A stretch of 64,000 nucleotides of DNA, taken from NCBI GenBank assembly GCA_001464315.1, contig LNFK01000044.1, positions 62,001 to 126,000 of the forward strand, in the 5' to 3' direction. The translations under genes and the position numbers were made by a program. Under the pieces are notes generated by a model that saw only the letters and a list, made by a program, of their open reading frames with translations, was not told the DNA's origin and searched no databases. This document shows positions 1 to 64,000 of this stretch, in pieces; positions within the stretch are counted from its first letter, which is position 1; every line of letters starts with the position of its first letter. The stretch is from Sphingomonadales bacterium Ga0077559. Lineage in GTDB: Bacteria; Pseudomonadota; Alphaproteobacteria; Sphingomonadales; Sphingomonadaceae.

Positions 1-980
1 CTATCGAGGTACTGCGCGACGACGGCCTGCCCGTCCGAGTCATTTTCGATAAAGTACCGCCCAACCTCCGCGCGCGGCCTACGCTGTCGGTTACGCTCGA
101 GTCGAAGGGCGGTGTCACGCCGACGACGCTCACCTACCTCACTCCCGGGCTTGGCTGGACCTCGGATTATGTCACGCTGTTCGACGATGCCAAGCAAACC
201 ATCGACGTGCAGGGCTGGGTCACGCTGACCAACAACACTGGCACCGATTATACCAACGCCAATGTGCTGCTGGTTGCGGGTAACCCAAATCAGGGTGGCG
301 GACGGCGCAACTTCCAGACGCCGTACAATCCCTCGACCGGGACGATTGACGAGGCCGGAACCGAAAGCAATGACCGCGAACGGTTGGGCGATTATTATCT
401 CTACCCGCTAGCGGAACGCACGACTATTTCGAACGCGCAGCAGAAACAGGTCAGTTTCCTCGACGTGAAGGCCGCGTCTGCCCGCAGCATCTATGAATAT
501 AACAATGGCTGGCTCGCCACCAACGAAGCAGCGAGCGCGGCGTCGGTGCTGAAATTCTCGACCTCGCGCGGCGGCGGGCTTGGCGATCAGCTGCCGTCGG
601 GCACAATGCGCGTGTATATGCGCGACAAGCGCGGCGACCCGCAATTCATCGGCGAGAGCCGCATCGAAGCCACCCCGATGGGCAGCGCGATGTCGATCCG
701 CACTGGCGAGGCTTTCGACGTGAAGGTTAAAACCGTCGTTGAAGAGCGCACGCGCTTGTCGTCGAGTCGTTGGAAAACGCGGATGCGCTATGAGATAACC
801 AACGCGCGGAACAACGCGATTACCGTCGATCTCGGCCAAAACGGGCTTTGGGGCGATGTCCGCATCACCGAGCAAAGCCAGGAGGGCAAGCGTATCTCCG
901 CCGACCGGGTCGAGTGGAGTGTGCCGGTGCCAGCCAATGGCAAGGCAACGCTAACCGCGACATTTGATAGCCGGTATTGA
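1..980 (+). CDS. DUF4139 domain-containing protein (5' truncated by window)
   Basis: The reading frame is already open at base 3 and stops at 978-980, so only the C-terminal ~325 residues are visible. They fit the DUF4139 (MuiA-like) C-terminal domain: a stretch beginning FDKVPPNLRARPTLSVTLES leads into the beta-rich block TPGLGWTSDYV, with WVTLTNNTGTDY and the later LYPLAERTTI and VEWSVPVPANGKATL. These proteins are usually exported and beta-sheet rich; no enzymatic role is established. The next gene is a second member of the same family sharing the motif FNKVPANLSAKPTLSV, so the two look like a tandem duplication. The N-terminus and signal peptide lie outside the window. The family call is fairly secure; function is unknown. 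Confidence 0.85.
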   Translation, partial: IEVLRDDGLPVRVIFDKVPPNLRARPTLSVTLESKGGVTPTTLTYLTPGLGWTSDYVTLFDDAKQTIDVQGWVTLTNNTGTDYTNANVLLVAGNPNQGGGRRNFQTPYNPSTGTIDEAGTESNDRERLGDYYLYPLAERTTISNAQQKQVSFLDVKAASARSIYEYNNGWLATNEAASAASVLKFSTSRGGGLGDQLPSGTMRVYMRDKRGDPQFIGESRIEATPMGSAMSIRTGEAFDVKVKTVVEERTRLSSSRWKTRMRYEITNARNNAITVDLGQNGLWGDVRITEQSQEGKRISADRVEWSVPVPANGKATLTATFDSRY

Positions 981-2673
981 GGGCCTGACTTTGGGCACTG
1001 CCCTTGCCTCTGTCCGTACGTGTCGAGCATCGTTAAGACACCCAACGTGGTGCTTGACCTCACGGTGTCTCGACTGGGCTCGACACGACCGGGTTTGGAA
1101 GTGGGCGCTGGCATTGTCGCTTATCCCAGCCCCCACCCTCGCCCAAACCATTATCACTTCCCCAGAACCCGAAGCGGTCTCCCTCACCGTCTATCGCGGG
1201 CAGAAATATGGCAATGCGCCCATCGACCCCAACTGGCCCACCGGTTACGCACTGGTCACCGAAACGCGCACGGTTACGATCCCAGCAGGCGAAAGCGTCG
1301 TCCGCTTTGAGGGCGTCGCGGAAGGAATGTTCCCAGAAAGCGCCATTGTCACCGGCCTGCCACGCGGGGTCAAAGAAAAGAACCGCGACGCGCGCCTGCT
1401 CTCGCCGCTCGGGCTGGTTGACGCGTATCTAAAACGCGAAGTCAATATTACCCGCACCAGTAAAGCCACAGGCATAACGCGCACTTATGATGCGATCATC
1501 ACCTCGGCCCCTGGTGGCGCAGTTATCCTGCAAACTGGCGAGGGCTATGAGGCACTTCGCTGCACGGGCATTCCCGAACGCATTGGTTTTAACAAAGTAC
1601 CCGCAAACCTGTCGGCCAAGCCTACGCTGTCGGTCATTACGCAGAGCGACAAACCGACCACAGCGAAACTGACGCTGACCTATATGGCCGCCGGGTTCGA
1701 CTGGCAGGCCAACTATATCGCTCAGGTGCAGGAGCGCGGGAATGACGGCAAAAGCAAAGTCGACATGTTCGCCTGGTTAACATTAGCCAATGGCGGCAAC
1801 CAAAGTTTCTTCAACGCCAATACGATGGCGATAGCAGGCGAACCGAACCGCGTCGCGCGGGCTGCGCAGGCAAGGCCGACCGGGGGTGGCCTGCAACTGA
1901 AATGTTGGCCGATGCAGCGCACGCATCAGGTGCCTCTGCGGTTGGGCTATAACCCACCGCCTCCGCCACCGCCGCCCGTACCGATGGCAATGGCCGCCTA
2001 TGACGAGGTCGACTCCGAAGCTATCATGGTCACCGCAACGCGGATGCGCGCGGAAAAATCGATGTCCCCCGTCGCAGTAGTCGTCGCCGAGCAGGAAAAT
2101 CTCGGCGACCTCAAACTTTACCGCATCCCCGAGCCTGTGACGGTCAACGCCAAAGGCCAGAAGCAGGTCGCGATGCTGGTCAAACCCAGCGCCTCGTTCG
2201 ACCTGCTCTACACCGCCAATGTGGAAGAATATGCCGATGACGAAAGCAACGACACATTCCCGATGACAACTTTGTTCCGGAGCGAGAACCGGATCGAAAA
2301 TGGCTTAGGCCTGCCAATGCCGCAGGGTCAGGTGATGGTATTTGAAAATAGCCAATATGGTCCACTGCTTGCCGGGCAAACAAGCTTGAAAGACCGGGCA
2401 GTCGGCGACGAACTGGAAATGGCTATCGGGCAAGCATCCGACGTCCGCTATCGAGTCACCAAAATCAGCGAAACGCGGGACCGGCAACGCTTCAGGGTGC
2501 AAGTCACAAACGCTCGGAACGCACCTGCCAATGTCGAGATCGAAATCCCCTTCGAGTTACGCGGCAACCCTAAACGCATCGCCAAGGTCGATGGCGTACC
2601 GACATGGAAAACGACCGTGGCGGGCAATGGGGATGCGGAACTGTTTTACGAAGTGAAACTGGAGCGTAATTAG
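964..2673 (+). CDS. Second DUF4139 domain-containing secreted protein
   Basis: This is a paralogue of the preceding gene. The segment WKWALALSLIPAPTLAQ (bases ~1096-1146) is a convincing signal-peptide core, followed by the N-terminal beta domain (VSLTVYRGQKYGNAPIDPNW). The C-terminal DUF4139 part includes FNKVPANLSAKPTLSV, AAGFDWQANYIAQV, WLTLANGG and the end FELRGNPKRIAKVDGVPTW. A Pro-8 tract near residue 330 looks like a linker. The start is a problem: the open frame begins at a TTG (964) overlapping the previous stop, and the only closer in-frame candidate is a TTG at 1054 inside a palindromic repeat. No ribosome site is visible for either. The body of the gene looks intact, but expression may be impaired. 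It ends in a convergent overlap with the thioesterase gene. Function is unknown. Confidence 0.75.
   Translation: MIAGIEGLTLGTALASVRTCRASLRHPTWCLTSRCLDWARHDRVWKWALALSLIPAPTLAQTIITSPEPEAVSLTVYRGQKYGNAPIDPNWPTGYALVTETRTVTIPAGESVVRFEGVAEGMFPESAIVTGLPRGVKEKNRDARLLSPLGLVDAYLKREVNITRTSKATGITRTYDAIITSAPGGAVILQTGEGYEALRCTGIPERIGFNKVPANLSAKPTLSVITQSDKPTTAKLTLTYMAAGFDWQANYIAQVQERGNDGKSKVDMFAWLTLANGGNQSFFNANTMAIAGEPNRVARAAQARPTGGGLQLKCWPMQRTHQVPLRLGYNPPPPPPPPVPMAMAAYDEVDSEAIMVTATRMRAEKSMSPVAVVVAEQENLGDLKLYRIPEPVTVNAKGQKQVAMLVKPSASFDLLYTANVEEYADDESNDTFPMTTLFRSENRIENGLGLPMPQGQVMVFENSQYGPLLAGQTSLKDRAVGDELEMAIGQASDVRYRVTKISETRDRQRFRVQVTNARNAPANVEIEIPFELRGNPKRIAKVDGVPTWKTTVAGNGDAELFYEVKLERN
1019..1087. repeat. 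REP/BIME-like inverted repeat pair between the two DUF4139 genes
   Basis: Two copies of a short palindromic unit face each other: 1019-1043 (starts cgtgtcgag, ends gacaccc) and 1064-1087 (starts ggtgtctcg, ends ctcgacacg). The outer arms cgtgtcgag and ctcgacacg are exact reverse complements, and about 20 bases lie between the units. Similar units occur widely between genes in sphingomonad genomes (family knowledge). The element sits where the start of the second DUF4139 gene should be. Confidence 0.6.
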
Positions 2674-3107
2674 GCGGCGGGCAACGCCCTTGGCTTATGC
2701 TCTTCATCGAGTGCGACAAAGGTAAACAGCCCTTCGGTCACCTTAACATCATGCTGGCCGCGCGCGCGGGTGGCGACGACCTCGATACGGATTCCCATCG
2801 ATGTTCGCCCGCGCCGCTCCAGCGAGGCATAGACCGAGATAATGTCGCGCAACAGGATCGGCGCAATGAATTCCATTTTCTCGATGGCGACGGTCGCGCA
2901 TGCGCCTTGCGCTATCCGTCCGGCAAGAATGCCGCCAGCCTGATCCATAACGCCCAATACCCAGCCGCCGAAAATATGGCCATTGGCGTTAATGTCAGCA
3001 GGTCCTGGCACGACGCGCAAGATCGGATCGTTGCGCTTGGGCAGGTTATGGATGCCTTCAGTCACGATCTGCCTCGTCGGCAAACGGATCGTCGATGGAC
3101 TCGTCAT
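2670..3107 (-). CDS. Acyl-CoA thioesterase, YciA/BfiT-like hotdog protein
   Basis: At 145 aa this is the usual length for a single-hotdog acyl-CoA hydrolase of the YciA type. The family hallmark is clear: NANGHIFGGWVLGVMDQAGG, where the Asn/His-Gly-Gly turn and following Asp form the active site in homologues. The core strand VAIEKMEFIAPI follows. The predicted reaction is hydrolysis of acyl-CoA to free acid and CoA in the cytoplasm. The stop overlaps the convergent DUF4139 stop by four bases. The start (MTSPSTIRL) lies 50 bases inside the upstream gene on the same strand, so the two are probably co-transcribed and translationally coupled. Substrate length cannot be judged from sequence. Confidence 0.88.
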   Translation of the reverse strand: MTSPSTIRLPTRQIVTEGIHNLPKRNDPILRVVPGPADINANGHIFGGWVLGVMDQAGGILAGRIAQGACATVAIEKMEFIAPILLRDIISVYASLERRGRTSMGIRIEVVATRARGQHDVKVTEGLFTFVALDEEHKPRALPAA

Positions 3108-3354
3108 GACCAGACCCGCTCGACAAGAACACTAGCCCCATAAGCGCTGTTGCCAGCAACAGCATTGCCGCAATCCCGCCTGCGGTTGCAATATAGAAAT
3201 GGATCGAGATCATGCCATATTGGCTGTAAAATAATCCGAGCACTACCGCAGTCACCAGAATAGTGAATGCGAACATCCAGCGCATCAGCCGCCAGTAGCG
3301 GGCCCATGCAAAGCCGTTATAGTCAGGGTCATCGAGGCGGGAGGGGCGAGTCAT
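3058..3354 (-). CDS. Small two-helix membrane protein
   Basis: This 98-aa protein has two hydrophobic segments, roughly residues 25-45 (WMFAFTILVTAVVLGLFY) and 53-78 (FYIATAGGIAAMLLLATALM). The N-terminus is short and charged (RPSRLDDPDYNGFAWARYWR) and the tail is acidic (SIDDPFADEADRD). Comparable proteins are annotated as hypothetical membrane proteins in sphingomonads. It overlaps the downstream thioesterase start by 50 bases, which supports an operon. It has no recognisable catalytic motif. The coding call rests on the membrane pattern and the overlapping arrangement. Confidence 0.75.
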   Translation of the reverse strand: MTRPSRLDDPDYNGFAWARYWRLMRWMFAFTILVTAVVLGLFYSQYGMISIHFYIATAGGIAAMLLLATALMGLVFLSSGSGHDESIDDPFADEADRD

Positions 3355-3410
3355 GTTTGTGGCTTGAGCGCGCTTTATGGTATAAAGTCAATTGAGGTAA
3401 AGAGAGAGGA

Positions 3411-3848
3411 ATGGTCGCGATGACGATAGCAGCAATATTGAGCGGCCATGATGGCGCAGTATGGACGGCGCAACCGCATGAAAGCGTCGGCGAAGTGGTA
3501 ACCCGGCTCGCTGAAAACCGCATCGGCGCGCTGCCCGTGGTTGAGGACAATGCAGTCGTCGGGATATTTTCCGAACGCGACATCGTCTATGGAGTGGCCA
3601 AGCATGGCGCGGCCTTTCTCGCAAAAACAGTAGGCGAGACAATGACTTCGCCTGCAATTACCGTAACCGGCGACACGGCCATACTGTCGGCGCTGTCTAT
3701 GATGACCAAGCGCCGCATCCGCCATTTGCCCGTGGTCGAGGACCACCGACTAACCGGCTTTGTCTCGATCGGCGACCTCGTCAAACATCGCATCGAAAAA
3801 ATCGAGGCCGAAGCCGCCGCGATGCGCGATTATATCAGCATGGCTTAA
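3411..3848 (+). CDS. CBS-domain-pair protein
   Basis: A stand-alone tandem CBS (Bateman) module of about 143-145 aa. CBS1 spans residues ~10-65 (LAENRIGALPVVEDNAVVGI, then FSERDIVYGV). CBS2 spans ~78-135 (MTSPAITVTGDTAILSALSM, then KRRIRHLPVVEDHRLTGFVS and IGDLVK). Such proteins bind adenine nucleotides at the domain interface and act as cytoplasmic energy or ligand sensors; a partner is not evident here. The start could be GTG/ATG at 3411 or ATG at 3420, with a ribosome site (agagaggaa) just before 3411 favouring the earlier start. It is transcribed divergently from the small membrane protein gene. Confidence 0.9.
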   Translation: MVAMTIAAILSGHDGAVWTAQPHESVGEVVTRLAENRIGALPVVEDNAVVGIFSERDIVYGVAKHGAAFLAKTVGETMTSPAITVTGDTAILSALSMMTKRRIRHLPVVEDHRLTGFVSIGDLVKHRIEKIEAEAAAMRDYISMA

Positions 3849-3911
3849 GGGCTTGCGCGAACAGCAGTTCGTTCGTATTTTGTTCTAATAGCTGAGTCGA
3901 GGAACTTTCCC

Positions 3912-4547
3912 ATGTCGAAAATCGATTTCTACACCAACCCGATGTCGCGTGGTCAGATTGCGCGCTGGGCGCTGCACGAGGTTGGCGCAGACTATGACCA
4001 ACATTTGCTCGACTATGGGACGACGATGAAGGCGCCCGAATATTTGGCGATCAACCCGTTGGGCAAGGTTCCGGCCATTATTCATGATGGCAAGGTCGTT
4101 ACCGAATGTGCCGCGATCTGTGCCTATCTCGCCGACGCGTTTCCTGAAGCAGGGTTGCAGCCCGCGAGCGATGAGCGCGCCGATTATTATCGCTGGATGT
4201 TTTTTGCATCAGGCCCGCTCGAAAGTGCGATTACCAACCGGCATATGAAGTGGGAGCCGACCACCGAACAGGAAATGATGGCGGGCTATGGCAGCTATGA
4301 CAAAGCCGTCGCCGCGCTCGAAGGCGCATTGTCGGGCAAAGACTATATCTGCGGCGACAGGTTCACCGCCGCCGATATCTACGTTGGCGCTCAGGTCGAC
4401 TGGGGCCTGCAATTTGGCAGCCTGCCGACCAATGCAGCGTTCGAGGCTTATGCCGGACGGTTAAGAGAACGCGATGCCTATAAGGCAGCAAAGGCAATCG
4501 ACGGCGCGCTGATCGCCGAAGCCCAGGCCTCGGCGCCGCCTGCCTGA
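3912..4547 (+). CDS. Glutathione S-transferase family protein
   Basis: At 211 aa it has the standard length and layout of a cytosolic GST. The N-terminal thioredoxin-like domain (1-80) begins KIDFYTNPMSRGQIARWALH, with Ser in the position that activates glutathione, and contains the cis-Pro turn NPLGKVPAIIHDG and the glutathione gamma-Glu-binding V-T-E-CAAICAYLAD motif. The C-terminal helical domain carries ICGDRFTAADIYVGAQVDW, the N-capping box/hydrophobic staple of the GST fold. A good ribosome site (gaggaa) precedes ATG 3912. The substrate is unknown; many homologues act in detoxification. Confidence 0.9.
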   Translation: MSKIDFYTNPMSRGQIARWALHEVGADYDQHLLDYGTTMKAPEYLAINPLGKVPAIIHDGKVVTECAAICAYLADAFPEAGLQPASDERADYYRWMFFASGPLESAITNRHMKWEPTTEQEMMAGYGSYDKAVAALEGALSGKDYICGDRFTAADIYVGAQVDWGLQFGSLPTNAAFEAYAGRLRERDAYKAAKAIDGALIAEAQASAPPA

Positions 4548-4551
4548 TGCC

Positions 4552-5304
4552 CTAGCCCGGCGTCTGGGTCGGCGCGGCGGTCACCGGCTGCTGCATGATC
4601 GGCGGCGCAGTGGTCGGTTGATTTGGCAGCGGCGTGAAAACTGGGCGTGGCGCGAACTTCATATTCCAGTCCGCAAGATCGCGTTCATATTGAACATAGG
4701 CGTCATAAAAGCGAATAAACACGCCATCGATATCGCTGATCCCGCCGATGGCATATTCGGGAAGAGCTTCGGTCGGAATGGCATTGCCCTCGACAAGCTT
4801 GCGCAGCGACATGTCGCAATATTCTGCGCGGACCGGTGGAAGCGCAAAATAATTATAAAGATCGGTCATCTTGGTGTCGCGCACGCGCAAACCGTTCTGG
4901 CCACGGAAACGCGCAACATATTCGCGGTCGACAGCCTTGCTGGTCTTCGACAAAATCAGCTTATGTCTGACGATGAATTTATTATATTCGATGGCGATCT
5001 GACCCCAGACAGGGCCCTGGCAGTTGAGCGCGGCAACGTTTAGAGCTGAACGGAAGTGCCATATCTGCTCATCGCGGGTCAGCCCGCGATTGGGGGTGAT
5101 ACGGACGCCGTCAACGCCGAGCGGCGGAATATTCATCGACAAGGCGGCACCGCCGGGCGGACGCGGCATGACAGGTGGTGGTGGTGGCGGCAGGAGGACA
5201 GGCGGAGGCGGCGCAATAACAACCGGCTTGGGCGTCGGCGCACAAGCGGACACTGCAGCCACGGTAAATATGATGGCAGACAGACTTTTGTAGCCGCGAC
5301 GCAT
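4552..5304 (-). CDS. Proline-rich lipoprotein, hypothetical
   Basis: A 250-aa probable lipoprotein. The N-terminus MRRGYKSLSAIIFTVAAVSA-C gives a lipobox with Cys21 as the acylation site. A proline-rich linker follows (APPPPVLLPPPPPP), then a globular part (residues ~60-215) with several cysteines (LNCQGPVWG, AEYCDMS), and a Pro/Thr/Gln-rich tail. The linker-plus-domain layout suggests an envelope-anchored periplasmic protein; I do not recognise the domain. It converges on the GST gene with only 4 bases between stops. Real coding is supported by the signal sequence and normal codon use, but function is unassigned. Confidence 0.75.
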   Translation of the reverse strand: MRRGYKSLSAIIFTVAAVSACAPTPKPVVIAPPPPVLLPPPPPPVMPRPPGGAALSMNIPPLGVDGVRITPNRGLTRDEQIWHFRSALNVAALNCQGPVWGQIAIEYNKFIVRHKLILSKTSKAVDREYVARFRGQNGLRVRDTKMTDLYNYFALPPVRAEYCDMSLRKLVEGNAIPTEALPEYAIGGISDIDGVFIRFYDAYVQYERDLADWNMKFAPRPVFTPLPNQPTTAPPIMQQPVTAAPTQTPG

Positions 5305-5389
5305 TTACTTCTCTCCAATAACCCGAGTTAGATTCAACAGGATTTTCGCCGCAAAGAAAAGCCCTGTTCGGCAAAACGCATAAAGAAAA

Positions 5390-5415
5390 TGGCCCAGTGG
5401 TTTCCCACCAGGCCA
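5390..5415 (-). terminator. Rho-independent terminator of the Bax-inhibitor-1 gene
   Basis: Read on the minus strand, a GC-rich hairpin with a GAAA loop (tggcctggtgg / ccactgggcca, near-perfect stem) is followed by ttttcttt. It lies about 60 bases after the stop of the YccA-like gene. Confidence 0.75.
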
Positions 5416-5476
5416 TAATCATGTTTCAAGCTGAACGCAGCGTGACTTGTTCGCGCCAATGTTACTCGCGCCAAGC

Positions 5477-6226
5477 TTATTCGCGGTTACCCATGAAGCT
5501 GAGCAGGAACTGGAACATGTTGATGAAGTCCAGATACAGGCTCAATGCGCCCATGATTGCGGCCTTGCCGATGAAGTCCGAATCCGTGCTGCGCAATTGC
5601 AGGTAGGTATTCTTGATCATCTGCGTGTCATATACGGTCAAACCAGCGAAGATCAGAACGCCAACGCCGCTAACGACCCATTGCAAGGTGCTCGACTGGA
5701 ACCAGATATTGGCAAGCGACGCCACGATCAGGCCGACAAGGCCCATGATCAGGAATGTGCCCATACCGCTCAGGTCCTTCTTTGTCGTGTAACCGACAAG
5801 GCTAAGCCCCGCAAAAGCCGCAGCGGTTGCAAAGAAGGTCGTTGCGATCGACGACCCGGTATATACCAGGAAGATTGTCGACATCGACAGACCCATCAGA
5901 CCGGCAAAGCCCCAGAAACAGGCTTGCAATGCGCCGGTCGACAGCTTGCTCAAACCAAAGTTCATCACCAGGATAAGCGCCAGCGGCGAAAGGATGATAA
6001 CCCAGCGCAATGCGCCGCCGTTGACCATCAAATTCTGACCGAAAGCGCTATTTGCAAACAGCATCGCAACGATGCCGGTCAGCAAAACGCCCGACGCCAT
6101 ATAATTGTAAACCTTGAGCATGTGCGCGCGCAGACCTGCGTCGATCGCGACAGCACTATCTCCGTAACTTACACCGGAAAGACTTGACTGGGTACCGGTC
6201 ACCCGTGGATCGGACCACTGTGCCAT
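5477..6226 (-). CDS. Bax inhibitor-1 / YccA family membrane protein
   Basis: A 249-aa polytopic protein with about seven transmembrane segments after a ~40-residue soluble N-terminus (MAQWSDPRVTGTQSSLSG). Family signatures include VYNYMASGVLLTGIVAML near the first helix and the C-terminal block LTVYDTQMIKNTYL followed by ALSLYLDFINMFQFLLSFMG, where the acidic residues correspond to the di-aspartyl pH sensor of BI-1-type calcium-leak channels. YccA in E. coli interacts with FtsH; which role applies here is unknown. Start supported by ggag 8 bases before ATG. Followed by its own terminator. Confidence 0.92.
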   Translation of the reverse strand: MAQWSDPRVTGTQSSLSGVSYGDSAVAIDAGLRAHMLKVYNYMASGVLLTGIVAMLFANSAFGQNLMVNGGALRWVIILSPLALILVMNFGLSKLSTGALQACFWGFAGLMGLSMSTIFLVYTGSSIATTFFATAAAFAGLSLVGYTTKKDLSGMGTFLIMGLVGLIVASLANIWFQSSTLQWVVSGVGVLIFAGLTVYDTQMIKNTYLQLRSTDSDFIGKAAIMGALSLYLDFINMFQFLLSFMGNRE

Positions 6227-6326
6227 GATCTATTACTCCTCAAAAAACGGCAACATAGCCGCATGGACTGTATATTGGAGGAATTCGTTCCAGATTCAAG
6301 CGAAACACGACATCGGTCTGTCGAAT

Positions 6327-6809
6327 TTAACGCAAGTTTCTGGCAAAAGCTGCCGTTGCAGCGCTGACTTGCACCCATGTCATTTCAAACACCGATATGT
6401 CGCCATAATAGGGATCAGCAACCGCATGGCCTTGCTGCCCCGGCACATAGTCAAGCAGAAGTGCTAGATTTGCGGTCGCATCTGCTGGTCTTAACGCCTG
6501 CAAATCGGCCAGATTATTGCTGTCCATCGCCAATATATGGTCGAAGGTGTAAAAATCTTGGGCCGAAACCTGTCGCGCGCGCAAATCGCTGATGTCGATA
6601 TCACCGAGCCGCTGCGCCACCTCCTGCGCTCGGTGGTCCGGAGGATTGCCGACATGCCAGCCGCCGGTTCCGGCAGAATCGACATGCAGCGCCAGCCCCT
6701 CGCGCTCTGCCGCCTGCCGTAGAGCGGCTTCGGCCAGAGGCGAGCGGCAGATATTGCCGAGGCACACCATCAAGACTGAAACAGGCTGCATCGTTTCGTC
6801 CGTGTTCAT
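6327..6809 (-). CDS. Low-molecular-weight protein-tyrosine phosphatase
   Basis: A 160-aa LMW-PTP. The P-loop CLGNICRS (Cys16 nucleophile, Arg22, Ser23) lies at the N-terminus as expected, and the general-acid loop ADPYYGD is at ~135-141. The family dephosphorylates phosphotyrosine (or acts on phosphoarginine or on exopolysaccharide tyrosine kinases in bacteria). No kinase partner is adjacent. It is monocistronic, reading away from the MFS gene. All catalytic residues are present, so it should be active. The alternative start at Met7 is only six residues in. Confidence 0.92.
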   Translation of the reverse strand: MNTDETMQPVSVLMVCLGNICRSPLAEAALRQAAEREGLALHVDSAGTGGWHVGNPPDHRAQEVAQRLGDIDISDLRARQVSAQDFYTFDHILAMDSNNLADLQALRPADATANLALLLDYVPGQQGHAVADPYYGDISVFEMTWVQVSAATAAFARNLR

Positions 6810-6909
6810 TTTTGCTCCGCCAAGTTGAACGGTAATTCAAGTTGCGTGTATTGCTTGTTCTGCTAGCCAGAACGCCGCAAGGCGGCAACAGCCAAAACGG
6901 GAGACGGGT

Positions 6910-8529
6910 GTGAGTGATACGGTCGATAGCGCTGAGCAGAACGCGGAAACCGCAGATGCCGCCGCACCGTTGCCCGAGGCCAGTCGCTACAGCTGGTACG
7001 TTCTCGGCGTGCTGGTTATCGTCTATATTCTGAACTTCATTGACCGGCAGATTTTGAGCATTTTGGCGGTTGATATCAAAGCCGATCTAGGGCTCACCGA
7101 TGGCGATATGGGCTTTCTGGGCGGCGCCGCCTTTGCTGTTTTTTATGCGTTGTTCGGCATCCCGCTCGGGCGGCTCGCGGATAATTGGAGCCGGGTAAAG
7201 CTGCTGTCGATCGGCTTAGCGCTATGGTCTATCATGACCGCATTGTCCGGATTTGCCCGCAATCAGGCGCAGCTCACGGTGGCCCGCATGGGAGTTGGCG
7301 TGGGCGAAGCGACCGCAAGTCCAACTGCTTACTCATTGATTTCTGACTATTTTCCAAAACGCCAACGTGCCACTGCGCTCGCAATTTATTCGTCGGGCCT
7401 TTATATCGGCGGCGGCGTTTCGCTGTTCATCGGCGCGCTGATCGTCAAAGGCTGGAACGATGCCTATCCCGGCGGCGGGCCGATGGGTCTGGTCGGCTGG
7501 CAGGCTGCCTTTCTCGCAGTTGGTGTACCGGGATTGCTCGTCGCCTTGTGGGTGGCAACATTACGTGAGCCCATTCGCGGCGCAATGGACGGAGTAACAA
7601 CCGCCAAGGCGCCAGCGCCATTCCGCACATTTGCCAGCGACCTGTCGATGATCGTACCGCCGTTCACGCTTTGGGGTGCGTGGCAGCGCGGACCGGCGGC
7701 GCTTGCCATCAATCTGGCGACTGCTGCGGGTGTTGCGCTATTTGCGTGGTGGATGATCGGCCTGACCGGCAATTTCCCGCAATGGTCGGCGGTCGGTTTC
7801 GGCTACTATGCGGTCTTCTCATGGGCATCGACTCTGCGTGCCAAGGACCCGGCAACGTTCAAATTGATCTGGGGTACTCCGGCCTTCATTTGCACGACCC
7901 TGGGCTATGGCTTGGTGTCGCTCGCGGCCTATGCGCTTGCCTTCTGGTCTGCCCCTTATGCGGAAACAGTGCTTGGACTGCCAAAAGCGGAGCTCGCTTT
8001 CGTTCTCGGCGCGAACGGCGCAGTAAGCGGATTTATTGGCGTTATCATCGGCGGGCGCATTGCCGATGCGTTGCGCGCGAAAAACCCCGCCGGACGGATA
8101 TTGGTGGTGATATTTGGCGTGGTCGCACCGGTAATCCCGATCTGGATCGGCTTTACCACCGAGAATACGACGCTGTTTTATGTCATGCAGTTTCTCGCAG
8201 GCATGTTTGGCGCGACGGCTCTGGGCGCAGCAGCAGCGACGACGCAGGATCTCGTTCTGCCCAGGATGCGCGGGACGGCCACGGCGGCCTTTTTCTTGGG
8301 CACGACGCTGGTCGGTCTGTCTTTCGGGCCTTATATGGTCGGGCAGATTTCGGATTTAGCGGGAACGATGGTCAACGGCAAATTGGTTGGAAACCTTCGC
8401 GTCGGGATGCTGTCATTAATCGGTGTGGCACCGATTGCGCTTGGGCTGTTGATTGCGGCATACCGGATGCTGCCCGAAGCCGAAAGCACCATCGCTGAAC
8501 GCGCGCGGGCGTCTGGAGAGCCTGTTTAA
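6910..8529 (+). CDS. MFS transporter (spinster-like)
   Basis: A 539-aa transporter with about 12 membrane helices. The first helix reads YSWYVLGVLVIVYILNFIDR, containing the NFIDRQ motif typical of spinster-type and sphingomonad MFS proteins. The loop 2-3 signature follows as FGIPLGRLADNWSRVK. The central loop between helices 6 and 7 is enlarged and itself hydrophobic (ALAINLATAAGVALFAWWMI), which makes the protein longer than the common ~430 aa. Start is GTG 6910 after gggag. It sits upstream of acyl-CoA metabolism genes, so a lipid-related or aromatic substrate is possible, but that is only context. Confidence 0.88.
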   Translation: MSDTVDSAEQNAETADAAAPLPEASRYSWYVLGVLVIVYILNFIDRQILSILAVDIKADLGLTDGDMGFLGGAAFAVFYALFGIPLGRLADNWSRVKLLSIGLALWSIMTALSGFARNQAQLTVARMGVGVGEATASPTAYSLISDYFPKRQRATALAIYSSGLYIGGGVSLFIGALIVKGWNDAYPGGGPMGLVGWQAAFLAVGVPGLLVALWVATLREPIRGAMDGVTTAKAPAPFRTFASDLSMIVPPFTLWGAWQRGPAALAINLATAAGVALFAWWMIGLTGNFPQWSAVGFGYYAVFSWASTLRAKDPATFKLIWGTPAFICTTLGYGLVSLAAYALAFWSAPYAETVLGLPKAELAFVLGANGAVSGFIGVIIGGRIADALRAKNPAGRILVVIFGVVAPVIPIWIGFTTENTTLFYVMQFLAGMFGATALGAAAATTQDLVLPRMRGTATAAFFLGTTLVGLSFGPYMVGQISDLAGTMVNGKLVGNLRVGMLSLIGVAPIALGLLIAAYRMLPEAESTIAERARASGEPV

Positions 8530-8606
8530 TCGTACGATTAAATTCTGCTTGACGCTAGCGTCAAGGTGCTGCCATTGATGTCGCAACATTTGCAGGAGAG
8601 ATTTGC

Positions 8607-9761
8607 ATGTCACTCGATACGATTCCGCGCAGCGCGTACAACGAAGACCATGAAGCGTTCCGCCAGTCGGTTCGCCAGTTCCTGCTTAAGGAAGTCGCGC
8701 CCAACGCGAAGCAGTGGCAGGAAGACGGCATCGTCCCCAAATCGATCTGGCCAAAAGCGGGCGAGGTAGGCATGCTTTGCCCAACCGCGCCGGTCGAATA
8801 TGGCGGGCTTGGCCTCGACTTCGGTTATAACGCCATCGTCGACGAAGAAAGCGCTTATTATGGCGGCGCCGCCACCGGCTTCTCGCTACAATCGGACATC
8901 GTCGTCAATTACATCACCAGCTATGGCAGCGAAGAGCAGAAGAAGCATTGGCTGCCTAAAATGATCTCGGGCGAAGTCATCACCGCGATTGCGATGACTG
9001 AGCCCGGCACCGGCAGCGATCTTCAAGGGATGAAGACGACTGCCAAGAAGGACGGCAATCATTATGTCATCAACGGCAGCAAGACCTATATTACCAACGG
9101 CCAGAATGCCGACTTGATCTTGGTCTGCGTCAAGACCGACACCGAAATCCAGCCAGCCTATAAGGGCATGTCAATTGTCCTCGTCGAAGCCGACCGCGAG
9201 GGATTCAAACGCGGGCGCAACCTCGACAAGATCGGCATGGACGAAGCCGACACCTCGGAATTGTTCTTTGAAGACGTCCGCGTGCCGATGACCAACTGCC
9301 TCGGCGAAGAGGGCAAGGGCTTCATCTACCTGATGAGCGAGCTGCCGCAGGAACGCCTGTCGATTGCGGTATCGGCAATGGCCAGCACGCAAAAGGCATT
9401 CGATGAAACGGTAGCTTTTTGCCGCGAGCGCATCGTCTTCGGCAAGCCGTTGCTCGATTTCCAGAACACGCGTTTTGTTTTGGCTGATATCAAGTCGAAG
9501 CTTCAAATTGGCTGGGCGCATCTCGACTGGGCGCTCAATCGCCACTACAAAAAAGAACTGACCGCCGAAGAGGGTGCCGCCGCCAAATTATGGCACACCG
9601 AGCTTCAATGGGAAGTCGTCGATGCTTGCCTTCAGCTACATGGCGGTGCTGGATACATGAACGAATATCCCATCGCCCGTATGTGGCGCGCCGCGCGTGT
9701 GACTCGAATTTTTGGTGGGACAAACGAGATTATGAAAGAGCTGATCGGGCGGGGGCTGTAG
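8607..9761 (+). CDS. Acyl-CoA dehydrogenase
   Basis: A 384-aa FAD-dependent acyl-CoA dehydrogenase of normal length. The first family signature is ITAIAMTEPGTGSDLQGM and the second is QLHGGAGYMNEYPIARMW followed by RIFGGTNEIMKELIGR. The position used as catalytic base in medium-chain enzymes is Gly (FGGT, not YEGT). The helix-G segment ELPQERLSIA supplies a Glu as in long-chain/isovaleryl-type enzymes. It introduces a trans-2 double bond into acyl-CoA and passes electrons to ETF. Strong ribosome site (aggagag, 6 bases). The following thioesterase begins directly after its stop, so they form a two-gene operon. Confidence 0.93.
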   Translation: MSLDTIPRSAYNEDHEAFRQSVRQFLLKEVAPNAKQWQEDGIVPKSIWPKAGEVGMLCPTAPVEYGGLGLDFGYNAIVDEESAYYGGAATGFSLQSDIVVNYITSYGSEEQKKHWLPKMISGEVITAIAMTEPGTGSDLQGMKTTAKKDGNHYVINGSKTYITNGQNADLILVCVKTDTEIQPAYKGMSIVLVEADREGFKRGRNLDKIGMDEADTSELFFEDVRVPMTNCLGEEGKGFIYLMSELPQERLSIAVSAMASTQKAFDETVAFCRERIVFGKPLLDFQNTRFVLADIKSKLQIGWAHLDWALNRHYKKELTAEEGAAAKLWHTELQWEVVDACLQLHGGAGYMNEYPIARMWRAARVTRIFGGTNEIMKELIGRGL

Positions 9762-10196
9762 GTGCCAAAACCAAAAGCCTGGCAACTCGACCCCGCGAAT
9801 TATCCGTTCAATCACCGCACCGAAACGCGCTTTGCCGATCTTGATCTGCTCGGCCATATCAACAATGTATCGATGGCCGGCCTGTTCGAGCATGGCCGGG
9901 GCATGTTCAACCACGCGATTGAGGTGGAACGCCGTGCGCCCGGGCAGCGCTGGCTGATCGTCAGCGTTGCGCTGGAATATATTGCCGAGGCGCATTTCCC
10001 CGAGCATGTCGAAATTGCCAGCGGCATTTTGCGGATCGGTAACAGCAGCTGGGACATCGCTTCCGCCGCATTTCAAGGCGGCGAGTGCAAGGCAACCTGC
10101 GTCACGACTATTGTTCTGACCGATGCGAACGGCCCCACGGGGTTACCGCAGGATTTGCGCGAGGAATTTGAACGGCTGCGAGTTAAGTCCGCCTAA
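9762..10196 (+). CDS. Hotdog-fold acyl-CoA thioesterase (4HBT type)
   Basis: 144 aa beginning at GTG 9762, immediately after the dehydrogenase stop. The 4-hydroxybenzoyl-CoA-thioesterase-like hotdog core is visible: ETRFADLDLLGHINNVSMAG (Asp/His-x-Asn active-site region), then VALEYIAEAHFPEHVEIASG and TTIVLTDANG. The protein probably hydrolyses an acyl-CoA produced by the neighbouring dehydrogenase. No membrane segment. Its stop lies four bases inside the convergent crotonase gene end. The chemistry is secure at family level; the substrate is not. Confidence 0.87.
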   Translation: MPKPKAWQLDPANYPFNHRTETRFADLDLLGHINNVSMAGLFEHGRGMFNHAIEVERRAPGQRWLIVSVALEYIAEAHFPEHVEIASGILRIGNSSWDIASAAFQGGECKATCVTTIVLTDANGPTGLPQDLREEFERLRVKSA

Positions 10197-10990
10197 TCAA
10201 CAAACGTCGCCACGCGCTTTTGCATCCCCGCCATCACCGCCTCGATCTGATTGGGCGTGCGAATAACTCGGGCCTGTCGAACACTTTCGGCCATCAGGAT
10301 TGCGTCCTCGTCCAGATCGGCAAATTCGTTGAACAACGCCTTCGCCTCGCGCATCGCGCCCGGATTGCGGTTAGCGATGTCGTGCGCGATGGCCATTGCC
10401 CGGGCGTGCGGATTTTCATCGACATAAGTGGCAAAGCCCAAGCCTTGCGCCTCAGAACCGGAAAATTCGCGGTTCGTATAAGTCAGTTCGCGCAGGACAT
10501 CATCGCGCACTAATCCGCGCCATAAAGCATAGCCGCCCATATCGGGGATCAGCCCCCATTTCATTTCCATCACCGCCAGCCTTGCATCGAGCGCAATCAC
10601 GCGGATGTCGGCACCGCTGGCAATCTGCAAACCGCCGCCGAAGCACACGCCGTGGACCGCGGCAATCACCGGCATCGGCAATTTGCGCCACAGCATCGCG
10701 ACATGCTGAAACGTGTTTGCATTGCCATGCGTCCGGTCGGTCAGGCTCCCCATCCCAGCACTCGCGCTTGCGCCGCCGCTGGCCATGCTTTGCATATCGA
10801 GGCCAGCGCAAAAGCTTCGCCCTTCGCCCGACAACACAACTGCGCGCACGCCGCTCATGCCGGCAAGCTCTTGGCCAGCCGCGATGATGCCAGCAAACAT
10901 CGCCGGATCGAGCGCATTCATCTTGTCCGGCCTAGTCAGCCGGACGTCAGCGATATGGTTCTCTACGGTGATACTGACGCGGTCGTTCAT
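10193..10990 (-). CDS. Enoyl-CoA hydratase/isomerase family (crotonase)
   Basis: 265 aa, standard crotonase length. Oxyanion-hole segments are SGEGRSFCAGLDM and AVHGVCFGGGLQIASGADIR; the active-site region reads MEMKWGLIPDMGG. The sequence QSMASGG after the first oxyanion segment is Gly/Ser/Ala rich and probably a flexible loop. Expected to hydrate or isomerise an enoyl-CoA in beta-oxidation, or a related crotonase reaction; family assignment to a precise reaction is not possible by eye. Its start overlaps the upstream isomerase stop by four bases, so they are translationally coupled. Confidence 0.9.
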   Translation of the reverse strand: MNDRVSITVENHIADVRLTRPDKMNALDPAMFAGIIAAGQELAGMSGVRAVVLSGEGRSFCAGLDMQSMASGGASASAGMGSLTDRTHGNANTFQHVAMLWRKLPMPVIAAVHGVCFGGGLQIASGADIRVIALDARLAVMEMKWGLIPDMGGYALWRGLVRDDVLRELTYTNREFSGSEAQGLGFATYVDENPHARAMAIAHDIANRNPGAMREAKALFNEFADLDEDAILMAESVRQARVIRTPNQIEAVMAGMQKRVATFVD

Positions 10991-11604
10991 GCTTTTTCCT
11001 TCAGTGCAAATTCCACCAGCGGCAATTGGTCATTGCCAAAATACATGCGCGTCGTGTCGACGAATATCGTTGGCGAACCATATCCGCCGCGTTCGATGAC
11101 CTTTTCGGTATTGGCGCGCAGCAATGCCTTGACCCCATCGGTCTGCGATGTCGCTCGCATGCCCTCGCCATCCAAACCAGCGCTGTTCGCAACCGCGACC
11201 AATACATCAGGATCGTCGAGATTTTCTTGGCGGCCAAAATAGCTTTCGAACGCGGCTTTGGTGAATTTCATCAGCGCGACTTGGTCGTCGGCCAAGGCAG
11301 CAGCCATCCGCATCGCATTCACGCTTTTCGCCGGATGCCATTGCGACGGAAAGTTCATCTCGACCCCGGCAAGCGCCGCCCAGTCCTTCAACACGTGCCA
11401 ACTATGCTTCAGCTTGCGATTATCTGTCGCTTCGCGCGCGGCGTACACCGATTGGTTTACCGCGTTGAATACCCCGCCGACCAAAATCGGCTGCAGCCGT
11501 GCCTGGGCACCGGTACGCTCCAGCACACCTGCCAAATTGGTGAACGCGAGATAGGTCCACGGGCTGGAAAGATCATAGAAAAATTCAACCCGCTCGCCTG
11601 CCAT
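10987..11604 (-). CDS. 2-hydroxychromene-2-carboxylate isomerase-like / DsbA-family (kappa GST) protein
   Basis: 205 aa with a thioredoxin-fold domain split by a helical insert. The N-terminal motif EFFYDLSSPWTYLAFTNL contains the Ser-Pro-Trp active site of kappa-class GST and NahD-type isomerases. The C-terminal GGYGSPTIFVDTTRMYFGND holds the cis-Pro (SPTIF) and the glutathione-contacting FGND. NahD acts in naphthalene breakdown, but most homologues in non-degraders are generic glutathione-dependent isomerases. It is first of a two-gene minus-strand operon with the crotonase, which suggests a role in acyl or aromatic acid catabolism. Confidence 0.87.
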   Translation of the reverse strand: MAGERVEFFYDLSSPWTYLAFTNLAGVLERTGAQARLQPILVGGVFNAVNQSVYAAREATDNRKLKHSWHVLKDWAALAGVEMNFPSQWHPAKSVNAMRMAAALADDQVALMKFTKAAFESYFGRQENLDDPDVLVAVANSAGLDGEGMRATSQTDGVKALLRANTEKVIERGGYGSPTIFVDTTRMYFGNDQLPLVEFALKEKA

Positions 11605-11831
11605 GTTGCCCTCCGTTACCGCAAAGGCATAGCATCGCCGCAGGTTTAATGAAGCGCTTAAATTTGCCGATTCTGCCTTTGGTTATAGAGTTCCATCGCT
11701 TATCGGTGAATTTACACATCTGGCCGCATGTACCTGCGCAACATTCACGTCTTAAATTGACTTTAACCATATGCGGTCACAGTGAGATGGGCAGATAACA
11801 ATTGTCCGGTGGATGAGGACAGGGGTCGTGA

Positions 11832-13424
11832 ATGTTTGAAGGCAAAGATATGGGCTTTGCCAGTACCGGGTTTGGAGCCAGCTCTGGCTTCGGGCAGAGC
11901 GTCGCGCTTGCGGACGCGATGATTGCACCCATGCGTCAGACCCCGGAACGCAACTGGCGGGACAAATTGGCCGAGCTCGACCTTGTTCCTGACCTTGGCG
12001 AAGATATCGGTTCTATCCGCTGGTTCCGCGGTCTAGGCACCCTAACTGCCTTAAGCGTATTCGCGCTTGCGTTGCTCCCCGATTTTGGCCCGGTTTATGG
12101 CGCGCAGCCGCCAGTCCCTACCGAAGCCGAGTTTGAAGAAGCGCGCGCGCAAATGATCATGCCGATTGCTTATGGCAGCGATAGCGGCAAACGCATGGCC
12201 GCTACCGACGCGGTCATCGCACTGGCAGGAAGTCCCGAACGGCCGCGAATCGAGCTTACCGCAACGCTTGGTCGCGGCGACAGTTTCGCCCGTGTGCTGC
12301 AACGCGCAGGCGTTGGTGGCGGCGAGGCGGCAAATGTTACCTCAATGGTGTCGGGTGTGACTTCGCTTGGCGATATCGAACCCGGCACGCCCATTGAAAT
12401 CGTTCTTGGCCAACGGACGTCGAAGAATCAGGCACGTCCGCTCGAATCAGTCACCTTCCGCGCGCGCTTCGACCTCAATCTAGAGGTCAACCGCGAGGGC
12501 GGCGCACTTCGCCTTGCCCGCAAACCAATTTCCGTCGACGATACCCCGCTGCGCATTCGCGGAACCGTCGGCAGCCAGGGTATTTACCGATCCGCCCGTG
12601 CCGCCGGTGCGCCCGCGGGTGCCATTCAGGACTATCTGAAGGTTATTGCCGGACGGACATCCTTATCCGCGATACGCCCAACCGATGAATTCGACATCAT
12701 CGTCGATTACAAACGCGCCGAAACCGGCGAAGTTAAGGTCGGCAATCTGCTTTACGCGGGTATCGACCGCGACGGGAAATCGACCATCCAGATGCTGAAA
12801 TGGACGATGGGCGACAACAGCCAATGGTTCGAGGCATCGGGCGTGGGCGAATCGAAGGGTGCATTGAGCCGCCCGGTCAATGGCCCGGTCAGTTCGGGAT
12901 TTGGGTCACGGCGTCACCCCATATTGGGCTATCGACGGATGCACAGCGGCCTCGATTTCAAGGCGGGATACGGTACACCGATCTATGCCGTGACCGACGG
13001 CACCGTGGCCTTTGCCGGTCGCAAAGGTGGATATGGCAATTTCGTCCAACTCAACCATGGCGGCGGTCTTGCTTCGGGCTACGGCCATATGAGCCGCTTT
13101 GCCGTGTCATCGGGCAGCCGCGTCCGGCGTGGCCAGATTATTGGCTATGTCGGCTCGACGGGTCTCTCGACCGGACCGCATTTGCACTACGAACTGTATC
13201 GCGGTGGCCGCGCGGTCAACCCTATGTCGGTTAAATTCACCCAGCGTGCGCAGCTGTCGGGTAATGACCTTACGCAATTCAAGGGCAAGCTCAACCGCCT
13301 CAAATCGGTCAAGCCCGGTGCTGCTCTGGCCCCAGTCAAATCCAGTAGCCGCCAAGTCGAAGAACCGAAGCGCGAAATCGACCGGCTGACCCAGCGTATG
13401 GACGCGCGCAACATCCGCGGATAA
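11832..13424 (+). CDS. M23 family (LytM) metallopeptidase
   Basis: 530 aa. A cytoplasmic N-terminus (~75 residues) precedes one membrane helix (TLTALSVFALALLPDFGPVY). A LysM/OapA-like periplasmic region with TATLGRGDSFARVLQRAGV follows, and the zinc endopeptidase domain lies at ~365-460. Zinc ligands are the RRHPILGYRRMHSGLDF block (His and Asp of HxxxD) and the HLHYEL motif, with GYGHMS between. It should cleave peptidoglycan cross-links or activate amidases in the periplasm. Start at 11832 or 11850 (MGFASTG); both have plausible ribosome sites. The 227 bases upstream probably carry its promoter. Confidence 0.92.
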   Translation: MFEGKDMGFASTGFGASSGFGQSVALADAMIAPMRQTPERNWRDKLAELDLVPDLGEDIGSIRWFRGLGTLTALSVFALALLPDFGPVYGAQPPVPTEAEFEEARAQMIMPIAYGSDSGKRMAATDAVIALAGSPERPRIELTATLGRGDSFARVLQRAGVGGGEAANVTSMVSGVTSLGDIEPGTPIEIVLGQRTSKNQARPLESVTFRARFDLNLEVNREGGALRLARKPISVDDTPLRIRGTVGSQGIYRSARAAGAPAGAIQDYLKVIAGRTSLSAIRPTDEFDIIVDYKRAETGEVKVGNLLYAGIDRDGKSTIQMLKWTMGDNSQWFEASGVGESKGALSRPVNGPVSSGFGSRRHPILGYRRMHSGLDFKAGYGTPIYAVTDGTVAFAGRKGGYGNFVQLNHGGGLASGYGHMSRFAVSSGSRVRRGQIIGYVGSTGLSTGPHLHYELYRGGRAVNPMSVKFTQRAQLSGNDLTQFKGKLNRLKSVKPGAALAPVKSSSRQVEEPKREIDRLTQRMDARNIRG

Positions 13425-13463
13425 GCCGTTGAGCATACACAATTGCTCGGCTAAGCACCGAGT

Positions 13464-14465
13464 ATGAGCGACACACAAAGTTTCCCCAACACCCGCCTCC
13501 GCCGCAGCCGCGCCACCGCGTGGAGCCGCAATATGGTGCGCGAAAATATCCTGACGCCCGCCGATTTGATCTGGCCGCTATTCGTGACCGAGGGTGAGGG
13601 TGTCGATGAACCGATAGCAACGCTTCCCGGCGTTTCGCGTTGGTCGGTCGACCAGATTGTGCACCGCGCGGACGATGCTATTGAATTGGGCATTCCGTGT
13701 ATCGCGCTGTTTCCCAACACCCAGGCTGACCGGCGCAGCGACGATGGCGCTGAAGCGCTCAACCCCGACAATCTGATGTGCCGCGCGATCCGCGCGATTA
13801 AATCCGCGCATGGTGACAAGATAGGCGTTCTAACCGATGTTGCGCTCGACCCCTATACCGCCCACGGGCAGGACGGGCTCGTCGACGATGCGGGCTATGT
13901 CCTCAACGACGAAACCGTTGCGATGCTGGTCGACCAGGCGGTCAATCAGGCCGACGCCGGAGCCGACATCATCGCGCCAAGCGATATGATGGACGGCCGC
14001 ATCGGCGCGATCCGCAAGGCGCTCGAAATGAACGGGCATAATAATGTTCAGATCATGTCCTACGCCGCCAAATTTGCCAGCGCCTTCTACGGCCCGTTCC
14101 GCGATGCCGTCGGCTCGCGGGGACTGCTCAAAGGCGATAAAAAGGGTTACCAGATGGACCCGGCTAACAGCGACGAAGCCCTGCGTGAAGTCGCAATGGA
14201 CATCGCCGAGGGCGCCGACAGCGTAATGGTCAAGCCCGGACTGCCATATCTCGATATCGTTCGCCGCGTGAAAGACAATTTCGACGTGCCCGTCTTCGCG
14301 TATCAAGTGTCCGGCGAATATGCGATGATCGAGGCAGCCGCTGCCGCAGGTGCAGGCGACCGCGATGCGCTCGTGCTCGAAACGCTGTTGGCATTCAAAC
14401 GTGCCGGCTGCTCGGGCATCCTCTCATACCACGCGGTACACGCAGCCCGCATGCTGAACGGCTGA
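13464..14465 (+). CDS. hemB: Porphobilinogen synthase (delta-aminolevulinic acid dehydratase)
   Basis: 333 aa, normal for HemB. Both Schiff-base lysines are visible: MSYAAKFASAFYGPFRDA and ADSVMVKPGLPYLDIVRR. The metal site region reads LDPYTAHGQDG, without the zinc-binding cysteines, so this is the magnesium-type enzyme typical of alphaproteobacteria. It joins two 5-aminolevulinate molecules to porphobilinogen, the second common step of tetrapyrrole synthesis. The ATG is only 39 bases after the M23 gene stop, so the two may share a transcript. Its 3' side borders the inverted-repeat cassette. Confidence 0.96.
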   Translation: MSDTQSFPNTRLRRSRATAWSRNMVRENILTPADLIWPLFVTEGEGVDEPIATLPGVSRWSVDQIVHRADDAIELGIPCIALFPNTQADRRSDDGAEALNPDNLMCRAIRAIKSAHGDKIGVLTDVALDPYTAHGQDGLVDDAGYVLNDETVAMLVDQAVNQADAGADIIAPSDMMDGRIGAIRKALEMNGHNNVQIMSYAAKFASAFYGPFRDAVGSRGLLKGDKKGYQMDPANSDEALREVAMDIAEGADSVMVKPGLPYLDIVRRVKDNFDVPVFAYQVSGEYAMIEAAAAAGAGDRDALVLETLLAFKRAGCSGILSYHAVHAARMLNG

Positions 14466-14478
14466 AATGACTCAGGGG

Positions 14479-14516
14479 TTCACGCGAAGCTCGCGAAGGA
14501 GCGAAAGGCGCGAAGA
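14479..14516 (+). repeat. Left 38-bp inverted repeat of the GxxExxY cassette
   Basis: The 38 bases from ttcacgcgaagc to ggcgcgaaga match the reverse complement of 14937-14974 at 33 of 38 positions (counted by hand). The repeat ends exactly one base before the ATG at 14517, so it also occupies the place of the ribosome site (gcgaagga and gcgcgaaga). Confidence 0.9.
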
Positions 14517-14936
14517 ATGAGAGGGTCGGTGGAGGAACTTGCTGCGATTGCGGTGGATTGCGGGCGACAAGTTCATAAGGATTTAGGGCCCGGATTGCTG
14601 GAGTCCGCTTATGAATCGGTTTTATCGCATGTGCTGACTAAACGGGGGTTGGCGTTAGAGACTCAAGCTATCATCCCGATTACTTACGATGGATTGAAAA
14701 TCGATCAGGGGTTTCGGGCTGACATAATTGTCGAAGGCAAATTGCTTATCGAACCTAAATCGGTCGAAAGACTGATGCCGGTTCGCGGAAAACATGTGCT
14801 GACATACCTGATGTTCATGAATCTACCGATTGGCTTACTGATGAATTTTTCGATCGAGACATTTCGCGAAGGCCTTAAGCGCATCGTCAACAACCACCAG
14901 CAAACAGAAACTTCAACGCTGAAAATACATCGCTAA
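14517..14936 (+). CDS. GxxExxY protein, PD-(D/E)XK nuclease-like
   Basis: 139 aa. The name-giving motif GLLESAY is at residues 26-32, preceded by HKDLGPG. A nuclease-like pattern follows: Asp69 in RADIIVEG and Glu79-Pro-Lys81 in LLIEPKSVERL, which fits the D...ExK core of the PD-(D/E)XK superfamily to which this family is assigned. Cytoplasmic, no signal. Biological role is unknown. Its codon use is AT-richer than the flanking hemB. Start and stop codons abut two 38-bp inverted repeats with no spare bases, so gene plus repeats looks like one 496-bp unit inserted between hemB and the next gene. Confidence 0.85.
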   Translation: MRGSVEELAAIAVDCGRQVHKDLGPGLLESAYESVLSHVLTKRGLALETQAIIPITYDGLKIDQGFRADIIVEGKLLIEPKSVERLMPVRGKHVLTYLMFMNLPIGLLMNFSIETFREGLKRIVNNHQQTETSTLKIHR

Positions 14937-14974
14937 TCTTCGCGCACTTCACTCCTTCGCGCGCTTCCCGTGAA
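14937..14974 (-). repeat. Right 38-bp inverted repeat of the GxxExxY cassette
   Basis: This begins on the base after the TAA stop (14934-14936) and is the imperfect inverted copy of 14479-14516 (33/38). Outside it the flanks (actcagggg on the left, ttttctttaag on the right) show no obvious target duplication. Confidence 0.9.
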
Positions 14975-15012
14975 TTTTCTTTAAGTCGTAGTCCCATGAT
15001 CGAGCCTGCAAA

Positions 15013-17244
15013 ATGAATTCAGAATCTGCTTCAAACAACAGCCGCAAGCTGTTCCTGCTCACAATATTGACGGGCAGTTTCCTGCTCTTCCTCGTCCAGC
15101 CGATGATTGCACGCATGGCATTGCCGCGATTGGGCGGAGCGCCGGCAGTCTGGAACAGTGCGATGCTGGTTTATCAGGCGCTGCTGCTGGCGGGTTACGC
15201 TTATGCCCACCGCTTGACGCGTGAACCGGCGCGACGGCAAGCCATTATCCATATCGCTTTGTTTGCGGTGGCGCTGCTTTGGCTGCCTCTTGGTCTGGCC
15301 GGATTGCAACCGCCGGCCGACGGATCGCCGATATTCTGGGTGCCGTGGTTGCTGATTGCCTCCATTGGGCCACTGTTCTTCGTGGTCGCCGCACAAGCGC
15401 CTTTAATGCAGCGCTGGTACGCGTTGTCGGGCAATGATGGCGAGCCGTATGCTTTGTATGCGGCCTCCAATATCGGCAGCTTTGCCGGACTGATCGCCTA
15501 TCCGTTGATCGTTGAACCTTTCACGACGTTGCAAAGCCAGAAATGGATTTGGAGCAGCATTTATCTGGCACTGATGGCGCTCGTTGCAATCTGCGCCATC
15601 CAGCTATGGCGCAAATCGGCTGACACGCCCGACGCCCCAACGGTTGCCGAAGAACGCAGCCATATTAGCTGGAAACGCCGACTATACTGGATTGCGCTGG
15701 CCGCTGTTCCGTCCGGTCTGATGCTGTCGACCACATCGCATTTGACCACCGACCTGATGGCGATGCCGCTTTTATGGGTTATTCCGCTCGGCATTTATCT
15801 TCTCAGCTTCAGCATCGCCTTTGCCGACGACCGGATCTTAGCCAATATTTTCACGCGCATGGCCCCTGCGGTGCTGGTCATCGCGGGGTCTTTCGTTTTC
15901 ATCGTTTGGGGGAAAGCGGCGATCAACGGAATGGTCGCGAGCCTCAGCCTTCTGTTCGTCGTCGCGGTATCGCTGCACGCCGAAATGTACCGCACGCGGC
16001 CCGCACCAAGCGAGCTCACCAGCTTTTATCTGATGATGTCGGTCGGCGGCGTCATCGGCGGACTGTTCTGCGCGATATTGGCGCCTTTGGTGTTCAACTG
16101 GACCTGGGAGCACCCGATATTGATCCTGGCGGCAGCGGTGCTGTTACCGAAAGTCGGCCTGATCACGCTTGACCATAAAAATAAGAAAATCGCTGCGGTG
16201 ATGGCCATATTGGGCATCATCGCCATGGCTTTTGCCGTCTATGGCGTGTTGTCCGAACCCGCAGCGATGACCGTCACGAAAGTCATGCTTGCTGCTGCTA
16301 TTATGGCGATCGGGATTGTCACCGCCGGCTTCAGGTTGCCATTCTTGCTCGCGGTGTCCGGACTGCTGACGATTAACGGCGGCTGGGACAATTTGGAGAA
16401 AAGCACCAACGGCTCGCGCATGCGGAGCTATTTCGGTACATATACCGTCACCGACAGCGGCAGCGCGCGCTGGTTAATGCACGGCACCACGATGCACGGA
16501 ATGCAACTGCGCGATGAGCCGACCCGGCCGATCAGTTACTATCCCGTCACCTCGGGCGTCGGAATTGCGCTGACGAAAGCCCCCGAATTATACGGTCCAA
16601 GCGCAAGCGTCGGCGTGGTTGGCCTGGGTACCGGCACGCTCGCCTGCTATCGTAAGCCGGGCCAATATTGGCAGTTTTTCGAGATCGATCCATTAGTAAT
16701 CGAAATTGCGCGTGAGCGTAAAATCTTCTCTTTCCTCGAGAGATGCGCGCCAGACGTGCCGATAACTTTAGGCGACGCACGTCTGACCTTGGCGCAAGTT
16801 CCGCAAGGCAAGTTCGACATGCTGGCGCTCGATGCCTTCTCGTCGGACTCGATCCCGCTGCATTTGCTGACCAAGGAAGCTTTTGCGACGTACAGCAGGG
16901 CGTTGAAGCCAGATGGTTTGCTTTTGGTCCATATTTCCAACCGCTATATCGACCTCAATCCGGTCATCGCCGCCGAGGCAAAAGCAAATGGCTGGCACGC
17001 GGCATTGCGCCACGACCGTCCGACCCAAGCGCTAATGAACAAAGGTGACCGGGCCTCGCAATGGATCGCGCTAAGCCGCGACCGTAACAAACTTGCTGCG
17101 CTGACAGGTAAAGTAGAAACGGTTAAAGACCGCTATTACGTGGCCAACCAATGGCTAGCGCTTGATCCCCCCGGTGATACCGACCCGTGGACCGACGACT
17201 ATGCCTCGGTCCTGCCGCATCTTTCGCTCTGGAAAATATTATGA
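15013..17244 (+). CDS. Fused MFS-like membrane / spermidine-synthase-like protein
   Basis: 743 aa. The N-terminal ~480 residues form a polytopic membrane domain (first helices KLFLLTILTGSFLLFLVQPM and AVWNSAMLVYQALLLAGYAY). The C-terminal ~240 residues are a Rossmann domain of the spermidine synthase type: VGVVGLGTGTLACY (SAM-binding glycine loop), FFEIDPLVIEIARE, and LALDAFSSDSIPLHLLT. Such fusions are common in proteobacteria but have no settled function, and polyamine synthesis is not certain. The stop overlaps the next gene's ATG (ATGA). The gene starts 40 bases after the right inverted repeat of the GxxExxY cassette. Confidence 0.88.
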   Translation: MNSESASNNSRKLFLLTILTGSFLLFLVQPMIARMALPRLGGAPAVWNSAMLVYQALLLAGYAYAHRLTREPARRQAIIHIALFAVALLWLPLGLAGLQPPADGSPIFWVPWLLIASIGPLFFVVAAQAPLMQRWYALSGNDGEPYALYAASNIGSFAGLIAYPLIVEPFTTLQSQKWIWSSIYLALMALVAICAIQLWRKSADTPDAPTVAEERSHISWKRRLYWIALAAVPSGLMLSTTSHLTTDLMAMPLLWVIPLGIYLLSFSIAFADDRILANIFTRMAPAVLVIAGSFVFIVWGKAAINGMVASLSLLFVVAVSLHAEMYRTRPAPSELTSFYLMMSVGGVIGGLFCAILAPLVFNWTWEHPILILAAAVLLPKVGLITLDHKNKKIAAVMAILGIIAMAFAVYGVLSEPAAMTVTKVMLAAAIMAIGIVTAGFRLPFLLAVSGLLTINGGWDNLEKSTNGSRMRSYFGTYTVTDSGSARWLMHGTTMHGMQLRDEPTRPISYYPVTSGVGIALTKAPELYGPSASVGVVGLGTGTLACYRKPGQYWQFFEIDPLVIEIARERKIFSFLERCAPDVPITLGDARLTLAQVPQGKFDMLALDAFSSDSIPLHLLTKEAFATYSRALKPDGLLLVHISNRYIDLNPVIAAEAKANGWHAALRHDRPTQALMNKGDRASQWIALSRDRNKLAALTGKVETVKDRYYVANQWLALDPPGDTDPWTDDYASVLPHLSLWKIL

Positions 17245-17813
17245 CCAACGCTCGCCCCGATGTCAGCATCATCACGCTTGATGGCAAAACGCCGCAAATC
17301 CACGATAGTGCCTTCATCGCGCCCGGTTGCCGGATCATTGGCGACGTATCCATCGGGCCAGAGGCCAGCATCTGGTATAACTGTGTTGTCCGCGCTGAGG
17401 TCAACCGAATTGTCATCGGCGCACGGAGCAATATCCAGGATGGCAGTGTCGTTCATTGCGATGGGCCGATGCCGGGGATGCCCGACGGCTTTCCAACGAT
17501 TATCGGAGACGACGTACTGGTCGGCCATAATGTCATGCTGCACGGCTGCATCTTGAACGACCGCGCGTTCGTTGGGCTATCGGCAACGGTCATGAACGGC
17601 GCGGTGATTGAGGGCGATGCGATGCTTGCCGCAGGCGCAATGCTCACACAAGGAAAGCGCATCGAAGCGCGCCAATTATGGGCAGGCTCGCCTGCCCGCT
17701 TCGTTCGCGACCTCGACGACGCAGCCATCATGGGCATGCGCATGGGGGTCGCGCATTATGTCGAGAATGCAAAGCTACATAACGCGGCGCTAAAGTCTCT
17801 CTCGTTGTCCTGA
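17241..17813 (+). CDS. Gamma carbonic anhydrase-like left-handed beta-helix protein
   Basis: 190 aa from ATG 17241, which overlaps the previous stop by four bases; an upstream in-frame start at 17187 would lie inside that gene and is less likely. Hexapeptide repeats of a left-handed beta-helix are clear (IIGDVSIGPEASIWYNCVVR, then IGARSNIQDGSVVH). The metal-site pattern is DGSVVHCD...GHNVMLHGC, giving the three histidines of gamma-class enzymes. It may hydrate CO2 or act as a paralogue (YrdA/CaiE-like) without that activity. The last codons are formed by a palindromic repeat (17805-17829). Confidence 0.9.
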   Translation: MTNARPDVSIITLDGKTPQIHDSAFIAPGCRIIGDVSIGPEASIWYNCVVRAEVNRIVIGARSNIQDGSVVHCDGPMPGMPDGFPTIIGDDVLVGHNVMLHGCILNDRAFVGLSATVMNGAVIEGDAMLAAGAMLTQGKRIEARQLWAGSPARFVRDLDDAAIMGMRMGVAHYVENAKLHNAALKSLSLS

Positions 17814-17864
17814 ACTTGTTTCAGGACAATGCACCAACGTCGCCTTTTATCGCGAAACAAGCTC
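17805..17864. repeat. REP-like palindrome at the 3' end of the gamma-CA gene
   Basis: A perfect 10-bp stem (ttgtcctgaa / ttcaggacaa) with a five-base loop lies at 17805-17829, followed about 20 bases later by gaaacaagctcagga, an inverted partial copy of the first unit. Units of this type recur between genes in sphingomonads (family knowledge). It may also serve as a weak terminator. Confidence 0.55.
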
Positions 17865-17898
17865 AGGATTACGATATCTTTTAAGCTTAGGCCTTCGC

Positions 17899-18485
17899 CT
17901 AGCGGCGGATTAGGTTGTGATATATCTGCGTTAGGCAGATGACTTCGCTGTCATCGCCGCCGCGCTCGACCGTGAGATGCTGGATACTTTGGTCGAACTC
18001 GAACAATGTCTCACGCGCTTCATATTTACGCACCAACGATTCAACCCAGAAGAAACTGCTGATGCGTTCACCGCGCGTAACGTTGGTGACATGTTGAATG
18101 CGGGTCGACGGATAGAGCAGCATATGGCCCACAGGCAGCTTATACGATCCGCTGCCGAACGCCGCCCTAGACGACGAGCTCCCCGCCGTCCTAATCGGCA
18201 GGGTCGGTCAGAAACAATGTTGCCGATAGATCGGTCCGCATTTGTGCACCGGTCACAGGATCGACGCGGATAGCGTTATCGACATGGTCGCCGAAGGCAT
18301 CCCTGTGCTGTAACGGTTAACAAAGGAGGATAGATCGCGTGCGGCAGCGCGGCGGACAGGAACAGCCCACTTTGGGCCAACGCCCGTTGCGCCATCGCCC
18401 GTGCGCACATTGCTGCCTCACCGCTTTCAGGCACCTGCCGATTTCGTTTGGCAAGCGCGGCCCCTGCCCCGCTTGTGAATCATTA
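17899..18485 (-). pseudogene. piuC: Decayed PKHD-type hydroxylase (PiuC/YbiX-like)
   Basis: Read on the minus strand, pieces of an Fe(II)/2-oxoglutarate hydroxylase appear in order but not in one frame. They are AALAKRNRQVPES, then SGLFLSAALPHAIYPPL, then a shifted FVNRYSTGM, a further shift into [20 protein letters not shown] with [12 protein letters not shown] (stop) DGGELVV (stop), and a last open piece of 77 codons with LLYPSTRIQHVTNVTRG and SFFWVESLVR. The HVD iron site survives. At least two frameshifts and two stops make it non-functional. Intact piuC genes commonly sit beside TonB siderophore receptors, and this remnant lies right after one. Confidence 0.85.
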
Positions 18486-18500
18486 GCATCTACGCGTTAT

Positions 18501-18534
18501 AAAAATGCCCCGCCTGGCACGACTAGCGGGGCAA
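18501..18534 (-). terminator. Rho-independent terminator of the TonB receptor gene
   Basis: On the minus strand a seven-base GC stem (gccccgc / gcggggc) with a 12-base loop is followed by attttta. It begins four bases past the receptor stop and separates it from the piuC remnant. Confidence 0.85.
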
Positions 18535-18537
18535 ATT

Positions 18538-20643
18538 TCAGAATTTGGCGCGGATTGTGAAGCGGCCGTTGACCGGTGCTCCGGTCGAGATGTTGTTATT
18601 GTTATGGGCGTCGGCGAAATAGTTCGTGTCGAATAGATTTTCGACATTCACTTGTAACTGCACCGCATCGCTTATGTCATAATAAAGCGCCGCGTCGACA
18701 CGGGTAAATGCGGGTAGCTTTGTCGTCGTTGCCGTTGTCCGGATGGCCGCGAACTGGTTCGATTGGTGGATGATACCAACGCCCACCCCAAGGCTATCGG
18801 TGAAATCATATCGGTTCCAAAGGCTGGCCTGATGCTTGGGCACCTGACCCAGAAGCACGCTATCATTTCCTGCGAGCGCCGCGTCCTGATAGCTATATCC
18901 GCCGTGCACCTGCCATTCGGGCGTAATGCGGCCTGCGACTGATAACTCCACCCCTTTGGTCCGCGTCTTGCCGACATTGATGCTGGCAAGCGGGTTTCCC
19001 GGGTCAGGCGTCGTCGCGTTGCTGCGATCCAACTGGAACAGCGCCAAAGTGACGTTCAAATTCGGCCTGACGTCCCACTTCGCACCAAGCTCGTAGTTGG
19101 TGAACTTTTCGGGCGCGAGATTTTCTTGAGTCACCGACAGCGACAAAAACTGGTCGCCCGACCGCGGCAGAAAGGACTGGCTGTAGCTACCATAAAGCGA
19201 GACATTTCCCCGCGGTTTAAAAATCAACCCCAGACGCGGGCTGATCTTGTCATCCTTGCGCGCAAATGGCCGGTCAACGGCGGGGAACAGGTCAATGCCT
19301 TCGATGTCAAAGCTGTCGTAGCGCAGCCCGGCGACAACATCGATATGCTCGCCGATACTGATCTGGTCCTGCACATAGGCCGAGAAAAATTCGACGTCGG
19401 ACACGGTATCACGGTTCAATATATTGAACGCAACCGTCGGGAAAACAGGATTGGCGAGGTTCAACGTCGCGCTCGACAACGTGCCGTTCAACCGCCGGTT
19501 TGCAGATTTCTGGTCGCCATATTCAGCGCCAATCAGGATTTTATGCTCCAACGGCCCGGTGTTGACATCCCAGACGAGATTGCCCTGCGCGATGAAGTTC
19601 TCACGTTTCGTAGGGTCGCTATAGGAGGAGAGCGCCACCGCGCCATTCTGCGCAGTCGCCGCGCCGTTGGCAAACACGTTGACGTAGATTTTGTCATAAT
19701 CGCCATACAGCAAGGTGCTGCTGAAGCTTAGATTATTCGCGATCTGACCATCAAGCCGCAGCTTCGCAACGTGCGCTTCAAGCTTCGTACGGTTGACGCC
19801 AGGAACACCGAAAAATTGGTCGCGGTAACCCGAAATGGGCCTGTTGGGTTGACCCGCTCCTGTCGCAATCGATGGAATTCCGCGATCGGTTGTGCGGTCG
19901 TCATTTACATATTCATAAGAAAGCCCGAGGTTCCAGTTTTCCCCAAGCTTGAAGGCGACATAAGGGTTCCACGCATAACGCTCGCCGCCAACGAAATCGC
20001 GGTGGCTATCGAGATGTTCGTAAACCGCGTTCAATCGCACTGCCGCCATATCGTTCAGTGGCGAGTTCAGATCGGCAGATACGTCATAAGCGCCAAAGCT
20101 ATTGATGCTGGCCTGCCCTGCGTAGAATGCCTCGGTCTGCGGCGATTTTTGCACGCGATTGATAATCCCGCCACCGCCGCCGCGCCCGAAGATCAGCGCA
20201 TAGGGACCTTTCAGGATTTCAACGCGCTCGATATTATACAACCCGCGATAATATTGAACATCATCGCGCACGCCATCGAGAAAGAAGTCGGCGGTCGTGT
20301 TTTGCCCGCGAAGCGTAATCTGGTCACGATTGCCCTCGCCCTGTCCGACCGTCGTTCCAGGCACATAGCGTAAAACATCGGCGAGCGAATGATGTGCCTG
20401 ATCCTCTAGTTGCTCACGGGTGACGACATTGATCGTCTGCGGAATGTCGAGAAGCGGTGTGTCCGTTTTGGTAGCGGTCACCGAGTTGGAAGCGACATAG
20501 CCCTCGCTTACGCCTGTTACGATAATCGTGTTATTGTCGTCATAGCCCGCAGCAGCGTCAAGCGCGGCTTCTTCAGCCATCGCTGGATTTGAACCAAGCG
20601 CGACAAATGCCATGGCAATAATAGATGCCCTATAATCCCGCAT
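18538..20643 (-). CDS. TonB-dependent siderophore receptor
   Basis: 701 aa from ATG 20643, chosen because aaggg lies 5 bases upstream; an ATG at 20658 would add five residues. The signal peptide is MRDYRASIIAMAFVALGSNPAMA. The plug domain (~45-160) contains TATKTDTPLLDIPQTINVV, LRYVPGTTVGQGEGNRDQIT and VEILKGPYALIFGRGGGGG. The rest is a 22-strand barrel ending in GRFTIRAKF with the terminal Phe expected for outer-membrane assembly. It resembles FiuA/FhuE-type ferric-siderophore receptors. Two Fur-like boxes lie just upstream, and a strong terminator follows. The adjoining piuC is a pseudogene. Confidence 0.93.
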   Translation of the reverse strand: MRDYRASIIAMAFVALGSNPAMAEEAALDAAAGYDDNNTIIVTGVSEGYVASNSVTATKTDTPLLDIPQTINVVTREQLEDQAHHSLADVLRYVPGTTVGQGEGNRDQITLRGQNTTADFFLDGVRDDVQYYRGLYNIERVEILKGPYALIFGRGGGGGIINRVQKSPQTEAFYAGQASINSFGAYDVSADLNSPLNDMAAVRLNAVYEHLDSHRDFVGGERYAWNPYVAFKLGENWNLGLSYEYVNDDRTTDRGIPSIATGAGQPNRPISGYRDQFFGVPGVNRTKLEAHVAKLRLDGQIANNLSFSSTLLYGDYDKIYVNVFANGAATAQNGAVALSSYSDPTKRENFIAQGNLVWDVNTGPLEHKILIGAEYGDQKSANRRLNGTLSSATLNLANPVFPTVAFNILNRDTVSDVEFFSAYVQDQISIGEHIDVVAGLRYDSFDIEGIDLFPAVDRPFARKDDKISPRLGLIFKPRGNVSLYGSYSQSFLPRSGDQFLSLSVTQENLAPEKFTNYELGAKWDVRPNLNVTLALFQLDRSNATTPDPGNPLASINVGKTRTKGVELSVAGRITPEWQVHGGYSYQDAALAGNDSVLLGQVPKHQASLWNRYDFTDSLGVGVGIIHQSNQFAAIRTTATTTKLPAFTRVDAALYYDISDAVQLQVNVENLFDTNYFADAHNNNNISTGAPVNGRFTIRAKF

Positions 20644-20660
20644 GTCGTCCCTTTGCATTT

Positions 20661-20715
20661 ATTGCGAATGACTCGCAAACTCTGGGACGGCACCTATTGC
20701 GAATTGTTCTCACAT
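20661..20715 (-). promoter_or_regulatory. Fur-like operator region of the TonB receptor
   Basis: The perfect inverted repeat ttgcga-atgac-tcgcaa lies at 20662-20678. A second imperfect site (attgcgaattgttctca, 20697-20713) reads gagaacaattcgcaa on the minus strand. Both resemble iron-box half sites. They sit 18-70 bases upstream of the receptor start, which suits iron repression. The match was judged by eye only. Confidence 0.5.
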
Positions 20716-20815
20716 GCAAATGCTAATCTTCAATATTGGGAGAAGTTTTTTGCAACTGCGCCACTCGGTCGATATTGCGCAGGCTCAGACGAGTAGTAAC
20801 GAGGACGTCCGAAAA

Positions 20816-21163
20816 ATGAACGCAACCATCTGGCACAACCCTGATTGCGGCACGTCGCGCAAAACGCTTGCGATTTTGCAGGAAACGCCGGGTTTGGACC
20901 TGACGATCATTGAATATCGCAAGCAACCTTTCGAACGCGCAAAGCTAATACAACTATTCCGTGATGCGGACCTATCACCACGCGAGGCCCTGCGAACGCG
21001 CGGATCGCCGGCCGAAGAGTTGGGTTTAATCGACGGCGCAGCACCCGACGCGATATTGGATGCGATGGTCGTTCATCCGATTCTCGTCGAACGACCCTTT
21101 GTCGAAACCGACAGGGGCGTCCTGCTTTGTCGTCCTCAGGAAAAAGTAAGAGACATACTGTAG
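20816..21163 (+). CDS. arsC: Arsenate reductase, ArsC (glutaredoxin-type) family
   Basis: 115 aa starting at ATG 20816 (MNATIWHNPDCGTSRKTLAI), which matches the family N-terminus; the open frame extends further upstream but that part is not conserved in character. The catalytic Cys is in NPDCGTSRK, and the arginine-containing segment VHPILVERPFVETDRGVLLC fits the ArsC/YffB fold. It would reduce arsenate with glutathione and glutaredoxin, although YffB/Spx-like homologues have other roles. No arsR or arsB lies nearby, so the resistance role is uncertain. Divergent from the TonB receptor. Confidence 0.85.
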   Translation: MNATIWHNPDCGTSRKTLAILQETPGLDLTIIEYRKQPFERAKLIQLFRDADLSPREALRTRGSPAEELGLIDGAAPDAILDAMVVHPILVERPFVETDRGVLLCRPQEKVRDIL

Positions 21164-21169
21164 CGGCTT

Positions 21170-23521
21170 TTAGGCAACATGCCGCTGGGGCCGGTCAAAC
21201 AATTCCAGACTGTCGGCAAACATCATAGGCCGACCAAAATAGTAGCCTTGGATTTTTTTGCAGCCGAGCTGCTTGATCATCGCCAGTTCGGCCTCGGTTT
21301 CGACGCCTTCAGCAGTGGTTGCAATGTTAAGACTGTCCGCCAGCGCCACGACGGCGCGAATTATGGCAAGGCTTTCCGCCTTGTTCTTCGCCGCACCCTG
21401 CACGAAACTGCGATCTACCTTGATGGTGTCAAACCGGACGTTGCGCAAATAGCCGAGCGACGAATAGCCGGTGCCAAAATCGTCGAGCGACAATTTGATG
21501 CCTAGCCCGCGCAACCGGTCGAGCACCTGAACCGCCAGCGTTCCATCACGCAAGAAGATGCTTTCGGTCACCTCAAGCTCAAGCCGCCATGCTGCCAAGC
21601 CACTATCATGCAGTGCCGAAATCACGGTTTCGACGAAATTGGTGCTGGTCAATTGATCGACCGAAATATTCACCGCCACCCGGGTCGTTTCGGGCCAGTT
21701 CATTGCGTCTTTACACGCCCTGCGAAGCACGAAATCACCTATAGAAACAATCAGCCGCGCATCTTCGGCGACCGGAATGAATTTCGCGGGCGATACACTG
21801 CCGAATTTAGGATTATTCCAGCGTACCAATGCTTCGAATCCGACCAATGCATGGTCTTCACTGGCATTTACCACAGGCTGATATTCTACGTGCAGCTGCT
21901 CGCGCTCCAAAGCATTACGTAGCTCGAATTCCATCAGCCGCTTTTCTTCAGCATTCGCGTGCAGCTTGTGTTGATACCCGTGGTGCGTATTGCCGCCCTG
22001 ATCCTTTGACCGATAGAGCGCGAGGTCGGCGCTGCGCATGAGCAATTCGACGGTGCGGCCATCGACCGGTCCGAGCGCGCTACCGACACTTGCGCCGATA
22101 TATAAAGTGTTCTGGTCGACGTCATAAGGTCGCGACAAACTATCGATGATGCGCCGCGCGAGCGTCGCCAGATATTTACCATCGTCGCTGTCCTTCACGA
22201 CAACAGCAAACTCGTCTCCACCCAAGCGACCACATAGTTCGTTTTCGGTCATGATGAGCTGCAATCGCCGCGCCACCTGCGCCAGTAAGCGGTCGCCGAC
22301 CGGGTGCCCGAGTGTATCGTTGACCGCCTTGAAACGATCCAGATCGATCATCAGGAACCCGCATTTGCGCCGCCACTTCTCGGCATCGGTCAACGCTTCG
22401 GCGAGGGCCTCAGTCAGCTGTAGCCTGTTTGGCAGTCCGGTTAGCGTATCGAAGCGCGCCAGATGCGAAATTTTGTCGGCGGATTCTCGCTGCTCGGTAA
22501 CGTCGGATCCAACGCCGCGGAAACCTAAGAAACCGCCATCCTCGGAACTGCGCGGCGATGCGGATAACTCCCACCACCGCGTAATACCCTTGATCGTCAC
22601 TGGCACGATCAGGTTGCTGAAAGATTCGCGCCGTTTGAGGCGGTCGGCAAGGTCATGCAGCGCATTTGGATATTGGCCTTTCTCCCATGCATCGCCGGCG
22701 ATCAGCTTCAACAACGGTTGGCCTTCGATGATTTTGGCATCCTCGCCCAAAGCATAGGCAAAGCGCGGCGACACATGCGTGGCACAGCGAGATGTGTCAG
22801 TCTGCCACAACCAATCGGCACCACTGTCCTCGAACTCGCGCAACAAAAGGCTCACCGTCTCCGATTTTTCCTGGACGATAGTGTTGGCAACTTCGAACAA
22901 TATCTGCGCGCGCGCTGAGCGCAGACAGGCCATGATGAGCAGTGCCGCAATACCGAGAGCCGCAACTGCGAGATAATAGCCGCCATGATAGCCAAAGCCC
23001 GCTGCCGCGCATAAGCTGGTAACGCTGATGAAGATTGTCGCTGCCATTGGCGCGGTAGGCAACAACAGCGAGGCGTAGACCATCATGCCCAGCATGATCG
23101 ACCACAGTCCTAGAGCCTCCATTATTGTCCCGCTATGTCCCAGAAAGCCGAATGCCGATCCCCACATCACCGCTGTAATCGCCGAATGGGTGTTAAGGCG
23201 CTTAACATCTGCCAGATTGAGCTGCGGCCTGTCCCAAACCCATTTCGTCCCGAACTGGTGGAATGAGAAAAGATGAAAGCTACAGAACAGCGCTGCCCAA
23301 GTGGCCGTAGCCCATACCGGCGCGATATTGCGATAGAGAAAGATCGCCATAATAGCGCAAACTAGGTTCAGCGCGACACGTAGTGTCGTGCGCTTGCGCA
23401 TACTCCGTGCCTGAATCGCACGCATGACGTCACCGTCAAGACCCACCGGCTCGGCAAGGCCCAGCAGCGCCTTGAACGACAGTTCACTGGGAAGTTCGAG
23501 AGATGCGTCTTTTCTAATCAC
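21170..23521 (-). CDS. Membrane PAS-GGDEF-EAL cyclic-di-GMP protein
   Basis: 783 aa. An N-terminal membrane sensor region with several helices (~45-205; VALNLVCAIMAIFLYRNIAP, LYLAVAALGIAALLIMACL-like) is followed by PAS (~225-345). GGDEF lies at ~355-515 with the intact motif GRLGGDEFAVV. EAL lies at ~530-775 with VGFEALVRWNNP, DDFGTGYSSLGYLRN and TAEGVETEAEL, so both cyclase and phosphodiesterase motifs are present. The product-inhibition site (RxxD, five residues before GGDEF) reads TENE, so it appears lost. Start is GTG 23521. It is monocistronic and should set c-di-GMP levels at the membrane. Confidence 0.92.
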   Translation of the reverse strand: MIRKDASLELPSELSFKALLGLAEPVGLDGDVMRAIQARSMRKRTTLRVALNLVCAIMAIFLYRNIAPVWATATWAALFCSFHLFSFHQFGTKWVWDRPQLNLADVKRLNTHSAITAVMWGSAFGFLGHSGTIMEALGLWSIMLGMMVYASLLLPTAPMAATIFISVTSLCAAAGFGYHGGYYLAVAALGIAALLIMACLRSARAQILFEVANTIVQEKSETVSLLLREFEDSGADWLWQTDTSRCATHVSPRFAYALGEDAKIIEGQPLLKLIAGDAWEKGQYPNALHDLADRLKRRESFSNLIVPVTIKGITRWWELSASPRSSEDGGFLGFRGVGSDVTEQRESADKISHLARFDTLTGLPNRLQLTEALAEALTDAEKWRRKCGFLMIDLDRFKAVNDTLGHPVGDRLLAQVARRLQLIMTENELCGRLGGDEFAVVVKDSDDGKYLATLARRIIDSLSRPYDVDQNTLYIGASVGSALGPVDGRTVELLMRSADLALYRSKDQGGNTHHGYQHKLHANAEEKRLMEFELRNALEREQLHVEYQPVVNASEDHALVGFEALVRWNNPKFGSVSPAKFIPVAEDARLIVSIGDFVLRRACKDAMNWPETTRVAVNISVDQLTSTNFVETVISALHDSGLAAWRLELEVTESIFLRDGTLAVQVLDRLRGLGIKLSLDDFGTGYSSLGYLRNVRFDTIKVDRSFVQGAAKNKAESLAIIRAVVALADSLNIATTAEGVETEAELAMIKQLGCKKIQGYYFGRPMMFADSLELFDRPQRHVA

Positions 23522-23649
23522 CCGCCACGTTTAGCGGCGGAACCTTACTCAATAGTAATCAGCGGAAGGAAAACGCGGTCACACGATGGAAAATATGCAA
23601 GGATTTTCAACGATTGTAACGCTTTACCCGATATTAACCAGCCCCAAAC

Positions 23650-25377
23650 TCAAGCCGCAATCGCATAAGGCTGTATTTCGCCGGACAAATACAAATTGCG
23701 CGCCTTCGCACGGCTCATTTTGCCCGAACTGGTGCGCGGCAATGTGCGAGGCGGAACAAGTTCGACGACACAGTTCATTCCGGTAACCGAACGCACCTTA
23801 TCGCGGATCTGTTCCCGCAGTTTGGCACGTTCCGTCTCATCGGTCGTACGACATTGAACGAGAACCGCAGGGCTTTCTTCGCCGCCCGGGGTTGTGACCG
23901 AAAATGCCGCAATATCACCTGCTTTGAAGCCGGGAAGTTGCTCCACAGCCCATTCAATATCCTGTGGCCAATGGTTCTTGCCGTTGATGATGATCATGTC
24001 CTTTGCGCGGCCAACGATGTAAATATAGCCATTCGACAGGTAACCCATATCGCCAGTATCTAGCCAACCATCGACCAAGCAAGCATCGGTTGATTCCTGG
24101 TCGCGGAAATATTCCTTCATTAGCGATGGGCCGGTGCACCAGACCTTACCAATTGTTTTGTCAGCCAACGGACGGCGGTTTTCATCGCGGATCTCGATGG
24201 TCATGTCCTTTACCGCTTTGCCGCAATTGACAATCGCGCGATATCGGACCGGGCGGTCAGGCGCGCCTGCATGGCCAGTAAGTTCGGTTTCTTCGACCAG
24301 TTCGACCTGAATTCCTTCACCCGGCGGCATGATCGATACCGCCAGCGTGGTTTCAGCAAGGCCATAGCTTGGCAGGAACGAAGATGCCTTGAACCCCGCA
24401 TCGCCAAACGCGTCGACGAATGCCTGCATGACATCAGGGCGGATCATGTCGGCGCCATTGCCCGCCAATCGCCATTTCGACAGGTCGAAACGGTCGTTGA
24501 CGTGGCTTTGGCTCGAAATCCGCCGCGCGCAAATATCATATCCGAATGTCGGCGAATAGCTAATGACCGTGCCATCGGCGGCGCTGATGACGTCGAGCCA
24601 TGCCAGCGGGCGGCGCGCGAAATCCTCGGTTTTCATGTAATCGGTCGATACTTGATTGGCGACCGGCGACAGAAAGCAGCCCACCAGCCCCATGTCATGA
24701 TACCAAGGCAGCCACGACACACAGCGATCACTTTCGGTTACTTCCATGCCGTGCGAATGCGCCGACAGATTATTGAGCAAGGCCTTGTGCGTCACAGCAA
24801 CGCCATGCGGGAATCGCGTCGAACCGCTAGAATATTGCAAATAGCAAATTTCATCGGTGTGCGCGGCCGGAAGCTCAGCCTTCAAAGCTATACGGTCACC
24901 AAAGCTTTCCCAATCAATACCTTCAACCGCGCACGCCGCTGCAGCTTCACCCGCCATTTCGGCTAGTTCGGCGGGGTAGAACAAGGCTTTGGGGTCGCAG
25001 CTCTTCAGTTGCACCGTCAGCTGGTCAACGTAGCTTTCCTTGCCACCAAACGAAGTCGGCAATGGCAGCGGGACTGGCCATGCCCCCGCATAAATACAGC
25101 CAAAGAACAATGCGGCAAAATCGGTGCCGGTTTCGGCCACCAGCGCGATGCGATCGTCTTTTTTGATGCCGTGGCTGATCAGGCGATAGGCCATGGCCAA
25201 TGCATCTGCACGCATTTCCGAATAGGGATACGGCCGCGCCAGCTTTCCGCGCATATCGTGGAAATTCAGGCCGCGCTGACCGGTCGCTGCGTAATCAAGC
25301 GCTTCGCCCAACGTTGCAAAATCAGAAAAACGGCGCGGCAAGCTGTCCTGTGTCGGCGTGGATGCGAGTTCGCTCAT
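23650..25377 (-). CDS. Fatty-acyl-AMP ligase (FadD32-like adenylate-forming enzyme)
   Basis: 575 aa of the ANL superfamily. The AMP/phosphate loop is YLQYSSGSTRFPHGVAVTH, the adenine region is SSFLPSYGLAETTLAVSIMP, and the C-terminal hinge region is WLDTGDMGYLSNGYIYIVGR followed by KDMIIINGKNHWPQDIEWAV. The last is typical of fatty-acyl-AMP ligases. The final lysine motif is RTLPRTSSGKMSRAKARNLY. It activates a fatty acid as acyl-AMP, usually for transfer to an acyl carrier protein or polyketide synthase. No such partner is in the window, so the acceptor is unknown. Confidence 0.9.
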   Translation of the reverse strand: MSELASTPTQDSLPRRFSDFATLGEALDYAATGQRGLNFHDMRGKLARPYPYSEMRADALAMAYRLISHGIKKDDRIALVAETGTDFAALFFGCIYAGAWPVPLPLPTSFGGKESYVDQLTVQLKSCDPKALFYPAELAEMAGEAAAACAVEGIDWESFGDRIALKAELPAAHTDEICYLQYSSGSTRFPHGVAVTHKALLNNLSAHSHGMEVTESDRCVSWLPWYHDMGLVGCFLSPVANQVSTDYMKTEDFARRPLAWLDVISAADGTVISYSPTFGYDICARRISSQSHVNDRFDLSKWRLAGNGADMIRPDVMQAFVDAFGDAGFKASSFLPSYGLAETTLAVSIMPPGEGIQVELVEETELTGHAGAPDRPVRYRAIVNCGKAVKDMTIEIRDENRRPLADKTIGKVWCTGPSLMKEYFRDQESTDACLVDGWLDTGDMGYLSNGYIYIVGRAKDMIIINGKNHWPQDIEWAVEQLPGFKAGDIAAFSVTTPGGEESPAVLVQCRTTDETERAKLREQIRDKVRSVTGMNCVVELVPPRTLPRTSSGKMSRAKARNLYLSGEIQPYAIAA

Positions 25378-25500
25378 ATATTATCCCATAGCGTGCGGGC
25401 CTAAGGCTTGCGACCCCGCCCATGTTACATTTTTGTTATGCTCGGCTTCTACGCGCCGATACCAGTTCAAAATTCGACCCGACTGTGGCAAGATTAGGGC

Positions 25501-26034
25501 GTGAAACATGGGTCATCTGTCAAAAAGCCTGCACCGCCGCTGAATGGCGAGCGACTGCGCAATCTGGCGCTCCATTATGTCGGCAAATATGCGACCACAC
25601 AGGCGAAGCTTTCGGGATATTTGGCGCGCAAAATCCGCGAGCGCGGCTGGGACGATGAACGGCACGCCGATATTACCGCATTGGTCGGACAATTTGCCGA
25701 ATTGGGATATACTAACGACGCGCAATTTGCCGAAGCCCGAAGCCGTGCCTTTGTCCGCAGGGGCTATGGCGAGCGCCGCCTCAACGAAGACCTGCGCGCC
25801 AGCGGAATTGACGAAAAAGACGCCGTTCCAGCCAAAGAACATATGGCGGAAAGCACATTCGCCGCTGCCGAAAATTTTGCGCGCCGTAAGCGACTCGGGC
25901 CCTTCGCCGGCGAGCCCGCAGCGCCCGAGCAACGCCAGAAGCAACTCAACGCCTTCCTGCGTGCGGGGCACGGGTTCGACGTTGCGAAGCGTTTCGTGAA
26001 TGCGGAGCCTGGGGACGTTATCGGCGAGGAATAA
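25501..26034 (+). CDS. recX: Regulatory protein RecX family
   Basis: 177 aa from GTG 25501. The three-helix repeat pattern of RecX is visible: RLRNLALHYVGKYATTQAKL, GYTNDAQFAEARSRAFVRRG, YGERRLNEDLRASGIDEKD, and the later FLRAGHGFDVAKRFVNAE. RecX binds RecA filaments and limits their activity. RecX members in this group are diverged, and recA is not adjacent here, so the assignment rests on the helix pattern and the GYG.RRL motif. The context (between an acyl-AMP ligase and a DJ-1-type gene) is uninformative. Confidence 0.8.
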   Translation: MKHGSSVKKPAPPLNGERLRNLALHYVGKYATTQAKLSGYLARKIRERGWDDERHADITALVGQFAELGYTNDAQFAEARSRAFVRRGYGERRLNEDLRASGIDEKDAVPAKEHMAESTFAAAENFARRKRLGPFAGEPAAPEQRQKQLNAFLRAGHGFDVAKRFVNAEPGDVIGEE

Positions 26035-26145
26035 CCCAATTCCCACCGACATTCCTCTGCCAATAAGCGATTTATGCCGCCCATCGGGAACCACAGCGCC
26101 GAGCCCTTCTTGAACAAGCCGACATTACGTTTTCAGGAACGGCAC

Positions 26146-26823
26146 ATGAATATTTTAATGGTCCTTACCTCGCACGACCAGCTCGGCGACACGGGTAAGA
26201 AAACCGGGTTCTGGTTGGAAGAATTCGCCGCGCCTTATTATGTGTTTCTTGATGCTGGCGCGGACGTCACGTTGGCTTCGCCCAAAGGAGGCCAGCCGCC
26301 GCTCGATCCAAAGAGCGACGCGCCCGATGCACAAACTGCGGCAACTGAGCGGTTCAAAAAGGACATTGACGCACAAGCAAAGCTCGCCAGCACAACGTTG
26401 CTGTCCGACATAGATGCATCATCATTTGATGGCGTTTTTTACCCCGGCGGACACGGACCCCTTTGGGACCTTGCCGAAGACGCCAATTCGATCAAACTTA
26501 TCGAAACTGCCATTGCGTCCGGAAATCCTGTTGCGACCATCTGCCATGCACCGGGGGCGCTAAAGAATGTCAAACGCGACGGGCAACCAGTGGTAAGTGG
26601 CAAGAAAGTGACCGGTTTTGCCAATAGCGAAGAAAATGCTGTTCAACTGATCGATATCGTTCCGTTCCTAGTTGAAGATATGCTCAAAGAAAATAGAGGG
26701 ATTTACGCAAAGGGTGCTGACTGGAGCGAATTCGTGCTGGCGGACGGTCTTTTGATTACCGGGCAGAACCCGGCATCGTCAGAAAAGACGGCTGAATTAT
26801 CACTGGCGAAATTGGCGGCTTAA
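26146..26823 (+). CDS. DJ-1/PfpI family protein (Hsp31-like, type 1 glutamine amidotransferase fold)
   Basis: 225 aa starting at ATG 26146 (MNILMVLTSHDQLGDTGKKT). The nucleophile elbow is ATICHAPGAL with Cys and adjacent His, and the glutamate comes from GFWLEEFAAPY; DGVFYPGGHGPLWDLAED is the conserved loop of the Hsp31/HchA and ThiJ group. This group includes glyoxalase III/deglycase-like activities and general stress proteins. The open frame extends upstream to 26074, but that part does not look like the family. Monocistronic; just downstream of recX. Confidence 0.9.
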   Translation: MNILMVLTSHDQLGDTGKKTGFWLEEFAAPYYVFLDAGADVTLASPKGGQPPLDPKSDAPDAQTAATERFKKDIDAQAKLASTTLLSDIDASSFDGVFYPGGHGPLWDLAEDANSIKLIETAIASGNPVATICHAPGALKNVKRDGQPVVSGKKVTGFANSEENAVQLIDIVPFLVEDMLKENRGIYAKGADWSEFVLADGLLITGQNPASSEKTAELSLAKLAA

Positions 26824-26837
26824 CGTCGTTGGTTCGG

Positions 26838-28931
26838 TCAATCATAGACCCGGTCTGCCGTCGCCACCGCTTCGGACGCGCGCAGAGCCGAGATAATCCG
26901 CATCAAATGAGGTAAATCTTGGACCTCGAGATCGACTTCGAATGTGTGAAATTCGACATCCCTCGCGGTCATTCGCAGATTAATGATATTGGCTTTGTGG
27001 TAGCCGAAAATACCGGCAATTTCGCCCAGCGTGCCCGGGCGGTTGTGGATGATGACTCTCAGCCGCGCCGACGCGCCTTCACTGCCCTGCCCCCAGCTTA
27101 AATCAACCCAATCGGCATCGACGCCGCTGGCGAGGCGATCGCATTCGATCGTGTGGACCTCGACCGGTTGGCCGGGCAGACGGAGCCCGACGATGCGGTC
27201 GCCGGGGATCGGGTGGCAGCAATCGCCTAAATGGTAGCCAACGCCCGGAGTCAGGCCACGGATGGAGATCGCCCGTTCCTGATTGGCGAAGTCGCCTTCG
27301 ACCCCGTCTGCATTAAAGCCGGGCACCAAAGCCTCCATCAGCGCCCGGTCGCCGATCTTACCCGCGCCAATGCGGTGCATCAGCTCCTCATCATCCTCAA
27401 GCTTCAACCGCTTCAGCGCCGCATCGAGCGCCTTCTTGCCGATCTTGCTCGGCATCCGGCCAGCGATATCTTCATATAGTTTGCGCCCGATCGCGACCAG
27501 CTCGTCGCGTTCCCTATGTCGCACATGACGGCGTATCGCGGCGCGCGCTTTGCCTGTGGTGACAAAATTGAGCCAGGTCGGCTGCGGCTCCTGCGCCTTC
27601 GATTTCAATATCTCAACCATGTCGCCATTATTAAGCTGCGTACGCAGCGGCACATGGCGGCCGTTGACTTTCGCGCCCACGGTCTTGTCGCCAAGATCAG
27701 TGTGCACCGCATAGGCAAAATCCACAGCGGTCGAACCCTTGGGCAGCTGATGCAGTGCGCCTTTGGGGGTGAAGGCAAAGATGCGGTCCTGATACATCGC
27801 CATCCGCGTGTTTTCGAGCACATCTTCGGCATCATGGCTGGTTTCGAGAATTTCGATCAGGTCGCGCAGCCACCCCGCCTGTCCATCGGGCGTGCCTGAC
27901 TGTTTATAGGCCCAGTGCGCGGCAAAGCCATGTTCGCTGCTTCGATGCATTTCGGCGCTGCGGATCTGCACCTCGACGCGCATATTCTTGGCGAACATGA
28001 TCGTGGTGTGGATCGATTTATAGCCGTTACGCTTGGGCGTCGAAATGAAGTCCTTGAACCGGCCCGGCACCATTTGCCAGCGGCGGTGGAGCACGCCAAG
28101 CGCGCGGTAACAATCCTCCTCGTTTTCGGTAATCACACGGAAGGCGTTGATATCGGTCAGCTGTTCGAACGCGACATGGCGTTCCTGCATCTTCTTCCAG
28201 ATTGAAAACGGATGCTTTTCGCGGCCCGAAATTTTTATCTTCAGCCCCGCCTGCTCCATTTCCCAGGCGATGGTCTGGTTGATCTGGTCGATCTCGACAT
28301 CCGCCTTTTCGCGGATCTGTTTCAGGCGACCGGTGATTGTCGTATAGGCATCGGGCTCCAATTGCTCGAACGCCAGCAACTGCATCTCGCGCATATATTC
28401 ATACATGCCGATCCGTTCGGCCAGCGGCGCGTAGATATCCATCGTCTCCTTGGCGATGCGGCGGCGCTTTTCGGGGCTTTTGATAAAGTGCAGCGTGCGC
28501 ATATTGTGCAGCCGGTCGGCGAGCTTGACCAAGAGCACACGGATATCGTCGGAAATCGCGAGCAGGAATTTGCGTAAATTCTCCGCTGCGCGCTCATCCT
28601 CGGTCTGCGCCTCGATCTTCGACAGCTTGGTCACGCCGTCCACCAGCCGCGCGACCTCTGGTCCGAATTTGGCCTCGACATCCTCGATCGTGGTGAGCGT
28701 GTCCTCGACCGTGTCGTGGAGCAAGGCGGTGATAATGGTGTCCTCATCCATCTTGAGGTCGGTCATCAAACCCGCGACCTCGACCGGATGGCTGAAATAC
28801 GGGTCACCCGAAGCCCGCTTCTGCGCGCCGTGCATCTGGACGGTATAGACATAGGCGCGGTTCAGCCGGTCCTCATCGACATCGGGATCATAGGCCCGCA
28901 CCCGCTCAACCAGTTCATATTGCCGCATCAT
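26838..28931 (-). CDS. rsh: Bifunctional (p)ppGpp synthetase/hydrolase, RelA/SpoT (Rsh)
   Basis: 697 aa. The hydrolase HD domain (~30-180) is intact: YFSHPVEVAGLMTD and TALLHDTVEDT (HD and ED). The synthetase domain (~235-345) includes DFISTPKRNGYKSIHTTIMF and VEVQIRSAEMHRSSEHGFAA. TGS is at ~380-445 (AFTPKGALHQLPKGSTAVDF) and a C-terminal ACT domain at ~625-690. Alphaproteobacteria generally carry one such long Rsh protein making and degrading the alarmone. It converges on the DJ-1-like gene with 14 bases between stops. No feature suggests loss of either activity. Confidence 0.95.
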   Translation of the reverse strand: MMRQYELVERVRAYDPDVDEDRLNRAYVYTVQMHGAQKRASGDPYFSHPVEVAGLMTDLKMDEDTIITALLHDTVEDTLTTIEDVEAKFGPEVARLVDGVTKLSKIEAQTEDERAAENLRKFLLAISDDIRVLLVKLADRLHNMRTLHFIKSPEKRRRIAKETMDIYAPLAERIGMYEYMREMQLLAFEQLEPDAYTTITGRLKQIREKADVEIDQINQTIAWEMEQAGLKIKISGREKHPFSIWKKMQERHVAFEQLTDINAFRVITENEEDCYRALGVLHRRWQMVPGRFKDFISTPKRNGYKSIHTTIMFAKNMRVEVQIRSAEMHRSSEHGFAAHWAYKQSGTPDGQAGWLRDLIEILETSHDAEDVLENTRMAMYQDRIFAFTPKGALHQLPKGSTAVDFAYAVHTDLGDKTVGAKVNGRHVPLRTQLNNGDMVEILKSKAQEPQPTWLNFVTTGKARAAIRRHVRHRERDELVAIGRKLYEDIAGRMPSKIGKKALDAALKRLKLEDDEELMHRIGAGKIGDRALMEALVPGFNADGVEGDFANQERAISIRGLTPGVGYHLGDCCHPIPGDRIVGLRLPGQPVEVHTIECDRLASGVDADWVDLSWGQGSEGASARLRVIIHNRPGTLGEIAGIFGYHKANIINLRMTARDVEFHTFEVDLEVQDLPHLMRIISALRASEAVATADRVYD

Positions 28932-29121
28932 ATAAAGCTAGCTTGGGTCATTCGCGTTGCGATGCAACAGGAAAGTGGTTTTGATTGGCGGATTAAACGC
29001 CCACAGACATATTTTTGGTCATCCTGCACTACCACACGCAAGCTATGCCCGTTGTTTGGCAAAGATTCATGCTACATGAGCATCCACATCATTTCGATCC
29101 GATGCAGGCAAACACGCGACT

Positions 29122-29289
29122 GCGGTGTTCGACCGCGCGTGGGAAGCGGCGCGGCATCATGCCGGGCGCGAACCGGAGGATATTGCCTTCGAACGCGCGA
29201 TCGAGGGTGCCGAGCAGCATGTGTATAACGAATATCGCGATATCGTCTGCACCAAGCGCGTCGACAAGGACCGCAAGCGCTATCGTTAA
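29122..29289 (+). CDS. Small basic/charged ORF, hypothetical (possibly frameshifted)
   Basis: An open frame of 55 codons from GTG 29122 to TAA 29287-29289, encoding VFDRAWEAARHHAGREP and then charged helix-like sequence ending KRVDKDRKRYR. Composition and codon choice look coding, unlike the alternative frames. The frame closes at a TGA at 29077. No ribosome site precedes the GTG, and the neighbouring frame just upstream holds HHFDPMQANTR, so the true start may be in another frame after a frameshift. Function unknown. Confidence 0.4.
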   Translation, partial: AVFDRAWEAARHHAGREPEDIAFERAIEGAEQHVYNEYRDIVCTKRVDKDRKRYR

Positions 29290-29334
29290 GGTGCCAACTT
29301 AGTGCCTACTTCCGCCGGAAAACCGCAGAAATTC

Positions 29335-29369
29335 CTAAAGAAAACGCCGGAAGGATATCCTTCCGGCGT
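29335..29369 (-). terminator. Rho-independent terminator downstream of the CC_3452-like gene
   Basis: A perfect 26-base palindrome (arms acgccggaaggat) lies at 29344-29369. On the minus strand it runs into ttttcttt, the classical terminator layout. Confidence 0.8.
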
Positions 29370-29514
29370 GAGGTGTTTCGGCTCTCTTGTGCCGGTTCGA
29401 AAACCGGCTCGAGGGGTAAGGAGGAGAGAGAGGCCGAAAAAATCCTGTGTGAAAAACTGTTATAACCGCGATTTCTTAACTGGCGGATGGCAGGCATCCG
29501 CCTCGGAATCGCCA

Positions 29515-29889
29515 TTAATTCTTCGCAATCACTTCCTTCTTGTTGCCGTTGCAGGCAGCAAGTTCATCGGCAGTGAAAACGCGGTCACCCGCGGAGAAGG
29601 CAGCTACTGCGCCGAATTCACGCGCAATGCTGATGCACATGTTCTTGGGCGCGGTCGATGCCATCGGCGCGCGGCAGGCGGTGCCTTCGCACTTGACGAA
29701 CACGCTGCGCAGCAATTCCTGCTTCGATGCAGCGGGCTGCGCCAGTTCGACCTGATAATAAGGGCCCTTGGCGGTGGCAGCTTCGGCCTGGCCGCCAACG
29801 GTAAACAGAAGCGAGGTGCTGAGAACGGTAGCGGCGGCAAGTGCACCAAAACGGGCGGAAGCTTTAGTGAAAGAGGGGGAGAGGGTCAT
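29515..29889 (-). CDS. CC_3452 family secreted protein
   Basis: 124 aa from ATG 29889, which has aggac upstream; the open frame extends further but without a ribosome site. The signal peptide is ALAAATVLSTSLLFTVGGQAEA. The mature part, about 85 residues, contains YYQVELAQPA, a conserved LRSVFVKCEGTACRAP with two Cys likely forming a disulfide, and CISIAREFGAVAAF with FTADELAACN, giving four cysteines in all. These features fit the CC_3452 family of small alphaproteobacterial exported proteins, of unknown function. It is divergent from an HxlR regulator across a 194-base region with repeated GTTGC boxes. Confidence 0.85.
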   Translation of the reverse strand: MTLSPSFTKASARFGALAAATVLSTSLLFTVGGQAEAATAKGPYYQVELAQPAASKQELLRSVFVKCEGTACRAPMASTAPKNMCISIAREFGAVAAFSAGDRVFTADELAACNGNKKEVIAKN

Positions 29890-29974
29890 AATCTTGTCCT
29901 TTTTAGCTTTGCTGGCTTGCAAAACGCTGGCTTCGAACTTTGCGAATGTCCCGCGCAATGCGCATCTGGAAAAC

Positions 29975-30039
29975 CAGTTGCGAATCACTACCTATTATAT
30001 TAGGTTTCGAGTTGCAACTTAAAACTGAATTCCAGTTGC
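29975..30039. promoter_or_regulatory. Repeated GTTGC boxes in the divergent promoter region
   Basis: cagttgc occurs at 29975 and again at 30033, and between them lies the perfect palindrome agttgcaact (30010-30019). Spacing and position between divergent genes suggest an operator for the adjacent HxlR regulator. This is inference from repeats only. Confidence 0.4.
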
Positions 30040-30083
30040 ATTTTTTTGAACGGGCGCTCACGCTGCCCCAAGAGGATGAGTTT

Positions 30084-30614
30084 ATGGGCTTAAGAGAACC
30101 GCTGCAGGACATCGCAGAGTGCGGCCTTCCAACCGCGTTGGAGGCGATGGGTGAACGCTGGTCGTTCATGATCCTGCGCGCCGCGTTCAACCGCGTGCGC
30201 CATTTCGAGGAGTTCCTCTCCGAAATCGGCATCGCGCGCAATATCCTTGCCAACCGCCTTACCCGCCTGACCGAAAGCGGCATCCTCCACCGCACCCCCT
30301 GCCCTGACGACCGGCGCAAGGTCGAATATCGGCTGACCGAAAAAGGCCTAGACCTTTTGCCGGCGATGATCGCGCTGCGTCAATGGGGCGAGAAATGGGG
30401 CACCGGTATAGCGTCGAACCCGGTGCTCGTCGACGAGCAGGACAAGCAGCCGATCCTGCCGGTCACTCTGCGCAGCCATGACGGCCGCGTCATTGACCAT
30501 AACGACCTGTGCTGGATGAACTCCGCCGATATCAAACCGCTTCATGCGATCGACGATGGCGGAGCAGACGCCCATGAACGAGCGGGCCGCGTCAGGAAAT
30601 TAAGCGCGATTTGA
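30084..30614 (+). CDS. HxlR family transcriptional regulator
   Basis: 176 aa from ATG 30084 (MGLREPLQDIAECGLPTALE). The HxlR winged helix-turn-helix (~15-105) is clear: AMGERWSFMILRAAFNRVRH, then FEEFLSEIGIARNILANRLT and LTESGILHRTPCPDDRRKVE with YRLTEKGLDLLPAM. The single Cys before the first helix (ECGLPTAL) is the position used for redox or aldehyde sensing in the family. The ~70-residue C-terminal tail is longer than the minimal domain. It is divergent from the CC_3452 gene and probably regulates it and itself. Confidence 0.9.
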   Translation: MGLREPLQDIAECGLPTALEAMGERWSFMILRAAFNRVRHFEEFLSEIGIARNILANRLTRLTESGILHRTPCPDDRRKVEYRLTEKGLDLLPAMIALRQWGEKWGTGIASNPVLVDEQDKQPILPVTLRSHDGRVIDHNDLCWMNSADIKPLHAIDDGGADAHERAGRVRKLSAI

Positions 30615-30820
30615 GTCGCACTATTGACACTGAATAAAGCAGCATTGAAATTTTATTGCGAATCTGTTACACTATGTTCAACAGGTCAAAAATGACCGAC
30701 GTTTGCACAGGCTATCCGGCCAGCAGACGCTCTTGGCGCAAGGGACGAACGACATAGTCTTATGGGCACGATTGTTGCCGGCAAAGCTAGATTCTCCCGA
30801 ATAATCAGAAAGGTCGTAAT

Positions 30821-31348
30821 ATGACGTCCACAGCGGCGATATTTGATGTAGGCGATTATGTAGTCTATCCCAAGCATGGGGTCGGACGCGTGATCGAACT
30901 GCAAGACAGCGAAATTGCAGGGATGCAGTTGCAGCTTTACGTTCTGCGCTTCGAAAAAGAAAAAATGACCCTTCGCGTGCCTTTCAACAAGGCCGAAGGC
31001 GTTGGGATGCGCAAACTGTCGAGCGACAAGACGCTGAAGGAAGCGATGCACACGCTGACCGGCAAGCCGCGCGTCAAGCGCACCATGTGGTCACGCCGCG
31101 CGCAGGAATATGAAGCGAAGATTAATTCGGGCGACCTGGTGTCAATCGCGGAAGTAACCCGCGACCTGTTCCGCCCCGATGACCAGCCCGAGCAGAGCTA
31201 CTCCGAACGGCAGATTTTTGAAGCCGCCTCAAGCCGCCTCGCGCGCGAACTGGCCGCGATGGAAAAGACCGACGAAAAGGCAGCGCTCGCCAAGATCCTC
31301 GTGATCCTCAACGAAGCCGCACCGCAATATTACGAAAAAGCCGAATAA
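30821..31348 (+). CDS. carD: CarD/CdnL family transcriptional regulator
   Basis: 175 aa. The N-terminal RNA-polymerase-interaction domain (~1-65) begins IFDVGDYVVYPKHGVGRVIE, the Tudor-like CarD/TRCF fold. The C-terminal helical domain contains KRTMWSRRAQEYEAKINSGD, SIAEVTRDLFR and QSYSERQIFEAASSRLAREL, including the Trp that supports the open promoter bubble in homologues. It stabilises open complexes at rRNA and other promoters. Good ribosome site (aaggtcg) before ATG 30821, and its own terminator follows. The 206 bases upstream hold no gene and probably the promoter. Confidence 0.95.
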   Translation: MTSTAAIFDVGDYVVYPKHGVGRVIELQDSEIAGMQLQLYVLRFEKEKMTLRVPFNKAEGVGMRKLSSDKTLKEAMHTLTGKPRVKRTMWSRRAQEYEAKINSGDLVSIAEVTRDLFRPDDQPEQSYSERQIFEAASSRLARELAAMEKTDEKAALAKILVILNEAAPQYYEKAE

Positions 31349-31372
31349 AGTTTCCTTACCGGAAAATCTGAA

Positions 31373-31399
31373 GGGCGCTGGAAACAGCGCCCTTTTTTT
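31373..31399 (+). terminator. Rho-independent terminator of carD
   Basis: The stem gggcgctg / cagcgccc with a gaaa loop is followed by seven T. It begins 25 bases after the carD stop. Confidence 0.95.
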
Positions 31400-31460
31400 G
31401 TTTTAATACCACCAAAGGCCCGTCATGACAGTGTGACCGCATGAGGCTACGCGCACCTTC

Positions 31461-31811
31461 ATGACAAAAGTGATCATCTGGTACGACGGCGCTTGTCCGC
31501 TGTGCACGCGCGAGATTGCGTTGATGCGGCGACTTGACTGGCGAGAGGCCATAGAATTTCATGACGTTGCGTCGCCCGACGCGGTGTGTCCGATTGACCG
31601 GCGGGAGCTACTTGCACGCTTTCATGCCAGCGAAGACGGCGTGATGCTGTCGGGCGCGGCGGCTTTTGCTGCGATGTGGCGCGCCATTCCCTTGCTCAAG
31701 CCGCTGGGTTGGGCAGCACGCAACCGGGTCGTTCTGGGGCTGCTTGAGCGGCTCTATATTCGGTTTCTCGTCCTTCGCCCTCGGATCCAGCGCGCGTTGC
31801 AGCCGCGATGA
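31461..31811 (+). CDS. DCC family thiol-disulfide oxidoreductase-like protein (DUF393)
   Basis: 116 aa. The family signature DxxCxxC is present at the N-terminus: WYDGACPLCTREIALMRRLD. Later family segments include FHDVASPDAVCPIDRRELLA and GAAAFAAMWRAIPLLKPLG. The DCC family is thought to have a thioredoxin-like redox fold; activity is unproven. The stop overlaps the start of the photolyase-like gene (ATGA), so they are translationally coupled. DCC genes next to photolyase or cryptochrome-like genes recur in proteobacteria (recollection), which suggests a shared light- or flavin-linked function. Confidence 0.87.
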   Translation: MTKVIIWYDGACPLCTREIALMRRLDWREAIEFHDVASPDAVCPIDRRELLARFHASEDGVMLSGAAAFAAMWRAIPLLKPLGWAARNRVVLGLLERLYIRFLVLRPRIQRALQPR

Positions 31812-33004
31812 GCGGTCCCGTCTTTCCCGCAACGCGCAGCGAAGCGCTGTCGCGGCTCACCCAGTTTGTGCCGCACGCGGGCAGCGCTTATGCCTCGGGC
31901 CGGAATACCGATCCGGGTCCTGATGCTCAGGCCGCCGTGTCCAAACTCTCGCCTTATGTCCGCTATCGTTTGATCACCGAGCAGGAAATTGTCGCTGCGG
32001 TTTCGGACCAGCACAGCCTCCAATCGGCCGAGAAATATGTGCAGGAAGTGCTGTGGCGCACTTATTGGAAGGGCTGGCTGGAGATGCGGCCATCGGTGTG
32101 GACGCACTTTATCGAGGAACGGAATCGCAGCCGCGAGAACTTTCCCAACGCTCGCGCGATTGCCAGCGCGGAGGCGGGCTTGACCGGTATCGACGGCTTT
32201 GATGATTGGGCGCGCGAACTGGTCGAGACCGGATATCTGCACAATCACGCGCGGATGTGGTTTGCCTCGATCTGGATATTCACGCTGCGCCTGCCTTGGG
32301 CGCTGGGCGCAGATTTCTTTCTGCGCCACCTGATCGATGCCGATTCGGCGAGCAACACTCTGTCGTGGCGCTGGGTCGCGGGATTGCAGACCGTGGGCAA
32401 GACCTATCTGGCGACCACCGACAATATTGCGCGGTACACCAATGGCCGCTTTGCCCCCAAGGGCCTGGCGCAGGAGGCGTTCGCACTCACTGAAGCGCCG
32501 GTCGCGGCGGCGCGGCCACTGCCTGAACTCACGCCTAACGATGCGGCCCAGCCCGCGCTGTTGCTGGTGACGCACGAGGATATGAATCCTGAGTCGTTGT
32601 TTCCTGCCAATGCCAGTATCAAATCGGCGTTGATCGCGGCGGAGGCCGAGTATCTGTGGGGCGATGCGGCGAGCGGCTTTGTGCGTGAAGCAGCGACCGG
32701 GGCGACGACGCGGATGGGCGCGCATTTCAATTGTCCGGTTCAGCTGACTGAGAGGCTTTCCGCCATAACGCTGATCAACGCCGCGCAGGCCGCCAATGTC
32801 AGCCAGATCGTGACGGCTTATGCGCCGGTCGGGCCGCTGGCGGACGCGCTGGCATTGCTTGCTCCTGCTTTGGCGGCCGAGGGCATAAGGCTGGTTCAAG
32901 TCCGCCGCGACTGGGACGAATTGTTTTGGCCGCACGCCAAGAAGGGCTTTTTCCCGTTTAAGGAGCGGATACCGGATATCTTGCGTGAAGGCGGCTTTGC
33001 CTGA
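31808..33004 (+). CDS. Photolyase-like FAD-binding protein with C-terminal alpha/beta domain
   Basis: 398 aa. Residues ~1-230 are the helical FAD-binding domain of photolyases/cryptochromes: EVLWRTYWKGWLEMRP, HNHARMWFASIWIF, and DADSASNTLSWRWVAGLQTV with the D-x-x-S-N...W pattern of flavin contacts. Residues ~245-398 form an alpha/beta unit (TLINAAQAANVSQIVTAYAP, WPHAKKGFFPFKERIP) resembling a degenerate antenna-type Rossmann domain. In ordinary photolyases that domain is N-terminal, so the order here is reversed. DNA repair activity cannot be assumed. It is coupled to the upstream DCC gene and ends 7 bases before the convergent cytochrome b gene. Confidence 0.85.
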   Translation: MSGPVFPATRSEALSRLTQFVPHAGSAYASGRNTDPGPDAQAAVSKLSPYVRYRLITEQEIVAAVSDQHSLQSAEKYVQEVLWRTYWKGWLEMRPSVWTHFIEERNRSRENFPNARAIASAEAGLTGIDGFDDWARELVETGYLHNHARMWFASIWIFTLRLPWALGADFFLRHLIDADSASNTLSWRWVAGLQTVGKTYLATTDNIARYTNGRFAPKGLAQEAFALTEAPVAAARPLPELTPNDAAQPALLLVTHEDMNPESLFPANASIKSALIAAEAEYLWGDAASGFVREAATGATTRMGAHFNCPVQLTERLSAITLINAAQAANVSQIVTAYAPVGPLADALALLAPALAAEGIRLVQVRRDWDELFWPHAKKGFFPFKERIPDILREGGFA

Positions 33005-33010
33005 CCGCAC

Positions 33011-33556
33011 TTACCGCGCGCCGGGCATCATCCGGCGTAGCGTGTTGTCCTTGGCGATGTAGTGATGAAAGAGCGCTGCCGCCGCATGCAGTCCGATCAG
33101 ATAATAGCCGACGGTGCCAAAGGTCTCATGGATTTCCTTGATCTGGCCAGCGAACGCCTTGTTCGGGGCGACCAATGCAGGCAACTCAAGCCCGAAAAAC
33201 GGGATTGGCTTGCCCGACGCGCTGAGGATCAGCCAGCCGCCAATCGGCATGCCGATCATCAGCGCATAAAGACCGAAATGCGTGACTTTGGCGATGATGT
33301 TCTGCCATTTCGGCGGTTGCGGTGTGATCGCCGGGGTGCTGCCGGTCACCCGCGCAAATATCCGCACCATCACGAGCAGGAACACCGACAGCCCGAGCAT
33401 GAAATGCCACATCTTGAACCCTTCGCGGATATCACTGCCCTTCGGATAAAATTCGCGCAGCTCCATACAGGCATAAACTGCCGCGATGAGCAGCAGCATC
33501 AACCAGTGGAGCGCGATCGACAGCGACGAATAGGAACGCGGTGTGGCTTTGGCCAT
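33011..33556 (-). CDS. Cytochrome b561 family membrane protein
   Basis: 181 aa from ATG 33556 (ggag seven bases upstream); a TTG two codons earlier is less likely. Four membrane helices carry the haem-ligand histidines: LSIALHWLMLLLIAAVYACM, MWHFMLGLSVFLLVMVRIFA, THFGLYALMIGMPIGGWLIL, and VGYYLIGLHAAAALFHHYIA. The pattern matches the CybB-type cytochrome b561, a ubiquinol:superoxide or general electron carrier in the inner membrane. Monocistronic and convergent with the photolyase-like gene. Confidence 0.92.
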   Translation of the reverse strand: MAKATPRSYSSLSIALHWLMLLLIAAVYACMELREFYPKGSDIREGFKMWHFMLGLSVFLLVMVRIFARVTGSTPAITPQPPKWQNIIAKVTHFGLYALMIGMPIGGWLILSASGKPIPFFGLELPALVAPNKAFAGQIKEIHETFGTVGYYLIGLHAAAALFHHYIAKDNTLRRMMPGAR

Positions 33557-33639
33557 AAACAATCTCCGTTAGAGCAGGTTATGCCTTAGCCGGTTATCGC
33601 GCATCCACATTGTTTTAAATCAAAATTACAGAAATGACT

Positions 33640-35301
33640 TCAAAAAAGCCCGGTTATTGCGCCGTCCGCGTCAATGCCGATCCATTCGGCGGCGGGCGCT
33701 TTTGGAAGGCCCGGCATCGTCATGATTTCCCCGCAGACTGCCACGACAAAACCGGCACCCGCCGATAAGCGCACTTCGCGGACGGGCACGATATGGCCGG
33801 TGGGTGCGCCGAGCGCGGTGGGGTCGGTTGAAAAACTATACTGGGTTTTTGCCATGCAGACGGGCAGATAGCCGTATCCGGCCTTCTCCCAATCGGCGAG
33901 TTGGCGCAGCACGCTGGGCTCGGCGACCGCCGCCGAGGCGCGGTAGATGCGCGTGGCGATGATGTTCATCTTGTCGAACAATGTTTCATGATCGTCGTAA
34001 ATCGGCGCGAATTGGGCGGCGTTGCTGTCGGCCAAGGCCGCGACCTCATACGCCAGTTCTTCAGCACCTTTGCCGCCGACGGCCCAGTGGTGGCAGATGA
34101 TGGCTTTGCAACCATGCTGTACAGCAACCGCTTTGATGGCTTCGATTTCGGCGTCGGTGTCGGTGGTGAAATGGTTGATCGCAACAACCGACGGAACGCC
34201 GAACTGGCGGATATTTTCGATATGGCGCACTAGGTTGACAGAACCGCGTTGGACAGCCTCAACATCTTCGGCTGCGAGGCTGCCTTTGCTAACCCCGCCA
34301 TTCATTTTCAGCGCGCGTACGGTAGCGACGATCACGACGGCACTCGGGTCCAGGCCGCTTTGGCGGCACTTTATGTCGAAGAATTTCTCTGCGCCCAGAT
34401 CTGCGCCGAAGCCCGCTTCAGTGACGACATAGTCGCCTAGCGACAGCGCAGTCTTGGTGGCGATGACGGAGTTACAGCCGTGCGCGATGTTGGCGAACGG
34501 CCCGCCGTGCAGGATCGCCGGATTACCCTCAAGCGTCTGCACAAGATTGGGCTTGATCGCCTCGGCCAGCAATACCGTCATCGCGCCGTCGGCCTTCAGG
34601 TCGCGCGCGGTTACGGGCTGGCGATCCCTTGTATAGCCGATGACGATGCGGGCAAGCCGTTGCTCGAGATCGGCGATATCGGTGGCGAGGCAGAATATTG
34701 CCATCACTTCGGACGCGACCGTAATGTCAAACCCGCTTTCGCGCGGGAAGCCGTTGGCGACGCCACCGATCGACTGGACAATGTTACGTAGCGCGCGGTC
34801 GTTGACATCCATTACGCGCCGCCACACGATCCGCCGCACGTCGATATTCAGCGCATTACCCCAATGAATATGATTGTCGATCATCGCCGCCAGCAAATTA
34901 TGCGCAGCCGTAATCGCGTGGAAATCGCCGGTGAAATGCAGGTTGATATCGGCCATCGGCGCAACCTGCGCATAGCCGCCACCGGTCGCGCCGCCCTTGG
35001 TGCCGAAGCACGGCCCAAGCGATGGTTCGCGCAGCGCGAGGACCGTCTTTCGACCAATCCGGTTGAGCGCATCGGCAAGGCCGACCGACGTCGTTGTCTT
35101 ACCCTCTCCGGCTGGCGTCGGGTTGATGGCGGTGACGAGAATGAGTTTGCCGTCGGCTGCTTGACCCGTGGCAGGAGTATTCAGCTTGGCCTTGTACCGG
35201 CCATAGGGTTCAACATCATCGGCCTTTATACCCAGTTTCGCGGCGATTTCGTGGATTGGCCGCAGGCTGGCTGCACTCGAAATTTCGATATCGGTCTTCA
35301 T
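33640..35301 (-). CDS. fhs: Formate--tetrahydrofolate ligase
   Basis: 553 aa, the normal length. The ATP loop is [20 protein letters not shown], followed by [20 protein letters not shown] and the conserved [20 protein letters not shown]. The C-terminal folate region has [19 protein letters not shown] and [20 protein letters not shown]. It makes 10-formyl-tetrahydrofolate from formate with ATP in the cytoplasm. Distribution of fhs among alphaproteobacteria is patchy; where present it links formate from demethylation to one-carbon metabolism. No folD or purU is adjacent. Starts at ATG 35301. Confidence 0.97.
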
Positions 35302-35424
35302 GACCGCGTTCTAGCCAGATGCATGCTTTGATAGCAATAGCCGCGCCATGAGCGCCAAACTTCGCGCTTGCGCTTCACGCAGAACAACTGTATTATCATT
35401 GCAACACACATGAAGGCTCCCGCA

Positions 35425-36156
35425 ATGAAAACCCCGCTGTTACTTTTCCCCCTTGCTGCGCTGGCGCTTTCGGGTTGCAGCTTCAGCATCGACGCCGAGG
35501 ACGAGCGCATTACCTCCGACGGCAAAACTGTCTCGAAGACAGCTGCAACCACTGGCGCTTTTACCAAGATTGAAGCGGTCGGGCCGGACAATATCGTTTT
35601 TGTAACCGGCGACGCCTTCTCGATCAAAGCCGAGGGCGAGACCGATGCCATCGCGACGGTGCGCTATGCAATGGATAATGGCAGCATCATCATCGGCCGC
35701 GAAAAAGGCAAATGGTGGGGCAAAGACAGCCAAAGCGTGACGATTACCATCACCGCGCCGACGCTGACCACGGCATCGCTCGTCGGTTCGGGCAACTTTA
35801 CCGCCGACAAGATGGCGGGCGACAAGGTCTCGGTCGAACTTGCAGGATCCGGCGATGCCAAAATAAGCGATGTGACCGCAAAAAGTTTTAAAAGCGAGCT
35901 GGCTGGAACCGGCGATATCATGGTCGCAGGCAAGGTTGAAAGCGCCGAATTTTCGGTCGCTGGAACGGGCGACATTGATGCCTCTAAACTTGCCAGCGTC
36001 GATGCCGAAGTTTCGATTGCAGGGACAGGCGATGTTCGCTTGAGCGCAACCGGCACCGTCGACGCCAGCATAGCGGGCACGGGCGACATCAATGTCACCG
36101 GCGGTGCAAAGTGCAAATCATCGAGTATTGGGTCGGGCAAGATCAATTGCGGATAA
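35425..36156 (+). CDS. GIN-domain (DUF2807) lipoprotein
   Basis: 243 aa from ATG 35425. A lipoprotein signal is clear: MKTPLLLFPLAALALSGC. The body is a GIN/auto-transporter-adhesin head domain (DUF2807), a right-handed beta-helix with ladder-like repeats ending AGTGD (ELAGTGDIMVAG, VAGTGDIDAS, IAGTGDVRLS, IAGTGDINVT). The surface role is unknown; related proteins sit in the envelope of Bacteroidetes and sphingomonads. An ATG at 35410 is an alternative start. A second GIN protein follows two genes on. Confidence 0.88.
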   Translation: MKTPLLLFPLAALALSGCSFSIDAEDERITSDGKTVSKTAATTGAFTKIEAVGPDNIVFVTGDAFSIKAEGETDAIATVRYAMDNGSIIIGREKGKWWGKDSQSVTITITAPTLTTASLVGSGNFTADKMAGDKVSVELAGSGDAKISDVTAKSFKSELAGTGDIMVAGKVESAEFSVAGTGDIDASKLASVDAEVSIAGTGDVRLSATGTVDASIAGTGDINVTGGAKCKSSSIGSGKINCG

Positions 36157-36172
36157 ACACAGGCGCTCGGGC

Positions 36173-36799
36173 ATGAACGGCTGGTGGGACCGCCATGTTG
36201 TGCCACGCCTGATTGGCTGTGCCTGTCGTCAGCCTGCGGTCATGAAGGACCGCGCGAAGGTCGTGCCGCTCGCGTCGGGCGATGTACTCGAACTGGGTTG
36301 CGGCGGTGCAGCAAATCTCCAATATTATGACTGGTACAAAGTCAAACGGCTGTCAGGCGTCGACCCGTCGCCCGAATTGCTTGATCGCGCACAGAACGAG
36401 CTGGCCGCTTCGGGGCGGTCCGCCAATTTCGTGGCAGGCGTTGCAGAAGCGTTACCCTTTGCCAGCGGCAGCTTCGATACTGTGGTCACGACCTTCACTT
36501 TATGTTCGGTTCAGGACCCCATGGGGGCGCTTTCGGAGGCGCGGCGGGTGCTTAGGCCCGGCGGGAAACTGTTGTTTGTCGAGCATGGCCTCGCGCCAGA
36601 TGCTTCGCCCGCCAAATGGCAGGGGCGGATCGAACCGGTGTGGAAAAATATCGCCGGCGGTTGCCATTTGACCCGGCCGGTAACTCGGGCCATATCCGCC
36701 GCAGGCTTTGTTACCGATACACCGCAGGGCCATTATATGAAGAGGACACCGCGATGGCTGGGCTGGGTCGAATATGGCGAGGCACGATTGGCGTCTTAG
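36173..36799 (+). CDS. Class I SAM-dependent methyltransferase
   Basis: 208 aa from ATG 36173 (MNGWWDRHVVPRLIGCACRQ). SAM-binding motif I is VLELGCGGAANLQYYD, motif II SGVDPSPELLDRAQ, and the post-motif block is LPFASGSFDTVVTTFTLCSV, followed by RRVLRPGGKLLFVEHGLA. It belongs to the UbiE/COQ5-like small-molecule methyltransferase group (METTL7-like C-terminus YMKRTPRWLGW). The substrate is unknown. It sits between two GIN-domain genes and its 3' end overlaps the next gene start by 46 bases, suggesting co-translation. Confidence 0.88.
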   Translation: MNGWWDRHVVPRLIGCACRQPAVMKDRAKVVPLASGDVLELGCGGAANLQYYDWYKVKRLSGVDPSPELLDRAQNELAASGRSANFVAGVAEALPFASGSFDTVVTTFTLCSVQDPMGALSEARRVLRPGGKLLFVEHGLAPDASPAKWQGRIEPVWKNIAGGCHLTRPVTRAISAAGFVTDTPQGHYMKRTPRWLGWVEYGEARLAS

Positions 36800-37506
36800 C
36801 CGCGACATTGCTGGCGGGCAGCGTTACCGGTCAGGCGAACAAGCCTATCGAGCGTAAATTGCTGGTCGCAAGTTTCGAAAATATTGTCGTGATCGGCGAC
36901 ATCATAGTCACCGTGCAAACCGGCAAATCGCCGTCGGCCATCGCCAGCGGCGACAAGCGTGTGCTGGAATCGCTCAAACTTGAACGCATCGGCACAACCT
37001 TGCGCGTGCGTTTGCAGGACGTTGTGAACAACAATAAAGGTGTGCCGATTACCTCGCCGGTGCGCGTGGCATTAACAACGCAAGAAATCAAAGACATCAC
37101 GCTCAGCGGTAATGGCACGCTGACAGTGTCCGAGGTGAAACAGCAGGCGCTTGTCCGGCTGCTGATTGCTGGTAACGGCTCGGTCAGCATCGGGCGACTG
37201 TTGACCGACCAGTTTAATGCAACGATCAACGGAAATGGCAAAATCGATCTGGGTGGTGGCGCGGTGCGCGAGGGCCGGGTAACGGTTGACGGCGCAGGCA
37301 GCTTCGAAGGAGCAAAAACGAAAATGCGAAAATTGCGGCTTGAGCATATCGGCAACGCAATTTCGAACGCGACGGTTGAAGAAGGCACCGAAATTTTCAA
37401 TCAGGGTACGGGCAATATTACGATCGGCGGCAAGGGCACTTGTTTCATCAAGCAAGCGGGCAACGCCGCCATTAATTGCGCAAAAATCGATACGGCGAAC
37501 CGGTAA
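36754..37506 (+). CDS. Second GIN-domain (DUF2807) exported protein
   Basis: 250 aa from ATG 36754, within the end of the methyltransferase gene. An export signal is visible (GTIGVLAATLLAGSVTGQA). The mature part repeats short beta-helix turns: FENIVVIGDIIVTVQTGKSP, DITLSGNGTLTVSEV, LLIAGNGSVSIGRL, TINGNGKIDLGGG and TVDGAGSFEGA. Two Cys near the C-terminus (KGTCFIKQAGNAAINCAK) parallel the KCKSSSIGSGKINCG end of the first GIN protein. They are diverged paralogues. Followed 14 bases later by a DUF192 gene. Confidence 0.85.
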   Translation: MAGLGRIWRGTIGVLAATLLAGSVTGQANKPIERKLLVASFENIVVIGDIIVTVQTGKSPSAIASGDKRVLESLKLERIGTTLRVRLQDVVNNNKGVPITSPVRVALTTQEIKDITLSGNGTLTVSEVKQQALVRLLIAGNGSVSIGRLLTDQFNATINGNGKIDLGGGAVREGRVTVDGAGSFEGAKTKMRKLRLEHIGNAISNATVEEGTEIFNQGTGNITIGGKGTCFIKQAGNAAINCAKIDTANR

Positions 37507-37520
37507 AGAAGGACGGAAAA

Positions 37521-38027
37521 ATGGCAACGATGCTCAGAAGCTTCACGATGTTGGCGCTGGCCGCACTGGCTGCGTGCACGTTTCCGTCAAGTGGTGACAG
37601 CAAGCCAGCGGGGTGCATAGCAGGCGAAGACAAAGGACAGTCGGCTGCCGGGTTACAACAGGTCATGCTCTGCGTGACCAGCGGCACCAAAACCCATGCA
37701 TTCACCACCGAAGTCGCAAAAACTTCTATGGAGCAAGCCAAGGGCATGATGTTCCGTACCGAAATGCCCGACAATACAGCGATGCTGTTCCCCTTCCCGC
37801 AGCCCAAGCCCGCCAGCTTCTGGATGAAGAATACGGTGATCCCGCTCGATATCATTTTCATCCGCCCCAATGGCACGATCGAGAGTATCGCAGAAAATGC
37901 GGTGCCTTATTCGACAGCCCCGGTTGAATCGGGCGAACCGGTTGGCGCAGTGCTCGAACTGCGCGGGGGGCTGGCCGCAGAGCTTGGCATTAACTCAGGC
38001 GACAAGGTTGTCTGGCAGGGCAAATAG
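37521..38027 (+). CDS. DUF192 domain-containing lipoprotein
   Basis: 168 aa from ATG 37521, with aagga seven bases upstream. A lipoprotein-like signal (MLALAALAAC) leads to a DUF192 domain (~50-165): GMMFRTEMPDNTAMLFPFPQ, then FWMKNTVIPLDIIFIRPNGT and VGAVLELRGGLAAELGINSG. DUF192 proteins are small periplasmic or cytoplasmic beta-proteins of unknown function. The family pattern is complete. Likely part of the same transcript as the GIN genes. Confidence 0.92.
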   Translation: MATMLRSFTMLALAALAACTFPSSGDSKPAGCIAGEDKGQSAAGLQQVMLCVTSGTKTHAFTTEVAKTSMEQAKGMMFRTEMPDNTAMLFPFPQPKPASFWMKNTVIPLDIIFIRPNGTIESIAENAVPYSTAPVESGEPVGAVLELRGGLAAELGINSGDKVVWQGK

Positions 38028-38074
38028 CCAAATAGGGATTGCGCGGCTGCGCGCTTCGCCCTAATCGCTGCGCC

Positions 38075-38461
38075 ATGGGAATCCTAGGAAAAATCTTCAC
38101 CTGGTGGGACGGCGCCACCATTGGCACAGCGCTGTATAGTTGGCGCAAGGGCACGGCCTTCGGCGAAGATGACGCCGGCAACAAATATTATCAGACCGCA
38201 GACGGCAAGCGCCGTTGGGTCATCTATAATGGCGCGAATGACGCTAGCCGCGTTTCGCCCGACTGGCATGGCTGGTTGCACGGCACGCATGATGGGAAAC
38301 CAGAAGATTATTTGCCGCCGGTGCGCGGGTTCGAAGCGCCCGCGATCCCCAATTTGACCGGCACGCAAGCCGCCTATCGCCCAGCCGGTGCCATCGAGCG
38401 AGGCGGACATCGCGCGCGGTCAACCGGCGATTACGAGGCATGGAGCCCCGACGCAGCATGA
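38075..38461 (+). CDS. NADH:ubiquinone oxidoreductase subunit NDUFA12 homologue
   Basis: 128 aa from ATG 38075. The family start MGILGKIFTWWDGATIGTAL and the signatures GEDDAGNKYYQ, RRWVIYNG and ASRVSPDWHGWLHGTHDG match the accessory NDUFA12 (17.2-kDa) subunit of complex I. Alphaproteobacteria share this subunit with mitochondria. It caps the peripheral arm on the cytoplasmic face. The gene lies apart from the nuo operon, here coupled by an ATGA overlap to a DUF2155 gene, an arrangement recurrent in alphaproteobacteria. Confidence 0.95.
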   Translation: MGILGKIFTWWDGATIGTALYSWRKGTAFGEDDAGNKYYQTADGKRRWVIYNGANDASRVSPDWHGWLHGTHDGKPEDYLPPVRGFEAPAIPNLTGTQAAYRPAGAIERGGHRARSTGDYEAWSPDAA

Positions 38462-39111
38462 CTCGGCGCTGCGGCATGACACCGCGCCGCAGCCTGTTGC
38501 TGATGCCGCTGATTGCGGCATCGCTGGGCGGTTGCGATATGCTCGGCACGACAAGCGACGCACCCCCTGCTCCTGCGAAAACAGGCAAGGCGCAGCCGAC
38601 GAATGACAAGATTGCGGTTGCAGAAGGCAATAGCATCGGCACGCCAATGGCCGAGCGTGTGGCCGTTCTGGGCTTGCTGAACAAGCGCAACGGCCAGACC
38701 CGCGATATCGAACTAAAGCCCGGCGAAGCCATCCGCTTTGGTAAGGTCGTTGTCCGTCTACGCGCGTGCGAGAAAACCGCACCATGGGAGACCTATCCCG
38801 ATCAGGGCGCTTTCGTCCAATTGCTCGTCAACGAACGGCCGCCGGGAACCAGCGAGGCGGAGCGTTGGCGGCAGGTATTTTCAGGCTGGCTGTTCAAGGA
38901 AAATCCGGCGGCAAATGTCGTTGAACATCCGATTTACGACGTCTGGGTCAAAAGCTGCAAGATGAGCTTCCCCGGCGAAGAAGAAGCGCTCGAGGAGAAA
39001 TCGGGTGATGCCGCGCCGGCCGCCAAAGCTCGGTCGAGAGCGCCCCAGACGCCAGCGCCTGCTGCACCGGCCGCTGATGAAGGCGACGGCGCGGATACGA
39101 CCGAGGCCTGA
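38458..39111 (+). CDS. DUF2155 domain-containing lipoprotein
   Basis: 217 aa from ATG 38458. A lipoprotein signal (LLLMPLIAASLGGC) and a linker precede the DUF2155 domain (~65-175): VAVLGLLNKRNGQTRDIELK, VVVRLRACEKTAPWETYPDQ, AFVQLLVNER, VFSGWLFKENPAANVVEHPI and YDVWVKSCK. The C-terminal ~40 residues are low-complexity Ala/Pro/Glu and lie antisense to the aat 3' end for 178 bases. Function unknown. The four-base overlap with the NDUFA12 gene suggests co-translation. Confidence 0.92.
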   Translation: MTRRCGMTPRRSLLLMPLIAASLGGCDMLGTTSDAPPAPAKTGKAQPTNDKIAVAEGNSIGTPMAERVAVLGLLNKRNGQTRDIELKPGEAIRFGKVVVRLRACEKTAPWETYPDQGAFVQLLVNERPPGTSEAERWRQVFSGWLFKENPAANVVEHPIYDVWVKSCKMSFPGEEEALEEKSGDAAPAAKARSRAPQTPAPAAPAADEGDGADTTEA

Positions 39112-39740
39112 TATTCGTGGCTCAATGCAGCCTCAAGCCGGTCCAGATATTCTTCTTGGGCGATTTCAATAGCGCCAAGGCTAGCCAGATGGTCGGTCAT
39201 GAATTGACAATCGAGCAATTCGAACCCGCCGATTCTCATACGCGCGACCAAATATGCCAGTGCGACCTTCGACGCATCGGTGGCCTTGGAAAACATGCTT
39301 TCGCCGAAAAATGCCCGGCCCATTGCGAGCCCGTACAGTCCGCCGACAAGCTCACCGTCCAGCCAGCATTCCACGCTATGCGCCTGCCCTATGCTGTGCA
39401 GCGCGCAAAACGCGTCCTCGATATCGGGATTGATCCAGGTTTCGCGTCGGCCTTCGCGAGACTCTGCGCACATAGCGATAACGCGGGCGAATACCGTGTC
39501 CGCCGTGACGACAAACCGGTCCTGACGGATCGTTTTTGCCAAGGATTTTGACAATCTGAACCCTTCTAACGGCAATATCGCACGCTGCTCGGGCTCTATC
39601 CAGAATGTATCGGGATCGTCGCGCGCATCGGACATCGGGAAAATGCCATTAGCATAGGCGCGCATCAGCAAATCCAGATTAATCGGCAATGGTAATCCCT
39701 TCCGCGCGCACCCTATCTCGAATTGCGCCCGCACATGCAA
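38934..39740 (-). CDS. aat: Leucyl/phenylalanyl-tRNA--protein transferase
   Basis: 268 aa. The core (~20-215) is standard: LLMRAYANGIFPMSD, FWIEPEQRAILPLEGFRLSK, ETWINPDIEDAFCALHSIGQ, AHSVECWLDGELVGGLYGLA, and FFGESMFSKATDASKVAL. It attaches Leu or Phe to proteins with N-terminal Lys or Arg, marking them for ClpAP. The last ~55 residues are an Ala/Ser-rich extension not needed in the usual ~200-235-aa enzyme; this portion is antisense to the DUF2155 gene. Start at ATG 39740 or nearby. Confidence 0.93.
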   Translation of the reverse strand: MHVRAQFEIGCARKGLPLPINLDLLMRAYANGIFPMSDARDDPDTFWIEPEQRAILPLEGFRLSKSLAKTIRQDRFVVTADTVFARVIAMCAESREGRRETWINPDIEDAFCALHSIGQAHSVECWLDGELVGGLYGLAMGRAFFGESMFSKATDASKVALAYLVARMRIGGFELLDCQFMTDHLASLGAIEIAQEEYLDRLEAALSHEYQASVVSAPSPSSAAGAAGAGVWGALDRALAAGAASPDFSSSASSSPGKLILQLLTQTS

Positions 39741-39835
39741 TGGATTATAGCCTAGTCTTCAGCCCCCGGCAGCGATGAGTCCATGGACCACCTCCGCCGG
39801 GGATTATTGTTTCAAGCACAGCCCAAGGACCGCCC

Positions 39836-40615
39836 ATGACCCGCCGCCGCAAAATTTACGAAGGCAAGGCCAAGATACTTTATGAGGGTCCCGAACCCGG
39901 CACATTGATCCAATATTTCAAGGATGATGCGACCGCATTCAACGCCCAGAAAAAGGGCACGATTGCGGGCAAGGGCGTTATCAATAATCGCGTGTCTGAA
40001 CATGTTTTTACGCGGCTCAGCCATATTGGCATCCCGACCCATTTCATACGCCGCCTGAACATGCGCGAGCAATTGATCCGTCAGGTTGAGATTGTTCCCA
40101 TCGAGATCATCGTGCGCAACGTCGCTGCTGGAACGCTCTCCAAGCGTTTGGGAATCGAAGAAGGTACGCCGCTGCCGCACACCTTGCTCGAATATTGCTA
40201 CAAGGATGATGCGCTCGGGGATCCGTTGATCGCCGAAGAACATATCGCGTGCTTTGGCTGGGCCAGTCAGGAAGAGATGCAGGATATCTCCTCAATGGCA
40301 ATCCGCATCAACGACTTCATGTGCGGCATGTTTGCCGGCATCGGAATCCGGCTGGTGGATTTCAAGCTTGAGTTCGGTCGTCTTTTCGACGGCGATTTCT
40401 CGCGGATCATATTGGCCGACGAAATCAGCCCCGATGGATGCCGCCTGTGGGACATCGAAACCGGCGAGAAACTCGACAAGGACCGTTTCCGCCGCGATCT
40501 GGGCGGCGAAGCCGAAGCTTATCAGGAAGTTGCCCGCCGTCTGGGCCTGATGCCCGAGGAAACCGAAGGCGCTGTGCTCGATATGGTCAGCCACCGGTTA
40601 CGCAAGGGCAAATAA
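39836..40615 (+). CDS. purC: Phosphoribosylaminoimidazole-succinocarboxamide synthase
   Basis: 259 aa. SAICAR synthetase signatures: [20 protein letters not shown] at the N-terminus (ATP loop), [20 protein letters not shown], and the Asp-rich [20 protein letters not shown] with [14 protein letters not shown]. It joins aspartate to CAIR with ATP in purine synthesis. The gene starts after aaggaccgcc. purS and purQ lie 3 kb downstream, separated by an M16 peptidase and a small membrane gene, so the cluster is interrupted. Confidence 0.97.
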
Positions 40616-40621
40616 GCCGAA

Positions 40622-43507
40622 GTGATACGAGGTGCATTTACTGCAGGGATAGTTTCGGCGCTGCTGATGCTCGGCAGCCCGGCCAGCGCCGGGCAAGCGC
40701 CTGATGGTGCAGCGCGTGCCGCGCCTTGGAACGCCGAAACATCGGATCTCGAACCCGATAGCAGCATCGTCTACGGCAAATTATCCAATGGCCTGCGCTA
40801 CGCCATCCGGCCCAACCAGCGCCCGCAGAATCAGGTCATCGTTCGAATGGCTATCGATTTCGGGTCGGCGGCCGAGGCCGATGACGAACAAGGGCTTGCC
40901 CATTTTATCGAACATATGGCGTTCAACGGCAGCAATAATGTGCCCGAGGGCGACATGGTCAAAATGCTTGAGCGGCTTGGCCTATCCTTTGGCGCGGATA
41001 CCAATGCATCGACGGGTTATACGCAGACGCAGTATAAGCTAGACCTGCCCAAAGCCGACCCAGCGCTGATCGAACGCGCACTGTTCCTGATGCGCGAAAC
41101 GGCTAGCGAAATTCAGTTCAATGCGCAGGCAGTGAACCGCGAGCGCGGCGTCGTCATCGCTGAAAAGCGGCAAGGCGAAAATTTTAGCTTTCAGAGCGCG
41201 CGCGCCGCCAACAATCTGTTCTACCCTGACACTTTTTATTCGACGCGCTATCCGATTGGTCAACAGTCCGTTCTGGAAAATGCGCCTGCGGAGAGGTTGA
41301 AGGCGCTGTACCGCAAATATTATCGCCCCGACCGGACAACAATCATACTCGTTGGCCCGATCAATGTAGCCGCTGCCGAACGCGAGATCATCGCGAAGTT
41401 TGCAAGTTGGCAAAATGACGGCCCGCCTTTGGGCGACATCGACACTTGCGCGCTTGATCCAGGCAGACAAGCTGCTGCTGATAGCTTCATCCATCCCAAG
41501 ATTAGTGAAGCCATTTCGGTCCAGCAGATGATCGCCGATCAGAAGCGGCCTGACACTATCGAACGCGCGATGCTCCAACTGAAGATGCAAATCGCGTCGA
41601 GCATCATTTCGCAGCGGATGAGCCGCCGTTCGCGCGAGGCCGATATGCCCTTTCTGGGAGGCGGCATCAGCTTTGGACTGAATTTATGCGAACAATATGT
41701 CCGCGTGGGTTTCAGCGTTTCGGGAAAAGACGGAAGCTGGAACACGGTGCTACCCTTCGCCGAACAGATCGTTCGCCAAGCCACCGAGTTTGGTTTCAGC
41801 GAGGCCGAGATATCCGAGCAGGTCAAACGGCTTGATACAGCTTATGAAAACGCTGCACGCGGAGAAGCAACGCGGCCAAGTCTCGCAATCGCCAACGAAT
41901 TGGTTACTCTTGATAATGATGTCCTGAATTCTGCAGTCTATCGGCAATTGCTATGGCGCCAACTGCGTCCGTTCATGACCTCACAGTCAATCCACAGTGA
42001 ATTTGCCAAATGGTTCGGGCAGCTTGACCGTCCCCTCATGTTCCTGACGACAAAAGTTACCGACGGCATAAAGCCCGATCAGATTCTGGCCGCCTATAAT
42101 GCAAGCCGAAACATCGCGGTTGCGCCGCCCCCCGGCCGTGCGCAGCAGGAGTTTGCCTATACCGACTTTGGCCCGGCAGGATCAGTGGTCGAAGACACCG
42201 TCATTGCAGATTTGGGTATCCGCACGATCCGTTTTACCAACGGCACGTTGCTCAACCTCAAGAAGACCGATTTCGAAGATAACCGAATCCGTTATGCATT
42301 GCGCATTGATGGCGGCGAGCTTCACTTCGGTAAGGACAACGCCGCGTTATCCCGGCTGATGTCGGGCGCTTATGTGTCAGGCGGATTGCAGGAGCACGAT
42401 ATCGAAGATCTGCGGTCGATCCTTGCAGGGACAACGGTGTCGGCAGGATTTGGTGTTGCAGACAATTATTTCGGCAGTGCCGGCGTGATTGCGCCTGTCG
42501 ATCTCGAACGGCAGCTTCAGGTGATGGCGGCCTATACCAAATTTCCGGCTTATTCGGAAAACGCGCTGCGCCTGTTCCGCCGTCCGCTGCCCGAGAGCTA
42601 TGCCCGGCTCGATGCCACCCCGGTCTCGGCGCTTGGCGTTGCCGCACCGCGTATCATGACCGATAACGACCCACGATTCAGTCTGGAGCCGTTGGAAACG
42701 ATGGGCACGGTTGATTTCGCGATGCTCAAAAATGCGCTCGGCGACGCGTTGTTAGCCAACCGGCTTGAAATCGCGCTGGTCGGCGACATCGACGAGGATG
42801 CTGCCATCGCCAGCGTTGCCCGCACCTTCGGCGCGCTGGCTCCGCGCAAAATGGCGGGCGATGACTTTACCGAAGCGCTCAAAACCAAATGGTCATCGGC
42901 AAAGGGCAATTTCGACATATCGCACAAGGGCGAGGCCAATCAATTGGCGTGGCGGCGGGTCTGGACCACGACCGATGATCGCGACCAAAAGGTCGCGCAG
43001 GGTATGGATTTGCTCGCGCGCATCGTAACCGTGCGGTTGATCGATGAACTGCGAGAAAAGCTTGGCGCAACGTATGGCGGCGGATCGAATTCGAGCATGT
43101 CGGCAATCTATCCCGGGCGGGGCACCTTCACCATCGCTACCAGCGGCGACCCCAAGGACCTTGCCGCCATCGAGGCCGCCGTTGACGGTATTATTGCCGA
43201 AATCTTGGCTGCACCTGCCGAGGCCGACCTCTTCGAACGCGCGCGCAAACCGGTGCTTGAAAGCTACGCCGACTGGCGCATCCGCAACGATACGTGGATC
43301 GGTGTCGCTGCCGAGGCGCAGACGAACGCGGCTAGGCTCGATCGTTTCCGCAGCAGCGAAGACAGTTTCAAGTCGATTACGTCCGAATATGTCTGGGAGT
43401 TGGCGAAACTATGGTTGGGTAAGCCCGCGCAATTCACGTTCCGAGCATTACCCGCTGATCTCATAGATGCCGGCGCGGCAAATCAAATGACTGCGCCGAC
43501 TAAATAA
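40622..43507 (+). CDS. M16 family zinc metallopeptidase (pitrilysin-like, exported)
   Basis: 961 aa from GTG 40622, six bases after purC. A signal peptide (AGIVSALLMLGSPASA) precedes two M16 halves. The zinc motif HxxEH is intact: LAHFIEHMAFNGS, with the third ligand Glu expected in the RGVVIAEKRQGE region. The C-terminal half is inactive-type, with RLIDELREKLGATYGGGSNS, the R-Y/GAxY substrate-binding segment. It probably degrades peptides in the periplasm or at the outer membrane. Gene placement between pur genes has no obvious metabolic logic. Confidence 0.93.
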   Translation: MIRGAFTAGIVSALLMLGSPASAGQAPDGAARAAPWNAETSDLEPDSSIVYGKLSNGLRYAIRPNQRPQNQVIVRMAIDFGSAAEADDEQGLAHFIEHMAFNGSNNVPEGDMVKMLERLGLSFGADTNASTGYTQTQYKLDLPKADPALIERALFLMRETASEIQFNAQAVNRERGVVIAEKRQGENFSFQSARAANNLFYPDTFYSTRYPIGQQSVLENAPAERLKALYRKYYRPDRTTIILVGPINVAAAEREIIAKFASWQNDGPPLGDIDTCALDPGRQAAADSFIHPKISEAISVQQMIADQKRPDTIERAMLQLKMQIASSIISQRMSRRSREADMPFLGGGISFGLNLCEQYVRVGFSVSGKDGSWNTVLPFAEQIVRQATEFGFSEAEISEQVKRLDTAYENAARGEATRPSLAIANELVTLDNDVLNSAVYRQLLWRQLRPFMTSQSIHSEFAKWFGQLDRPLMFLTTKVTDGIKPDQILAAYNASRNIAVAPPPGRAQQEFAYTDFGPAGSVVEDTVIADLGIRTIRFTNGTLLNLKKTDFEDNRIRYALRIDGGELHFGKDNAALSRLMSGAYVSGGLQEHDIEDLRSILAGTTVSAGFGVADNYFGSAGVIAPVDLERQLQVMAAYTKFPAYSENALRLFRRPLPESYARLDATPVSALGVAAPRIMTDNDPRFSLEPLETMGTVDFAMLKNALGDALLANRLEIALVGDIDEDAAIASVARTFGALAPRKMAGDDFTEALKTKWSSAKGNFDISHKGEANQLAWRRVWTTTDDRDQKVAQGMDLLARIVTVRLIDELREKLGATYGGGSNSSMSAIYPGRGTFTIATSGDPKDLAAIEAAVDGIIAEILAAPAEADLFERARKPVLESYADWRIRNDTWIGVAAEAQTNAARLDRFRSSEDSFKSITSEYVWELAKLWLGKPAQFTFRALPADLIDAGAANQMTAPTK

Positions 43508-43660
43508 TCAGCCTTTGGTTTTATACCCGCAGACAATGCCCAGAATGAAAGAGAGGAACAGCCCAAGCTGAACCTCGTCACTGGGAATTCCGCTCCAACC
43601 AAAAAGCTCGTGGCCAAAGGCGAACAGCCCGATAAACATTGCAGTTGCCAAACCGACCAT
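43508..43660 (-). CDS. Small membrane protein, 50 aa
   Basis: ATG 43658-43660 with an excellent ribosome site (ggagga, 5 bases upstream) opens a 50-codon frame ending at 43508. The product begins MVGLATAMFIGLFAFGHELF, has a second hydrophobic stretch (LGLFLSFILGIVCGY) and ends KTKG. Two short membrane segments separated by an acidic loop (PSDEVQ) are evident. No annotated family recognised. Lies antisense between the M16 peptidase gene and purS, starting its coding one base after the M16 stop. Confidence 0.7.
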   Translation of the reverse strand: MVGLATAMFIGLFAFGHELFGWSGIPSDEVQLGLFLSFILGIVCGYKTKG

Positions 43661-43841
43661 AGGGTCCTCCGACCGGCGAAATTGCCATCACCAACCAACT
43701 GTGGTGAACGGGTGTAGACCGGTTACCATCAAGGCAGCGTTGCCGAACATGGTTAAAATCCGGTTACCGGCCATCTCGCCCCTTGTTTCACCGGATGCGC
43801 GTTCTATAGGGGTGCGAACGGCTAGCAGCACAGGTGTCAAC

Positions 43842-44072
43842 ATGAAAACCCGCGTCTTCGTAACCTTAAAAAACGGCGTTCTCGACCCGCAGGGCAAGGC
43901 TATCCACCACGCGCTAGAAGGTCTTGGATTTTCGGGCGTTCACGATGTCCGCGCGGGACGGCTTATCGAAATCGAGCACGAACCTGACGTTTCCAAAGCT
44001 GATTTAGAAGCGATGTGCAGCAAGTTGCTAGCCAATATGGTCATCGAGAATTTCGAGATCGAGCAAGCCTGA
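43842..44072 (+). CDS. purS: Phosphoribosylformylglycinamidine synthase subunit PurS
   Basis: 76 aa starting at ATG 43842: [20 protein letters not shown], typical of PurS, followed by [20 protein letters not shown]. PurS dimerises and bridges PurL and PurQ in the FGAM synthetase complex. Its stop overlaps the purQ start (TGATG), so the two are co-translated. An upstream in-frame extension to 43701 is not conserved-looking. Confidence 0.95.
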
Positions 44073-44737
44073 TGCGCGCGGCCGTCATACAATTTCCCGG
44101 CTCCAACTGCGACCGCGATATGGCGGTTGCGATCCGCGATGTGATGGGCGCTGATACCAGCCTTGTCTGGCACCGGGCGAGCGAACTGCCGCAAGGCCTC
44201 GACCTAATCGCCATTCCTGGAGGCTTTTCCTATGGCGACTACCTGCGCTCCGGCGCAATGGCCGCGCGGTCGCCTGTTATGCAAGCAGTCGTTGAAGCCG
44301 CAGGGCGCGGCGTGCCGGTGCTGGGCGTGTGCAACGGCTTTCAGATACTGACCGAGGCGGGACTGTTACCCGGCGCACTGATGCGAAATGCGGGCATCCG
44401 CTTTGTTTGCCGGAAGGTGACACTGAAAGTCGAAAACAACCAGTCGATATTCACCGGCGGCTATGATTCAGGCGAGGAAATCAGCATTCCGGTTGCCCAC
44501 CATGATGGCAATTATTTCGCAGATGATGCCACATTGAACCAGCTTGAGGGCGAAGGCCGCGTCGCGTTTCGCTATGCCGAGCCTGTAAACGGCTCGTCGC
44601 GCAATATAGCAGGCATAATAAACGATGCAGGCAATGTGCTCGGCATGATGCCTCACCCCGAACGCATGATAGAGGCAGTACATGGCGGATCGGACGGTCG
44701 CAGGCTTTTCGAAGGATTAATCCGCGAGATCGCCTGA
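44072..44737 (+). CDS. purQ: Phosphoribosylformylglycinamidine synthase subunit PurQ
   Basis: 221 aa from ATG 44072. A class I glutamine amidotransferase: [20 protein letters not shown] at the start, oxyanion region [18 protein letters not shown], nucleophile elbow [10 protein letters not shown] and the His/Glu pair in MMPHPERM. It supplies ammonia from glutamine to PurL. Full length for the PurQ type used with PurS. purL is not in the window downstream. Its 3' end overlaps the convergent membrane protein gene by 21 bases. Confidence 0.97.
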
Positions 44738-45094
44738 TATTTCCGAATCCGTGTGTATTTTCTTCGCGCGCGGAGGAAATAGAAAACGCCCGAGCACAAC
44801 GATCACCGTCGGCCACAGCATTGTGTTATAAAGATCGTGCATGGCCGCATCGATATTTGCCTCACCTGGTGCCAGCCCTTTGAAATCGGCATATTCGTTG
44901 AACAATTCGGCGACACAGACGATCAGCCAGCACCAGATGCTGTCCGGTCGCCGTCGTAATAGGATAGCCGACCCAAACAGGATCAGTATCGACCCATGGA
45001 CGTGCATGGCATCATTGGTCAGGCCGACAAATTCGATCAGCTGTGCTTTATAACCTATCCAAAGTTCGGCCAATTCTTGCAATTGTTGGTTCAT
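44717..45094 (-). CDS. Hypothetical small membrane protein
   Basis: 125 aa with three hydrophobic segments: [38 protein letters not shown] and [20 protein letters not shown]. The N-terminus is soluble ([20 protein letters not shown]) and the tail charged. Proteins of this type recur in sphingomonads next to varied genes; no function is known to me. Its start overlaps the stop of the upstream queuosine-precursor transporter gene by one base, so it is co-transcribed with it. Confidence 0.8.
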
Positions 45095-45825
45095 CAGACC
45101 CTGGTTTTAAATGGCGAGAAATCGGTCCCTTCATCGAAGATATCCAAACCTTCCTTGCGCTTTAAACCACCGACAACGGCATAAGTTACCGGTGTCAGGA
45201 CCACTTCCCACGCCACTTTAAGTCCCCAATTGGTAATCATGACGGTGATGACCTGCTCGTTGCTCCACACGCCCCAAAAGGCGAGCGGGTAGAATATCAT
45301 GCTGTCTACACCCTGCCCGACAATGGTCGAACCAATGGTGCGTGACCAGAGATGCTTGCCGCGGGTCCAGATTTTCATCCGCGCCATGACATAGCTATTG
45401 ACGAACTCGCCAGCCCAGAATGCGGCAATCGACGCGAACACGATCCGCCAAACCTGCCCGAACACGCTTTCATAAGCGGCCTGGCCTTCCCAGCCTGAGG
45501 CGGGCGGCAAAGCAACGACGACCCAGCTCATGAACGCCATGAAAATCAACCCGGCAAATCCGGCCCAGATCACCCGGCGCGCACGGGCATAGCCGTATAC
45601 CTCGGTCAACACATCACCGATGACGTATCCAAGCGGGAAGAAGAGGATTCCTGCACCAAACACCCATTCTTCGCCGTTGATATAAAGGGCCGCAGGTTTC
45701 GCCGCGCCAATAATGTTGGACAGCAGTAACACCGCAACAAAGGCGGCCATGACAAAATCATAATAGCGAAACTGCCGTCCGCTGACAGCGATGGCGCTTT
45801 CGGTGACAATTGGGGCCTCGTGCAT
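45094..45825 (-). CDS. yhhQ: Queuosine precursor transporter (YhhQ/ECF-type)
   Basis: 243 aa with about six membrane helices. YhhQ family signatures are visible: YYDFVMAAFVAVLLLSNIIG, GILFFPLGYVIGDVLTEVYG (the conserved D-E motif), and FWAGEFVNSYVMARMKIWTR with GSTIVGQGVDSMIF. It imports preQ0/preQ1 or queuine for tRNA modification. Divergent from tRNA-Arg across about 60 bases. The gene order transporter then 125-aa membrane protein has a one-base stop/start overlap. Confidence 0.93.
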   Translation of the reverse strand: MHEAPIVTESAIAVSGRQFRYYDFVMAAFVAVLLLSNIIGAAKPAALYINGEEWVFGAGILFFPLGYVIGDVLTEVYGYARARRVIWAGFAGLIFMAFMSWVVVALPPASGWEGQAAYESVFGQVWRIVFASIAAFWAGEFVNSYVMARMKIWTRGKHLWSRTIGSTIVGQGVDSMIFYPLAFWGVWSNEQVITVMITNWGLKVAWEVVLTPVTYAVVGGLKRKEGLDIFDEGTDFSPFKTRV

Positions 45826-45884
45826 GCTGGACGCATAACGACCTTTGCAGTTCGGCGCAAAGCCGTTATTGGCAACCCCAGCGC

Positions 45885-45961
45885 GCGCCCTTAGCTCAGC
45901 TGGATAGAGCGCGAGACTTCTAATCTTGAGGCCACAGGTTCGACTCCTGTAGGGCGCGCCA
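45885..45961 (+). tRNA. tRNA-Arg (anticodon TCT)
   Basis: A 77-base cloverleaf: acceptor gcgccct pairs with agggcgc, D arm gctc/gagc, anticodon arm cgaga-cttctaa-tcttg with anticodon TCT, T arm acagg-ttcgact-cctgt, discriminator G and encoded CCA at 45959-45961. It reads AGA codons. The accessory region begins immediately after it, consistent with tRNA genes as common integration sites; no second copy of its 3' end was seen downstream. Confidence 0.96.
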
Positions 45962-46341
45962 AATTTATAATGTTTTACAATCCTTTAAGGATAATTTTTT
46001 TACCATCTTTTTAAAAGGTAAAAATTTGGTAACTTTCTGCGATCAACCCATTGTTTTCTTTAAAATAATTACTTGGCCTTGCTTGCTGTACACTTGCGTT
46101 GAAACCGGATGATCGAGGATTAGACCGCATGCGGACTTTCCCCTTGCGACCCAAACGCTGTCCCGCCGCGGCCGCTGAACGAAAGACAGGTTTTGCAGGA
46201 CGCGAAAGAAAGTCTGCAAAGTTAACGTGTGCAGCCGGGGCATTGGATTTTGGCGATGGCATGGCCCTATCATTGACTTGGAGACCGTCCATATTCCGGC
46301 GCTGCTGAGCAAAGTACCGAGCCGTATTCGGGCTGACACAG
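45962..46341. other. AT-rich gap after tRNA-Arg, no gene recognised
   Basis: A weak hairpin (tcctt/aagga followed by a T run, 45981-46000) directly after the tRNA could terminate it. The rest contains short overlapping frames on the minus strand (46011-46349 and 46043-46339), none with a convincing ribosome site or protein-like composition. I see no supported feature. Confidence 0.4.
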
Positions 46342-46917
46342 CTATTCAAAGCCGGTCACGATCTGCGCGCCTAGCAAACCCTTTGAAATCGTCACGGTAA
46401 CGGAGCTGGGCCGCTGGTCATTCCACCGTTGGTAGGTTTCCTCGGAAATGAAGTAACGTCCCGCTTTCACACCGGCGGTCGGCACCTCAGGCCGCAGCCA
46501 AGCCCAGTGATTGAAGGCCCTGCTGCGGCTGACGGTCGTGATTTCTGTTCGGGTAAGCGTCATACGCACCGACACTCCGGGACCGAGGCTAAACCCGTTC
46601 ACGCTTGGCAGGACGCCGACGCTCCAAACCGGCCAGCCCATTAAGCCGACCACACCGCATATTACTGCCGCCATTTTATGAACGCGCTTGTCCCCGATAC
46701 TGCGCGTTATGAACTGCCAGACAATCAGGCTGGTCAATACAGATGCGCCAAAACCCGGCACCTTGAGCCCGGAGCCGGGTGGAATATTGCGCGGCCAACT
46801 CTCCCCCACAAGGATAACCAATGCGGCCGTCAAAAGCATTGGAATCGCAAAAGGCAGCAGCAATTCGACAAAAAAGGTGGCAGGCACAATTGGCCGGGAG
46901 GCTTGGGTCTTTGTCAT
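46342..46917 (-). CDS. Hypothetical membrane protein
   Basis: 191 aa with three hydrophobic segments in the first 115 residues (FFVELLLPFAIPMLLTAALV, GASVLTSLIVWQFI, MAAVICGVVGLMGWPVW). The soluble C-terminal half contains VRMTLTRTEITTVSRSRAFN and AGRYFISEETYQRWN. The latter looks like a small extracytoplasmic domain. No known family recognised. It is the first gene inside the accessory region past the tRNA. Coding is supported by length, clear topology and absence of a better frame. Confidence 0.65.
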   Translation of the reverse strand: MTKTQASRPIVPATFFVELLLPFAIPMLLTAALVILVGESWPRNIPPGSGLKVPGFGASVLTSLIVWQFITRSIGDKRVHKMAAVICGVVGLMGWPVWSVGVLPSVNGFSLGPGVSVRMTLTRTEITTVSRSRAFNHWAWLRPEVPTAGVKAGRYFISEETYQRWNDQRPSSVTVTISKGLLGAQIVTGFE

Positions 46918-47067
46918 AAGCCATAGCTATCGCACATTCGGTTTACGAAACCATTGACGCCTTGACCTCGCATAAGGCGTTGGCGATGTTTCGGAACTTT
47001 GGGAGTGAAGCCAGATTGCCAATGGGTGAACTAGAAATCGATATTGCAGAGAGACAGCGGAACGGCA

Positions 47068-47109
47068 GAAAGCCGTACCATTGTCGGTCATGATGATCCC
47101 GCGCTCTTG
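47068..47109 (-). pseudogene. Possible transposase (DDE/rve) scrap
   Basis: On the minus strand the codons WKQERGIIMTDNGTAF match the TDNG segment of IS3/IS481-type DDE transposases (second catalytic Asp). The open frame is cut by a stop just upstream (47119-47121) and the later part loses similarity. Too short to be certain. It lies in the 427-base gene-free gap 46918-47344, in which I see nothing else. Confidence 0.3.
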
Positions 47110-47344
47110 CTTCCACTGCTAAATTGGTGGCTTTGACCCATACTCAGCCAGCATCTTACATTCAGCACCGGCCCAATTGCATTCATTTCGGCCGATGAAC
47201 AAATGGCAAGTTTGGATAGGGCTGAAAGCACACGAGAATGACCGGAATGGTAGCGGGAGTAGACTGGCCAATTTAGATCCGCGAATGTCAGCGCCCGCCA
47301 AAACTCTGCCCGGGGCAAGCAGCCTGTGAACATTCGTATTGGGC

Positions 47345-47836
47345 TCAGATATTACCCTGATCTTTTTCGGGAACATCCGCATTCGGCCCATAATATAGAG
47401 CGGCGCATTCATCAGACAAGCATCCGCCGTCGATGCTTAGATCGTCGCGATAGGCATCACGTATGAAATCAACGGTGTCGAGATTGCGGTCCTCAAAGTA
47501 CATCCGGTGCACGTCGTCGCGCCCTGCGCCATAGACGATCCTTGCCACCTTCGCCCAGATACTGGCCATTGTGCACATCCCGCATGGTTGAAGCGTGGAA
47601 TATAATGTTGCTCCGCGAAGCTCCATATCGCCGACATGGGCCCCCGCTGCCCGGAAAGCACATATTTCAGCGTGCGCTGTGGCATCATTGTCCTCTACTG
47701 TCCGGTTTATCTCTGCTGCCAGTATTTTGCCGTCGCGAACTATGATTGCAGCGATGGGTGTGTCCGAAGGATCTGTCCCCTTCGTTTTCGCCAATGCAAT
47801 GGCCTCTCGCATCCAGCGTTCGTCATCTTTTGTCAT
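47345..47836 (-). CDS. Nucleoside deaminase (CMP/dCMP/guanine deaminase superfamily)
   Basis: 163 aa. Zinc motifs intact: His55-Ala-Glu57 (THAEICAF-like, AHAEICAFRAAG) and Pro84-Cys85-x-x-Cys88 (QPCGMCTMASIWAKV). The region AIAAIIVRDGKILAAEINRT is the family beta core. Members deaminate guanine, cytosine or tRNA adenosine. The lack of the TadA-type signature and the VYGAGRDDVHRMYFEDR segment suggest a small-base deaminase; the substrate is unproven. Located in the accessory region, facing away from the molybdoenzyme gene. Confidence 0.88.
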   Translation of the reverse strand: MTKDDERWMREAIALAKTKGTDPSDTPIAAIIVRDGKILAAEINRTVEDNDATAHAEICAFRAAGAHVGDMELRGATLYSTLQPCGMCTMASIWAKVARIVYGAGRDDVHRMYFEDRNLDTVDFIRDAYRDDLSIDGGCLSDECAALYYGPNADVPEKDQGNI

Positions 47837-48041
47837 CAGCTGTCAATGTGCTCGGCGGAATAAAATAGCAGTCGGTGTGTAGGCTCGCACCCCTCCTGGA
47901 TCCAAGCAGCGCCTCGGCAAGAGGCCAGACCCTGTTGGATAACAAAAGCGATCAGGACGGAAATGGGTCTTTTGAACATTTCACTGGTTAGCAATAATCA
48001 AGCCCCACTGGAACCATCAAAGCAGCTAAAAAGGATTGGCA

Positions 48042-50333
48042 GTGACAGATAATCGCGATTTACCACAAGCCCCCGGACCGGCTGGCGGTTGGGGCTCGAT
48101 GCGAGGCATCGTTGAGATTTTTGGCGAGACCTGGTCCACCCCGGCATCGCTCGCCAGCCTGCGCAAACTCAACAAGCCTAGGGGGGTTATGTGTGTTTCA
48201 TGCGCATGGCCGAAACCCGTAAATTATTCGGCATTTGAATTCTGCGAGAATGGGGCAAAGGCAATATTGTGGGAGTCGACGTCTCAACGCTGCACGCCCG
48301 AGTTCTGGGAACAGAACGGGCATAGTGTTACTGAACTTCGCGCGTGGCGTGACCACGATCTCGAGATGACCGGCCGATTAACGCATCCGCTGCGATTCAA
48401 CCATGACACCGATCGTTATGAACCGGTCCGATGGGAAGATGCGCTATCAGACATCGGTGCGAGGTTACGGCTGCTCGAGCCTGATAGCGTGGTTTTCTAT
48501 GCTTCCGGGCATGCTGGGCTTGAAGCGTCCTATCTTTACGCTCTCACGGCGCGTGCTTTTGGCACCAATAACCTCCCGCAAAGCTCGAACATGTGCCACG
48601 AGACGACGTCAGTTGGGCTCACCAAAGTGATCGGGTCTCCGGTGGGCACCGTCATTTGGGACGATCTCGAACAAGCGGATGCTTTTTTCTTCTTTGGCCA
48701 AAATCCGGGATCAAACAGCCCCCGTTTTTTGCACCCCCTGAAGGCATGTAAAGATCGCGGCGGAAAAATCGTCACATTCAATCCCGTGGTCGAGCAGGGC
48801 TTGGTATCATTCGTCGATCCCCAAAACCCCGTCGAAATGCTGACCGGCAAGGAGACTAAAATCTCCGACCAATATCTCCAGGTTAAGGCGGGCGGCGACA
48901 TCGCCGCGATCTTGGGTATGTGCAAATGCATCGTCGAAGCCGACGATGCAGCGAGTGCGGCGGGCTCACCCGAAATCATAGATCATTTGTTCGTCGCACA
49001 GCATACGGCGGGTTTTGATAGTTTTATCGAATGTTGTCGAGAGACACCATGGTTACGGATTGAACAGGAGAGCGGACTGACCGAGAACGCCCTGCGCAGG
49101 GCGGCCCAAACCTATATGGACGCAGACCGGGTCATCGGCGTCTATGGCATGGGCCTAACCCAGCATGTGGATGGCGCGATGAATATAGCTATGTTGGTCA
49201 ATTTTTTGCTGCTCCGCGGAAATGTAGGGCGTCCTGGTGCGGGACTCTGTCCGGTCAGGGGGCACAGTAATGTTCAGGGCCAACGCACAGTGGGTATTGC
49301 CGAAAAAGTGCATCTCATACCGGTCGACCGGATCAAACAGCTTTTCGATGTCGACACGCCGCCGAAAGACGGCATGGCGGTTGTCGAGGCTGTCAAAGCT
49401 CTTTTCGATGGCGAAGTGAAAGCCTTCATTTCGCTCGGGGGCAATTTGGTCCGGGCTGTGCCCGATCAGCTTCGAATGGAAAAAGCTTGGACCGGACAAG
49501 ACCTGACGGTGATGATATCGACGAAGCTCAACCGCAGTCATCTGTTCCCGGGAAGAACTGCTTATATTCTGCCGTGCCTTACGAGGATGGAGGAAGATTT
49601 GCAGGGAGGCGCGGCGCAGGCCGTTACGACCGAAGACAGTTTTTCCATGATCAGCGGTTCGGTTGGCTTCCGAAAGCCCGCATCCGAACAGTTGCGAAGC
49701 GAACTCGCAATTGTGGCGGGGATTGCCAAAGCAACGTTGCCGCCGTCAGAAAAACTGAAATGGAACGAATGGACAGCCGACTACGCCAAGGTTAGGTCAT
49801 TAATAGAGCAGACCTATCCCGAGGACTTTCGTAACTTCAACGCTCGCATGTTCGAACCCGGCGGTTTTTATCGTGGTAACGCGGCACACGAACGGATCTG
49901 GAAAACAGACAGCGGCAAAGCGATGTTTACAACGCCAGACCGCCTGAACGCTGTGGGTTTTAACGATGCGCCGGGACGCTTTCGCCTCGTTACCTTACGG
50001 TCGAATGATCAGTTCAATACGACAATCTATGGCTACTCTGACCGTTTTCGCGGAATCGAAGGCACGCGCGACGTCCTGCTGATGAACCCGGATGACATCG
50101 TAGAAGCGGGTATGACCGACGGCGATACGGTCCGCATTTTGACCGACGCCAGCGATGGCCTTGACCGGTGTCTCAACGGCCTCACGCTTACGGCTTTCAA
50201 CCTCCCGCGCGGCACCGTCGGTGGCTATTATCCTGAATGCAACGTGCTGATGCCGCTATCCCATCACGATACGTTGTCCGGCACGCCGGCCTCGAAATCC
50301 ATACCTGTACGCGTTGAGTTAGAAGCCAACTGA
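48042..50333 (+). CDS. FdhF/YdeP family molybdopterin oxidoreductase
   Basis: 763 aa from GTG 48042 (aagga six bases upstream; a TTG at 48036 is also in frame). YdeP-type features: RGVMCVSCAWPKPVNYSAFE near the N-terminus, QSSNMCHETTSVGLTKVIGS, a central AGAGLCPVRGHSNVQGQRTV, and the C-terminal molybdopterin-dinucleotide-binding domain (GYSDRFRGIEGTRDVLLMNP, PRGTVGGYYPECNVLMPLSH). It lacks a standard 4Fe-4S cluster motif. YdeP is linked to acid resistance in E. coli, and the substrate is unknown. No fdhD, mob or moa genes are adjacent. Confidence 0.93.
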   Translation: MTDNRDLPQAPGPAGGWGSMRGIVEIFGETWSTPASLASLRKLNKPRGVMCVSCAWPKPVNYSAFEFCENGAKAILWESTSQRCTPEFWEQNGHSVTELRAWRDHDLEMTGRLTHPLRFNHDTDRYEPVRWEDALSDIGARLRLLEPDSVVFYASGHAGLEASYLYALTARAFGTNNLPQSSNMCHETTSVGLTKVIGSPVGTVIWDDLEQADAFFFFGQNPGSNSPRFLHPLKACKDRGGKIVTFNPVVEQGLVSFVDPQNPVEMLTGKETKISDQYLQVKAGGDIAAILGMCKCIVEADDAASAAGSPEIIDHLFVAQHTAGFDSFIECCRETPWLRIEQESGLTENALRRAAQTYMDADRVIGVYGMGLTQHVDGAMNIAMLVNFLLLRGNVGRPGAGLCPVRGHSNVQGQRTVGIAEKVHLIPVDRIKQLFDVDTPPKDGMAVVEAVKALFDGEVKAFISLGGNLVRAVPDQLRMEKAWTGQDLTVMISTKLNRSHLFPGRTAYILPCLTRMEEDLQGGAAQAVTTEDSFSMISGSVGFRKPASEQLRSELAIVAGIAKATLPPSEKLKWNEWTADYAKVRSLIEQTYPEDFRNFNARMFEPGGFYRGNAAHERIWKTDSGKAMFTTPDRLNAVGFNDAPGRFRLVTLRSNDQFNTTIYGYSDRFRGIEGTRDVLLMNPDDIVEAGMTDGDTVRILTDASDGLDRCLNGLTLTAFNLPRGTVGGYYPECNVLMPLSHHDTLSGTPASKSIPVRVELEAN

Positions 50334-51082
50334 CCCACTACAAACGGCGACTCAATAGGAATCGCCGGCGTGCTACAAATGCGGAATTTGCCGACAGAAA
50401 TGCGTGTTTGTGTCTGCTCGAAACATTGCGCCACCGACACGCATGTGCCGGTCGAGGAACACATGATGCTAGAAAAACAGCTTTCCGATAATTCTTTAAC
50501 CTAAGCTACGCCAAAAATGCGACCGCCAAAACTGCCATTTCGCACACTGTCATTTCCGCCAAATCACTTTTCGAATGCAGTGCGTGAATGAATGGCATAT
50601 ATTATGGAAGCGGTTAGGCCGATCTAACGACGCAAATGTTAGCGAGAGCTGCCAAGCGTTCTAAACGACCTAAGGGGCAGCCATTCATGTCTCTACGCAC
50701 CGATAAGCGGACATTCCACCGCAGCAATCTCATATGTGCCCTCAATGGTCGGCGCCATCGCGCTTACATTCAATCCTTTTGAATCAACCGTTTGTTCGTT
50801 TGACTGCATCCACGGATATGCCTCATGATACACACAATAGTTCGGATACTGCGGTCCGGTACGTCACGCGCGACAATACTCTTTGCATAAGCACAGGCGC
50901 GCTGCATAATCATCTATCGGTGGCTGGCCGCTTCATCAAAGGGTAGCAGCAAAAAATGCCTAATTCCAACACCACCCCTAAAATACGATCCGATTGTGTC
51001 GTTAACCATCTTGTGGATTAGCGGGCCGTGGGGGGGTACCCGCTGTGGGAGCATTATATGCATATAGCAACTTTAGGTCTTT
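50334..51082. other. Gene-free accessory region of about 750 bases
   Basis: This AT-rich stretch follows the molybdoenzyme. Frames of 60-70 codons exist (for example 50734-50946) but lack a ribosome site and protein-like composition. A motif gcggacattcc at 50708 recurs at 55446 in another gap. I see no supported gene or site; presumably it also holds the promoter of the GEVED gene. Confidence 0.4.
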
Positions 51083-52744
51083 ATGATGCTTGGCGTCATT
51101 GATCGATTTATAATTATCGCGCTGCGAGCGCTTATGCTGTGCTTGTGTTGCAGCATGATGGCTAGTGGCACCGCAGCTCTTGCCCAAACAGTTACCTGCC
51201 AAGGCCGACAGATCACCGCTTTAGACTTTAGAAATCCGGAGTTGGTTTCCGGATCACCCCTTGGTGTTGGCGCAATCTACCGATTTGCTAATGTGGCAAC
51301 CGGCGTCGATGCCCGCTTACAAATTGATGCGTTGACCGCAGCGACCCTGGGGACCATTGATCAGGACACCGGATTAATCGACAACTTCCAGCCCGAATTG
51401 GTGGGAGCCAATGCCCGCAGTGCAGACTTTACAATTACATTTGTACTTGCAGGCACAACTAATCCCGTAGCCCTTGATTTTGCGGCTTCAGGAATCGACA
51501 TTGACGGAGACAGCGCCTCTATTCGCGAATATGCTGAATTTTCTAATACATTTGTAGCTTACGTTCTCGATACGCCAACTAATATTGATATCAATGCATC
51601 TGGTCCCTCAATTCCGAGCAACGTCCGGTTCGAAGCACGAACCAATTTTACAGCTCCCGGTATCGATGAGTCCGCCACACAGAATATTGCATCAATATTC
51701 TACACATCAACCAGCACGTTCCGATATCGAATTGGCACCTTGGGAACGGGCAATACAACGCGACTAACGTCTCTCGATTTTAGTTGCCCCGTGCTGACGT
51801 TGCCTTCAACTACTTCGCAGGTTCCGCAAGATTTTGGTGATGCGCCTGCATCGTACGGCAACCCCATTCACGATATTGTGGCAGAGGTTCGGATGGGGAA
51901 CTCGAACACCGCTGAAATTGCCCGGTATAACAGCCCATCAGCTAACGGAGACGCGGGCGATGACGGCGTCTCCATTTCTGTTCTCCGACAATCGAACATC
52001 GGCGATGCGACTGTGAGCGTGACAGGCAATGGTGGACGCTTACAATGCTGGGTAGATTGGAACGGGGATGGCGATTTCGCTGACGCAGGGGAGCAGTTGG
52101 CAACAGATATTGCAGATAATGGCGCGGGGGACACAAATGCAGCTGTAGGGACAATCGGTATCAGCATAGCTGTGCCAGCAACAGCAACGCTCACTCAAAC
52201 ATTTGTACGTTTTCGCTGGTCGACAACCAGCGGGCTTAGCGCATCATCAATAGCGTCAAACGGTGAAGTCGAGGATTACGCAATTACTATTCTAGGTGTA
52301 GCCGTTTTGAGTGTCGGTAAATCCTCAGAGTCGTTTGAAGCTACCGGTGTCAATAAGTTTTCAATCCCTGGTAGCGATATCATATATACTATCACGACTA
52401 CAAATACGGGAACGGGACCGACAGACCCAAATTCCATTTTTCTTTTCGATAGCATTCCTTCGACAGTGGAATTTTATAACGGAGATATCGACGGGTCTGG
52501 CCCGGAAACAAATTCTGTTGCGTTCACCCAAAACTCTTCGGGCTTGACTTTTACCGCGTCAACCGATGTTCGGTATTCCAATTTGGTTGGCGTCCCAGCC
52601 AATTTTGCTGCGTGCGTCTACACACCCGCTTTAGGTTATGATGATGCTGTCCGACATATTTGCGTGAACCCAAAAGGGTCAATGGCGTCAGGCGGTACAT
52701 CGCTTTCTGCTTTCGCAGTTAAGTTTCGGGCGAGAATTAAATAG
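51083..52744 (+). CDS. Secreted GEVED-domain surface protein
   Basis: 553 aa. A signal peptide (ALRALMLCLCCSMMASGTAA) is followed by a Ser/Thr/Asn-rich domain (~35-245). A GEVED domain follows (~250-410) with DFGDAPASYG, GDAGDDGVS, RLQCWVDWNGDGDFADAGEQ and the closing NGEVEDYAI; Asp-rich parts may bind calcium. A DUF11-like beta domain lies at ~415-553 (SIPGSDIIYTITTTNTGTGP). No membrane anchor or sorting signal is seen. Probably an exported adhesin-like or structural protein. Codon use is AT-richer than the backbone, supporting transfer. Confidence 0.82.
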   Translation: MMLGVIDRFIIIALRALMLCLCCSMMASGTAALAQTVTCQGRQITALDFRNPELVSGSPLGVGAIYRFANVATGVDARLQIDALTAATLGTIDQDTGLIDNFQPELVGANARSADFTITFVLAGTTNPVALDFAASGIDIDGDSASIREYAEFSNTFVAYVLDTPTNIDINASGPSIPSNVRFEARTNFTAPGIDESATQNIASIFYTSTSTFRYRIGTLGTGNTTRLTSLDFSCPVLTLPSTTSQVPQDFGDAPASYGNPIHDIVAEVRMGNSNTAEIARYNSPSANGDAGDDGVSISVLRQSNIGDATVSVTGNGGRLQCWVDWNGDGDFADAGEQLATDIADNGAGDTNAAVGTIGISIAVPATATLTQTFVRFRWSTTSGLSASSIASNGEVEDYAITILGVAVLSVGKSSESFEATGVNKFSIPGSDIIYTITTTNTGTGPTDPNSIFLFDSIPSTVEFYNGDIDGSGPETNSVAFTQNSSGLTFTASTDVRYSNLVGVPANFAACVYTPALGYDDAVRHICVNPKGSMASGGTSLSAFAVKFRARIK

Positions 52745-53021
52745 CGCGTGCCGATTATATTTCGTTGTCGTCCAATATTAAGGCACCCACAGCAAGTCTG
52801 GTCAGTGATATGGATCCTACCTCACAGAGTTGTTTTTATTCTCAACAGTAAGATGGACTAAATTTTTAATGTGATCCGCCGTTATTTAGATAGTTGCAGT
52901 TCAAGTGTTGACTAAGCAGTCATCACTATTGGGAAAGTTGAGACAACCCGGAAACATACAGAATTTCGGTTCTGCTTTATGATCGACTATAGATCATTTA
53001 ATTAAAAATGAGGGGAATGTG

Positions 53022-53168
53022 ATGAGGGATTTAAATCAGGAATACCGCGAATTGCTGATGCGCATGGAACGGATTTTAACTGAACTCGACCAACTTGGCT
53101 TGGGTACGGTAGCAGTTCATATCGATCTTGCCATGCGGAGGCTGGAGGCGATTATTGCAGGTGGCTAA
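53022..53168 (+). CDS. Small helical protein, 48 aa (paralogue of the 58.2-kb ORF)
   Basis: ATG 53022 with gagggga 5 bases upstream opens a 48-codon frame: MRDLNQEYRELLMRMERILT, then ELDQLGLGTVAVHIDLAMRR and LEAIIAGG. It is amphipathic and predicted mainly helical. It matches the 57-aa product at 58175-58348 at 22 of 41 aligned residues (hand count), sharing L-x-ELD-x-L...TVAVH-x-DLA. Two such copies in one region show that it is a real gene family. Function unknown; next to a winged-helix gene on the opposite strand. Confidence 0.7.
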   Translation: MRDLNQEYRELLMRMERILTELDQLGLGTVAVHIDLAMRRLEAIIAGG

Positions 53169-53346
53169 AAAACGCTGGACGGCAAAAAGCGAGCTAAGCT
53201 GATGCTTATGCCGTCAACTACTCTAGGCCGCTCCGTCATGTCTGGAAGGCTCAACAACCAGAGGTCCAACATCGACGGCGCCTCCTCAGTGTCGCTAGGA
53301 AATCAGATTATCATGCCTGTGGGAATCCCATTAATGGGTCCTGAGC

Positions 53347-53802
53347 CTAGAATGCATTGAGAGCGAGTAGCGTTTTTCTCATTATAGTTTGCCCCTGCCA
53401 AGTTAATTGCAGCCCACTATTACGTTGTTCTGGCGCATGAAGCTGTTTTATGTATCCAATATTATCAAGTATTTTTATGTAGCGAAGCACCGTTGTCTCT
53501 GGAAAAGATATTTGCTGGGAAATATCGGTGACAGTAATTTTTTGCTCCAATTTAGTAGTGATAAATAGCCGGAGCAAAATTTCCCAAACTGGTTCACCCA
53601 ATTTCGATATTTCATCCCCTAGATTTCGTTTTTTGATTCGATGAAAATCTTCAATTTTTTCTGCGAGCGCTATTAACTCAAACTTAGGTTCTTTTTGATC
53701 GTTATTTCCTATGTTAATTTCTGTCGCATGCCCTACCCCAGTACCATATTCGTGTAGGTGTTCGGTTATTTGCAGCGGATTCATTTCTGACATATTCATC
53801 AT
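53347..53802 (-). CDS. MarR-like winged-helix regulator (copy A)
   Basis: 151 aa. After a ~65-residue N-terminal part lies a winged-helix domain (~65-140): GEPVWEILLRLFITTKLEQK, ITVTDISQQISFPETTVLRY and IKILDNIGYIKQLHAPEQRN. The helix-turn-helix (TDISQQISFPETTVLRYIKI) matches that of the gene at 55690-56139; 19 of 50 core residues are identical by hand count. It converges on the small helical gene 53022-53168. Probably a DNA-binding regulator; its target is unknown. Clearly AT-rich codon use. Confidence 0.75.
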   Translation of the reverse strand: MMNMSEMNPLQITEHLHEYGTGVGHATEINIGNNDQKEPKFELIALAEKIEDFHRIKKRNLGDEISKLGEPVWEILLRLFITTKLEQKITVTDISQQISFPETTVLRYIKILDNIGYIKQLHAPEQRNSGLQLTWQGQTIMRKTLLALNAF

Positions 53803-54072
53803 TCAATCTGATATTAATAAAGCGAGCTAGGTAGCTAGATTATAAGCATCAAGAGGACCGTAAAATCCTCTAGTTTTCACCTAGGCTTCAAAACCGACAG
53901 TTTCCAGATTACTGACGATCTGGTTAGACTTGTCAAATCGCGACCCGAAGGAACTTCGAGACCGTTTGATGCTTAAGACTCAATGATTCCTTCGTCTAAT
54001 TTTATTGCATTATATCGTCTATTTGATTACGTTATATCTATAAGGAGCTGCGGTCGGCAGGCGAATGCGAAC

Positions 54073-55017
54073 ATGGAAAATAAGAAAAACCTCCGAGCAT
54101 TCAACCTTAACACACTTCCTGTTCTACAGGAGATACTCCGGCACGGTAGTGTAAGCAAAGCTGCAACGGCACTGGGTGTCTCGCAGCCAGCTTTGAGCGC
54201 CGCATTGAAGCAACTCCGTCATCATTTTGATGACCGGCTAGTTGTTCGGTCTGCGGGTTTGACAAAGCTTACACCCAAAGCTGAAAGCTTATTATCCCCT
54301 CTCGAAGATGCACTTGCTGCCATCCACGATGTAATAACACCCGGCACAGGACATTCCGAAAAACAGAAAGCAGTGATCAAAATTGCTGCTAATGACCATA
54401 TCATGGTTTTATTAAGTGGACCTATTAGTCAATTGATATCGAAAAATAATATTTGTATATTACCACAATTTCTCAGCGCCGGCGGGCACTCTGCAAGGCA
54501 GCTCTTCACGGGCGAAATTGAATACGTAATTGCACCGAAATTCGTAATGTTAAGTAGTAGCGTTTCTGTCAGTGATTTGAAGCTTATCAACACCGAACAT
54601 TTGTTTTCCGAACGTATGGTTGGCATCGGGCATCCAGATGATCTCGAATTGCTGAAGACATTTACAGTTGAGGAATATCTTAGTCACCCCCATGTCAGCT
54701 TTGAAATCGACACCGAGCAAAATATCTCGGTGGAACAAGCATATCTATCCGCTAATAGCTTGGTACAAAACGATATCGTTCGTTTCTCTTGTTATACTGC
54801 ATTGCTCTTCGCAGTCACACAGACGCGCAGTATTGCCCTTGTACCAATCAGTCTAGCAAAGACATTCAAAGCGCTATTCGACTTCGCGATTTTTGAACCG
54901 CCGCTTGCATTTCCACCAGTTGAATGGACAATGATTTGGCATCGCCGGAATGATAATATTGAACAGCATGTCCAATTTAGGAAGATTATACAGAGTTGCG
55001 TACAACATATGACGTAG
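54073..55017 (+). CDS. LysR family transcriptional regulator
   Basis: 314 aa from ATG 54073 (MENKKNLRAFNLNTLPVLQE). The open frame begins 30 codons earlier, but that part does not resemble the family. The N-terminal winged helix-turn-helix is typical: LRHGSVSKAATALGVSQPAL and SAALKQLRHHFDDRLVVRSA. The ligand domain (~95-310) follows. It resembles NodD/NahR/LinR-type activators of catabolic genes. No obvious target operon is adjacent; the divergent gene is winged-helix copy A. AT-rich, consistent with the accessory region. Confidence 0.9.
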   Translation: MENKKNLRAFNLNTLPVLQEILRHGSVSKAATALGVSQPALSAALKQLRHHFDDRLVVRSAGLTKLTPKAESLLSPLEDALAAIHDVITPGTGHSEKQKAVIKIAANDHIMVLLSGPISQLISKNNICILPQFLSAGGHSARQLFTGEIEYVIAPKFVMLSSSVSVSDLKLINTEHLFSERMVGIGHPDDLELLKTFTVEEYLSHPHVSFEIDTEQNISVEQAYLSANSLVQNDIVRFSCYTALLFAVTQTRSIALVPISLAKTFKALFDFAIFEPPLAFPPVEWTMIWHRRNDNIEQHVQFRKIIQSCVQHMT

Positions 55018-55143
55018 CGGTGAAGTCTGTTCTTATGCTGTCGATTCATCCCCGAAAAACACAGTGCCTTTGAGGTGCAACTTGTGCTGCGTGTGAGGAG
55101 ATGGGTATTCGATTAATGACACTTCCTGAATGAATGTCTTGTT
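55018..55143. other. Gap between LysR and the integrase remnant
   Basis: No gene seen. This is the first part of a 672-base stretch (55018-55689) whose centre holds a decayed integrase. The remainder, 55351-55689, also shows no supported gene. Confidence 0.3.
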
Positions 55144-55350
55144 TCAATGGACCCGGCAACAAATGAGGACCGCTGCCATGTTGTCATATTCTAACACGTA
55201 GCTTTTGGTGCAAAAGCCCAGAAACCTGACGCTCGTCCGTCTATATTTATCGAGAAAGAAACGAATTGCCCGTACGTCGCGTGGCTTGAGTGGTCGCTTT
55301 GCTCCAACCAGGCTTCCAGCATTCCATGGTTTGCGTTCCTGTGCGCCACG
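55144..55350 (-). pseudogene. Decayed tyrosine-type site-specific integrase, N-terminal fragment
   Basis: On the minus strand, KPWNAGSLVGAKRPLKPRDV and RAIRFFLDKYRR match the start of the widespread alphaproteobacterial integrase that begins KPWNKGRLIGQKAPLK...WAIRxRL. After about 35 codons the frame departs; in a shifted frame QKLRVRI recalls the family's SKLRGCD before a stop. There is no catalytic Arg/His/Tyr region. It is thus a frameshifted and truncated remnant, pointing to past site-specific integration in this region. Confidence 0.7.
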
Positions 55351-55689
55351 ATCGAAATTAGAACTACCCGTTTGACTTCTCCTTTGGCCGGAATGGCCGT
55401 GAGAAGGGAACGACTGTTATTCGACGGAAGTCTTTGGGACGGGAGCGGACATTCCGCTCATGATGACGATTGTAATCGACAGTTCATCCACCCAAAAAAA
55501 CAGGATGTGGTTGCACGCTCCAAATAAGATATTTGCTGTCGCATAAACATGAAAATAACAGATGAACTTTTATTTAAATCGCAACGAAATTGCCGAACAA
55601 GGCGGAAGTTCCGCACTGAGTTCTAGAATGTGTAGTCCGTAATTTGGCCATCAGCGGCACGGCGTGGCGCGAAACTCTCAGTGGCCAGT

Positions 55690-56139
55690 TTACAAAAAAT
55701 TATTCTGAAAAAATTCCTCTAGTTCGCTATACGTCGCTTCAGAAAGCGAAAGATTGAAACGGCGAGCGTCCACCGGATCTGCTGTCCGCTCAATCATGCC
55801 TTCGCTTTCAAGCAATTTTATCCAACGTAGACCAGTGGTTGCCGGCACAGCCGCGGCAATACAAAGGCTGGAGACACCAACCTCCTTTCCTTCTTTTGCA
55901 GATATAAAAAGGTCGATAAGGATATCCCACGCGGGATCAGCGAACAGATTACCGCTTCCGAAAATCTTTTCGCGGGCGCGACGACTGCGATAATATTTTT
56001 TTGCACATTTTAATATCGTCGCGTCAGCACTGTCATCAGATCCATGATTTTCTGCAAGAATGGCAACCCGGTGTTGAACTGCCTTCAATTCAGAAGCGAT
56101 GATGCTCAGATCACTCTGTAACTTAATTAGCTCATCCAT
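55690..56139 (-). CDS. MarR-like winged-helix regulator (copy B)
   Basis: 149 aa. An N-terminal coiled-coil-like helix (LQSDLSIIASELKAVQHRVA) precedes RSRRAREKIFGSGNLFADPA and a winged helix (~75-140): WDILIDLFISAKEGKEVGVS, LCIAAAVPATTGLRWIKLLE and GMIERTADPVDARRFNLSLS. Its start overlaps the end of the RadC-like gene by 13 bases, so it is likely co-transcribed. The family occurs in several copies in sphingomonads. A diverged paralogue is at 53347-53802. Role probably regulatory; targets unknown. Confidence 0.78.
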   Translation of the reverse strand: MDELIKLQSDLSIIASELKAVQHRVAILAENHGSDDSADATILKCAKKYYRSRRAREKIFGSGNLFADPAWDILIDLFISAKEGKEVGVSSLCIAAAVPATTGLRWIKLLESEGMIERTADPVDARRFNLSLSEATYSELEEFFQNNFL

Positions 56140-56714
56140 TCAAATAGCCCCTGCCTTGAAAAACTGAACCACCTATTTGCCGCAATGATAATATGATCTT
56201 TAACTTCGATCTCCATTTGTCTGCCAATCGAGGCTAGTTCCCTTGTGAAATTTAAATCCGCATGACTTGGTTCAGTACCGCCTCCAGGGTGATTATGCAC
56301 CAGAATTAGACCACACGCGGAAAGTTCGAGCGCCCTGCGAATAATCTGTCTGGGATAGGCTGTAAGGGTCGTCAGCGTCCCCTCCGCCATTACTTCATCG
56401 CCAACCAATTGGCTGCTTCGGTCAAGAAAAACCACTCTCAACTGTTCTGTTGATAGTGAGCCCATGCTGGCTACCAGATAATCGATTAATTCCTGATTTG
56501 TTGAATCGACAACCTTGCGCGTTATCTCGGATTTAAGGCTAATACAGTTCGCTGCATGGGCGGAGTCTAACAGACCAATCACCTTGTCATTGCTACCGAT
56601 CACTCGCTGCAGTGCTTCAGCAGTTTCGTTAAAAATTCGCCCCAGCGAATTAAACTCGTACAATAATGCTGTGGAAAGTGCGAAAGCATCATTTGGTGCA
56701 ACATGGGCAATCAA
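56127..56714 (-). CDS. RadC/JAB-domain protein, short form
   Basis: 195 aa from TTG 56714, which overlaps the stop of the preceding membrane gene (TTGA). The open frame runs back to 56957, but there the membrane gene is clearly coding, so a later start is favoured. The JAMM metal site is complete: GDEVMAEGTL (Glu), HNHPGGGTEPSHADLN (HxH...S..D). Upstream residues NDAFALSTALLYEFNSLGRI resemble the HhH half of RadC. RadC has no confirmed repair role; such proteins often ride on mobile elements. The missing N-terminal third is notable. Confidence 0.82.
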   Translation of the reverse strand: MIAHVAPNDAFALSTALLYEFNSLGRIFNETAEALQRVIGSNDKVIGLLDSAHAANCISLKSEITRKVVDSTNQELIDYLVASMGSLSTEQLRVVFLDRSSQLVGDEVMAEGTLTTLTAYPRQIIRRALELSACGLILVHNHPGGGTEPSHADLNFTRELASIGRQMEIEVKDHIIIAANRWFSFSRQGLFEWMS

Positions 56715-57148
56715 TGCCGCCAGTGCGGTTCGTTGCTGTTCTGATGCGTTAGTCGTTGATAATTGTAAGTGCCTACCATCAAAATTATGAGCAAAGGGTA
56801 CGAGCTCGACACCTGCATGACCGCGTACACAAGCGGGTCGATCTTGTAGTTGAGAAATTTTATGACATGCGCGATGAGCGAGATTGTTTGGAGCGAGCTT
56901 ACCCATAATGGCCACATCCGTCTTGCACGTAATGCGATAACGAGAAGCGCAATCCAAGCGATAAGGTCAATGACAAAGTGCCCCGGATCAAGCTTCGAAT
57001 AGGTGGCAGGGGTGAGTGCATGGACAAATGGGTCGCTCGCGATCATCATGATAAAAATGATTGCCGCTGCGCGCTCCGGCTTGCCACCTCGCCACAAAGC
57101 GTAACCGACGCTTAGGGCAAAGAGCAATGAGAAGAAGATCACGCGCAC
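56711..57148 (-). CDS. Small polytopic membrane protein
   Basis: 145 aa from GTG 57148 with four hydrophobic segments: VIFFSLLFALSVGYALWRGG, AAIIFIMMIASDPFVHALTP, FVIDLIAWIALLVIALRARR, and YPLLIILMVGTYNYQRLTHQ. Basic residues between them fit the positive-inside rule. No family recognised. It lies between the 111-aa helical protein and the RadC-like gene, all on the same strand with little spacing; its stop overlaps the RadC-like start. It may be a membrane partner of the tethered LuxR regulator upstream, but this is inference. Confidence 0.7.
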   Translation of the reverse strand: MRVIFFSLLFALSVGYALWRGGKPERAAAIIFIMMIASDPFVHALTPATYSKLDPGHFVIDLIAWIALLVIALRARRMWPLWVSSLQTISLIAHVIKFLNYKIDPLVYAVMQVSSSYPLLIILMVGTYNYQRLTHQNSNEPHWRH

Positions 57149-57193
57149 GCTGCAAAACCAACACGCAGCGGCAAGCTTGTCAATATGTGTAGC

Positions 57194-57529
57194 TCAACCT
57201 GCCAACGCGAGTTTCGTCACATTGTCGGATGCTCCTTCGACCTTTGGGCATTCGTGTATGTCCATTCCTGCATATACTTTTGCAAGACCCGATAGATCTT
57301 TGTGAGCGCGAAGGATGTCATTGCTTGCAGTAAGTAGAGCCATCTGTGCTTTTGCAAGACGGGCAATCGTCGCTTGGCCAGTTGCCGCAGCAACACCGGT
57401 GTCACGCCGCGCTTGGACGACCGTCTTTATAAGTGTTGAGACCTGGATGAGCGCATCATCAAGGCAAGCCTCGGTCGCTGGAACTTCGCGGGCAATGCGG
57501 GCTGCGGCTAATTCGATCTGCATTTTCAT
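57194..57529 (-). CDS. Hypothetical helical protein, 111 aa
   Basis: From ATG 57529 (aggggat upstream) the product starts MKMQIELAAARIAREVPATE and is largely helical (CLDDALIQVSTLIKTVVQAR, ATIARLAKAQMALLTASNDI), ending in a short basic/acidic tail. A further in-frame start at 57550 would add seven residues. It lacks a signal peptide and looks cytoplasmic. No domain recognised; similar proteins in sphingomonads are hypothetical (recollection). Co-oriented between the LuxR-type gene and the membrane protein gene. Confidence 0.7.
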   Translation of the reverse strand: MKMQIELAAARIAREVPATEACLDDALIQVSTLIKTVVQARRDTGVAAATGQATIARLAKAQMALLTASNDILRAHKDLSGLAKVYAGMDIHECPKVEGASDNVTKLALAG

Positions 57530-57593
57530 AGAATATCCCCTTTCCCGCAATCACGTCCGTGATGCAGGATATTAAAGTTGCACGTAACCAATT

Positions 57594-58115
57594 TCAGGTA
57601 GCGGCCAACAGTCCTTCCAGGCTCTGAGCAACCGCAAGGGCGATCAGAACAATGGATAAAATGCCGACGGTCAGACCGACGATGATAAGCAGCCTCGCAT
57701 TGGTGCTCAAATCGACGGAAGTGCTCCATCCGAAGTCCGGAGATAGTCGGGGTTGGTACTCGGTTACTCCGCTAAACGGTATGGCGGGTTCTTCGAGTGT
57801 TAATCCTATCGTCTGCCGTTCTTCTGGAAAGAATGTTTCGGCATGTTGCGACACTTTGGAAACACATGCTGGGTCATATATGATCCGATCATATATCCCA
57901 GTAGCTCTTGCAAAGATGAGTGCTGCCTCGTCGCGATTACGCGCGCCAAGGATGTGCCTAGCACTTGCTATACGTTGGTCGACCGTTGGCTTGGCAATGC
58001 CTAACTCTCGAGCGATTTCTTTGGATGATTTGCGCATGACAACGAGCTGCATGCATTGACGCTGTTTGTCAGTAAGCCGCGCAACATTAATGCGTTCAAT
58101 TCCGTTTGGCCCCAC
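57594..58115 (-). CDS. Membrane-anchored LuxR-type HTH regulator
   Basis: 173 aa from GTG 58115 (aagga upstream). The N-terminal ~70 residues are a LuxR/GerE DNA-binding domain: RLTDKQRQCMQLVVMRKSSK, EIARELGIAKPTVDQRIASA, RHILGARNRDEAALIFAR. A ~60-residue linker follows (SPDFGWSTSVDLSTN), then one C-terminal membrane helix: RLLIIVGLTVGILSIVLIAL. This puts the DNA-binding part in the cytoplasm, tethered to the membrane. There is no receiver domain. It heads the minus-strand gene run down to 55690. Output genes are unknown. Confidence 0.82.
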   Translation of the reverse strand: MGPNGIERINVARLTDKQRQCMQLVVMRKSSKEIARELGIAKPTVDQRIASARHILGARNRDEAALIFARATGIYDRIIYDPACVSKVSQHAETFFPEERQTIGLTLEEPAIPFSGVTEYQPRLSPDFGWSTSVDLSTNARLLIIVGLTVGILSIVLIALAVAQSLEGLLAAT

Positions 58116-58174
58116 TATCTGCGTTCCTTCTGCAGACGTTGATTATCGTTTGCTTTAAGATGTTTTGCAAATCT

Positions 58175-58348
58175 TTAGTTATTGGTAATGTCTGGAGATG
58201 GGTTAGACCGGCTGGCGATGATATTCGTTAGCAGGTTCAGTGCCAAATCCACATGAACGGCGACAGTATCCAGTTTTAGCCTGTCCAACTCGTCAAGGAG
58301 CGCCTGCATTCGCGCAGCAACCGCACGATGCTCATCATATAGAACCAT
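58175..58348 (-). CDS. Small helical protein, 57 aa (paralogue of the 53.0-kb ORF)
   Basis: ATG 58346-58348 with gagga 7 bases upstream opens a 57-codon frame: MVLYDEHRAVAARMQALLDE, LDRLKLDTVAVHVDLALNLL, TNIIASRSNPSPDITNN. It is strongly similar to the 48-aa product at 53022-53168 (22 of 41 identical). Short, amphipathic helical, no signal peptide. It lies just upstream of the membrane-tethered LuxR gene, on the same strand, and probably belongs to that unit. Function unknown. Confidence 0.72.
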   Translation of the reverse strand: MVLYDEHRAVAARMQALLDELDRLKLDTVAVHVDLALNLLTNIIASRSNPSPDITNN

Positions 58349-58971
58349 TTTGGATCCTCATCCTTTCGCGGCCACGCCATTTTTCATGCCTGCGAGTTAT
58401 AATTCGCTTACGACATTGTAGTAAAAAAAGTCTTTACGACAACGGTAAATTAGATCGGACATCTAGGGGTTGCTTCGGACGCTGCCTTTTCTGCCGCAGA
58501 GATACATATCTGCCTTACGATAAGTCGTTATCGCGCTCGGCGCGAAGCAAACCAAGTCCCCCTGCCTAATGAGCCACGTCTTACCGCACACGCACTTTTT
58601 TAATTGACCGGCTACCCAGTTCTGACGACATCTCGAACTTATTTTTCTGGCTAGTCCAAAGGTCGCTTATGAACGCGCAATTTGGCACCGAGAACGTCTG
58701 TAACCGGCAACAATGCGGAATGGCTGCAAAAAGGCCGTTAGCAGACCGTCGCCTTTCATATCGCTGCACCACATAGCCAGTCGTTCGTCACTTAGATCAG
58801 ATCGCTACGACGAGACCAAAACACTCCTTAAATCACAACATCAAATCTGTGCCATTGGTGCTGACGGGAAAAGCTGTAGCGATTGTTATCTCTCTCTTCA
58901 GAAGTTAAAATTTCGACGTGGAATTGACTGAATTAACGTTAGAGTCGCAACTTTTGGCGTGATTAACAATA
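58349..58971. other. Gap of about 620 bases before the hybrid kinase gene end
   Basis: No convincing gene. Frames such as 58581-58772 (minus) lack a ribosome site and read as low-quality protein. The part near 58349-58420 is likely to hold the promoter of the minus-strand small-protein/LuxR unit. The rest looks like eroded intergenic DNA marking the edge of the accessory region. Confidence 0.4.
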
Positions 58972-61900
58972 TTATACCCGTTGCCTGAATAGCCAAGCAT
59001 TGTCACAAAGTAGCTTGCTAAACTGGTCCTTATCAGCACCGCGCAATAATTCTTCCATCGTCAGTGCAGCTTCACCAAATGCTGCATCACCGAAATGGCC
59101 AGCGGTCCCAGCCAATTTATGTAATTGGGTTATTAATTCCGATATGTCGGCTTCGCTCGGGGTAGGATTGTCGAACTGCTTTTCCCAGAGCGCCAAAGCT
59201 TGCACTTTTCGCGACCGATAGCGCTCCATCAAATTGGGGTGCATAGCATCTCGTGTAGGTGTCGCCTCGAACTTAGTTGCGCGCCGCAAAGGGGGTAATT
59301 GGTCGACATAAGCGGCAACAATGTCTTGCAAAGCGACCATTTGAACTGGTTTGGCCAGATGGGCCTGCATCCCCGCTTCCAAACAAGCAGCGACGTCTTC
59401 GGCGTAGGCATTGGCGGTTAAGGCCACGATGGGCAGGTCGTCGGCGCTGAAACCGGCTGCGCGCAATCTGCGGGCCGCTTCCAACCCATCTACATTTGGC
59501 ATTTGTATATCCATAAGTACCAGTCGATATGGACTTTGCGCTGCGGCAGCCGTTTGAACCATCTTAATTACTTCAAGCCCATCAACGGCAATTTCTGCGT
59601 CAACGCCGACGCGCTCCGCCATGGCGAGAATCAGTGCTTGATTTATATCATGATCTTCAGCGATCAAAACACGTGGGCGCGACGCCCCTTCGTCGCCTTT
59701 TACTTTACTGGGTTGGCCAATAAAGTCCTCAGACGGTGGATCAGATCTTACAAGCGGCAAAGTAACGGAAAACACGGTCCCTTCGCCGACCATGCTGCTG
59801 ACAGTAATCTCGCCGCCCATCATTCTTGCCAGCTGATCGCTAATTGATAGGCCGAGTCCAGTGCCACCATATTTCCGTGCAGTCGAACCGTCGGCTTGAG
59901 TGAATTGATCAAAGATTACGTCCAGACGATCTGGCGGTATGCCAATGCCGCTATCGCTGACGTCGATCTGCAGTCGTGGTTCGGGCGACAAGCGATCAAC
60001 CGACGCATGCACTTTAATCCAACCGCGCTCGGTAAACTTCACAGCATTCCCCACAAGGTTAAGGACAATCTGACGAAGTCGCAATTGGTCTCCATTTATC
60101 CATTGAGGCACATCGTCTTCGACCAAAATGCTGAGCTCAATCTTTTTGGAGTCCGCAATTGGCTGCATTAGTCGAACAGCGCCCTGCAGCTTATGACGCA
60201 GATCTACCGGCTCGCAAACAACTTGCATCTGACCAGCTTCAATCTTCGAAATGTCGAGGATGTCGTTCAGCAAGCGCATCATAGCATGGCCAGACTCAGC
60301 AATCATTTCGGCTTGGAGGCGCTGATTATTGTTCAGTTCACTATCAAGCAGAAGCTTAGTGAATCCGATCACGCCATTCATCGGCGTGCGTATCTCGTGG
60401 CTCATATTAGCCAAGAATGCGGATTTTGCTGTAGCGGCTTTTTCGGCTCGCTCACGCGCTTCGCGCAATTCTGTCTCCAGTGCCTTCGTTTCGTCAATAT
60501 TTCGAATTGAAGCGATTATTTCGTACGGGTCACCGGTTACTTCATCGCGTACGAGTCCGCAGGTGGCCTCGAGCCAAACAAAAGTTCCTGGTGCGGATAG
60601 CAGTTCGGAGCGGAAGGCTACCCGTGGCCGTTCGACATTGCCATTGACGAGATCGTCGAAAGTCTCCCGAACGATTTGCTGGTCGTCGGCATGAAAGCGT
60701 TCAAGCAAGTTCGCTCCAATTAACGCACGTGGACTGATCCCTAAAAGCGTGCGCGAAGAAGGCGAAGCATATTTGCAACGTCCATCCAAGCCTAGTCGGA
60801 AAACCGCGTCTGTCGCATTGTTGGCAAGAAGGCTCAGCTGTGCTTGATGCTCTCGCAATTGCTCTGAAGCCCGACGTTGGTCAGTAATGTCGTTAGCTGC
60901 ACCTATAAAACCGACAATTTTGCCTGCACTATCGAATTCGGCACTAGTTACTGTTTCAATCCACAAATCTTCGCCGTCTGCGCCGCGGAAATGACCAATA
61001 CGGCGTTTAACATCGCCCGGCTTGTTGAACCCTTGCCAAGCTGGATCATCGTCATAAGAGGTGGTGTCGGCAAGTGCGCGCCTCCAGCCATCACCCAGCA
61101 TTTCATCGACCGTGAAGCCAACCTTGTCGCTCCATAGCTTATTCACATAGGTGAGCTGGCCGTCGGTGCCAGCGCGGAATATTCCGATTGGTGCGGTTTC
61201 GGCCATCCGTCTGAAACGCTCTTCGCTTTCAGCCAGTGCGCTCTGCTGGCGCACGCGCTCGCTGACGTCGCGAATATTGCCAACAGTTCCAGCAAAGGCC
61301 CCCACTTCATCCACAAACGGCTGCACCGTAACCTCAATATGATGAAGCATGCCTTTGGCATCAATAAACTGTTGGTCGAGCACGCATTCCTTGATTTCGC
61401 CGTCAATTATCCGCGGATAAAGCGCACGTGCTTTGGCGACATCGACGGGCGTTAGAAGCTTCGTGGTCGGCCATCCAAGACTTTGATCGACTGTGAAACC
61501 AGTGAGCTTCTCCCATTCAGCATTTAAATATGTCCAGCGTCCAACCGCGTCAGTACGAAAGATAACGTCCCCGACATTCTGCAAAATGAAATCTGCAAAG
61601 TCCCTCCGCTCACGCAATTGGTCGCCGATAAGGTCACGGCTTTTTAGCATTGCAGCCACCGGAAGACCAACAGCAAAGCACGTTGCCAGAAAAATCTGAA
61701 GCGCAAACAATTGATCGCCTAAGTTGCCTTGAACGAGATGAATCGGCCCGTCGTCAAGCGCTGTAGCGATAGAAGCGATAATCGAGATTTTGACGACCGA
61801 AAGCGCCGTACCGACGCTGCCTTGCCAAAAAGCGTGCAAAACAACCACGGGTATTACCGCAAATAGAAATGGATATGTCGTTTGACTAAATACAGATATA

Positions 61901-62520
61901 CATACCGCGGTACCAACTGCAAACAATGCGAGCCATTCGGTCACCTCGTGCCGCGTCGGGCGGCGTCTCGTTTTCCACGCGTCAGTCAATATCAAAATTG
62001 CGGGCGTTACAAGGAGCAAACCTAGGCCGTCTGCGACAGCCCACCCTTGGAACATCGACCAGGCCGATCCATGGTCCGGCGCCCCCAATATTACCAGAGC
62101 CGACAAACCCGATGCAACCGGCGCGACAATCCCCGCGATAGCACAGAAGGATATAAGGTCGGGCAGCAGTGACATATCTGGTCTGCGCAAATTTAATCGC
62201 CACATACCGAACCAAACGATCAAAACTTCGAGACTGTTTACAAGACTAAGCGAAATAGCGCGGGCAAATTCATCACCAGCATAGACGTTTGCCGCGATGT
62301 TGGCTGCAAAAGCCGCAGGTAAAAAGGCCAAATCGCCTAATCCGCGACCGCGCAGGAGAATCGCGACAAGCACGGCGTTCGGCAGCCAGACCGCCGCTAC
62401 GCGGCTTTCATCACGTGTCAGCACGACACCACCCCAGGCCAAAACACCGAATAGAAGCGCAGTCAGGACAACTGACCAAAAACTAGGGTATGTCTGGGCT
62501 CTAAGCTTGTTCAGCATCAT
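58972..62520 (-). CDS. MASE1-PAS hybrid sensor histidine kinase with receiver and Hpt
   Basis: 1182 aa. An N-terminal MASE1-type membrane sensor (~15-300; LTALLFGVLAWGGVVL, VAAVWLPNAVLVAILL) is followed by three PAS domains (~310-430, 435-560, 570-690). HisKA follows (~710-775; LANMSHEIRTPMNGVIGFTK), then HATPase (~815-935; NLVGNAVKFTERG, GTGLGLSISDQL), REC (~965-1085; VLIAEDHDINQA, RLVLMDIQMPNVDGLEAA) and a C-terminal Hpt-like domain (LITQLHKLAGTAGHFGDAA). All four phosphorelay modules appear intact. Its start overlaps the stop of the glycosyltransferase gene by four bases, indicating co-translation; no separate response regulator is adjacent. Confidence 0.93.
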   Translation of the reverse strand: MMLNKLRAQTYPSFWSVVLTALLFGVLAWGGVVLTRDESRVAAVWLPNAVLVAILLRGRGLGDLAFLPAAFAANIAANVYAGDEFARAISLSLVNSLEVLIVWFGMWRLNLRRPDMSLLPDLISFCAIAGIVAPVASGLSALVILGAPDHGSAWSMFQGWAVADGLGLLLVTPAILILTDAWKTRRRPTRHEVTEWLALFAVGTAVCISVFSQTTYPFLFAVIPVVVLHAFWQGSVGTALSVVKISIIASIATALDDGPIHLVQGNLGDQLFALQIFLATCFAVGLPVAAMLKSRDLIGDQLRERRDFADFILQNVGDVIFRTDAVGRWTYLNAEWEKLTGFTVDQSLGWPTTKLLTPVDVAKARALYPRIIDGEIKECVLDQQFIDAKGMLHHIEVTVQPFVDEVGAFAGTVGNIRDVSERVRQQSALAESEERFRRMAETAPIGIFRAGTDGQLTYVNKLWSDKVGFTVDEMLGDGWRRALADTTSYDDDPAWQGFNKPGDVKRRIGHFRGADGEDLWIETVTSAEFDSAGKIVGFIGAANDITDQRRASEQLREHQAQLSLLANNATDAVFRLGLDGRCKYASPSSRTLLGISPRALIGANLLERFHADDQQIVRETFDDLVNGNVERPRVAFRSELLSAPGTFVWLEATCGLVRDEVTGDPYEIIASIRNIDETKALETELREARERAEKAATAKSAFLANMSHEIRTPMNGVIGFTKLLLDSELNNNQRLQAEMIAESGHAMMRLLNDILDISKIEAGQMQVVCEPVDLRHKLQGAVRLMQPIADSKKIELSILVEDDVPQWINGDQLRLRQIVLNLVGNAVKFTERGWIKVHASVDRLSPEPRLQIDVSDSGIGIPPDRLDVIFDQFTQADGSTARKYGGTGLGLSISDQLARMMGGEITVSSMVGEGTVFSVTLPLVRSDPPSEDFIGQPSKVKGDEGASRPRVLIAEDHDINQALILAMAERVGVDAEIAVDGLEVIKMVQTAAAAQSPYRLVLMDIQMPNVDGLEAARRLRAAGFSADDLPIVALTANAYAEDVAACLEAGMQAHLAKPVQMVALQDIVAAYVDQLPPLRRATKFEATPTRDAMHPNLMERYRSRKVQALALWEKQFDNPTPSEADISELITQLHKLAGTAGHFGDAAFGEAALTMEELLRGADKDQFSKLLCDNAWLFRQRV

Positions 62521-64000
62521 TTTGCTCTATTGCCGGAGTAAATTGACGGGGTTTTGATCACGATTGGTTGTTCATTCTCGCCATCCATTGCAGCCGCGGA
62601 CGGCTCGAAATTTGCCGCTTCGTCCTGGCGCCGTTCGGTCGATATCGGTAATTTTGTCTTCGCTTCAGGTTCGGATCGATCAAAACCGGTTCGAGGAACA
62701 GCGGCCCAACTGCTGTCCTTTTTGAGAAAGCGCCAAATCCCACGCAACCGATACCAAAGATTAATCTGACGGTAGCCAAAGTTTTCGACCACCGCCGCTA
62801 ACGCAATTCGCGATAGGTCAGCCGCGTTTGGTGTTCTTCGTAATTGCTTTTCTTCTAGCGCCAGCGTGCCGATGCTAATGCCAGTGCCGAAAACGAACGT
62901 TAATCCGAGAAAGGCTAATGTGACATCAAGTGACAATATGCCGAGGGCGAAGCATAACGGAATCAAAAGGTAGCCGACTAATTCCATCGGCGGACCTATC
63001 AAGTCTTCGATCACGAACAACGGCATCGCTACAATGCCGATGCGTCCGTAGCGCGGATTACATAGCATGTGGCGGTGTCTAACGAGCGTTTCTAATGCAC
63101 CCTGCTGCCATCGCGACCGTTGGTTACGCAGACCTTCTAAAGTTTCGGGTGCTTCAGTCCAGCAAACGACCTCGGGTACAAAGGCGATGCTGTAAGCGCG
63201 CTTTTGTTCACGCATATGTCTATGCAAGCGTATTACAAGCTCTAAGTCTTCGCCTACAGTATCGTGCCGGTAGCCGCCCACTTCCACAACAACAGAGCGC
63301 TTAAAAATTCCAAAGGCACCTGAAATCAGCGTTAGCATCGACAATTCGGCGTTCGCGACGCGCGCGGTTAAGAAAGCGCGCATATATTCGACGACCTGAA
63401 AGCGCGGCAGCCATTTCTCCGATAAGCCAATTTCCGAAATATGACCTGCCTCAATCACGCTTCCGTTTACGATGCGGATCGCTCCACCAACCGCTATCAA
63501 GCGACCATCGTCCGTCATGAATGGTTCGGTCGCGCGCAGAAGACCGTCTGGTTCAATAATCGAGTCGGCGTCGATCACGCAGACAAGCGGCATTTGCGCG
63601 AACCCGATCCCTGCATTCGCAGCATCCGCCTTACGACCATTTTCCTTGTCGATAAGCAGCAGGTTCCGATTTGTTGTCGATTGGTAGACGCCATTGACAC
63701 GAGTGTGCTGCAGCGCGACGATCTGCTGTCGGTCGCTTGGTTCCATAGCGAACGCGTCAATCATACGCGCAAGCGTCGCGTCCTTTGAGCCGTCATTGAC
63801 GACAATAACTTCATATTGAGGATATTGCAGTGCCAGAAGTGCACGCACGCTGTCGACTATCGACAGCTCCTCATTAAACGCGGGCGCTATAACAGATACT
63901 GGCGGCGCTAGATCGTCGTAGCGAGACCACAGGTCGATTGATCGCGGCGCGGGCTTGAGCCGACGGGCAAAGGACCAGGCAGCAACAATCAACTGCACAA
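62517..64000 (-). CDS. Membrane glycosyltransferase family 2 (PgaC/cellulose-synthase-like), 5' end beyond window
   Basis: At least 493 aa are visible; the frame is open to the window edge, so the N-terminal membrane helices and the start are missing. Catalytic motifs: SVIAPAFNEELSIVDSVRAL, CVIDADSIIEPDG (DxD), TVGEDLELVIRLH (ED base) and NQRSRWQQG (QxxRW, processive enzymes). Two or more membrane helices follow (VGYLLIPLCFALGILSLDVT, LAFLGLTFVFGTGISIGTLA). It resembles synthases of poly-beta-1,6-GlcNAc or related exopolysaccharides; the sugar donor is unknown. Coupled to the downstream kinase gene. Confidence 0.9.
   Translation of the reverse strand, partial: VQLIVAAWSFARRLKPAPRSIDLWSRYDDLAPPVSVIAPAFNEELSIVDSVRALLALQYPQYEVIVVNDGSKDATLARMIDAFAMEPSDRQQIVALQHTRVNGVYQSTTNRNLLLIDKENGRKADAANAGIGFAQMPLVCVIDADSIIEPDGLLRATEPFMTDDGRLIAVGGAIRIVNGSVIEAGHISEIGLSEKWLPRFQVVEYMRAFLTARVANAELSMLTLISGAFGIFKRSVVVEVGGYRHDTVGEDLELVIRLHRHMREQKRAYSIAFVPEVVCWTEAPETLEGLRNQRSRWQQGALETLVRHRHMLCNPRYGRIGIVAMPLFVIEDLIGPPMELVGYLLIPLCFALGILSLDVTLAFLGLTFVFGTGISIGTLALEEKQLRRTPNAADLSRIALAAVVENFGYRQINLWYRLRGIWRFLKKDSSWAAVPRTGFDRSEPEAKTKLPISTERRQDEAANFEPSAAAMDGENEQPIVIKTPSIYSGNRAK

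Follow-up and report, generated by a model that had tools for sequence, protein, structure and literature searches.

A nuclease-like gene between inverted arms downstream of hemB

Within the window, the 64-kb stretch of DNA analysed here, a gene for a GxxExxY protein lies downstream of hemB and is bounded on both sides by inverted repeats, which we refer to as arms (Table 1). A repeat search of the window returned these as one inverted pair of 38 nt, 87% complementary and separated by 420 nt. Matches occur at 33 of the 38 arm positions, and the local-alignment score of the two flanks was 51, beyond all 2000 dinucleotide-preserving shuffles (maximum 31, mean 16.6); it is the same pair that an earlier note on this DNA had reported. 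Because the open reading frame (139 aa plus stop) equals the whole 420-nt interval, both arms abut the gene with zero bases between, one at the ATG and the other at the TAA, and the statement of that note that the gene fills the cassette exactly is borne out. The gene was also said to be AT-richer than hemB, and its G+C content is indeed 0.471, as against 0.61 for hemB, 0.57 for the downstream gene and 0.605 for each arm. It is single-copy in the window's own genome.

Table 1. The cassette and its neighbours in the window
Feature	Position	Strand	Basis and remarks
hemB (ALAD), left neighbour	13464..14465	+	PF00490; its 3' end is the insertion site common to G249, G268 and G108
Left arm	14479..14516	-	Inverted copy of the right arm; CTTCGCG-type units on the - strand, GTGAA at the outer side
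GxxExxY gene, 139 aa, PD-(D/E)XK superfamily (putative catalytic D69, E79, K81)	14517..14936	+	Open reading frame, profile matches, alignment
Right arm	14937..14974	+	Similarity to the G249 and G268 copies ends at the outer edge, 14974
Right neighbour, membrane / spermidine-synthase-like by the earlier note's naming	15013..17244	+	No Pfam family at E 0.001

The window protein matches two curated models well above their cut-offs, TIGR04256 (GxxExxY; E 5.4e-32, 110.6 bits against 35) and PF13366 (PDDEXK_3; E 2.3e-31, score 109 against 22). All 82 aligned homologues have D69 and K81, and at least 90% of them have E79. The AlphaFold2 model (pLDDT 92.2, pTM 0.86), for which structural comparison was run with VIA-align 2, has a predicted fold resembling Cas4-like, restriction-like and Hjc-like nucleases. 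By these profile matches, conserved residues and modelled fold, the protein is a member of the PD-(D/E)XK nuclease superfamily with putative catalytic activity, as had been proposed from the D69/E79-x-K81 residues.

A sequence search of the PDB detected no relation of the GxxExxY protein to any entry, the Cas4, Hjc and restriction-type PD-(D/E)XK nucleases included (best E 0.31, an unrelated entry), and those nucleases are not known to be bracketed by repeats of this kind. PF13366 was the sole Pfam match between the window arms at E 0.001, so that an HUH Y1 tyrosine transposase is absent there, and the PADLOC and PHROGs models gave 0 families in either set for the window feature (E 0.1). Carriage by plasmids or phages was considered and rejected, the gene family being found in 7 of 72,556 plasmid records and 0 of 50,697 phage records at E 1e-5. 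The genome listing of Chrysochromulina parva virus BQ1, which infects an alga, includes a GxxExxY protein (PMC12085832).

To place the cassette among its relatives, 45 genomes of the window's genus were searched and 20 hemB loci were read. The cassette follows hemB in G000, G249 and G268. In seven congeners (G254, G252, G265, G273, G251, G259 and G262) the homologue of the window's right neighbour stands immediately after hemB; these are the empty sites that the earlier note had thought worth seeking. The remaining ten loci have something else after hemB, without the cassette. The window cassette combines terminal inverted repeats with empty orthologous sites, two features of insertion sequences and transposons. 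DNA similarity between the window and both G249 and G268 does not extend past the outer edge of the right arm. The gene that comes after the G249 cassette, by eye an acetyltransferase, directly follows hemB in G267. The junctions of the congeners compared are too diverged to define any target-site duplication. As a separate observation, the G268 copy after hemB (L122) lacks the segment bearing D69, E79 and K81, with both arms still there. Also, in G108, a genome of another genus, the copy nearest to the window gene lies right after hemB too (L343, G108:C1:130700-132350; 66% identity).

Arms and their units across the gene family

We assembled a set of loci from L001, 30 loci from genomes of the window's family and the best 80 relatives of the window protein from named genomes; the record titles of the latter include Flavobacterium, Akkermansiaceae, Planctomycetota, Acidobacteria, Chloroflexi, cyanobacteria and Ignavibacteria. 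Two of 111 loci were set aside for short flanks, which left 109 for the tests; L002 had been excluded because it duplicates L001, and L021 and L038 represent a single place. Measured from the start and stop codons, an inverted pair with a score of at least 28 was found at 81 of the 109 loci, as against 7 of 641 other open reading frames of the same loci, and the top two scoring frames of that control belong to another protein family. When the search was anchored on the protein domain, 95 of the 109 loci had arms, compared with 404 of 4360 cross-locus pairings of left and right flanks, leaving 14 loci without arms at this threshold. Reversing the letters gave 9 positives and direct orientation 19 on the same 109 loci, because the arms are periodic. 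Another reading of 22 cassettes, of which five also stand in these counts under different ids, gave scores from 32 to 70. Matching terminal repeats at GxxExxY loci, for which the earlier note had proposed a test, are thus the rule; their distance from the start and stop codons, which that test was to compare, varies between loci, and exact abutment occurs only at the window locus.

Read outwards, the arms consist of tandem units of about 8 nt, CTYNGYG-N, mostly three or four per arm, followed by a short outer tail. Unit types differ by locus (CTTTGCG, CTCCGCG, CTTCGTG, CTTAGTG, CTTGGCG and others), and the two arms of one locus agree. Among 39 family cassettes, identity between left and right arms in registered 25-nt alignments was 0.893, as against 0.704 (maximum 0.757) when partners were shuffled, the observed value being reached in 0 of 2000 shuffles; this comparison used only rows in which both arms fit a unit pattern (42 of 74), less three duplicate-id rows. 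Homogeneity extends to the units themselves: for GCG/GTG, the matched units of the two arms are all of one type at 89 of 106 loci, and for CTT/CTC at 86 of 96. The GCG/GTG type requires at least 17 changes on the gene tree. Protein residues 124 and 126 stood out as candidate readers of GCG versus GTG, and were rejected since nothing was significant with the three to four independent pairs on supported branches.

The upstream flanks of 74 family-level cassette rows, five of which are second ids of the same place, form six common sites: fabD-fabG (names by eye; 19 rows), S2 (15), S3 (6), S4 (5), hemB (4) and S6 (4). Downstream flanks agree fully at fabD-fabG and partially at the other sites. The gene tree groups by site, with 7 label changes where the minimum possible is 5 and the shuffled mean is 29.4 (0 of 200 shuffles), so the genes have mostly been inherited in place and moves have been rare, although some occurred, such as L339 inside the S2 clade. 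About five places stand under two ids in the counts of upstream sites, site labels on the tree and unit homogeneity, and in the G.U and A.C counts given below. Inheritance mostly in place, together with patchy presence (54 of 249 family genomes), suggests frequent gene loss. At fabD-fabG, a locus's own arms had a median score of 50 (19 of 19 at or above 28), while the arms of other loci at that site scored 30 (190 of 342 at or above 28), which indicates that the two arms tend to change together in place; at S4, own and other loci's arms scored equally (medians 47 and 47).

Gene-less doublets and their association with the gene

Palindromic intergenic repeats are common in bacteria. The window's genome itself has no detected dispersed arm family, with one forward match at three mismatches and also one in the control, but REPIN-like dispersed doublets were found in other genomes, for example G108, G240 and G305. 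In G108, which has eight GxxExxY matches, a three-unit pattern with at most three mismatches gave 160 matches as against 0 in the control, and a single genome could hold up to 202 arm matches. Outside the window's phylum, 9 of 24 genomes had at least 10 arm matches with at most 4 in the control. The relative G249 has, at G249:C66:5963-6133, an element that lacks the gene and whose four-unit arms are of the window type.

Polarity is fixed in the gene-less doublets, and the genomes examined show a typical doublet length. Among the matches listed, neighbouring arm matches within 500 nt formed 24 pairs in G108, all in -+ order and mostly 48-50 nt apart, and 20 pairs in G305, the genome of the Geothrix locus L094, again all -+, where one pair 424 nt apart probably spans the gene; these counts cover 97 of about 100 listed places in G108 (160 in all) and 49 of 66 in G305. 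G240 gave 19 -+ pairs (mostly 114-121 nt) along with six ++ and three --, as nested sets would. Within G108, the arms of four genes have their nearest dispersed arm at 1, 1, 1 and 2 differences, whereas the four differ mutually at 4 to 9 positions.

Sister genomes differ in their doublets. Both a cassette and a doublet of G108 are missing at the same places in G169. Across a 140-kb comparison, G108 has 15 arm matches at eight places and G169 none; since only about 37 kb aligns, three of the eight places could be compared, of which two are empty in G169 and the third is unrelated sequence in both.

Many doublets themselves lie inside larger palindromes. In four genomes, 29 of 55 dispersed doublets sit in an outer palindrome (p<0.01, composition shuffles). 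The outer element is a pair of CGTC-type REPs in G108; in G066, G240 and G104 it consists of arms from a different subfamily, and either subfamily can be the outer one. The shuffles of this test, like those of the distance, cassette-nesting and Flavobacterium TIGR02436 tests, keep base composition only. Nesting of gene cassettes was rejected as a general feature, with 3 of 79 found in palindromes. Most sampled G108 doublets carry CGTC-type REPs; in the 140-kb stretch all eight CGTC-type REP matches (five places) lie beside CTTTGCG-type doublets (L189-L195, L203-L222), and G169 has none. Because the REPs occur there only beside doublets, the composite may be the multiplying unit in that stretch of G108. 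CGTC REPs are said to have no dedicated transposase (PMC3733652). A set of Russian-doll palindromes was also observed (L254-L265, L281, L289-L291), with one subfamily's arms within another's at about equal distances on both sides; several of these sites in G066, G240 and G104 have an inner GCGGCGAAGCCGC / GCGGCTTCGCCGC pair at the centre.

The doublets are associated with the gene. Counting arms beyond two per gene, subtracted whether or not these match the pattern, at least five extra arms were present in 29 of 54 family genomes with the gene (a class that includes one below-cut-off match, G017), compared with 17 of 195 without it (249 genomes). The earlier note had named equal frequency of the repeats without the gene as an outcome that would count against it; they are instead enriched with the gene, within genera as well. 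When labels were permuted within the 28 mixed genera, the observed value was reached in 0 of 20000 permutations, and the mean arm count was higher in gene-bearing genomes in 20 genera, lower in 6 and tied in 2. Genera having the gene account for 15 of the 17 repeat-rich gene-free genomes, as against 57 of the 178 other gene-free genomes. Hidden PF13366 genes were rejected as the source of these 17, none having a match over the cut-off and one having two weak matches (E 0.04 and 0.27).

A proposed nuclease-driven repeat system weighed against its rivals

The closest likeness is to RAYT (TnpA-REP) enzymes and their REPs, REPINs and REPtrons. There too, a small gene for the enzyme lies next to inverted palindromic repeats or between them, inverted doublets of constant polarity and length are scattered over the genome, each enzyme locus has its own repeat type, and the enzyme is mostly inherited vertically (PMC3116915, PMC3733652). 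Excision of REPINs has been followed by population sequencing (PMC3116915). RAYTs, however, are HUH/Y1 tyrosine enzymes, and their REPs bear GTAG or CGTC tags in place of arrays of CTYNGYG units. A REP with either tag does not flank the window gene, whose arms are CTTCGCG-type arrays with an outer GTGAA. Since both enzyme and repeats are unrelated, the GxxExxY cassette does not belong to that family. TIRtrons (TIRYT), relatives of the RAYTs, resemble it in having a gene flanked by non-REP inverted repeats and moderately abundant dispersed copies, often as dimers (PMC3733652), but their enzyme is again an HUH tyrosine transposase; HUH-type RAYTs are the palindromic-repeat enzymes in the literature examined. 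Pairs of MITEs and insertion sequences likewise have gene-less copies with the same ends as the gene-bearing unit. Unlike these, the GxxExxY cassettes have no known transposase, their arms co-vary in place and their gene is largely inherited in place.

It is rather likely that the window cassette is a lone member of a widespread two-part system, composed of a GxxExxY gene between inverted arms and of gene-less doublets in many genomes. Few common sites, site-grouped trees and gene-less doublets make the window copy look like a module established in place for a long time, and not like a minimal transposon that has just arrived. We infer that the GxxExxY nuclease probably recognises its own arms and drives, or drove, the spread of the palindromic doublets. 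The nuclease would bind the unit arrays, probably as a dimer across two arms and perhaps when these are extruded as a hairpin or cruciform, and would cut at the arms; excision, break repair or gene conversion could then copy arms from place to place. Doublets would spread by such copying, in many cases landing at the centre of other palindromes, and the arms would be kept alike. The overall working would be that of a RAYT/REPIN-like pair with an unrelated enzyme, and in the window genome the single cassette after hemB, mostly passed down at its site, may be what survives of the pair. With more reserve, we tentatively extend this across phyla: the PD-(D/E)XK family might be the engine of previously undescribed palindromic mobile DNA, reading short iterons, spreading doublets and keeping its own arms alike.

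The main rival, which we consider unlikely, is that the doublets replicate through another enzyme or through host replication, with the GxxExxY gene as cargo between two arms. The 17 of 195 gene-free genomes that have at least five arms, without PF13366 over the cut-off, would suit such a passenger gene, as would the composite with CGTC-type REPs in G108 and the largely in-place inheritance of the gene, and there are known cases of RAYT-type enzymes that move families of REPs and TIRs (PMC3733652). Against it, the association of gene and repeat holds within genera (0/20000), and the same gene family recurs between arms across phyla while control frames lack them (7/641). RAYT as a general driver was rejected: a Y1 transposase (Y1_Tnp) was found in only 4 of the 16 genomes searched, most of them repeat-rich, and not in the other 12. 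We regard as improbable an autoregulatory role, in which the arms would serve as iteron arrays akin to an operator, the protein itself or a regulator would bind them to control the gene, and the dispersed doublets would be further binding sites. Tandem units within arms, and the co-variation of all units, are what such autoregulation would give, but an operator needs neither a downstream arm outside the gene nor an exact inverted match, and doublets differ between sister species and can be missing at orthologous places.

Pairing of the arms in a transcript around the gene, for stability or processing as in 23S rRNA intervening sequences, is very improbable. The cassette RNA does fold better than shuffles (z -5.28), as any long inverted repeat would. 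Among the mismatched positions of 104 cassettes, however, the G.U type (77) is not in excess of the A.C type (86; p 0.53); what has been conserved is thus not the ability of the transcript to pair. An Rfam search of 14300-15200 gave no match up to E 5. The RNA-hairpin role that the earlier note had entertained for the repeats thus found no support, and we rejected it as the selected feature. Least probable of all is a homing-like, site-specific element that inserts repeatedly at a few chromosomal sites. The clustering of cassettes at six upstream sites would be expected of it, yet the gene tree by site (7 changes against a shuffled mean of 29.4) fits in-place inheritance with few moves, and arms are also widespread away from those sites. 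In the earlier suggestion of a minimal mobile or homing-like unit, the mobile part agrees with the repeats and empty sites; the homing part found no support, there being no sign of insertion at a fixed recognition gene and the repeats being dispersed without the gene as well.

Returning to the nuclease-driven reading, searches of the literature by family names and repeat terms found no description of such a gene-plus-arm element, in accord with the earlier statement that the arrangement is not described as one. Six arm strings, PDDEXK_3, and four-helix and intervening-sequence terms gave no literature match, and none of the passages on GxxExxY concerned repeats. The exact design of a gene between mirror repeats, with scattered gene-less copies, suggests an undescribed kind of short mobile DNA. 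If this reading is true, evolution would have arrived independently, for a second time, at a counterpart of the RAYTs, and some of the repeat families listed without a transposase would perhaps gain the enzyme they lack. It would also give a function to a protein family so far named only after a motif, and provide a DNA recognition code that changes together with its target (at least 17 unit-type switches), as a directly testable in vitro system.

Another protein shows a comparable arrangement. In Flavobacterium, TIGR02436 four-helix-bundle genes, of the 23S rRNA intervening-sequence type, are flanked by periodic inverted repeats at 14 of 27 loci, with 1 of 27 in the reversed control (L084:2248-2619, L091:2433-2762, L307-L336). 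These genes differ from GxxExxY in protein fold family and in repeat units, and are possibly a parallel system with another protein.
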